DNA of 64,000 nt from Haliclystus octoradiatus (taxonomy: Eukaryota; Cnidaria; Staurozoa; Stauromedusae; Haliclystidae), in NCBI GenBank assembly GCA_916610825.1, contig OU744452.1, forward strand, positions 374,501 through 438,500, written 5' to 3'. This document shows positions 1 to 64,000 of this stretch, in pieces. The notes below the pieces were generated by a model. It searched no databases, had not been told where the DNA came from, and saw nothing but the letters and a program-made list of their open reading frames with translations. Both the position numbers and the translations under genes were made by a program. Positions within the stretch are counted from its first letter, which is position 1, and each line of letters opens with the position of its first letter.

Positions 1-1017
1 CAATTAAAATGGCTGGCTAATCAGATAGGATTACATCCATCACCAGAAGATGTTCAGAATGTTGTGACAAACTGTCAAGATTGCAAGTCAATTGACCCAT
101 CGCCAATAAGATGGGAAAAAGGCAAACTCGGTGTTGAGAAAAATTGGGAAAGATTATGCATAGATGTGACGAAGTATGAAAATGAAAAATACTTGAGTAT
201 AATTGACTGTGGTCCGAGCCGCTTTACAATCTGGCGTCGTATTGCTAACGAGGGAGAGAATCAAATTTACGCACAATTGAAGTCAATATTTTCAGAACAT
301 GGACCACCGAGCGAAATATTATTAGATAACTATAGTACATTTGCCTCAAGAAAGATTAAAATGTTATGTAAATTGTGGAATGTCAAATTGATTCCGAGAG
401 CTGTGTATCGACCTCAAGGGACAGGGATAGTAGAACGCAATAAAACAATCAAAACTATAGCTGCTAGAAGCAAGTGTTCTATATTAGATGCTATTTATTG
501 GTATAACAACGTACCGTCTGAACGGATGACGGATCCGCCGGCATGGCAAAAATTTGGTTACAAACCTCGGTTGCGTATTATTGAACCAGTTACATCAGAT
601 GAAGAGTTTATCAAATCTTACTTTCCCAATGACAAGGTGTGGGTAAAGCCAAAAGACAATGTCAGATGTACGGAAAAGTGGCTTCCAGGTATTGTTCTAC
701 AACAAGTTTCTGTGCAGAAAGTTAGGGTACTAATTAAGGGACATCTTTCATTAAGGCATGTAAGCCATTTACGTAATCGTATAAGTGATTCACCAAGCAA
801 TGATAACTTGAATGACAATCCAAATGAAGCAAACAATGATGATTTATTATTAACAGATGACAGTGAGTCATCATCCGATAATGATACGGATAATGAAACC
901 AATAGTGATAATGATAGCGACAGTGAAAATCGTATTGACGAAGCAGTTGAAGTTGGTCCTCGTATTCGTCGTGCTCCAGCGTGGCTAAACGATTATTACT
1001 TGGATGAAGATTTGTAA
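1..1017 (+). CDS. Ty3/Gypsy-type integrase, 3' end of a pol gene (5' end outside the window)
   Basis: The frame is open from base 1 to a stop at 1015-1017. A zinc-finger remnant (NCQDCKS near codon 24) is followed by an rve core: first aspartate in LCIDVT, second in LLDN, glutamate in GIVERN, with exactly 35 residues between the last two, the D35E spacing of retroviral-type integrases. The segment YRPQGTGIVERN is typical of Ty3/Gypsy integrases. A C-terminal basic/SH3-like stretch (VWVKPKDN to HLRNR) and a Ser/Asp/Asn-rich acidic tail end the protein. The polypurine tract and 3' LTR follow at once. Integrase joins cDNA to host DNA. No stop or frameshift is visible in the part seen. Protease, RT and RNase H would lie to the left. 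Confidence 0.9.
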   Translation, partial: QLKWLANQIGLHPSPEDVQNVVTNCQDCKSIDPSPIRWEKGKLGVEKNWERLCIDVTKYENEKYLSIIDCGPSRFTIWRRIANEGENQIYAQLKSIFSEHGPPSEILLDNYSTFASRKIKMLCKLWNVKLIPRAVYRPQGTGIVERNKTIKTIAARSKCSILDAIYWYNNVPSERMTDPPAWQKFGYKPRLRIIEPVTSDEEFIKSYFPNDKVWVKPKDNVRCTEKWLPGIVLQQVSVQKVRVLIKGHLSLRHVSHLRNRISDSPSNDNLNDNPNEANNDDLLLTDDSESSSDNDTDNETNSDNDSDSENRIDEAVEVGPRIRRAPAWLNDYYLDEDL

Positions 1018-1021
1018 ATCT

Positions 1022-1029
1022 GGGGGAAG
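1022..1029 (+). promoter_or_regulatory. polypurine tract of the Gypsy element
   Basis: The purine run GGGGGAAG lies between the integrase stop and the TG that opens the LTR. This is where plus-strand DNA synthesis is primed in LTR retrotransposons. Confidence 0.7.
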
Positions 1030-1269
1030 TGTAATCGAATAATTATATGTATGAACTGTAGATTGAAACACTCATGATAAATTGAGGCTAGCCTCATTTG
1101 TGTGTATAGAATGGAAACGCCCACGTGCGTATCGTATGGTGAGAGTGTGTGTAGTCTGGATGAGAGCAAGACCTAGAGAAATATATGTTGTTTTATTAAC
1201 TGAATTGAGTCGTCGTTGTTCAACTTGTCGTTGATCTTATAATCCCCATTCATTGTCAACCGTACAACA
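1030..1269 (+). repeat. 3' LTR of the Gypsy element (about 240 bp)
   Basis: It begins TGTAATCG directly after the polypurine tract and probably ends ACA near 1266-1271, giving a short TG...CA LTR. LINE reverse-transcriptase sequence starts within ten bases of the proposed end, so the element appears to have inserted in a LINE. The 5' LTR and the target duplication are outside the window, so the exact right boundary is uncertain. Confidence 0.65.
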
Positions 1270-1274
1270 CAATA

Positions 1275-1740
1275 TCATGGAAGATCTAGAATCAATAACA
1301 TCATTGTTTAAATCCAACTCACTTCTAGTAAATGCAAAGAAGACCCAAATAATGGCAATTGGAGAGAGAGTGAAAGCAACACCATTGCCGAATCTATTCA
1401 TCGATAATCAAATTCTTACCTGAGCCATATTAATCAACTAATAAAAACTGCAACTTACAGATTAAAAGCAATCTCAAAGCAACGTAAGTTCATTCCAGCA
1501 GAACTATTCAAAAAAGTCATTGAGGCAAAAATAATCATTCCCTGCTTATACGCTTTAGAAGTCTGGTCTTCTTGCACCAAAACACAAATACGGCGTGTGC
1601 AAATCAGTAGGCCTATCCAGCGAAATTAATTGCTGGCAAAAGAAAATTTGAGGAGATGGGAAAATCTACTTGATGAAATTGACTGGCTTTCAATCAAAGA
1701 CCTTGCTGAATTACGCACTTCCAGTAGAACATGTAGGCTA
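1275..1740 (+). pseudogene. LINE reverse-transcriptase C-terminal fragment (copy A)
   Basis: Broken frames encode the end of a non-LTR reverse transcriptase: LLVNAKKTQIMAIGER (the thumb-side 'N..KT' motif), then YRLKAISKQRKFIPAELF, CLYALEVWSS and WLSIKDLAELRT. Stops and a small shift interrupt it after LFIDNQILT and after PIQRN. A second copy of the same family with the same motifs lies at 31.8-32.6 kb on the other strand. It sits in an intron of the dipeptidase gene and is cut on its left by the Gypsy LTR. Confidence 0.75.
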
Positions 1741-1833
1741 GAATAGATCATGTAGAGATAGGTTAAACCTCAATGCTAAGATCTTGGATTATATTGTTAA
1801 TTATTTCATTGCTAATTAGAACATGTGACCTAC

Positions 1834-2300
1834 CAATTCTGCTGGTTGGACATCCAAATGACCATAAATGCAAACCTAAAATCAAAAACAGATTTAACCA
1901 AACTGGCCTTTTAAAGAATAAAACATAATTGCACATATGGAAGAAGATTTCTATTTAAAAGGAACGTACTGTCTTCTTCTGTGGATCGTCACCGATAGAT
2001 GCCAAAATGATGGGTGGTAATTCCACTGTTACGCCATCCATTTCTTGTGATTTTTCTGGGTTATCTGCTATTTCAACTTTTGCCCCAAGCTTTTCAAGTT
2101 CCTAAATATCAACAACAAACAAAATTAAAAAAAACTATCAACATCAGGCAACATTTAAATTGTGATATCCAGCAATGGTTACTACAAACACCTACTTCAG
2201 CTACATATTTGACCATTCGAATGACTTCAGGACGGTGATCTGCCCACGAGGAGACACTTTTGATTGCAACCCACTCGGCAAGACGTTTGACGTACAGATC
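1834..2300 (-). CDS. CNDP2: CNDP2-like cytosolic non-specific dipeptidase, three internal exons (partial gene)
   Basis: Three minus-strand exons with consensus splice sites, all phase 0: 2300-2196 (35 codons), 2101-1970 (44) and 1875-1834 (14). They translate continuously into the N-terminal part of the M20A dipeptidase family. Exon one has KRLAEWVAIKSVSSW, exon two has LPPIILASIGDDPQKKT, and exon three reads VCIYGHLDVQPAEL, containing the family's YGHLDVQPA metal-binding motif. The family cleaves dipeptides such as Cys-Gly using two metal ions in the cytosol. The first coding exon (to the right) was not found. The catalytic exons expected further on must lie beyond the left edge, past an intron holding LINE copy A and a Gypsy element. 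No disabling change is seen. CNDP1 and CNDP2 cannot be told apart here. Confidence 0.85.
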
Positions 2301-2688
2301 CTAATCAACAGATAAACAAACACAATTTAAAATGTAATTGAGAATAAAACGTTCCCTCACTGCACCTCGATCATATGTTGAAGGTCTCACACACCTGCTT
2401 TGAATCAAGATGACTGAAAGAGACAAGCAAATAAGAGAAATTAATTTGAGTGAACAATAAAAACTGTTAAAGACTGATTTGGCAGACAATTGGTTACATT
2501 ATGTAAGTGTCATTAATATACAGCCTTAATATTAAGTAGAATTGTAAAATGTTACAAGCAACTTAATACATTGAACATCGATGAAAAGGAATCAAAACAA
2601 TTGAATCTGCTTAAAGATCCACCCGTTTCAAGTTACATTGAATGTTAAGAATGATTTTGGTGTGACATCAGTTTCTTCAGGTAGGCCA
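2301..2688. other. non-coding, probable 5' intron of the dipeptidase gene
   Basis: No conserved coding sequence, repeat boundary or RNA gene recognised. The acceptor of the first visible dipeptidase exon reads off the left edge of this stretch on the minus strand. Confidence 0.4.
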
Positions 2689-3330
2689 TTACACCGAGGC
2701 ACTAACGCAGCTGCAGAATTGAAATTTTAATGTTTGGCTGCGTGGAATATCTGGGACACTCAATTTATACGAATGACGACGCATGCGATATTTATTGATA
2801 TTATATTTACAGTTGAGATTTTCAATCGACAAATCGACAAGATTATGAGTGATCTTGTACATCATGCACAAATAAAAAATACTTGTCTGCATTCTAGAGA
2901 TTCCTATCCATAAGCTATTGCTGCTAACATGGAACAGTGACTTGCTGGTTTCAGGAATATTGTGCCAAGAATTCTAGAATCTCGAATTCTGTCCATTCTA
3001 CATCGATTGTTATTCTATATCTAATGTATGCTATTTAATTGTGTAGGCCTACAAATTGAGCAACGACATTGTTGAGTAATGAACGACTCCATGAATTTAC
3101 ATGCTATGTATGTAAGTGATATTGGACAATAGAATCTACAGAGATTGGATTCCCCTGTCTTGTAAATGGGAATAATGATTGTAATTTTCCATACGTCGGG
3201 TAATGTACCAGATAACATAGACATTTCAAATAATATGAAAAGTGGAAAAGCAATCCCATGAGCAATAGATTTCATGAATAAGGCTGTTAAGCTACGGCCA
3301 AATGACATTTTTTTTGTAACCCAACACACG
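2689..3330 (-). pseudogene. decayed LINE reverse transcriptase (CR1-like)
   Basis: Read on the minus strand, 3330-3080 encodes the N-terminal RT block (SGTLPDVWKITIIIPIYKTG, then PISLTYIACKFMESFI), the classic 'WK.a.i.PiyK.g...RPISLT...K..E' motif. Bases 2892-2695 encode the C-terminal tail (MMYKITHNLVDL, RMRRHSYKLSVP). The palm between them, including the catalytic aspartates, is missing or beyond recognition. The copy is therefore internally deleted and dead. Confidence 0.75.
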
Positions 3331-3466
3331 CCAACTCAGTGGATTAATGCCATTGACTGCAGTAAACACACTAAAAAATGTATATTTAACAAGTTTGCTT
3401 CAAGACCTTTCATCGATATATTTGACCGCATTTGCATATTCAAGAATTGGTACTTGGGAACGTGAA

Positions 3467-3485
3467 TGTGTGTGTGTGTGTGTGT
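3467..3485. repeat. (TG)n microsatellite
   Basis: Nine to ten uninterrupted TG units. Confidence 0.95.
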
Positions 3486-4117
3486 AATTTTATTTTGATT
3501 CGGTTGTCAATGTAGCTTGGAATTTACATAAGAATTAAAGCTTTTAGAAGATCTGTTTTCTATTATAGGATGATCTGATTTAATGCGATAAGATCTTTCT
3601 GATCTGCGCTGTGATCACGAGATAGTTGTTGAATTGTTTCTGATGTGATACGCAGCTCTTTTATTTGAATCCAAGGAGCGAACTATCTTTGATCTTTTTA
3701 ATTTACGAGTATTTGTATGACATTTTATCTCATTCCAAAAAAGATCTACATTACCATGACAACGCCTTCGTAAAATTTAACCAGTCTACATGATTTAGCT
3801 CAACTAATATAGCACCATAATCTGTTTTTTTGAAATTGTTGTGAACTTGATGAGCATTATCGCTAGAACAAAATTAAGAGAGTTGTGGTCGCATGTAGGC
3901 CTACTAGAAAAATAGAAACTACTTCAGTATCAGAAATTCGTTCACTGGTAGATGTTAGAGCCAAATCTGTAGGCCTAACGCTACCGTTGTGAGTAGGACC
4001 AAGGACAACTTGGTGCAGACTATTTTGAAGTAGAGTAGATACAAAAATATCTGCACTTGAACCACTAACTCAGGAATTTGCCAATTAATCGAAAGGTAAT
4101 TAAAATCAATGTTTAAT
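3486..4117. other. non-coding, nothing recognised
   Basis: AT-rich sequence with several AGGCCTA words. No supported coding frame, RNA gene or clean repeat end. Confidence 0.4.
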
Positions 4118-4305
4118 ACAACGTTTCGATCGCATCATGCAATCATTTTCAAGTTAAAGGGTAAAATTTATTATAGGACTTATTATATGGGCTAATTTAA
4201 TACAATAGGCCTATACAAAGGATAATAATATTATAATACAAAATAAAAGAACAAATAAAATTGACAAGAAATATCTATTTAAACACTAGGGACTTTGAGG
4301 AATCA

Positions 4306-5160
4306 TTTTTTGTATTTAAAGCGACGGTTTAATTTTTGCAATGAATACCATCTCTTTTACTAAACAGTCAAATTTTGTTTTACCACGAGACAAAACTTAT
4401 GGTAAAATGTCATTATTTTTGACTCATGGTTACGTAAGTGACCTTGAGTCTATGCTGTCATGGTGGAAACGTTTTCATTTCATTTCATTTCATTTCATTT
4501 TTGACTAAATCTATTGTTCTTTTGAAATAACGTTCAACACACTGCTTTGCGTGCTAACAAAGGTCGAACAAAAAACGATTGCACAAGAAACACGATTTTA
4601 TTGTTAAAAATACAATGGGCAAGCTGTGTGATTATTCTAAATTTTTAGCTAAATTTTTTTCACATAAATTTTTTTCCATTGCCCGCCATGATGGCCGACT
4701 CGCAGCTTAGCGAGATTACAATGGCATTATTAAATGAAATGTTTTCTAATACTCCTGGATTAGTTTACATCGTGACTATCTCTTCATTGGAAGAACACAT
4801 GATTGTTTTCTTCTTCTCGTCATTTGAAATGGTTAATGAAAGGTTTTAATCGTTCTGTACCATCACTATTTGAGGTGAAACTTCGAAGATAATTGTTGTT
4901 GTGTTTTGACCATGAGAACTTTTAAACCGACAATTCATCATTTGTTTGGGGGCTTAGACAAGACAGTATTATATATTTATTGTTTTTATTGTTTTCTGAA
5001 GTTATGTATTACATCAAATTGCCAAGCCAGTCGTCATCGTTTTATTTGGTTTATTAAAATGTTTTAATTCTGCTGCGACATCAGCTTAAGAGACAATTTT
5101 GCACGTCATTTACAACTCACACCTGTATAATAAGTAGTGAAAATCACTTCTCCTATGCTG
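4306..5160. other. non-coding interior of the Penelope-like region
   Basis: AT-rich, with a short (TTTCA)n run near 4475-4500. No coding frame recognised. Confidence 0.4.
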
Positions 5161-5235
5161 TCTTGGTATGGTCTAGTGGTTAAGCGTTTGCATCATGTGC
5201 ACGGGGTCTGGGGTTCAAATCCATCGGTCTGCCTT
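5161..5235 (+). repeat. tRNA-derived SINE head
   Basis: An A-box-like TGGTCTAGTGG (5169-5179) and a B-box-like GGGTTCAAATCC lie about 30 bp apart, as in a tRNA or tRNA-derived SINE. The acceptor stem does not close well and a T-rich tract follows at once, so a SINE head or tRNA pseudogene fits better than a functional tRNA. Confidence 0.5.
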
Positions 5236-5490
5236 CCCTTTTTTTTTTTCTTTGATTTATTATTTGGATATATTTTTCTTTATATTATTATATTATTTGG
5301 ATATTGTTATAATTTATTTGATTGAAGTTGATTTTTTAATTTGATCTGATTTTTATATCATTCGATTGGATTAATTTACTTTTTTGAATTTGATTTGATT
5401 TGATTTTTCTTTGCATGATGATTTGATTGATTTGATATTCGATTGAATTTGATTTCAATTGGTTTATTTTGATTATTATATTATTCATCA
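5236..5490. repeat. T-rich degenerate GATTT-type simple repeat
   Basis: Long run of TTTGATTTGATT-like words directly after the tRNA-like head; probably its expanded tail. Confidence 0.6.
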
Positions 5491-5499
5491 TGAGTCCGA

Positions 5500-6035
5500 G
5501 CGTAGCAGAGCTATTTTTTGTGTAAGTTATGGGCATCCCTTAAATGTTTTCCAACAGCCGTAAAACGATGGTCATTAACACATTGATGTAGGTGCCGATG
5601 CGTGTAGCCAACATAGTCAGCATCGCACTGACCACACTTAAAATGGTAAACAATGCTTTGTTCGGATAAAATGTCAGGTTTTACTTCTTTATGTCTTAGC
5701 TGGTCTAAAATCTTTGTACTAGTAAAAATTGGTCTTACTTCAATGCCAATCGAGTTACTTAGCCGTGAAAGGTCTTGTTTGATGACAATGGCTGGTTTCT
5801 GGTCTTTAAAAGGTAGAATTATATTAAAAATTAAATTGTCACTTGAGGTTTGTACATTTTGAGTAAAAGTGTTAAAATCAAACTTAGCAATAAAATATGG
5901 TTAAAAAGAGACGTTGGATATTTCAAATTGGTAAAAATGATGTTTACATTCTTTAATAAAATTTGCTTCTGATGATGATAATCGTATTGCTCTATTCAGC
6001 ATTGTTTTTAAAAGTCCATTCTTGTATTTCATATC
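5500..6035 (-). pseudogene. Penelope-like RT end and GIY-YIG endonuclease
   Basis: Minus-strand frames give the RT end (SHVDMKYKNGLLKTMLNRAI, RLSSSEANFIKEC) and then a linker with ILPFKDQKPA and RPIFTSTKILDQLRHKEVKP. An endonuclease core follows: FKCGQCDADYVGYTHRHLHQ and TAVGKHLRDAHNL. The CxxCDADYVGYT..HL block is characteristic of Penelope-like elements. At least one stop interrupts the frame near the join of RT and linker, and the protein stops early after HNLHKK. The first half of the RT is absent. Confidence 0.75.
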
Positions 6036-6418
6036 AACATGGCTTTGAAATTAAATTCCTTAAAGTCCTTAGTTTTCAAATAGATATTTCTTGTCCATTT
6101 TATTTGTTCTTTTATTTGTAGGCTATTATTAAATCATTATCCTTTGCATATTGTATTAAATTAGCCCATATAAATAGTCCTATAATAAATTTTACCCTTA
6201 AAAATGATGAGATTGAAACGCTATAAATTAATATGAATAAAAATTTTGTTGACTTTTCTTATCAAATAATACAATGTCTTTAATAGTAGGCCTATAATTA
6301 GTATATAACATCCTGATTATAGTCACAAACACAAAACAGTCGCGGTCATGGCTAGACCAGGTGTCACCGGCTTATTGTTATAGAAGTTATTTATTTTACC
6401 TTTATTTATTTCCATGTA

Positions 6419-7980
6419 CCGTAATCCAGCGCGCATAAGTCGCACGCGAGCAGGGTGGCACAAACAGTCCGAACCTGCGAACGTAGTTCGCCGAAGCTAG
6501 GGCAAAATTCCTAAGTTTTCCGAAGTTTACTTTCATTCATTTCTTCTACAATTCGAAGAAAACTAATTTTATCGTCTTCATTTCTTGAATCCAAAGATCT
6601 GGCCTTCGGAAATGTTAAAACTGAACAATAATCTCAAAAAATGTTGGATTTCAACTCATAAAATGATATTAAACAACGAGAAAAGTTATTGTTTTGGCCA
6701 TTTTCCCGCTTCATTTCCAAGTGCTAACTGAAGCGTGAACAAGAAACGCCTCCACGGCTTTTTAGATTTTCTAATTAGCATAACAAAGAGATGAAAAATG
6801 ACAATTGAAAGCTGATCAAGATGGCTGCTCAACACAAAAAACGATCTCAAGAATCAGAAACTAGTGATCATTAAATGGCCTATACTTTCTGGTTGGAATA
6901 GAACAATTTAATTGAGGACACAGATAAAACGATTATGTTTTATTTCAAAGTCTGCTTTCAATCAAATTCTCTTATTTTGATCACAAAGCATTATTTTCTG
7001 AGAAATATATTTCAGCTTACAAAAATGCATTGAACTTCAGAGATGTTCTGCTTGTAAGAATGAAAGTTTATAGCAATATAATTACAGCCCATACATCAAG
7101 CATATGCCATTTGGTTTAGTTTGCTTATACAGTGTTGGAAATTACACTTAATTTTTGCTTGAATGACTATTCAGATTGTTAATTTAAACTTTTTCCTAAA
7201 ATAAATTCCTATGCACAAACTGATTTTGGACATTGGAAATGGAGTACAGCTATAGAAACAAAAATCCGAAGGTTATATGTATATATATGTTATATATATA
7301 AAGCTGGTTCGCCGAAGGCAAACATTTTTGTGCCACCCTGCACACGAGTATAAGTCGCAGGGTGATTTTTCAAGCAAAAAAGTTGAATTTATTGATTTTT
7401 CGTGTATAAGTCGCACCTTGATTTTTGAATTATTTGAACATGAAATATGGAAGAAATCACTGTAATTTGAAAATAATTTTCAGGTATTTCTAGTAAACTA
7501 GTATGTGATAAGAAAATATGTCAATGTTTTTGTGAAATAATCCACAGTCATAGCAACAACAACAAAAACAAATCAAAACCAATTAATCGTGAATTTTAAA
7601 AACCATAAACACCAGAGAAAGAGTAAAATAAAGAGTAATAATCCAGTTTAAAAACAGCCATTTTAAATAACATTTCATTCCTTAATAATGTACAATTCAG
7701 TAGATAACAAATCAAATGAACTGCATAATTTCTTTACGCATATAATGAAGTAATATGTTGTTTTTTGATGTCTCACTTCTTTCTAAGTGAAAAGATTCCA
7801 GCATGTTTTCTATGTCCTACTACGCATGCGTTGTAAAAACAAGAAAAGAGGTTATTGAAAAGTGGCCAAAAATTTCGAAAAATTGTTGATGTTTTTGTGT
7901 TTTGCGCGTATAAGTCGCACCATGATTTTGAAGAACAAAATTTTGACTTAAAAGTGCGACTTATACGCGCTGGATTACGG
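6419..7980. mobile_element. pogo/Tc1-mariner-like TIR element (non-autonomous)
   Basis: Ends CCGTAATCCAGCGCG and CGCGCTGGATTACGG form a terminal inverted repeat of about 27 bp with one mismatch, flanked by TA on both sides (6417-6418, 7981-7982), as expected of the Tc1/mariner/pogo group. The subterminal word TATAAGTCGCAC recurs several times inside. No transposase frame is visible. An 890-bp hAT-like element is nested inside, so the original element was only about 670 bp. Confidence 0.75.
6451..7340. mobile_element. hAT-like MITE nested in the pogo-like element
   Basis: Begins CAGGGTGGCACAAA and ends with the near-inverse TTTGTGCCACCCTG. It is flanked by CACGCGAG (6443-6450) and CACACGAG (7341-7348), an 8-bp target duplication with one difference. 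CAGGG ends plus an 8-bp duplication are the hAT signature. There is no coding capacity, so it is non-autonomous. The subterminal parts share TTCGCCGAA words near each end. Confidence 0.8.
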
Positions 7981-7999
7981 TATTTAGTACTTACTTTAT

Positions 8000-8269
8000 T
8001 ATATTCTAGACTAGACTGGTAGTTAATTAATTAACATAGACACCATGAAAAATAGTATAAAAACCGTGTAAAATTAGTATGACGGCAGTAGCAATTGCAA
8101 TATATAGAAGAACCTAGAAGTTGGAAATAGCCGTCAAGCCATGGTAAAGTTACTGATGTAAATTAATGCTGTAATTATAGTCATTATTTTATAACCTTAG
8201 TTTGTATTTATTCATTTAACTTATATTTGTATATTTCATTGCCTTTTATAGTGAATTAATTAAACTGTG
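8000..8269. other. non-coding, nothing recognised
   Basis: AT-rich, no coding or repeat signal beyond short runs. Confidence 0.4.
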
Positions 8270-8480
8270 AATTAATATCAATCTGCTACAATTTGACTCA
8301 TTCCTATCTCTTCGAAACAGAACTTTACAACAGCATCAATACTTGAAAATCTTGACGAAAGCTCAATTATTGAACGCTTAAATTTGGACTTTAAAAATAT
8401 CGCAACGCCGCTACCAGTGGCAAACTTACGATCTGAACGAATAATTGTAAACTTGTAGAGTTTGCTAACATGCTGGAGTG
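8270..8480 (-). pseudogene. LINE apurinic-type endonuclease fragment
   Basis: The minus strand reads FTIIRSDRKFATGSGVAIFL followed by KSKFKRSIIELSSRF, matching the 'y.i.R.DR...GGGVaiy.k' segment of the APE-type endonuclease in LINE ORF2. Only about 60 residues are recognisable, and a stop ends the frame. Orphan fragment. Confidence 0.5.
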
Positions 8481-9440
8481 TCAGGAATATTTGACGTCAA
8501 AAACGCCTCTGTAACGAATTATTGAGAAGTTAGAGTGTCGTCTAGATTTGACTTTAATTTATTCATTATTGATCTGGAATTGACGTAATAGGCCTAACAT
8601 TTAAAGACTTCTGATTTGACTTTGTTGTATTTGTAGTGTTTTCTTCATTAACAATGTTAATTCCTGTAATTGAACGCTGTTTGATGGAGTAGACCTTGGT
8701 GGGTTTGTTGGGGGACATGGAGCTGTGGTGTGACAGAGGGAAAGTGTTGGAGTTGCAATGACTGTTGAGATTGTTGCGGTTTGAAGTGCAGTGGTTGGAA
8801 TTGGTTGTAAGGTGACAGGGGGGAGCCTCGTTGCGTACAAAAAAGGAGGCTGACTTTGTGTTGACGATATCAAAGAAGTTGGAGGGGTTATGATTATGTA
8901 GTGGGCACAACAATTATCAAATATTTTGTTGAAAATCATTGGTTCTCAACATTTGGATAACATAACGATATGAATAATCCAGACCCCCTTAGAAGTGGGC
9001 CATCCATTTGGGGATTGGCCCCTATAAGTTATCCCCTATATATCGAATTTCGGAATGTCATTAATGTTGAACGGAAGGTCTGATTGACAAACAGAACAGC
9101 GATCGATATTATAAATCGGCAAAGCATTACGGGAAAGTATAACAGCTTTACCGACTGTGACACCAACAATTGGTAGAGTGATGTCTGAAGAGGTGGAATG
9201 ACATAATTATGAACCAAGCCCACAGAGGGGCATTGCAAATCTATGCAAAGAGTCATGTCATTATTTCGTTTAAGTTTTCTAGGCTAATCATTGTCTTGAA
9301 CTACAGCTCAACAAAATGGTAATTAATCAAAGAAGGACCATGATATTTTACCTACCTCAACAAAGCATCCATTTTTAATCGTTCTATAAAAAAGTTCTAC
9401 TGATTACTCGAGAAGGTAAGAAGAAAGATATTCGATATTT
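8481..9440. other. non-coding, no supported gene
   Basis: Two overlapping minus-strand frames of about 112-115 codons at 8566-8939 are Ser/Thr/Asn/Pro-rich low complexity without a recognisable domain. They may be the pre-endonuclease part of the LINE fragment next to them. Nothing else recognised. Confidence 0.35.
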
Positions 9441-9470
9441 ATAAATCTGTTCTTAGGTCACTTGATTGTC

Positions 9471-9640
9471 CACGTGACATCCATTCCTTGAAATCACGTG
9501 ACATATCAGTCTCGTATTTATTTATTCGTTTTGAGAGAGGCCACAGAATAAGCGCTGATCTGTGACACAAAAAATGGCGATGAATTGAACGGGAGATTTT
9601 TAAATCTTAGAAAGAGAAACGCAGCTAACGAAATAATAAA
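9471..9640 (+). promoter_or_regulatory. candidate promoter and non-coding first exon (possibly of the ZC3H11A-like gene)
   Basis: Two CACGTGAC E-boxes (CACGTG at 9471-9476 and 9495-9500) lie 75-100 bp upstream of a YY1-like AAAATGGCG (from 9571). A consensus donor AAA|GTGAGT follows at 9641. E-boxes plus a downstream YY1 element are typical of TATA-less housekeeping promoters. The ATG in the YY1 word opens only a four-residue uORF. The next fitting acceptor found upstream of a start codon is GTTGTTAG at 16751-16758, just before the ZC3H11A-like start. The link is inference. Confidence 0.4.
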
Positions 9641-10539
9641 GTGAGTCTAAAAAATGCACCTTACTAATCATTCAAATAGTCACTAGATTTTCAATGTATG
9701 ATTTCCAACTTTTGGACCAGTCTGACTCTGAAAATTGTCGTAAAAATAACTGGCGGACGGTGGCGGCCACCGGCCAGCTCAACAAGGATTCCACTGACCA
9801 CTGTGGTCGAGCCTGGAGCGGGAGCCTACGAATGCTCTGCCATGAAAATTTTTTTTGGGACACACGTATTCCACTAAGATAATAAATAATCAAACTTAGC
9901 AAATAAATTTGCCGCGCGAGATAGTCTCTTCTCAGCCGCAGCTGCGCATTTCGATAAAATGACAGTAAAGATGTGACATAAAGATTAAGTTTTTCTTGCT
10001 TTTGAATTATCATCCGCGCAAAACTTCTCTTGCAAGCAACACAGAAACAATCAAGGAAAAACTCACAGATAAGCTTGAAATAAACTGCATTCAAGTAATG
10101 TCATAATTGTAAATTTTTGAAATTTTAATCAAAATGTTAAGATGTGTTTTATCCATTTTTTGCCTAATCTCCACATTGGTTTTGACTTCTTTGATCATAG
10201 CCTTGTTTCCCGATGACGTCATCCGTTGCGCGAAATACAATAATTTCAGTCTGGATTCTACCAACTTCAGTTGATGTTTTTTTTATTCAGTGATAATGTG
10301 TATATTTGTCCCTTTAAACTTCTCCACCAGTTTCATTTTATTGACGGCTTTCATTGTTTCATAAATCAAACATTTGAAGTTTGCATAAAGGGTCAATATG
10401 GCCTAGATAGAGTTATTGAAGATAGAATAAATGTTGTTTGATTTAAGTTTAAATAAGCTTGATAAATCTTAAACATTTATTTCAACTTTAAACATAGATA
10501 ATATTTTAACAGAGATGTACATTCTTCAATTTTGCGGAA
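9641..10539. other. non-coding, locally GC-richer
   Basis: Bases 9750-9950 are CpG-richer than the surroundings. A perfect CRE lies at 10214-10221. The frames on both strands here show no recognisable domain. Confidence 0.4.
10214..10221. promoter_or_regulatory. perfect CRE/ATF palindrome
   Basis: TGACGTCA in a CpG-containing context (CCCGATGACGTCATCCG), the full CREB/ATF site, about 600 bp downstream of the proposed donor. Could be intronic regulation or chance. Confidence 0.4.
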
Positions 10540-11338
10540 ATGTATGTTTATAACGTACTAATTCTTTGTTCCCGGCAAATTTTAGTAGGTTTTCTCTTAA
10601 TAGTTATCGGCTATAGCGTCACCGTTTATGACGGATTATCTCTCATAACGTCACACTTTTCTATTCCCGTGAAGTGATAAAATTGTTTATAACGTCTCAT
10701 TACCAAGAATCTTTTGTTTTCATTATCAAATACAAACGATATAGTAATTTTTCAACAATAAGAAAGTATTTTGGATGCGATGGAACGTATGAAATAGGAC
10801 ATTTTGCTCTGTGAGTTATTTGAACATGCAATATCAAATAAAACAGTGAAGTTTTTTAGCATTTGAAAGGAAACATTTGTGTCCCTGTTTTTATGACATT
10901 GAATCTATAGGCCAAGTCATATAAATCAACATCATGAACAACAAAACAAATCAAAGCCGATCATTTGCCATCATAATAATAAAAACCATAAATATATATC
11001 CATTTAAAAGTAACAGCAACCATTTTAAAAACTATTCCACTTCTTTAGTGTTGATTAACTCAATAAATAACAACTCAGATAAACTACATAATTTGCTATG
11101 TTTATAATAAAGCTTATAATTGTTATTCTTTCGTTCTCACTTCTTTCCGAACGATTGAAAAAATTAACCACATGGTTTTTGTTCTGCTACTGCTCATGCA
11201 TCATCAGAACGAAATTGAGGCCAAGTCATTGTCTATTGTTCTATTGTCATGACGTAATATTGGCTATAACGGCACATCGCCTATAACATACTTTCTTCAG
11301 ATTCCCCACGGGTGCCGTTATAAACGGTTTCTACTGTA
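10540..11338. mobile_element. second pogo/Tigger-like element, left end decayed
   Basis: The right end reads CCGTTATAAACGG then TTTCTACTGTA, a Tigger-like terminus with TA at 11337-11338. The left end is only suggested by GTTTATAACG near 10550. The interior is a diverged relative of the 7430-7860 segment: both carry a block with TTATTTGAACATG, AACCATAAA and CTCACTTCTTTC in the same order. No transposase. Confidence 0.5.
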
Positions 11339-11962
11339 TCTAGGGAAATAGCTTAATCTGCTTATACTTATGAAGTGGTGGTAGCTTAGCAATATTTATG
11401 TAAATGTTTGACAGCCTTTTTTCGGAGAGGTGCTTTATCCAACCCTAAATTCTGAGCCACAGTAGAACTTAATAGGGGTTGGTCGATTCGGCCTTTTTCT
11501 GAATCGATTAGTCACAGACAAGAATCGATTAATCGTTCGAAAACAATATACCTATTGTTTTCCGCTATTTTGCATCATCAGAGGTTGAAAGTTTAACAAA
11601 GTTTTATGGCTTTTATATTTCATTTCTTCAGAAATTATTCATTATAAGGTTTACATGAATGTCGTTTCCTTTATGAAATGTGAAATAAATATTTTTTTTT
11701 ATTTCAATATGTATTTTTTCAGTCGCGTGTTTTTGTTTTTCGTAAGCGCTATTTCGATCCAATTTTCTTCCTTGAAAAGAATAGAATAACATGCAAATAC
11801 TGAATCAATGATAGAGATGAGGTAATCACAAAATTGACCGATTATTTTTACCAGTTATTTATAATAATTGGCCGGTTAATCGGTAAACAAAGGAAATTTG
11901 AAAAGCAATATAAATCCTTTAAAAATTATAATTTTAGCCCTTTAATCATGCAACTAATAAAG
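11339..11962. other. non-coding, possible decayed MITE
   Basis: Contains GGTTGGTCGATTCGG near 11478 and TTGGCCGGTTAATCGG near 11869, loosely inverted, but no clean ends or target duplication. Confidence 0.3.
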
Positions 11963-13211
11963 TAGGGGAGAGCGGGGTGAAATGGAACGGGGGTGAATCG
12001 GAATACACAACTTCTAGAGACTCAAAAATTACAAAATTGCAGCAGAATATTGTTCTTATATGGTCTAAACATTGTGTAAAGTTTCATTTCGATACATAAA
12101 GTAAATAAAATATTATAAGCCTTTGAAAATTTGTACGCGTGATGCAAGTCATTCGCTTTTCACATCGCGTTTGATTTTATTTTCATTTCTTCACGCATCA
12201 GGTGTTATTGCATACCATTGTGTAGAGAATTTCCGTGTTATGACGTAGGCAGTTGTTATTTTCGTCTTTTCCAGCAAACTTTCTAGTAAATAGTGTTTAT
12301 GTTGCAAGATTCACGATGGGGTTGAATGGAACACGGCGGGAAACATTTCAATCACAGTCTGGCTTCACACTGCTTTGCTTTGTTGTTGTTCCGCCTTTGA
12401 TTTCACACCAAGAAGAAATCATTCAAATTAATCCATTAAATTGGTTCAATTGCCTCTTTTCAATAGTACATGGCCTTGTATTATTTCTATGAAGCATTGA
12501 CCTTTTTGTTGTTTTATTTTCAACGTAAAATTAATGAGTTTGTATTGTCTTGTTTTGACTTATTATTTCCCTCGTGAATCAATGTGAATTATAATGTAAA
12601 CAAAACATTTGCATGAGCGGTTTCTTTGAATTTGACACCTTCGGAAGGAAAGCGACTTTTTCGAAGGACTGCATGAACTTAAATGTTGTTTTATTCATAT
12701 TATATTGGTTAAATCTAATTAAAACCCATTTGAATGATTAACCTTACTCATATTCTCTCAATTATAACTGAAATTTGGAAAATTATACTGGTACGGGAAA
12801 ATGTTATCGTGTTTTACGGAGACGCATTTTTGCGAATGGAAAATAATAATCTTATAAATTTATATTTGGAAGTAAGTTTCTTTATCTATCTAATTTATTG
12901 TTGTTGATATCAATTTTTAAAGGCTCAATAGCTATGATACTCAATTTATTTGAACAAATTCGATGAAATAATGGTAAATTTGCGATCATTCCGTTTCACC
13001 CCACATTTTCGCAAAATCGCGGTTTTGAAAAAATGCCATTCTTCCTTTAAACATTGTTTCAACTTTGATTTGACAATATTCGGGTATTTTGCATTATAAA
13101 CTTCAGACAATTTCCTACAAATTGATACCAAAATTGTGAGTTTTGCGTGAGCCGTTTTGGAGCAATAATTTTTTTAAGAAAATTTGTTCCAATTCACCCC
13201 GCTCTCCCCTA
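11963..13211. mobile_element. TIR element with GGGGAGAGCGGGGTGAA ends
   Basis: The left end GTAGGGGAGAGCGGGGTGAA and right end TTCACCCCGCTCTCCCCTAC are perfect inverses over 20 bp, and similarity continues into AATGGAAC. TA flanks the core on both sides (11963-11964, 13210-13211), so a TA-inserting superfamily fits. The interior (about 1.2 kb) includes a 79-codon frame at 12253-12492 without a known domain. It is probably non-autonomous. Confidence 0.65.
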
Positions 13212-14942
13212 CCTTATTGTAAATAAATATATTGTTTTGAATTTCATTATCATGAACATCATGCATCATAATAAATGAATATAGATCCCTACAAAATAGA
13301 TCACTTGAAAGTGTAACATGAAAACTTCTTCATGTAAAAGCCGTATGATATGAAGTTCTATAATAAACGGAAAAAAGCTAAACACTCACTTAACTTTTAA
13401 AGTGGGAATAAACCCCCAGACTATCTTTACATATGTACTAGAACCCGACGTGAAAAAAACAATGGCGTAATTTTTTTTTGATCGGGAAATTATTTCTTGG
13501 TGAAAAATACCTTCAAAGTGGTGTTTTGACCCAAATGTTGCTGAGGAAAAAAAAGGGATTGGATCTAGCTTTATGACGACAAAGTCACAAGTCGTTTTTC
13601 TAATAGACTTTAGATCGGATAAATCACGCGATGTTACGTTTGAGATGGTGTAGCTTTGTAACAGCAATCTATTTTTCTCTCCCACAAAACTGAGGTGAGG
13701 AAGAATATATAATCTCAAGAGCAGCAAAATCCCAGATGATTTATTGATTTTAAAGTTCACGAATTTGAAGAAAATGAAAATCAGAAAATGTTTCATTCGT
13801 AGCGCGCGTTATACAGATTATATTTTGACGTTTCATTCTCACACGTATTTAATACATATCAAAAGATTCTCTGGTGACCACAATAGCCAGCTAAGTAGAA
13901 TTTATTGTTGTAAGCATATGTCTGAACTGAAAATGGAGTATTCTTTTGAGGGTAAAAATCATAATGTATGGTGGGAAACGCTATAAGAACACCATAACCA
14001 TTGGTTTTGTAATCCTCTTTTCACAGAAACGAAATCTGTCCATCTGATTTATCGTCTCTGTAAAAAGGTATTTTGTGCAAAGTAACTTCTGCACTGTATT
14101 ACCGCATCATAAGCTACAGATTGTGACATGATGCTAACATGTTCTACTTTCTAGCCAAAGGAATGAATACTAGACTGGTAAAAAAATTTGGTAGCGTATG
14201 TATAATCAGGAACGAGACTTCACATTGCAAAACCCTAATTTTGTTAATCAGATAACGTTGATAGAGAGGATAATAAATACAGATATACCGCATAACCAAA
14301 AAATGATAGAATCTGCAGTACTGTAGTAGTTCTAATACGGCTGTAAATTTGAATAAGAACGTCTGAGCCCTCTATCGGGTTTGTACTATTTCCCGATATT
14401 TTATAGAGTTTTACGGTGTAATGTACTGAAGAATTTTCAATGTTATAATAATTGAATGCTTGGAATGCAAAACAGTCCCAACAGATGAACTTTGTTAATA
14501 GACTATTGAGTATTATATATCTATCTACAGTCTTATAAACTATACGATTACATGGTTAAAAAATTACTAGACAAACATCAATTTCAAACCTAAACTTTGA
14601 AATGATAATTGAAATATGTCTATTTAATAATTTAGTAATACTTAAAATAAATCTGAAAAATTGCAATTAAAATACTTTGCAGTACCAACTATCTCGAAGA
14701 AAAGTTGTCTGTGCATGCCTGTGCAAATCGAGTCAGTTTAAATTCACATTTAGATCATGAATAGGAAATCTTGTAGAAATATTTACTCAATAACAACTTA
14801 CAGATGGAGTTAAAAATAGTTATTACTTCTTTAGCGTAGGATAAAGCTATTTCGAAGGGCACGTGTCTACTAATTAAGATTTGAGAAGTATTGCGGTCAC
14901 ACAGAATACGTAACTAATATGTGTCACTAGACCAGTCACAAA

Positions 14943-15958
14943 CAGACCTTTACGGGAAAGGCGCGCGATCGCTCTCGCGCGCCTTCGAGCGCCTTGTTTA
15001 CAATTTTGAAGAGCGTTTAATAGAGCGTTTAATAGAGCGCCTTGACAAAATAATAGTGTGATTTTTTACAAACAATTGATACACCTTTCTGATTTCATAA
15101 TAATATAATAATTCTCCAATTAGTTGGTCAACAAATTATCAAAACTGTATCGGATCAATTTCAAACAAAACTGTTTTGAAAAGTCTAAATAATCCAACGG
15201 TTAAACGAGTTTAATTGAGTTTGAGCACATGGTTTTCTTGACGTTGAAGCATATGGTTGAAGTAAAATTGGTAAGAAAATGTATTGTCTTTAGCCAAACT
15301 GAAGACAGTCTAATTCAAACTAATAAACAATTAAATATAATGATTTAATCAGCAGTGTATAATTATATCGATGTAAAACTTTATCTACGTCTTCTCGATT
15401 CGACCATCAATGAAAATTTCACTCGACTAACGGCGTGAAATTTGATCGCGTTGTTATGGGAATACATGCGCTATTGTTCTCAAACAATAGATTTCGAATA
15501 ATGTTAATCGTATAGAATGATGTTGTTTACAATTTATGTCGCGTGCGTTTTTCGTATATTTTTCTCTCGTTTTTAAATTCTTTTAACCTTGTAGCCCTAT
15601 CAGTTTAGAGTTTCAAGAATGGAGGGCATTATAAAAAATTAATTTTGACAAAAACGTAGAACTTTTTGAACGAAACTAAGTGTTTGTATAAACAATTTTT
15701 TTCACAAAAAGTAAAAATATTATTTTAACAGTAATGTTTTTTAAATTGTTGACTGCAGTAAATTATTTAATTTTTTTGCAAAAACTATCATACATTGATT
15801 ATGTCTTGATGATTAACAAGCCAAATCTGCTCTTTTGATGTCAATTATTAATGAACATTGACATTGCATTTTTCCAAAATTACTCTCCTACAGCTCTCCT
15901 AAGCATTTTGAGGAGAGTGATTTATCATTCTTCTTTCATTTAGTCCCGTAAAGGTCTG
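14943..15958. mobile_element. nested 1-kb TIR element with CACAAA target duplication
   Basis: Begins CAGACCTTTACGGGA and ends TCCCGTAAAGGTCTG, a perfect 15-bp inverted repeat. CACAAA stands directly on both sides (14937-14942 and 15959-15964), a 6-bp direct duplication. It lies inside the long-TIR element, so it is younger. It is AT-rich with no coding frame; the superfamily is unclear. Confidence 0.7.
14960..14983. repeat. GC-rich perfect hairpin at the nested element's left end
   Basis: GGCGCGCGA and its exact inverse TCGCGCGCC are separated by a 6-base loop. This is strikingly GC-rich in an AT-rich element, followed by two copies of GAGCGTTTAATA. Confidence 0.8.
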
Positions 15959-16436
15959 CACAAAGGAACAGTCGCACCGCCTGACATTTGTGTTAATCCG
16001 CAATCTATATCAGATTCATTGCGCTTAATGACGCTACGAGAAATTATTTCGACTGAGCGTTTCAATAGATTTTTTTCTGCTCCTGAAATCACAAATTGCA
16101 TCTTTTTTACGTAATTTGCGAGTTTATATGTTTGCTCATGGCTCAGCCTTGTCAGAAATTTGTTTTCTGTGACTTCTCGGAGTTAGGTCACCTCAAAGAT
16201 AACGTCGCGTGATCAGCCCACTGTTAAGTCTGTTAGACAAACCGCACGACTTGTGACTTTGTCGTCATAAAGCTAGATCCAATCCCTTTTTTTTCTCAGC
16301 GACATTTGGGTCAAAACACCACTTTGAAGGCATTTTTCACCAAGAAATAATTTCCAGATCGAAAAAAAAATTACGCCATTGTTTTTTTCACATCGGGTTC
16401 TACTACATATGTAAAGATAGTCTGGGGGTTTATTCC

Positions 16437-16758
16437 ATACATATGAATAACCCACAAGTCGAGCGACGAAAATAAAGTAATTAAAAAGATATGCGGTATG
16501 AGCATTTGCCAAATATTCCCATAAAATTAACGTAACTACTCTCAGTGTATACTTTTGTGTTTGGGCATAATTCTTCTGGTGGAAAGTTGTTATGAAAATT
16601 TTGAGTTTTCAACGATCGATTGTTTTGGAAATTATTCATTCACAAGTCAAAAATACTCGAATGTTCTTCTCATTAACTCAAACTTCTTATCACTATGACT
16701 GTATCCCGTACTATGTGTGATACTGATGGTCTTGTTTGATCTGTTTTTGCGTTGTTAG
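16437..16758. other. non-coding, upstream of the ZC3H11A-like start
   Basis: No recognised gene or repeat. A pyrimidine-rich acceptor (ending GTTGTTAG at 16758) closes this stretch and would start a 5' UTR exon. Confidence 0.4.
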
Positions 16759-16788
16759 ATTGTTCCTGTTTTCCATGTGATAGTTACC

Positions 16789-37356
<20,568 letters not shown>

Positions 37357-37594
37357 ATAATTATTGTTAGAAATTCACTCTTGTAATTTACTTGAATAAT
37401 ATCAGTTTACCCATAATCCAATGCGTCTTTTTTGTCAGCTTCGGAGCCTGGAGCCTATTCTATATGATTGATTGACAGGTGGCACTCAAACCTGTAACGA
37501 TCCTGATTGACGAGTGAGTGCACATGAGCGTGGCCTTTTGCTCTCTGTTTCACTATCGTTAATTTGTTTTGTTAACCTTTGACTTTTTATAGTC
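37357..37594. other. intergenic: end of the ZC3H11A-like gene to the secreted-gene cluster
   Basis: Only 238 bp separate the ZC3H11A-like stop from the next start codon. No AATAAA was seen in it. Confidence 0.5.
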
Positions 37595-38360
37595 ATGAAT
37601 CTGATCATTGTTGTTACATTGGTGGTGTTGTGTTGTTTTACGCAATTAGCGAACTGTTATGACGGTGAGTTCATTTTCAATATGATTTCATTTCGCCTTC
37701 TTTCCTCTGCATGTGTACTAAATTTGTTGTTTTATCCAACTTCGGATCACAGATTTACCCACTTTGCAAAGGAACAGACGGTCATCTGTTGAAGAACTGA
37801 TAACGAAGACCGCTCAGAAAGCCAAGATTGTCGGTGAAAAAGCCATCAAATTCTTTCTTCCTTCGCAACAACCTCCTTTTCTCTACAACCATGCATTGAG
37901 AAAGAGAGCTATTCCTTACCAGGCGCCTACTTATTATTACCCGTCATACAACACAAAGCCTTACTACGACATCTACCAACGCAGTAAGATAACAAAACCT
38001 AATCCTGTCTCTATTCTCCCTCAACAACCAGCACTAGACACTACAAAACAGCGCTCTACTGTCGATGATCACTCTAAAATGACTGAGGACTTACAAGAAT
38101 TTGCCTCGAATTGGAATGATGCTCCGGATATACGTTCAAGAGTTAACGAGGCTGTGTTATCATTTAACCCAAAGGGCAAATTAGAACTTGACGAGCAATT
38201 GGATTCAAAGTTAGAACACGTCAGATCAAAAACAGAATTTCGACAACAATTTCAAAACCAACTGGTAAAGCGTTATCGTGCCAGCAGAAAGATGCAGAAG
38301 GACATGGAAAGCCTGCTGGTAAATTATTTTACTGATTTCGTCTGCGGTAATGACTGTTGA
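37595..38360 (+). CDS. predicted secreted protein A, 225 aa, unknown family
   Basis: Exon 37595-37664 encodes a signal peptide (MNLIIVVTLVVLCC through LANCYD) and ends in phase 1. Exon 37753-38360 continues in frame to the stop. The mature part begins with a basic patch (QRNRRSS) and has LRKRAIP, a Tyr/Pro-rich stretch (YQAPTYYYPSYNTKPYYDIY) and a charged helical C-terminus ending in two cysteines (CGNDC). No known domain is recognised. It heads a run of three same-strand secreted genes with the same first-exon design. A GTAAAT donor at 38319 could lead to an alternative 3' exon. AATAAA follows at 38448-38453. Confidence 0.72.
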
Positions 38361-38447
38361 AATATTATTAAAAACGATTATCTTTCTGATGCGAATAGCT
38401 TTATTCCAATGTTGGAAAACAGACACTGTTAATAAGTAGTGAAATAT

Positions 38448-38453
38448 AATAAA
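38448..38453 (+). terminator. poly(A) signal of secreted protein A gene
   Basis: AATAAA 88 bp after the stop codon. Confidence 0.6.
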
Positions 38454-39554
38454 TACATAAATATTTGTAAATGTGTACAGACCATACAAACATTTATAGT
38501 CAATACTAATATATTCATATATATCTCAAATGTAGAAAACTCTAAATGATATTTCATTCTCTATAATGCTGAGAGAGCCTCTTTTCAATGTTTTAGATAT
38601 CGTTGTTGTTGTGAACTATATATGCGTATAGCCCTTCTTTTGACACTGATACTGAGGCTGTGTCCCCAGGGTCGAAAGGACAGCAGTATAGGAGCAAGTG
38701 GGATGTGCTACTTTTCTTAAATAATTTGAAAGGAGACGTCAAATTCTGGAGTTTGCTAGTTGAAGGCAAGGAACAGACCAAAATAGATAAAATGGGTCGA
38801 TTTATCGAAGATCTATCAAAAACTCTCGCGACATGAGAAATAAATGGTATCATTGTCCTAATTGGTTCAAATCAGTAAAAATTTAATAATTATTATTGAA
38901 GCATTATATAGTGTTGTGCGTTTCTGCTTTACTGTAGCTTATTTTACTCCTATTTCTTTCGGGATATTTGAAACACAAAGACCGACTATGATTAGAAAAG
39001 TATATCGTATTAAATTCATAGATCTAAAAATTTCAATTAATTTAAAAAATAATTAATTAATCAATAGATAAATATAATATGTTATGTTAATGAAGCTGAT
39101 TGACTTAATAAGTGAACATTGTGTTCAGAGCCCCAGTGCTCTACCTCGAACTCGTGTATAGCCAGCCATGCGTGTCCGTAACCCATTGATGCGGTGAGTT
39201 GTGTTTACCGTTGATTGGTTGTGTCACAGTCCATATTAGCAAACTACAAACTAAATTCACGGGCCATCAATTCTACCTAATTGGAATCATGCAAATCTCA
39301 CAAACGAAGACTGCATTAATTAACTCTATATTCCTCTGTTTACTTTAAAGAGTTTTGATAATAGCAAGATTGTGATCCGCTCATATATATTGGTCATCAT
39401 TTGCGGAGAACGACGCAAAAGAATTAATGGATCGCGGATCTGTCTTATTTGCTCAGTGAATTTTCACTGAATACATTCATCCATCATCTCTACTCCATTC
39501 GCATCCCAACTTCAGTAATAATTTACAATCTCTATATACATTCTCACGGTGGAT
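38454..39554. other. intergenic, nothing recognised
   Basis: AT-rich. A TATA-like CATATATATTGG at about 39383 lies 170 bp before the next start codon and could belong to its promoter. Frames at 38593-38853 have no domain. Confidence 0.4.
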
Positions 39555-42500
39555 ATGAGGCTGTTACTATCTCATATAATAAGTGTATTTATCATCTCAT
39601 TCATACCATGGCCTCTTGTACAAGCCAAGCAATATAAACTGAAAGATACAGGTATGACTTTATATATTATTTTGTTTTATATTTGCGATATGATATCAAC
39701 TGGATGCGTCTTGTAATTAACATTCGTTTTTGTCTGATTAAGGTAACCTGCGGCTTGGCCCTCAAGTAAAAAAGATTTCAGCAAGTCAAGGAGGCATGCA
39801 ACCTGGGAAGGGGCCCTCTCTACCCAAGGTTGGGGCAAACACTCTCCCCTTCCCACAGATTATGCCATTTCCTATCATCCCGTATGATATTAACCCTTAC
39901 CCTGGCAAAAAAGGGAAAGGAAAGAAAGGGAAAAAGCTTCACAGCAACAATTTACTCGAGAGTCAGGATGACCAAGATAAGAACACGAAGGAAGCCACGC
40001 AGGAGACCCCTGATGCAAACAGTAAAGTCACGCAGCTGAAGCCACCCAAAACAATGAAAGTTAGTAAGAAGCAATCTCATCATGCAGCCATGGCAACAAA
40101 CGATGACGATGATGAAAGTGATTTCAATTTCAACGAACCAAATCAAAGAGCAACATGGGTAGAAGAAGGACACAATGGAAATGATGATTGGTTGTTAGAG
40201 ACAAGGCCCTACTACGAAATCAGAAGTAGACGCAGTCCTCTCGTGTACGATGATGAGTCTTACGACAGACAGAGAAGAGAGTTGGTATACGAGCCCAATT
40301 TATTTGCTAGTGTAGCCGAAACTATGTTTCAGGATAGTGAAGACAAGGCTGACGAAGAACATAGGATCGAAGCTCGAGAAGTCAAAGAAGGTAAATAGAT
40401 TATTACCGTCATAAACTATTTATAATACGCTAAATGCTGGAGGTTGTAGTTAATTGTTAATATAGACAGCATTAAAGGCCGGAATTTGAATGAATCAGAC
40501 AGTAAATTATAAAAGTTGATTTGCAAACACAATTATATTGACTACGATCAAACCATATTTCGGACTGTTGATTCGAGTGTGTCTGTTTTCAATCAACTCT
40601 TTGCATATTTGCATCGTCGATATCACTGATAAAATAGATGCGTACATATTATGTTTCAGAGGAAGCCGCCCAGGACGAGGCTGAAAATGACGTCACACTG
40701 AGCACTTCGAAACTTCAAAATTCTGTCGAGGCTGCCAAAGCACTGACAAACATGGAACGCAAGATGGGCATTCACCCGGCACATCTCGTTGATGAAATGC
40801 ACACGATGGTCAGTGGCTTAGAAGGGCAAAAGGCATTCTATACAAAGGCCCTTGCTGCTGAAACAATGATTGGTTCACATGGGAATGAGGCTTCAAAGCG
40901 CAGGCTGGGTGACGAGCGTCAGAAAGTGAGTCAAATTGAAAATGAGTTGAGTACTTTGAAAAGTATAGAACTGCTAGCCACGGGCCTTGAGTTAGCCAAG
41001 TACCTCGCCGTGCACAGAAACCAAGAACACTTGAAAGAGGCAGCAGTTATGGCCAAGGCACAGATCCCGGGTGCTAATCCTGTGGCACATTCAACCGAAC
41101 GTGTCCTTCAAAGCAAGCATGTTGCTGATTCATTCACACGCCCTTCTCCTATGCAGATAGCAAGTGCATATTTCAATCCTAATCAGCGAATACAATCAGC
41201 ATCCCCTTCTATTAACCAATACTTCAGCAACTACCCGTTGTATCAATCACCTACAATTTCAAACTGGGCACCAGCCTTGCCTCAGTATACCAGTCAGCCT
41301 CCTGTCTATGCAACGAATAGATTTCTTGAGGATCATCCAGGGGCACTCTCCTTCCCTGGCCCCACATTCTCCCCACCTCCCTTTGTAACAACAGCAGCAT
41401 CGACGCCTCCAAGCCAATCGACAGCTGCAAAGCCGGCAACAAAAAAACCAGAACGAGCACGTTACCAAGGCAACAATAACAAAGATAATCGTGTCCAGCA
41501 GCAAAACTCTGTCAAAGATAAATATGCAAATTTTGAAGCCAAGCACGTGACTCCAGGTGTTCCGTCCAATCCCCCTCCAAACTTCGCATCCACGGGCTAC
41601 GCTACTCCTGTCGTAGCCGTCCCTTATTCTCCCCCTGTGGCTTATGCGTTGTCACCCCCATCACTGATGTCACCTTTGAGGGGAGGTCCTGGTACAGCTG
41701 GGTATGGTTACTACACTAATACATTATCCCCACCAGCTGTAGCGAACCCTAACACGTACACTGCGGCATCTCAAATGGCCGCTGCTAAAGAAGGAGTACC
41801 CTACAAAGTCACCATGACAACACAGCATCAACAAAGCAGTGACAGAAATCCAGTACAAGTGAACGCCGCTGCCCAAGGTCATCCATCGAATCCACAAGAG
41901 GTACTCAACACTGACCACGAGGAGTTCAGAAGACCAAACTATAGTCCCAGAATTCAACTGGCGCCAGAAGCGGACTTATCTGCACAACCACAGCCTCTCA
42001 ATGGTCAAATGATACCACCTTGGTTTGGCCTCTTTCCTAAACTACCTGAAGACGTTACAGACAAAGGCAAGAGTAGACCGGATGGCTTCTATGCTCCAGA
42101 AATACAAGATGGTGAGTTTGGAATTCTACCCCCGGAGAGTGGACACGTATTCTTGACTGTTTCAATTATTTTAATGGGTTTCTGCTTTCATTTTCAGAAA
42201 TAAGAGAAAAAGAGGCTATGAAAGAAGATAACGCCAGAGTGCGCAACGTTCAACGTGCAGCAGAGGCTGTTACTCAGATAGAGGCTAAAGTTGGTCTCGA
42301 TCCATCGTCTATTACTGAGTTGGTTGATCATGTAGAAAAGGCTGCAAGAAAAGATGTCGTCATGTCTCAGCAGGCTGTGAAACAAGATCGCTATAGCATT
42401 CGACGGATGCAAATACCATCACGGCCTGAGGCTCAAGTGACGTCACAACTAACAGCAATGAAACGGAAGTTAAATAATGATGAACAGTTTTTAAACGAGG

Positions 42501-42691
42501 CAAAGGATCGCCTGTCTAAGATTAAACAAATGGAATTGCTTGCAACTGAAATCGAGGTTGCCAAATGGTCAGCAAAGGCTCGCGCAAACGAGGAAGCTCG
42601 CCGAGAGAAATCTCATTTAGGAGACATACTATCACGAAGGAGGACAATTATATCTAAGCGATATGAGGAAGGAAATAGTAATTTAGGATAA
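39555..42691 (+). CDS. predicted secreted protein B, 896 aa, with a duplicated helical module
   Basis: Exons 39555-39651, 39743-40390, 40660-42111 and 42198-42691, all introns phase 1, close to 896 codons plus stop. The start is the first ATG of a hydrophobic leader (MRLLLSHIISVFIISFI through VQA). Residues 33-248 are Lys/Asp-rich with furin-like RSRRS and RQRREL. Residues of about 262-375 and 745-870 are two copies of one module. Each has an AAxAxTxxExKxG start, a central charged coil and a closing ELLAT..E.AK (IELLATGLELAKYLA, MELLATEIEVAKWSA). Between them is a 330-residue Pro/Ser/Tyr/Ala-rich, low-charge linker. The second module is encoded by the last exon alone. No known family recognised; a cleaved extracellular matrix or coat protein is inference. 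No AATAAA seen close after the stop. Confidence 0.8.
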
Positions 42692-43508
42692 ATGATAAAT
42701 AGTGAGCCATGATTTTCAGTGATATAGTTGTTATGTTATTAATATGTAAATGCTTGTATATACGACGACAGGATACAGCTAATAATATACCACCATTTTG
42801 CTATGCGTTTTTCAATAATAATTTTTATGAAACATGTTGTTGCAGTTACTCGATGCGTTTGTCTGACCAATCCCGGATTTATGCTGTAAACATTCGGCTA
42901 CTAAAAACAACTAAAAACTGAGCTTCTTGTGAGAATTCTGTTGAATGATAACTAAGAACATCAACATAACACCAACTAGAACAGTGTTCAGTATCAGAGG
43001 CCACGCGAGAGAGAGGTTAAGGTTAAACTAAAACAGGTAACAACCGGTTGTGGCAGGACAAAGGTCACCCATCGAAATGAGGCTGTCATTGATCCGTGAA
43101 GAACTTCTGATGCGTCATTTTTAAACGTTGTTAATTAATAGCTGTAACATCTGCGGCCTGTTGTAACCCTTCTCAACATGATAAGGTCTAATGATATATA
43201 TCATACATCGGATAGAATAGCTGCTAATATTCCTTTTAAATCGTGTTGGTTACATTCTCGAACTACACATAGAAATCGGTCGATGATCAGCCCACGGATC
43301 AAGGATCACTGCACATGACCTGTTACGATTCGGTAATTATTCGTCACGAAAACACGTCGACATTTTCCTACCGTTTCTAACATTGATCCATCTGTAGCGA
43401 TAGAGTAAGGTAAGAGAGACGAACGCATGGAATGTTGACGAACTAAACACAATCATCTGTCATTATTATCATAACTAATTATCGCAATTTTTAGCTACAT
43501 CGTTCAAG
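42692..43508. other. intergenic between secreted genes B and C
   Basis: No gene recognised. Contains short direct words (AGGTTAAGGTTAA near 43016). The only long frame (42709-42921) shows no domain. Confidence 0.4.
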
Positions 43509-45165
43509 ATGAGGGTCTGGCAGACAATATTGGTCGTTTCGTTGACCATTTGCTTGGTATCCGGTAAGTCAATTAAGGAAACAGTTTACTTCATGTGTTA
43601 TCATTACTTCAGATGGTGATCACATTTACTGTTATTAACAAATAGGCTATCCACGTAAAAATGCCAAAGTTGAAAAAAAACACAAAGGAGCCAAAAAGGT
43701 CAGTTAGAAATATAATAATAATTATCTGCACTTGTTGTTTGATAATGCCATTTTATTATTATTCTATTGAACCTAATTATAATATATAACTTACTGATAT
43801 CTTGTTTTTGTTTTGAATAGCAAGATCCATTAGTCCCTCCACCACCCCAACCACAACCACCCCCACCCCCACCGCCAGAGGTCCCACCCCCTGTTGAACC
43901 CACTGTAGCCCCACCACCACCTCCAGTACCAGACGTACCACCACCAGTTGTCCCTCCGCCAGCTGTACCTCCACCGTTCGTACCTCCTGCTGCTGAAGGG
44001 TCTGGAGATGAATCATCAGGAGGTAAGCCAAACATGCCACATTAAAATAATAATTACATTTTTATCGTCCATCCACCCACCGTATCGTTTATTGATTATG
44101 TTTATTTCTATTTCAGTGATGCCTCCTGCCCCAGTGCAGCCACCTGTTATGCTTCCCACACTCCCCCCACAGGTACCTCAACCAGCACCTCCAGGTCCCC
44201 CACCTGGTGTTCCAGCACCCCCTCCCCCACCTCCTCCAGGTGCTCCCCCTGCCCCACCTCCTCCAGCAGGTGGTCCTCCAGCCGATCCTCCAGCACCTCC
44301 CCCACCAGCTCCACCAGCGGACCCAGCTGCCCCACCCCCACCACCCCCACAAGAAGAGGAAGAGGAAGAAGAGAAGAAGAAGAAGCAGAAAAAGGGCAAA
44401 AAGGTGAAAGCAATTAAGAAATCATCAAAGCACGGTGGTAAGAAACACAACAACCGCGGTTCAGTATTAACCCATTCGGTTAACCGCATCTCACAGACAC
44501 CGAATGCACCTAATATTCAACATGCTCTTTCGCACACTACATCCCACGCCAAAGTTAAAGCTGGAACAAGAAGACGCAGAGACATCAACGAAGACATCGA
44601 CGAAATGATCTTTCCTGATTCAGATTCCGCCGAAGAAGATGATAATGATATTGATAACGATGAACAGACCACCGAAGAATCTCACGACGATAATGACAAT
44701 GCAGCTGAAAGTGGTGACTCAGCAGAATGCAAAGATAACCTTGCAAATGATGATGATGATGATGATAGCGATGATTCAGGAGATGATGAAGATCAACCAC
44801 AAGCCCCAGCGCCTGCTGCAGCCCCATGCCCTGTCCCTCCCCCTGAGCCACCAGTACTTCCAGCCGCCGCACCGTATCCCGGATATCCAGCAGGATACCC
44901 AGAATACCCACCTCCACCCCCACCACCCCCACCACCAGTAGAACCACCCCCACCACCACCACCAGTAGATCCACTCCCACCACCACCACCACCACCACCA
45001 CCACCACCACCACCCCCACCCCCACCTCCACCACCATTCTACAAGAAGAAGGCTGCACACAAGAAAGTGAAATTCGATAAGACAAACCGAGACAATGACG
45101 AGAAGATCAAGCCTCTTCATAAAATATTGAAAACGAAAAAGACGCGAAGCCACACCCACCACTAA
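43509..45165 (+). CDS. predicted secreted protein C, 452 aa, extremely proline-rich with charge blocks
   Basis: Exons 43509-43563, 43646-43698, 43821-44022 and 44117-45165 (phases 1, 0, 1) close to 452 codons plus stop. A signal peptide (MRVWQTILVVSLTICLVSG) is followed by a Lys-rich mini-exon and a Pro/Val exon. The long last exon has four blocks: Pro/Ala, then EEEEEEEKKKKQKKGKK, a furin-like TRRRRD, an Asp/Glu/Asn block (a run of six Asp), and a closing poly-Pro run of about 20 before a Lys/His-rich end (SHTHH). One Cys-containing motif (CPVPPP) stands alone. It is intrinsically disordered by composition. Acidic, basic and proline-rich blocks in secreted proteins occur in biomineral and coat matrices, but no homology is claimed. 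Gly- and Val-rich reverse-strand frames here are shadows. AATAAA lies at 45365. Confidence 0.8.
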
Positions 45166-45364
45166 TCAATCAACTATGATGTCCTCACAAGTGTCTTTTG
45201 ACAACAATTAATTACTATGGTTACAGTTATGATAACTTTTTAAATGCAAATTAATTAAACCATCATTTTAATGCTGTTATTGATATTGTGTATCCAATAA
45301 TTATCATACAAAAATAATTCTGACAATCTAAAATCCATTTAATGCAATTTCATGTTTATATGGA

Positions 45365-45370
45365 AATAAA
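45365..45370 (+). terminator. poly(A) signal of secreted protein C gene
   Basis: AATAAA 200 bp after the stop codon. Confidence 0.65.
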
Positions 45371-45974
45371 ATTACACAACACGAAACACGATACAATTTA
45401 TTGTTATTATTGATTTTTGTATTATGATCTTTATCTTTAATCATAAAGAAGAAACCACTAATTTGCGACCTTCTGAAGTCATGAAGTCCCTATAATTCAT
45501 GAAGTAACTGCTAGCGAAATACTGTAACAGAGTTCCCTCATATACTTAAGAGTTTCAAGGTGGTCGTTTGGCAATAATGCATGAATGAGTAACTGAACGA
45601 TATTAGGTCTACTAAAAGCGGAGTCCATACCACATTTATTTATAATTTCTAGGAGTGACTCTTTTCGCTAAGACAAACACTTGTAAATGTTCAGCATTGA
45701 TCTCAGCAACGACACTGCAGACTAATTTCAACAGATCGCACGGCACGATATACCTTCAGTGATTTTCAATGCGGTGCACGGCATCGCTTTATCTGCTCCG
45801 GTAACTATACATTCCCTAGCTACAGCCCGCGACTAATATAGACTATTTAAAGATCTCAAGCATGGTCTATCGAGAATCAATGAAATATTAAGCAACCAAT
45901 CAAAATTCAAATCATCGCATATCGCACGTACCCACAGTACATTCTATAATAATGCTGTTAATATAGTAATGATA
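45371..45974. other. intergenic, nothing recognised
   Basis: AT-rich, no domain, repeat end or RNA gene seen. Confidence 0.4.
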
Positions 45975-46320
45975 AACAACTCAATTATAATAGGGATTAA
46001 TTTGTGTTATTTATTAAATTATCAGCGGGAAGAGAGATTAATGTCTGTAAAATTATTGTTAAATTTGTTACTACATTATCAGGCAAAGAGTTCCAATTAT
46101 TTACACACGGTTACAGAAAATGAAGTAAACTGTAATATTTTTACAACGTCGCTTAGTAAATCGCTTTTGTACTCGTTCAATGTTAATCATAGCAGTTTTT
46201 ACATAATTTGGATTCCAAACTTCTATGGTTGATTCAAGGATTGGTCGCACATATGCCATGTATGCTTTTCTAGTAAATTTGAATCTTTGGAAATACAGCA
46301 TTCCCAGGAAGGCATTTGAA
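45975..46320 (-). pseudogene. 5'-truncated LINE tail
   Basis: The minus strand reads MLYFQRFKFTRKAYMAYVRP then ILESTIEVWNP and INIERVQKRFTKR, the C-terminal 'YVRPiLE...vWnP...iE.VQrrFTKR' block of a LINE reverse transcriptase. In another frame VNNWNSLPDNVV follows, the LINE C-terminal 'WNsLP' motif. It abuts the gag remnant and seems to truncate it. Confidence 0.8.
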
Positions 46321-46322
46321 AA

Positions 46323-46800
46323 TTAGAAAAGAACAAGACCATTGATAACATCATCTCTAACACGAATGACAAAACGATCTCTGAAGATTTGTGATTTACA
46401 GCATTCTGCGAATTTACATCCACGCTGGATTTCTCTCAGGTCATTGAGCCAATCATCAATTGTTTCACCATCGGCTTGATCTCGACGTTTGAAGCGATGT
46501 GTTTCGACTACTTCATTTTGAGCTCCTTTTCCATATTTGTCTAATTCAATAAGGAGACTTTTGACAGATAGTCCTTGTTCTTCTGTGAGTGGCAGGATCG
46601 TCAGAATTTGCAAGGTCTCGTCGGCCAAGCACATATTCAAGAAATAAACTTGATGCTGAGCAGGTAACGCTTCCATATTCGTAAGGCAAGGGTATCCATC
46701 CCATTTTAATTTCCATAATTTGAAATGCTCGTAGAGGTCAACGGTAAGGTCCAACTTACCCGGTAATTTGGCTTGTATTCGGAGATTATAAATCGCCGCC
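46323..46800 (-). pseudogene. Gypsy-type gag remnant interrupted by the MULE
   Basis: The minus-strand frame encodes a retrotransposon gag/capsid-like domain: HFKLWKLKWDGYPCLT, CLADETLQILTILPL, RFKRRDQADGETIDDWLNDL and CKFAECC...RDRFVIRVRDD. Its N-terminal 17 codons as read (from 46853) are in fact the MULE's inverted repeat, so the apparent start is an artefact. The native 5' part should continue beyond 55581 on the minus strand, where a stop is soon met. The 3' end is cut by the LINE tail. The gene is not functional. Confidence 0.75.
46792..46800. repeat. 9-bp target-site duplication, left copy
   Basis: ATCGCCGCC directly outside the left TIR, identical to 55582-55590. Confidence 0.9.
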
Positions 46801-46919
46801 GCGCATGGATTTTTCGTAACGCGTAACCCACATTCCATAACCGTAACCCACATTCCAGTTTCGTTTTCATGTTTTTCACCTCGTCTCTGTGTGAGGAAGA
46901 AGTAGAAAAAGCGCGAAAA
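46801..46919 (+). repeat. MULE left terminal inverted repeat
   Basis: 119 bp starting GCGCATGGATTTTTCG. Two copies of CGTAACCCACATTCC lie near the outer end (from 46820 and 46841), repeated at the other end, and are plausible transposase-binding sites. Confidence 0.9.
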
Positions 46920-47033
46920 TAGTTAGATTATTGAGAGTGAATTAGAGTTGATGTTGGTTGTTGAACATGTGATTTACTTTGCTATTATATATTATATATG
47001 TAGCTGTTAGGAATCTTATCTCAAAATTTTAAA

Positions 47034-50000
47034 ATGGATGAACAATTTGACTTCGAAATTGATGGACTGGAAGTCTTTGTAAATGATTTTTTGTATAGTG
47101 TTCCACATGAACCTGTGGATTCTGATCATCCTGTTGATGTTGAAAAATCCCTATGTCAAATACCGATTGATGCCTTTGGAAAGCAAGGTAGGAAAACTGT
47201 TGTGCATATTACATCAAAGTGTTTGTTTTTGTGCACGTATGTGCACTATATGTTATAGAATTATACTGTATGTTTAATACCCTGTTCTTCGCATTGTAAC
47301 ATTAACATAAGGTCTAACTTTTACTTTACTTTAACCTTTTCACAATGTGTAAGAATTTGGCTCAAGCTAGAGAAGAGAGAGACAGAAAAGGGACACTATT
47401 ATAAATTATAGGTTTCCCATTTTAATGAGACATGATCAACCTTTACAACAGAACTGGTCCTAAACTCCAAAAGTGCTCCATTTATCACAGTTATAACTAC
47501 GCGTGACTAATCTTTAAACGTGACCCGTAGCGCTAAGATGGAACACTAAACCTGAGTCAAGAATCTACGATTTTATTGAAATCTGTAATTTCAGTCCATT
47601 TTATGTGGGGTTTCATTTCTGTTTTAAAATTGTTTTGTCATTTAATTTGGTAGGTGACGGTGTTGAAGTTGAAGAAAATCCAAGACAAAGCGAATCCTGC
47701 TCATTGCAAGAATATGCTCCAACAAATGGTTAGAATATTAGTAGTTTTTGTATCAATAATAAATCACAGAAAGTTTATCAAGATAACTAGATCCTGCTTA
47801 AGGACATTCACTCAAAATGAAACATTAGTATTAATCCTAATGTATATGCCTTGTCATAGTATATTTATGTAATGTTACGTTTGATCATTTTGTGGTTCCT
47901 TGTTATGAATCATGTTACCCATTGACGTAACATGCCTCAGTTTGTTCCTTGTATCTGTTCCGTGTTTGAATCAATCTAGTTTTACTTACGTTGTTTGTTA
48001 TTGTAAGCAATGCTGACTAGTAATTCGATGCATGTTTTCATAGTTGTGTTATTGACGTAATGTTAACTTGTTATTCCCCTTTATTATTCATAAAGTCCTA
48101 GTAAATTGTTAACTTGGTCAGTTGTTCAGTGTACATCGTGTTCAATAAAGCTATCAGTAACCAATTACTGTGTCTTCCTTGCGCTGTACAATACGTGGTA
48201 TTTTACAGCCTACATTGTCTCTTGGACCAAATAAATGTTTCTATACATGCAAATTGCTGGTGTTTGCAGTCAATCATGTGCAATTTAACAATTGCTTGTG
48301 CAGTGGGGTAATTCTTTCATGAAATAGTTACATTTCAATTATGGATTGTGCATAATAAATTGTCTTCTGGTTTTGAAATAGTTTTTACTGACTAATAGAT
48401 TTTGGCTTCTTTTATAGCCTACATTCAACATTTTATGCCTTCAAGGACTTCTAGTGGGTTACTGGTGCCATTTCAATGATATTTTGATATTTTTCATACA
48501 TTTATCACTCCTGAGCACTGAATATTGAGTATAAAACAACATCATTGTAATTTGTGAATTGTAACTTAATTGCTAATTCTACCAAATAAGAAATGCCATC
48601 CTTTTTCAATTTAGATGATTTAACAATACATATTCCTGTTCTGGATAATGATGTCATTCACCAAGCTTTGGATAGCGTTTCGAAAACTATCCCAAAAACG
48701 ATTCAGAAAAATGTTGAAGATTATAATGAGTACATGCTACCATTACTGTCTACAAAATTTCACTACGAAATGATGGCATTCAACAAAGGTGCACACGAAG
48801 AGACCTTTTATGCTCAGCTCAAATGTAATATAAGTTCAAAAGAAGATATTTCTGATTTTGTAGAAGATTATCAAGAAACAACAAAGCAAACTCTGAGAAT
48901 AAGCAAAACTTATGGCGTATGCAATTCAGGAAGTCAACTGCAACAAAATTTCACAATGCGTTTTCGATGTCAGCACAACACAAGGTCTAAATGTCTCTAT
49001 GCACCTGGGCGTAGAATCAAGAACACGATATGCCCATTCTTTATCTCATTTAAAATAAAATTTGAAGGATCAAAAACTAATGATGACGATAAACATTGTT
49101 TCATAGATTTTAAGCATCAGCATAACCATGCTGTGACTCCATTGAATGCTTTATCATTCAGAGATTGCAGTCGTGATAGCAAAGAGAAGATGTTTAAGCT
49201 ATTTGAGAATAGATATACTCCCTCATTGGCTTATGGAGCTTTTAAAAAGGAACTTAGAGAAAGCTGTAAATCAGATACAGAATTTGAGCTCAAATTTGCA
49301 GACAGATCTATCATGCCTCGCTTAACTGACTTCAAATATTATTATAAATTATTCAATAGTAGTCTGTATGGGGCCAAAAATGGGGAGAAGTTGATTTCGC
49401 GATTGAATGATAAGGTCAGCCAATATAATGAGAAATTTAAAGCTCAGGATGGCAAAATGAAGCATAAATTGACTGTTGATCAAGTATCAAAACGGGTCAA
49501 ACTAGTGCTTGCAATTGTCACACCCTTGATGGCAAGAGTGCACAAGCATCTGCTGCATTCTTCTGAACTAGTGTTTTCAGATAGCACTTCGAATCTGGAT
49601 GACCACAATTTGCGTTTTCTGATGCTTTGCACCCATTCTGTGGCAGGTGGGTTGCCACTAGCCATAATAATTATGAGTGACGAAACGGAAGAAACATTTA
49701 ATGAGGCATTTGAATTACTGAAGGAGTGCTTACCGGTTTATGCCTTTTTTAATAGAGGGACAGAGTTAGGGCCAATGGTGTTTTTAACAGATAACTGCAG
49801 TGAAGAGAGGATAGCACTTTCTTCGTCGTGGCCAAATGCGAGATTGATGCTATGCACCTTTCATGTGCTACAAGCGATTTGGAGGTGGCTCTTCGACAAG
49901 AAAAATAAAATTATGCAAGACGACAGGCCAACCATAATGAAATGTATTAAAAAAGTTATGTACTCATTGACAGATTCTGATGCCAAAGAACATGCAGAAT

Positions 50001-51250
50001 CAATGCTACAGAGTGAAATAGTACAACGTTCGCCATTATTTAAAGCCTACTATGAAGAATATGTACAGCCAAACATTGCATACTGGTGTTTGGCTTATCG
50101 AACATCTCTTCCAATAAGAGGAAACCATACTCAAAACTATGCTGAATCCCAGTTTCTCGTCATCAAACAGGAAATGTTACAGAGGGTAAAATCATATAAT
50201 GTAATAGAACTCATTGATATGGTTATTGGTGATCTTGAACAGCACTACCAAGACAAGCTGCTCAAGGTTGCCAATGGGTCTCTGGATGGAACCTACAGCA
50301 AACGATATACCGCAACAAAACAGAAAGACATTGACCCTGACAACGTCATTGCTCTTGACAAAGACCTAGGATTTTACAGTGTTTTGTCTTCATCATCGTC
50401 GGGTGTCTTGTATGACATAGACATTTTATCTGGTTTTTGTAGCTGTCCGGTTGGTAGCGATGGTAGCCCATGCAAACATCAGTTTGCAGTAACAAAGAAG
50501 TTTAAAATAGGTAATGACAATTTTCTGCCAGTATTCAGCCAGAATGAACGCAGAGGGTATGCCCAGATTGCACATGAGGAAGCACTTCGAATAGAATTTT
50601 ATCAGGATTTTACCCAGATATGTGACTCGGACGGAGTAGAAGCCGGTGTGGATCCACCAAGTAATGCCTCCGAATTCACATTGCCTTGTGCTGACGTCAT
50701 TGTGTCAAATGAGTGTCTCAGTGAAGAATGCCCCATATCTATACAAATAACTCCATCAACAGAAACTGCTTTGCGCAGCTTTGAGGATGCTGTTGATGTC
50801 ATAAAGAATGCGATCCGGACCGGAGACAGCAATGTGTTAACAGGAATTACAAAATTTAGTGCGAAAGTATGCAAAATGTCTCATGGGAAATTGGGAAGTG
50901 CCCTCCATTGTTTCGATAACAAATTTGTTGGTAAACAATCAATAGTCCATTCAAAGTTTAAAATAGTAGGCAGAGCAAAAAAGAACTTCAGACGCGGTGC
51001 AATTGGTGTATTACCTGATGCTGTCAAGAGAAGAAAGGGACCAAGTAAAACTAGAAAAGCTCTTATGAAGGGCTCTAAACAAATTGACACCCCTCTTCTC
51101 CTTGATGACAATACCCGTCAATCAAAAAAAAGAACACACTGTCTGGCTACAATATTAGAACAAAATGTACCTGCTGCAAAGAAAGCTGGCCGAGCTATGC
51201 ATTCACGCTGTAAACCATCATATAAAAAAAAACAGAAAACAGCAAAGTAA
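47034..51250 (+). CDS. MULE transposase with SWIM zinc finger, 954 aa, 3 exons
   Basis: Exons 47034-47187, 47654-47728 and 48615-51250, both introns phase 1, close to 954 codons plus stop. The 885-codon frame beginning at 48593 uses intron bases and is a sub-model. Residues of about 180-260 form a zinc-binding, FAR1/FLYWCH-like DNA-binding region (Cys pairs, then HQHNH). The MULE catalytic core follows: Asp near 399 (VFSDSTSN), Asp near 469 (FLTDNCSEER) with LMLCTFHV, and a Glu in NYAESQF near 586. The SWIM finger is CSCPVGSDGSPCKH at about 685-700. The C-terminus is basic (RRKGPSKTRK, PSYKKKQKTAK), as for a nuclear localisation signal. The acidic N-terminal exons (DFEIDGLEVF) lack a known domain. 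No stop or frameshift is present. It would cut and rejoin the element at its TIRs. Confidence 0.87.
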
Positions 51251-51473
51251 GCGAAATTTCTCAACTGTTACACTCAAAATTATCGCTCAAAAACTCGATA
51301 TTCAAAATTGATTCACTTTTGCATAGAATCAGTACCAGTGCCTAACTGATTGAAGGCAAAAATCCAAAAATTAGCAAACATAACATATATATATAAGTAG
51401 ATCGAACATAATTTTGCATATAGCCGGTTGTAATTTTTCCTTTTCATTTCATTACGAAGTTCAAAAATCTAAC

Positions 51474-51479
51474 AATAAA
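51474..51479 (+). terminator. poly(A) signal of the MULE transposase gene
   Basis: AATAAA 224 bp after the stop, about 50 bp from the opposing signal of the zinc-finger gene. Confidence 0.6.
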
Positions 51480-51529
51480 TTTGACGGACACATGTAATAG
51501 ATTCCAAATAACAAATTATCAGTAATAAC

Positions 51530-51535
51530 TTTATT
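51530..51535 (-). terminator. poly(A) signal of the zinc-finger gene
   Basis: TTTATT on the plus strand (AATAAA on the minus) 42 bp past the zinc-finger stop. The two convergent transcripts probably overlap at their 3' ends. Confidence 0.55.
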
Positions 51536-51576
51536 CATTGATTATTTTAATTTAAGAAGAACATCAATACCTATCG

Positions 51577-54500
51577 CTAGTGCTTTTTTAAATGCTTGTT
51601 TCTGTTTGAGGCCGTCGAAAAAACACTAGTGCAAACATTACATTTAAATTTTGTACTGGTGTGAATCTTCTTGTGTTCATTCAGCCTGAATTTACTTGCA
51701 AAATATTTGTTGCAGATATTGCATGGTATAACTTTCTCTCTGTGTGTATCATTGAAATGGGACTGTACCAACTTTTGTGATGAAAATTCTTTCTTGCAGG
51801 AGGGGCATTTATGGGATTTCCCATGATCCTTTATGTGTTGGTTCAGATTCACCTCTCTCGAGAATTTCCAATTGCATACATGACAAATAAACTTCTTTCC
51901 TTGTATCAGCCTCGTATTGATAATGTTTGCACGCTTTGCACAATCCTTATGGAAAAACAAATGGACATAAGTGTATAGAGTGCCCGTATAGTTTTGTATA
52001 AATTATGCTTAAAATAAGGCCGCAATGAAAATCAAGTGTGTGAGCAGGCCCTTATTTTTTGAAAGAATAACCTCGAAAGGCAAGACTACCTTTTCTTGGG
52101 ACTGTTGAACTGAAGATAGACAGCTTCTTACAGTCCCCCCCCCCCAGAATATTGAAAGGGTGTTGATATACGCAATATAACACACACAATGTTGAATTAA
52201 TTGAACTTACCAAAAGTTACCGAAAATTTAAGTCATGATTTAAGCTTTCCCCTGCTAAAAAGAGTTCAGAAGTCCATGAAAAGTTCATGAACATTAGATG
52301 GCCCCAATATTCCATGAGCTGTTCATGAACTGTCTGCAAAGGTTCATGAACTGTTCATAAACGGTTCATGAACTTCTGAACTGTATTTTGCAACATGGTA
52401 TTCGTCATCATAATTGCACAGCAAAAGATTTGTTGAAAACAGCCTGAGTGTTTATATTATCCATATTGAACAATAAAGTGTTTGATATTTGATCTATAAA
52501 ATAAAAATATCTAATATGTGTGAGACTAACAGGGTTTTCTGAGAGAGAGAGAGAGACAGAAAATCAGAACTCTTCTTTACAAATATAACTTGTTCTTATT
52601 TCAATCATTATCTTTTTGAAGAAGAAGTGTTTTCTGTCTCTTTCACGCCAACCTTATAAGTCATTAGATATTTCTATTTTATAGATCAATATCAAACACT
52701 TTATTGTTCAATATGGATTATATAAACACTCAGGCTGGCTTCTATGTTTATATTTAACACTTATTTAACAGAAAGTGTTTGATATTTGCTTAATATTAAA
52801 CAAACCTCTTTAATGCATAGCGATGTCTTTTGCCATAGCTGTCCAATCATTTTGCTCAATACGGAGAAGTCCAAATCTGGATGAATTCTTTTAATCTTTT
52901 TCTATTTCAAATACAGTAATTTGAAATAACATGCGATTAGGCATACACTTTGTTATAAGAATACCAGGGCTCAAATTCTGAACAAATACATTATTTAAAT
53001 GAGTTCAAAATTCCCAAATGGAAACGATATGCACTTGAAATACAAGTACTGTACAAGTGTACTATACGTGAAAGCACTCTGATAGACAAGCTAGGAACAG
53101 CATATATGTATTTCAAAATATAAAATAGAAAAGAAAGTTGAATTAAGAACAACGTTTAGAACGCTTTGAGGTTTAGGCCTAGTGATTGTCGGCTTGGCTT
53201 GTCTTGTCAACTGTGATTTATATTGTAACTTTTGTTGAACACATATTCCCAACACTGTAAATAGTAACGTATTTTATGTATTCTCTCGCATTCACCTTAA
53301 TCGCATATTGAACCTCAACTGGTATAGCTGGTCCACCAACTTATAGAGGCTCTGATGTTATACGATCATATGATTGTCAGCTACTTTTACTAATATAGAT
53401 TATTATGATCATTAAATCAGAGCTCCAATCAAGAAAACAAATTATAACACTGACCATCAGCCAAAATTTATTTTCTTATAAAAATCGCAGTCAGTGGCAC
53501 ATCATATTAGGGATGTGGGTGGACTTTATAAATTTTGTTTGACTGTAAAAACAGATCAACACAATTCAACTTACCATTGAAACACGGAAAAACAAGTTAT
53601 ATCCTGTCACTTCGCCAGATTTCCTCCCAAGATATGTTTGAGGTCTAACACGGTCAGTATCTTCATCATTAATGGAATCTTCAATATTTTCTGAAACAGA
53701 TTCTATCGTATTCCTGTAATCCGAAGAACCCTGGGAAATAGTATAGATGATATATGTTTAGAAAATGATCATATCATTGGTGCACTGGTAGCATGGTAAC
53801 CGTGGTAGAATGTCCGCACTAAATAAGCGAGAGGCAGGGATTCTATTCCTTGTCAGTGCACACAAATGTGTCTGTAAATTCGTTTTATGTTCCAAAAATA
53901 AACAAGCACTGGTGCTGTGGGGTAGTCTAACTGACCTAACTTTCAATCATAATTTGTATGAAAATTATTGGAAAGTGTAATGCGTGTATCAGCGGCTTTC
54001 CCGGCTTCCAAGGGGATTAGTTGAGATTTGTTACAAAATAGAGCTCTAGGGGGAGCAAAGGGTTTTGTCTTTTTTGCAAATTCTATTTATACCCCGGGGA
54101 AAACCCCAGCCAATGTAATTTATGGTCAGCAGGTTTTATAAAAAATATCGCCGCCACAATTGAAAACACATGAGATTTGTTGTACATTACACATTCATGT
54201 ATGAGAAATTGTATTAGTATTTTTGTTGTCATATTCATTGCCAATATGTTTTCTGCAGATATTCCTATACAGTCAACAAGCAAGAGGGCGAAACAACAGG
54301 CATTCAAAATACATATAACAGTTACTAATCGCATGACAATATGAAGCACCAATCACATCACATTACTAATTATCACATGGCATCACATGCACTCAAACAA
54401 TACAATCACGTGAACAACATGCATAATACCTAAAATATTACATGACATCAAATATTCAACACATCGTAACGACAACACTGCACACAGATATACAACTGAG

Positions 54501-55383
54501 ACAAGAAAAATGTGTTACCATATAAACAATATCATAACTAAATCCTACAATGGTATACAATCCCCTGTTAACTCTATTATGCATATGTGTGACTTTATTT
54601 ATTTATTAGATACATTCTCACCTTGAATTTGTTAATGAAAGCTAAATATGTCCGGCCCCGGGGGAGGGGGAATTGAAGAATCAATGTTGCCCCTCACCCA
54701 CGGGGGTTAAATCAGTTTGGTGAGACCAATTTAGCAAATCCCCTAGGGTTCCTGGGGCTCACCCTCCGGGAAAGCCGCTGATACACACATGATAATAATA
54801 TGATTACATCATGATTTGACAACTTTTACTTGACTGGAATAGGTCTTATAATCAGTATTAGCACCTATGTGGAAACTGGGGATTAACTGGAGACTGGAAA
54901 ATTAACAAATGTCTGGCAATAGCCAATAACTTATGCCAGTAATATTTATTTATTTTATTTATTCATTATTGAAACAGTATTGCAATTAAACGCAAATAAT
55001 GTACATGTACTCTAGAAACATTTGAAAATAATCTTTTTTTATAAAAAAGATGTATACCATGTACAATAAATTAGAAATAATGAATAAATAAATAAATACT
55101 TGCAAATCTGATATTTTTTAAACTTGAGCCTTTATTTAAGTGTTTTTGTAAAAGATAAAGGGTATGTAATTGAGTTTCAAATATTATTTAACCTCGAAAT
55201 TGTTTAAATAGCACATAAGGCTACTTATAAGGTAGAGAAAGAAAGAGCTCCATGCCATTGCCTTCGACATTCTCTTTACACATATCCTGTAATAAAACAT
55301 GTAATTTTGTTGAGCCTCTAAGTAATACTCACCAAATCAGACAGCGCTTCTATTAAAGAGTGGTCGAATTCATCCAAATCCAT
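51577..55383 (-). CDS. C2H2 zinc-finger protein carried by the MULE, 191 aa, 3 exons
   Basis: Minus-strand exons 55383-55333 (17 codons), 53730-53575 (52 codons) and 51945-51577 (122 codons plus stop) have clean GTGAGT/GTAAGT donors and CAG/AAG acceptors. All junctions are phase 0. The acidic N-terminus (MDLDEFDHSLIEALSDL) resembles a short activation or interaction helix. Exon two is acidic, then RPQTYLGRKSGE. Exon three has four C2H2 fingers: CHVCNWKF..H..H, CPSCKKEF..H...H, CNICNKYF..H..H and CNVCTSVF..H..H. Its start, AATTCGACC and the upstream ATG lie 80 bp inside the right TIR, so the TIR region may serve as its promoter. It is probably a nuclear DNA-binding accessory protein: regulator, targeting factor or captured host gene. 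Confidence 0.8.
52283..52373. repeat. cluster of GTTCATGAAC palindromes
   Basis: Perfect 10-bp palindrome GTTCATGAAC at 52283, 52321, 52342 and 52364, plus GTTCATAAAC at 52353. The last three are spaced 11 bp apart, about one helical turn. It lies in the second intron of the zinc-finger gene. Confidence 0.9.
52440..52737. mobile_element. MITE with about 80-bp inverted arms
   Basis: The arms begin CAGCCTGAGTGTTTATA and end with the inverse TATAAACACTCAGGCTG. They share the block TTGAACAATAAAGTGTTTGA and stay matched for about 80 bp. The 298-bp unit would fold into one long hairpin. Spacer includes a (GA)n run. Located in an intron of the zinc-finger gene. Confidence 0.7.
52738..53574. other. 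intron of the zinc-finger gene, nothing recognised
   Basis: AT-rich, no coding or repeat boundary seen. Confidence 0.45.
53780..53861 (+). repeat. tRNA-Gly-like unit (SINE head or tRNA pseudogene)
   Basis: GTGCACTG and CAGTGCAC close a perfect 8-bp end stem. Inside are CCGTGGTAGAATGTC, resembling the tRNA-Gly A box/D arm, and GGGATTCTATTCC, near the B-box consensus. The D region has an extra segment and the anticodon arm is poor, so a working tRNA is unlikely. Confidence 0.45.
53984..54786. mobile_element. TIR element (about 800 bp) in intron 1 of the zinc-finger gene
   Basis: The left end GTGTATCAGCGGCTTTCCCGG (21 bp, listed here as GTGTATCAGCGG plus CTTTCCCGG) is exactly inverted at the right end. 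GC-rich subterminal parts (GGGGAAAACCCC, CCCCGGGGGAGG) surround an AT-rich core. TA at 53987-53988 and 54782-54783 could be the target. No coding capacity. Confidence 0.65.
54945..55105. repeat. hairpin-forming AT-rich repeat
   Basis: ATTTATTCATTATT near 54957 and AATAATGAATAAATAAAT near 55076 are inverted, with a central TTTTTTTATAAAAAA. Probably a small foldback MITE. Confidence 0.45.
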
Positions 55384-55462
55384 GCTGAATATGTTTGATC
55401 AAGATAATTTATTTGAAGTGAACCATTACTCTTAGATTTCGCGTTTTGATTCTGATTTCATG

Positions 55463-55581
55463 TTTTCGCGCTTTTTCTACTTCTTCCTCACACAGAGACG
55501 AGGTGAAAAACATGAAAACGAAACTGGAATGTGGGTTACGGTTATGGAATGTGGGTTACGCGTTACGAAAAATCCATGCGC
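55463..55581 (-). repeat. MULE right terminal inverted repeat
   Basis: Inverse of 46801-46919 over 119 bp, starting TTTTCGCGC inside and ending CCATGCGC at the outer edge. Confidence 0.9.
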
Positions 55582-55590
55582 ATCGCCGCC
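55582..55590. repeat. 9-bp target-site duplication, right copy
   Basis: ATCGCCGCC directly outside the right TIR, identical to the left copy. Confidence 0.9.
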
Positions 55591-56862
55591 GTCGTATTTC
55601 GGCGGTCGGTAGCCTACGAGACACAACTAGGAGTAGTCAGCAACGGAGATACCAACAGTGGATGCGCCATGTTACGTTTAGATAAGATAATAATGCATAT
55701 AGGTTTTTGTGATATATTCAAGAATCAATGGACGAGATATACTGACGAATGGTTGAAAAGGTTTAGATACAGGAGCAAACAAGATCTTCTGGCGAGGAGC
55801 TAAATATTTTCTTTCATCTGACATCTGTGTCGTAAATAATCATAATGAAGAACATGATTCCATTCCTTTTATTCGGGATTAATTTGCACCAAGAGGGCTT
55901 TTCGAAAAAAAAGTTTCAAAATTGCTCAAGCCCCCCGTAGAGGGGTTTTCGGATTTCTAGTTTTGACACCCTGAGTTATGACTCAAAAACGAAATCAGGT
56001 CAAAACGAAAATCTCAAAAAGATTTCGATACAATAATTAAGAATGTAATACGATCACCCAATTTACATTCTTAATTTCTTCTTATAAATAGACATTTCCG
56101 ATTTTGTATTAAATATTGCGCTTGGTGCAATGTCTGCTAGATGTATCTCTCTATCAAATTATACGTGCGTCAATATAAGTGGTGATTTTCAGGTGAACTT
56201 TAATCTAATTGAAACAATCGTATGCTGAAGATCTTGACCTACCTTTGTAAACTGTCGGTTGAGTAAATATATTTCATGTTTTTCTGACCCCATACTTCAA
56301 AATAGAAAGTCCAGTTTCGGGCATTCTAGCAAAAGCCCGCAGGCTGATGAGTGATTGCTTTGTTTTCCACAAAGTTTTTGATTTCTCAATCAATGGCATA
56401 CCCCAGTAACTTACAGTTATAACAAAGTGTTTTCAAAAAGTCACACTGATCCATCCAGGGTGTTTGTTGTTCCTATATTATCCCATCGTTCTTGCTTGTT
56501 CATTCCAAAAGACAAATCACGTGGAAATAAAAATTGATTATATATTCGAGCGCATACCGCGTACTATTTGAGAATCTTCAATTAAATGTGAATATGTCTT
56601 TAGCTAAAATAAAACGAACAAAGCATTATAAAATCTGCACCCCGTAAGATTAAATACTGTTTTGAGTGCGTGACATGATTTGCAGCAACTGTGCCTAATT
56701 TGGAATGATGCATTGATGCTAATTAAATGAATTGACACTTCCTGTCAAGAATGTAGTTTTTGTGCTAAAACGCAAAAGCCATCTTTCTTTTTTACAAGGT
56801 TGTGTTGGTCGAAGGTGCTGCAAGAGAATTAACGACGCCCTTCGTTCTCTTTCCTAATTAAA
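55591..56862. other. remainder of the interrupted Gypsy remnant, then intergenic
   Basis: The first 100 bp should hold gag-upstream sequence of the element at 46.3-46.8 kb (minus strand). No LTR could be delimited. The rest is AT-rich without recognised features up to the next gene's start. Confidence 0.4.
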
Positions 56863-59800
56863 ATGAAGGAAACTTCAATCCTTGGTATCGTCTGCGTTGC
56901 CCTCTGTGCCATTACTGTCGGTACGTATTCTATTTATTATTATTTTTTATTTTTATTTGATTCATTAATTTTGAATGTTATCTTGTACGGTTGCATGTTT
57001 GATTGATTGACGCATGTCATTGTCATTCGAAATTCACATTGCCATATGGCTGTCGATGGTGGAGGGTCGTATTGCTCTACACGTACATGACGTTCAATCG
57101 TTATTTATTTACGTTTTTTTCTTTTATTACCTTGTTTAGGTTACAGTGCAAATCAAGATGATTGCTGTGCATCGTTGAATGTTCCGTCTGAATGTCACTT
57201 TTTATGTGGCAAAACATCCGTGTCTTGGTTCTCTTATGAAACGTGGAAATGTGTTCATCAACATGGCGCTGCAGTTGCAACATGTAAAATTAATAAGGGA
57301 ATCGGTAAGACTGTAAACACGCACAACAACATATCTAACTAATATGAGGGTATCACTGGGCTGGTCGGTAAGACTGTAAACACGCACAACAACATATCTA
57401 ACTAATATGAGGGTATACTGGGCTGGTCTGTAAGAGAAAATAGAAATGACCAATCCACTTCTGATGTGGACCTAAAAATTGTCATTAATTTCCACATTGA
57501 TCTTTGTTATTAACTAACTTTAGTTATTAATAAGACGATAAATCAACTTTGAACACACGCCTGGTATGCGAAACATTATGAATTCGTTCATCTATTTTCT
57601 CCGGTCCATATATGCGAAATAACTGTGGAAAACGTTTGATCTACATTTGCAAAAATCCCAGGGCGCAGAATTTGTCTGATGATCCTGAGAAACACAGGGA
57701 AATTTATAACTATCTTTATTTGCAGAAGAAAATACCTAACGATTGATCGCCTCCCATGTCCCCTGGCTGGTTCTGTACTGTCGTCTGCCTGGATAGTAAA
57801 GGGGGAGCTATAGAAAACAATTGACTTGCTCAAGTCTCACTTCTGTGTTATGCCGATCTTGATGGATTGGGAAGTGAGACTTGTGTCCTTTGAGAAATCT
57901 ATTGAGTTTTTGTGGAGTTCTGAAAGATTACATTTATTACAGGCCTACTTATAATTAAGAGAGTGACTGCAAATTATAGTGATTATTTACATGTAGAGCA
58001 AGATGTGATACAAACAGAATTAATGTAAACACAACAAACAAACCACAACATTGCAAGGAAAAAACAAACGTTGAAGCATTTCTCAATCATCAAGTTGACG
58101 CTGCCGAAGCTGTTATCAATGGCAGAGATGTTTTGTAGTCAATTGTCACTGGCATTTCTTTAATTGATATCAAATGATGATCAATTCCCATTCCTGAAAA
58201 ACCTCGCGAAATCATGACATAATTTCTGAATATCGTAAATATTTTGTTCTGATCATAAATTTGACATTTGATATGTTAGCGAGAGACCAAACTACTATAC
58301 AGAAACAATTACTTGTGTTACTTTGGAAGACTTGAATGAACATTAAATATCCTCAACGCTTGTAAACATTTATAATTCCAGGCTGAATTTCTCTACAACT
58401 TTATACGCCATTAGAACACTTGCTTGTGTTGGGTGCCCCGTCTTTTTCCGCTTTATGAGCGTGTGAACATTACTGAAACAATAGGATCAAACAAAATACC
58501 GTTGTGCAGGATTCTGCACAACGGCTCTCAAAGGACACAAGTCCCGCTTTCCAGTCATGAAAATGAGGCAGCAAAAAGAAAGCGGGACTTAAGCCAGTCA
58601 AAGAAAACAAATTCTATGTACAAAAAGTTTGGGGGCCTTAATTACCTGTCAGGTGACTGTAGTCCCTCTGGCTCCTCCCCTGTGAATAATTTTCCACAAA
58701 CGTTGTCTCTCCTGTAGTAGTTTTATATTGTATTATTTACGTCATTGTATAATTGTCCATTGTTATTCATTTCCTGTAAATCTATAGGTGTGTAAACTAC
58801 CACGGAACCACTCTCTTTTACCTCTTGTTGTCTTACTGTACGGTTGTGTCTGTTGTATCAAAGAGCTCTGACTAACAGTCATAGTAGCCCTTAGCATATC
58901 TCCCTGTAATGTCAGCAGACACGGCCTACCATTATCATAATAAAGAGCATCAACATTATATGGATTGCGTCGTTATTCAATCTTGCACACTCCTTCCGTT
59001 TAAAATGAGATATGGGATGTGTGAGTGAAATAATCTCACACCAAGTCTGTCTGTGTCAAATTGGGACTATCAATGAAGCGAGGCAAACAAATAGCAGAAC
59101 AACGCGCAATTACAGACCCAATTCTATCGTAAATTCAGTTTAAAAATTGGGATTATTTTGATATGGAAAAGTCCCTTGGCTTTATCTGAAAATAAATAGA
59201 AAGCATGAAACACTCTACCAAGGATATATTTAGGGTGCAAATATTGTATTGACCAACCAGTCTCTAGAAAGCGATGAAATAAATGCTTGGTATTCAGCAC
59301 TTGTTTGATAGCTAAAACAGACTGTCACAGTGTGCGAACACGCAAAAGCAGAACGCTGTCATTTATTAGTTTGTTTTCATTTTCAAAATTAGTCAATTTG
59401 GATTTAAAATTCGTTTTTATTTGAAATTCATGTCCTCGGCTTAACACATCAACAAGCAAATTTCAGCTAGTCTGGTTATGAGTTCTTCAAACTTTATTAT
59501 TTGATTGTTATTTTAGATTTTGTGACGTTGTTTGGGGAGAGATTTTCACAAACGTAAGTGAAGCATTTGACGGACAATGCATTATTTTCCATCTATTATG
59601 TTTCTACTCTGTTGAATTGGCGTATTACTTTGAAGCTTCAAGGAAGGTACGACTCAGTTGCATTTAAAAGGAGAATACTGATCGGGAAACATTGCGCGCT
59701 CTATCAACTCCTATGTCATCAACTCAAACAAAGCCTTAAAAGAACTGCCATGCATTTGCTTGCTTTCCTTTTATTATTTTGGCCATTATGTTGCTTTTAC

Positions 59801-62800
59801 GGTTAAATGTTTCAAAGGAACAAATTAAATCACAATCAACCATTATAGACAGCTATATTATGTACTTTGGTCTCTTTATTTTATTAAGTTCTGGAATTGA
59901 ATGTGTTGTTTACTATGTGATCTGGAGAATAAAAGCTAATATGCAGAAACGTTTTAGTTTGATTGATTTATTCAACGAAAAGAAACACTAAACAATAAGA
60001 AAATCAACCTGACAATTTAGTTGATCATTTAAACCGACTAATTTGTTAAACTAGAAGCTGTCTCGCATGCAGTAGTATAACAAATTGAAAACAGATAGGA
60101 AGACAGTAAACTTAAATGCGCTTGCTTCCATTTGACAGTCTGCATGCAGATTGATATTTGGCAATGCAGAATCAATCACGTTGATTGTAAAATGTAATTG
60201 AAAACGTTTTGTAATTCACACAGTGGAATCAATAACGGAGTTCAATGATTGTTCAATAGTTTGATTTTCATTATCAAGCTAAATTCTTGTGTTTCTTGCA
60301 AATCAAGAGGCCTTTTTATTTGATCTCTGTCTGTGGCGATGAAACAATTCCAATCTCATTCCTGTTTTTGCGTGACGATAATTCCTTCAAAACTTGCCAT
60401 CTAACAAAGCAACTACAGTAAGTATAACCAATATTTAACGATGAATAATACAAAAAGCAAAATATTGTGATAATTCAATGAAATTGTGTGAATCTGAGTT
60501 TTCTGTAAGGAATAAATCATGATTTCAAAATATTGACTCATGAATGAGTTCACGGGGCCACAGCGTCACATGTTAAAAACTATAGAATTAAGGCGAGGTC
60601 AAGCAGTGTTTCGAAACAAGTGTTTGAAAATGTTCTTCATTTTTCAAAGTTCGCTCGCAGTGTTCCCGGGTCTGTATTCTCCCTTTAAGCATATTTCGCA
60701 TTGTGACTTGATAACATGTTGCTTCAACTACCTGTTTATAATGGCCATTTTTATTTTTGCCAAAAATTACTGTTGAATCAATCTTGTTGTACAGTTTTAT
60801 ATTTTGTACTTTTATGACAGTCATTTTATCTTAACAACATATGATAGCTGGGACTGGGTGTTATACTTATAATACTCGTTTGTATGTATGAAGGTGTGCA
60901 GTGAGGGCTTTGACTTTGATGTGCAAAAACGAACAAGGATGGCTTTCTTCAGAGACGGAATGAAGTTGAATGATCAACCAATCACTTCACTGCTTTTTTG
61001 GTGTCTGTTGCACACCACAAAAATAAGATCTCACTTCCGTGCCGATGTTAACACCAAGTCAAGCAGTCACTTACAATTTTGAGATACGGATATGCCCAAT
61101 TATGATCTCATTGTATTATAGCTGTTGTAAAACCTAGGGGGGCAGGGGAATTTTTTAATTAATTTCTCATTTTTTAATTAATTTCTCATCATTCAACTAT
61201 GTTTCGAATAACGAAAAGTTTTTATGAATAGTTGAAAATTAAAATATTTCAATAGAAATCCTGCCATCCAGTAGTATTTCCATATTAACATGTTAAAACG
61301 TCTATTCCTTCATTAGTTGATGCCTTAATTATAACAATGTGGTCTTTATTTTGATAACAGAATTCAAGATGGATTTAACACCGTTGCCGATGCAGTTAAA
61401 GAGAAAATCACGGACCTTACCAAATTTGCAACCGCAACGGTCAAAGAACTTGAAACTGTTCCGCAAGATATTCTCAGTGCCTTGGTAATATTATATTTAA
61501 GACATCACTGTATTTGCTTGAGGCACCAGTGACCAATTACTAAAATGCAATATAATACCACATTTAGATTTTACTTCCAACGGATTAAAGCTAAAACATG
61601 TTTTTTTAAATCAAGCATGGAAGGGCTGTCAAAGCGTATTTAACTTCATGCTTTATATAATAATGATTTAATAATGACATAAATTAATTACTAAAAATAT
61701 AAACCAGGTCACAGCAGAATCAGAACTAGACCCTTGAAAAATGTAGCCAGGTCTTGAACATGATTTAAAATTAATTCTTAGAGCCACAACACAAGAAAGG
61801 CCAGAATAGCAATTAAAATGTTTAATAGCAATATGCACTATGTATACTAAATGTGGATAAGCTGGACTTAATTCCTTTCGTATTTTTTACTTACAACAAT
61901 TCTTTGGTCCAAGTCCCGGATCAATATAATTTGGTAATGAAGATCACCTCTGAATCACCCATTTAATAAACCAGTGCATCCATTTATACTTTCAGGATAC
62001 GTTGAAAGAGATGACCGTCGTTCAATTCAAAGGTCTCATTGCTAGACTACAATCGTTCACCACTCAGAACCTCAAGTATCTTCTTCACAACGTACCAATC
62101 GATACTGTTTCTCAAAATTACCCTGCGTTAGCTCAGAAGACCTGGGATAGAGAACAAACGGCAGCAATTGCGTCAACGGCATTCATAGAGTTTGGTAGAA
62201 ATATTGAGTTATGGACGGCATCACAAATCAGATCATTGAGCAAATTGGTATCTGGAATACCTGGCAACAAATTAGCGCTAGTTGGAACAAAGGCACTGAA
62301 TAAAACAATTGATATATTTTGTGAAGCCAAGATGTCTGTTCACCAGAAAGCGGTTCTAATCATCCCTGCTGAAAGTATATTTGGAAAAATAATCTACTGG
62401 GATCTACCAGCGATACGTCGTATGTGCAATCTGTTTGAAGCACTCACCCCTGAAGAGTTACTCCAATTGGGGGCCGATAACGTTGTATCTGCTCTGAAAG
62501 ACCTGGAAAAGTTATCTTTAAATGGGGCTCAAAGGCATGCTTTGATTATGAAGTTCAAAGAATCTCTTGGAAAGGCTGCGCAATGGAGCGTTACAAATCT
62601 CAAGAAATTAGGCTCATTTATAAGAGATCTGGATCCAAGCGATCTTCAGGAAATTGCTTCTGATAAGATTGAGGTAAGCGCTGTAACATAATTACTTTCT
62701 GCGTTTTCTGTTTTACGAAAAAGATGAACTTATCTCATTAATCCTCAATTATTCTGCAAGGTGTGATCAATTAATTGTAGTAACACGCTAGCCACTGTCA

Positions 62801-64000
62801 CATGAGCATTATCAACTCACAACTGGTGACCTTTATAGACAGTTTTGGTTCAGTAGAAGAATGGCCTTTATATCAATGGTTGATTCAATAGAAAATATTC
62901 TTTAATATTCTTTCAACATTACAAGGTTGACCACTATGGCCACTTTGTAGAGGTGACCTTTATAACGATCTTTTTGTTTGTTTTCATTGTTTTGCTGAGA
63001 TTAGAACTGAAACTTTTAGGAAAAGAGGCTAACACATCACACTGGCAAAGAGGCTTTACTTCCTATTTCTTTTGTATAACCATTTATTTATTTTTATAGC
63101 AAATTCTTGGAGACATCAATGAACTTGAATTCAATCCTAGCCAAGTGGCCGTGCTTTCAAGTAAAGTAAAGGACTTTCTTGGAGAGCCTGGAACTTGGCT
63201 GGCTGAAGATTTAAAACGGGTAAAACGAATCATTGCTGGTTTGACACCATCAGAGCTTGAGAACATCAGCCCAAAAGAGATCTGGGCTTCAATCCAAGAA
63301 CTTCAAACCGTGAGATGGACAACCGACCAAGCAATTGTTGTCTTTGAGAAAGTAAAAAACACAATTGATTTACCACAAATCAAACGAGAAGATCTGGTCG
63401 CCCTTGGTAACCTTCTTGATGCAATCGAAAGCACAGATGCCATGAAGATTGCCAACGTCGTCTTGCTGTTTACGTTCCCAAAAGGGTTCATTGTTAAAAC
63501 TGTATCTATTGCGTTACTAAGACAGTTTATTGCAATCTATACAGCCAACACCAAAGATGATATTGTTACTCTTGGTTCAATCGCTACAACGTTGACAAGA
63601 GCAGAACTCAACGAAACTCAAATTGCAGATATTCTTGGCGTGTTAGGAAAAGTTGTCAACATTGAATGGGAGGAAGATCAGGTAAGTTTCTGTAGATCAG
63701 TGTCAGGGCTGTAGATTACTCAGAGTTACGTAATTACTCACAGCCCTGATCGGCGTACAATCAAATATTCTAAATTTAATTTAATTCAAATGTTACGGTA
63801 AAATATTATTCGATTATTATTTCAGAACAACTGTCTCACCCCTAGTATTGAATCTAAATTGCATTCTCTATTTAACTTCATTTGATTATTATATTCTACT
63901 CTGTCAGCACCGTCTTATTAACTGATCATTAGATAACATTATAAATTTGATTTGATTTTATGTCGGTCTATTTGTCTATTTCAAGGTTGCTGAACTATTT
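56863..64000 (+). CDS. secreted protein: small Cys-rich domain fused to mesothelin/stereocilin-like repeats (3' end outside the window)
   Basis: Exons 56863-56920, 57140-57304, 59517-59553 (only 37 nt), 61361-61484, 61996-62673, 63100-63681 and probably 63986 onward. Phases 1, 1, 2, 0, 0, 0 all agree. A signal peptide (MKETSILGIVCVALCAITV) leads to a compact domain with DDCCASLNVPSECHFLCG and two further Cys, resembling the nematode-type DB module (CC...VP..C..C). From FGERFSQT on, the protein is all amphipathic helices with repeated LTPEEL/LTPSEL, LG..l..L and LSLNGAQ words. This is the pattern of the mesothelin, stereocilin and otoancorin superhelix: extracellular, often membrane-anchored adhesion or gel proteins. 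No transmembrane segment is seen in the part present. The 37-nt exon rests on phase and splice sites alone. Confidence 0.78.
57304..57428. repeat. 63-bp tandem duplication carrying a splice donor
   Basis: The block starting GGTAAGACTGTAAACACG at 57304 is repeated from 57367 with one missing base. The first copy provides the donor of exon 2 (GT at 57305). The second repeats GGTAAGAC 63 bp later, and a partial third CTGTAAGAG follows. Confidence 0.9.
57429..57811. other. intron 2, nothing recognised
   Basis: No coding signal; AT-rich. Confidence 0.4.
57812..58607. mobile_element. possible MITE with imperfect inverted ends
   Basis: Bases 57812-57900 and 58515-58607 are imperfect inverses. They share GAAAACAATTGACTTG-like outer parts and a strong inner ACTTGTGTCCTTTGAGA match. 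Short GGCTTAAGTC/CTCAAGTC words repeat. No target duplication found. Confidence 0.5.
58608..59516. other. intron 2 continued, nothing recognised
   Basis: AT-rich. The end (ATTGTTATTTTAG) is the acceptor of the proposed 37-nt exon. Confidence 0.4.
59554..61360. other. intron 3 of the mesothelin-like gene
   Basis: Frames at 59558-59991 and 60540-60824 are hydrophobic or featureless and lack splice or start context. A tandem TTTTTTAATTAATTTCTCA duplication lies near 61150, and a TGCATGCA palindrome near 60140. Confidence 0.4.

Follow-up and report, generated by a model that had tools for sequence, protein, structure and literature searches.

Background

The two genes of the maize Mutator-like element (MULE) MuDR are convergent and its target site duplications (TSDs) are 9 bp. 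Like the element studied here, MuDR carries a transposase gene and a second gene (mudrA and mudrB) between long terminal inverted repeats (TIRs); the available parts of the source assign no known function to the second protein and do not describe it as C2H2, whereas the second protein here is of the C2H2 type (PMC6446971). The second genes of MULEs are, according to the same available parts, often assumed to be host-derived (PMC6446971). In Spectre, a complete MULE of the aphid Myzus persicae, a C2H2 open reading frame (ORF) accompanies the transposase ORF and the TIRs are perfect, as in our element, and Spectre is suggested to be still active; the parts of the source available to us give its TIRs as 74 bp in the text and 76 in Table 1, its TSD as 8 bp, and its ORF number as two in the text and 1 in Table 1 (PMC6446971). 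A C2H2-partnered MULE thus has a precedent, which the preliminary description of the present locus missed. Compared by published description, Spectre is from an arthropod and our element is cnidarian, and of the Spectre-clade traits the C2H2 ORF beside the transposase is present here, whereas the 8-bp TSD and the TIR of approximately 75 bp are replaced by 9 and 119 bp. C2H2 is also listed for the yeast Mutyl group (MutB), with an ascomycete host and 22-bp TIRs versus 119 bp here (text and table of the source disagree on its ORF orientation), and the cnidarian sub-group of Ghost shares with our element the cnidarian host and a long TIR (177 bp) but is listed with one ORF versus two genes here (PMC6446971, available parts). 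In the open-licence literature we found no other reports of C2H2-partnered MULEs in cnidarians.

The Arabidopsis VANDAL21/Hiun (VANA, VANB and VANC) is, like our element, a MULE that encodes an accessory protein with sequence-specific DNA binding, the binding being predicted in our case. As far as the available text of the source goes, the VANC targets in VANDALs are often tandem repeats that differ between related elements, as do the motifs of families A and B described below, and VANC carries DUF1985 and DUF287 (PMC5735166), neither of which was present in our zinc-finger protein in a Pfam scan.

We report that a MULE of the staurozoan cnidarian Haliclystus octoradiatus looks, judged by its sequence, like a recently amplified, autonomous-looking two-gene element. 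Its zinc-finger gene appears to have accompanied the transposase for a long time, as a partner and not as a stray passenger.

Structure of the element

The element occupies positions 46801-55581 (8,781 bp) of the window, i.e. the whole 64,000-nucleotide stretch of DNA that was analysed. As the preliminary description had it, the element ends in inverted repeats of equal length: the left TIR (46801..46919, + strand, starting with GCGCATGGATTTTTCG) and the right TIR (55463..55581, - strand) are both 119 bp with 0 mismatches between them. The claimed flanking duplication is likewise perfect, with the 9-bp ATCGCCGCC on the left (46792..46800) and on the right (55582..55590). The 126-bp arms given by the repeat finder correspond to the TIRs plus run-on into the duplications.

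Between the TIRs are two convergent three-exon genes, predicted to encode a DDE transposase of 954 aa and a four-finger C2H2 protein of 191 aa. In agreement with the earlier claim of two multi-exon genes free of disabling changes, both predicted models have open frames and all four of their introns are of the GT-AG type. The genes start approximately 200-230 bp from opposite ends of the element and face each other, and each could therefore be driven from one element end.

The predicted transposase exons are located on the + strand at 47034..47187, 47654..47728 and 48615..51250, the last of which encodes the MULE domain (Pfam), the likely DDE residues and the SWIM ligands. The Pfam MULE profile PF10551 matches the family A transposase with E = 2.9e-9 and 37.7 bits (cut-off 27.6 bits); among the other families (see below) the scores are 35.3 bits in B, 40.1 bits in D and 26.2 bits, just under the cut-off, in C. 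The DDE triad was assigned from its spacing against Muta1, and the likely residues D399, D469 and E587 (954-aa numbering; D322, D392 and E510 in the four-family alignment) are invariant across families A-D, as are the C-x2-H and W positions and all four SWIM ligands. In the Pfam scan, SWIM scored 18.6 bits in A versus a cut-off of 19.6, lower in B and D, and was not listed in C, while a FAR1 DNA-binding match appeared only in D (E = 0.019). For assignment to the MULE superfamily we considered a DDE transposase with a MULE domain, a TSD of 8-11 bp, TIRs that are usually long, and a SWIM or FLYWCH/WRKY-GCM1 finger on the transposase; the element has the MULE-domain transposase, the TSD size and the TIRs.

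The predicted zinc-finger gene is on the - strand, where exon 1 (55333..55383) encodes the start of an acidic N terminus, exon 2 (53575..53730) ends in a TGYNLFFRVSM segment and exon 3 (51577..51945) encodes the four C2H2 fingers (four stretches matched by PF00096). Among the first 43 residues 15 are acidic and 1 is K/R, and no enzyme domain was detected in the Pfam scan. Upstream of the finger exon a GY(N/H)xF segment recurs in families A, B, C and D (that of D was found by eye); in B it was seen only in copy L030 and was not found in copy L029. There was no convincing match among solved structures (best E 0.027), and no relatives were confirmed among 93 pattern matches in one scan of viral contigs.

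Family A copies in the Haliclystus octoradiatus genome

The genome was searched with a TIR query of 130 bp; the left-end query gave 40 matches at E<=0.001 (right ends and partial matches included). Family A has 11 full-length copies, the one in the window and ten others that are 98.9-99.9% identical to it, which bears out the suggestion that the family is young. Both genes are present in all 11, with the zinc-finger frame intact in each, and the two copies on a short contig (C14) carry the zinc-finger gene as well; copies with the same TIRs that consistently lack this gene, which according to the preliminary description would speak for a one-off capture, were thus not what we found. One sampled short derivative (L022) has lost the zinc-finger gene together with most of the transposase gene. 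The transposase core is intact in 10/11 full-length copies: seven are open to the normal stop, three have a frameshift that affects just the last five codons (and lengthens the open frame by 32 aa), and one has two premature stops. A perfect 9-bp TSD flanks eight of the 11, and three are without a matching TSD. Within family A the transposase has a pN/pS of 0.54 (41 N, 20 S) and the zinc-finger gene one of 0.24, the latter from 8 variants (4 N, 4 S).

Families B, C and D and linkage of the gene pair

The same convergent transposase and C2H2 pair is present in three more families, B, C and D, and across A-D the transposase cores are 35-49% identical. Copies read to both ends have perfect 9-bp TSDs (two in B, one each in C and D), and the TIRs are 119 bp in A, about 103 bp in B, 191 bp in C and about 206 bp in D (B and D after removal of TSD bases). 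For the transposase core the identity is 49% for A-B, 41% for C-D and 35-40% for the other pairs, and for the finger exon 43%, 42% and 31-38%, respectively; the relationship pattern is hence similar for the two genes, as judged from pairwise identities. It is weakened by the transposase core pair B-D, which by identity (40%) is nearly level with C-D (41%), but falls behind it by bit score (360 vs 424). Since the same convergent pair occurs in A, B, C and D the partnership looks older than these families, and we infer from these comparisons that the pair descends from one ancestor. The earlier proposal of a C2H2 protein as standing partner is accordingly supported and extends to three diverged families beyond the one in which it was made.

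The transposase search, in which 52 of 196 candidates were scored, gave at least 46 transposase loci (two C2 loci near 1.70 Mb were merged in the linkage test, 47 to 46). A convergent C2H2 gene is located at most 8 kb away at 39 of the 46 detected loci, 38 of these coming from the linkage test and one more from reading the sequence. With a set of 84 merged C2H2 loci from two hit lists, the 38 observed compare with a mean of 0.10, and never more than 2, over 2000 random trials; for contig C10 the length stated in the genome note was used. This mean is slightly low because most repeated matches in the big C2H2 clusters (C1:33.0 Mb, C4:31-35 Mb and C5:23.65 Mb) were omitted; by hand arithmetic it would be approximately 0.2 if all 253 listed C2H2 matches were counted singly. 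The partner gene is absent at two loci whose surroundings were read (L039 and L022), and the remaining five of the 46, with surroundings outside the reading, have no partner among the matches listed. The family D partner was identified on reading the D sequence and with a family D query (best 150 of 454 candidates scored); with the zinc-finger exon of family A as query it was missed, as scoring covered the best 150 of 421 candidates.

Terminal motifs and target preference

The left TIR contains a tandem pair of CGTAACCCACATTCCA with a period of 20 (46822..46857, + strand; motif score 16), mirrored by the same pair in the right TIR (55525..55560, - strand). A score of 16 was reached by 0/300 first-order Markov resamples, for which the maximum was 11. 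The A and B TIRs have tandem 15-16-bp motifs with a common CATTCCA end and are otherwise different, and in both families every exact copy of the motif is in a TIR. In C the tandem motif is weak (its score was matched by 12/300 resamples) and in D it is absent (298/300 resamples reach the score), both of which weigh against a universal tandem-motif rule. Among the A-family TSDs (n=9), C, G, C and C at positions 3, 4, 6 and 8 are each present in 8/9, and G at position 7 in 7/9.

Origin and possible role of the zinc-finger gene

MULEs have a tendency to pick up fragments of host genes (PMC6446971, available parts) and C2H2 genes are abundant in the H. octoradiatus genome, and the zinc-finger gene might thus be a host gene fragment captured once and riding one burst of copies. 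We consider such a one-off capture highly improbable: it is contradicted by the recurrence of the gene, in the same place and orientation, in four diverged families, by the similar relationship pattern of the two genes and by the common upstream segment. No close host donor is listed among the best 150 of 421 candidates in this genome, and the same candidates include no zinc-finger orthologue at a conserved host locus, which the preliminary description had named as a further sign of capture. They do include four partner-like genes without a nearby transposase match (36-43% identity, 3/4 with stops); the other C2H2 matches are generic arrays with E 8e-14 or weaker.

For the long-standing partner we favour, as reasonably probable, a two-gene MULE in which the DDE transposase would cut at the TIRs and insert preferentially at sites like NNCGNCGCN, giving 9-bp duplications. 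The zinc-finger protein, with its acidic N terminus, GY(N/H)xF segment and four fingers, would be a small DNA-binding protein whose gene would have accompanied that of the transposase from a time before A, B, C and D split, and it would recognise the terminal DNA of its own element. Bound to its own TIRs, as we infer, it is likely an element-encoded helper or regulator, which might activate or de-repress the TIR-driven genes or act as a transposition cofactor.

What such a helper does may be read in different ways. A VANC-like anti-silencing or activating factor, which binds family-specific tandem motifs and relieves the element of repression by the host or switches both genes on, is a tentative possibility; it fits a protein that is predicted to bind DNA, stands alone, is acidic at its N terminus and gave no enzyme-domain match with Pfam, and the A and B motifs, with one end in common and the rest differing, resemble the VANC targets in this respect. 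However, VANC motifs sit in non-coding VANDAL regions, e.g. introns and upstream regions (PMC5735166, available parts), whereas the exact A and B copies are confined to the TIRs, where they would also fit a transposase-binding site, and D is without a tandem motif. Equally to be held with reserve is a part in transposition itself, where the protein would assist in end pairing, integration or the choice of target. Such a cofactor function has been proposed for maize mudrB, which in the available parts of the source is apparently required for integration (PMC6446971); the convergent two-gene plan within TIRs and the strong target preference in the A-family TSDs agree with this. Against it stands Muta1, an active MULE from a mosquito: in yeast it moves without evident site preference and leaves TSDs of 8 or 9 bp (PMC5225508, available parts), and MULE transposases are thus able to function in the absence of a partner of this kind. 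That the protein instead represses the element, as a self-limiting copy control, appears improbable, even if this would be compatible with a predicted DNA-binding protein in which the Pfam scan showed no enzymatic domain and with a family A of modest size (11 full-length copies). Repressors of transposons are in many cases derived from the transposase, and acidic N termini are more typical of activators; both point the other way.

We regard as doubtful the wider reading in which the element represents an ancient animal two-gene MULE lineage whose C2H2 protein coevolves with the terminal motifs, as a counterpart of independent origin to the plant VANC system. Were it true, the element would bring its own sequence-specific activator or anti-silencer, and families A-D in one genome would constitute a natural series of matched protein/DNA-site pairs. 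The partner recurs over four diverged families of one animal genome, and since the family A copies are near-identical and mostly intact the role of the partner is directly testable; the A and B protein/terminal-motif pairs permit a clean swap of own-element recognition. If such recognition is true, this would be an animal transposon with its own targeted regulator, with bearing on silencing escape and on how C2H2 proteins gain new targets.

Insertion site

The element is inserted into an open frame that is retrotransposon gag-like by eye, not by profile (left flank, 46323..46800, - strand). The earlier proposed check for empty sites gave three paralogous places that hold both flanks and no element, with 20-33 bp of the junction failing to align. 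Together with the 11 separate full-length loci, these places lead us to reject chance or an assembly artefact as the source of the element.

Anatomy of the element and of its copies

The MULE at positions 46801-55581 of the window spans 8,781 bp and is bounded by TIRs of 119 bp each with no mismatches between the pair, while the TSD, ATCGCCGCC, is the same on the left and right, in agreement with the equal TIRs and perfect duplication of the preliminary description. It carries two convergent genes, a transposase gene on the + strand (exons 47034-47187, 47654-47728 and 48615-51250; 954 aa, predicted) and a C2H2 zinc-finger gene on the - strand (exons 55383-55333, 53730-53575 and 51945-51577; 191 aa, predicted), with start codons approximately 233 and 198 bp from the element ends, respectively. 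All four introns have GT-AG borders and both frames are open, in line with the two multi-exon genes of the preliminary description. Pfam searches identified a MULE transposase domain in the 954-aa protein (E 2.9e-9), together with a SWIM finger match that scores slightly below the cut-off; the 191-aa protein has four C2H2 stretches. Two structures are nested in the zinc-finger gene: intron 2 holds a hairpin with 55-bp arms (52435-52742; 95% complementary), at least partly present in other full-length copies, and intron 1 an 811-bp stretch between 25-bp inverted repeats (53980-54790; 96% complementary), which is possibly an older nested element.

The genome of this stalked jellyfish (Cnidaria, Staurozoa) is assembled into 33 contigs (261.9 Mb), and the window's contig (21.35 Mb) corresponds to chromosome 7 (PMC9975415). 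A left-end query gave 40 matches, and 11 copies, including that in the window, extend from TIR to TIR (family A). Identity to the window copy is 98.9-99.9% among the ten others, two of which have since gained an insert of about 2 kb, and the first base of the copy L014 is lost or changed. In 10 of the 11 copies the left and right TIRs are identical or have at most 3 differences; the pair of L020_21 is not comparable without gaps. When counted as the preliminary description had suggested, both genes are present in all 11 full-length copies and in each of two more copies on contig C14. The zinc-finger frame is unbroken in 11/11, and seven copies have a transposase frame that is open as far as its usual stop; in three, a one-base shift within the last five codons gives an open frame 32 aa longer, and one copy has two premature stops. 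At another locus (L023:501-3279) the start of the left TIR occurs twice in direct orientation, both times behind an identical 25-bp flank. The first start opens into a 1.9-kb family A end (99.8%), whereas the other (TIR 95%) continues as an older, rearranged relative; the arrangement looks like aborted gap repair or duplication at one site.

The gene pair recurs in diverged families

A whole-genome transposase search (52 of 196 candidates scored) gave at least 55 matches, merged into at least 46 loci, and three more families were recognised on reading the sequence of these loci: B (L029 and L030; 5.7 kb in L029; TSDs ATCGCCGAT and CGCGCCGGC), C (L033 with L035, also L031 and L034; 9.5 kb; TIRs of 191 bp at 95%; TSD AGTGCCTTC) and D (L038 with L037, also L036; 5.9 kb; TSD GCCGACGCC). 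In all three, the transposase gene is followed downstream by a zinc-finger gene read from the other strand. The C2H2 protein therefore looks like a standing partner of the transposase, as first put forward for the window element, in a pair that appears older than family A.

Transposases of A and B are 46-47% identical (49% in the core) and their finger exons, i.e., the exons encoding the C2H2 fingers, 43%; the corresponding core and finger-exon values are 41% and 42% for C-D, and 35-40% and 31-38% for the remaining pairs, where B-D (core 40%) comes near C-D in identity, though its score is well below that of C-D (360 vs 424 bits). The agreement between the two patterns of pairwise identity suggests that the two genes descended together. 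Moreover, each of the four families has a GY(N/H)xF segment upstream of the finger exon (in one of two B copies; that of D was located by eye), and the likeness of the four zinc-finger genes hence seems to exceed the shared C2H2 fingers. In family C, an open frame upstream of the finger exon (L031:6324-6794, - strand) contains a zinc finger of the SCAND3 type (PF23663, E 8.7e-11) and, after it, a TGYHAF segment, so the partner protein of this family may have an extra N-terminal domain.

A convergent C2H2 gene was found at most 8 kb away at 38 of the 46 listed transposase loci, whereas 2000 random placements gave 0.10 such loci on average and never more than 2; this mean is slightly low, being based on 84 merged C2H2 loci with most repeated hits in big clusters left out, and becomes about 0.2 by arithmetic if all 253 listed C2H2 hits are counted separately. 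Reading three of the eight remaining loci raised the number to at least 39/46, with a partner seen at C2:22.97 Mb (L040). No partner was found within 4 kb of L039, whose transposase is truncated, B-like and has two stops, or in L022, an A copy that has lost much of its interior. At C6:6706854, C2:23551033, C10:7616378 and C7:26907277 there are partner-like C2H2 genes that lack a nearby transposase match; they may belong to decayed elements or to elements whose transposases lie outside the 52 scored candidates.

Within family A the transposase has 41 nonsynonymous and 20 synonymous variants (11 copies; pN/pS 0.54) and the zinc-finger gene four of each (12 copies; pN/pS 0.24), values that fit constraint, weakly so for the zinc-finger gene. 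The stronger sign of constraint is that the fingers persist from family to family, at 31-43% identity.

Possible role of the partner and relation to known elements

Families A-D show no variation at the likely DDE residues, the C-x2-H, one tryptophan or the SWIM ligands. In the mosquito MULE Muta1, mutation is reported to show that D, D, E, H and W are needed (PMC5225508), and judged by spacing these are likely the residues conserved here. Each A TIR has a tandem pair of CGTAACCCACATTCCA and each B TIR a tandem pair of GCGACCAGCATTCCA, with scores reached by 0/300 resamples in both cases; the C pair is weaker (12/300), and the resampling-based search detected no tandem motif in the D TIRs. The A and B motifs have CATTCCA in common and differ in the remainder, as expected if one protein were to read the common half and another the family-specific half. 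Motifs bound by VANC, an accessory protein of Arabidopsis VANDAL MULEs, are described as often arranged in tandem repeats and as varying from one related element to another (PMC5735166).

In the zinc-finger protein the N terminus is acidic (15 acidic residues and one K/R in 43), whereas the finger region is basic (23 K/R and six acidic in 106), a build like that of a transcription factor. We favour a role as a putative DNA-binding helper acting on the ends of its own element, which may activate, de-repress or assist transposition.

The pairing is not new in kind, since one complete Spectre element of an aphid is reported to have a C2H2 ORF beside the transposase ORF, as in the Haliclystus element, and extra ORFs are also listed there for MuDR, Mutyl and Hiun (PMC6446971). 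As far as searches of the open-licence literature reach, the cnidarian host, the recurrence over four families in one genome, the anatomy read from both ends, and the terminal tandem motifs are new.

Target sites and insertion history

A perfect 9-bp duplication was found at eight of the 11 full-length A copies and no matching duplication at L011, L012 and L014. The flanks of L011 each resemble the target motif separately, as expected for recombination between two copies. The nine A TSDs (the eight and that of L022) have the consensus NNCGNCGCN, with C, G, C and C at positions 3, 4, 6 and 8 (8/9 each) and G at position 7 (7/9); their G+C content is 72%, and that of the genome is given as about 34% (PMC9975415).

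Nine places elsewhere in the genome match the left flank of the window copy, and three match its right flank. Element-free places with both flanks 20-33 bp apart are present at C2:15.357 Mb, C1:22.417 Mb and C4:23.032 Mb; there, similarity of the right flanks is no more than 73-83%, and the sequence at the junction could not be aligned. The search for empty sites, another check proposed earlier, thus yielded three paralogous places without insertion, but not the exact empty site. A gag-like retrotransposon frame was recognised by eye in the flank of the window copy. Immediately next to a family B copy there is a reverse-transcriptase-like frame (L029:9024-9899; by eye), and family B may too have inserted into a retrotransposon. 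Finally, the window has a 418-aa open frame at 43909-45165 (+), low-complexity, proline-rich and acidic with CCA repeats, which overlaps a G+C-rich stretch at 44-45 kb.
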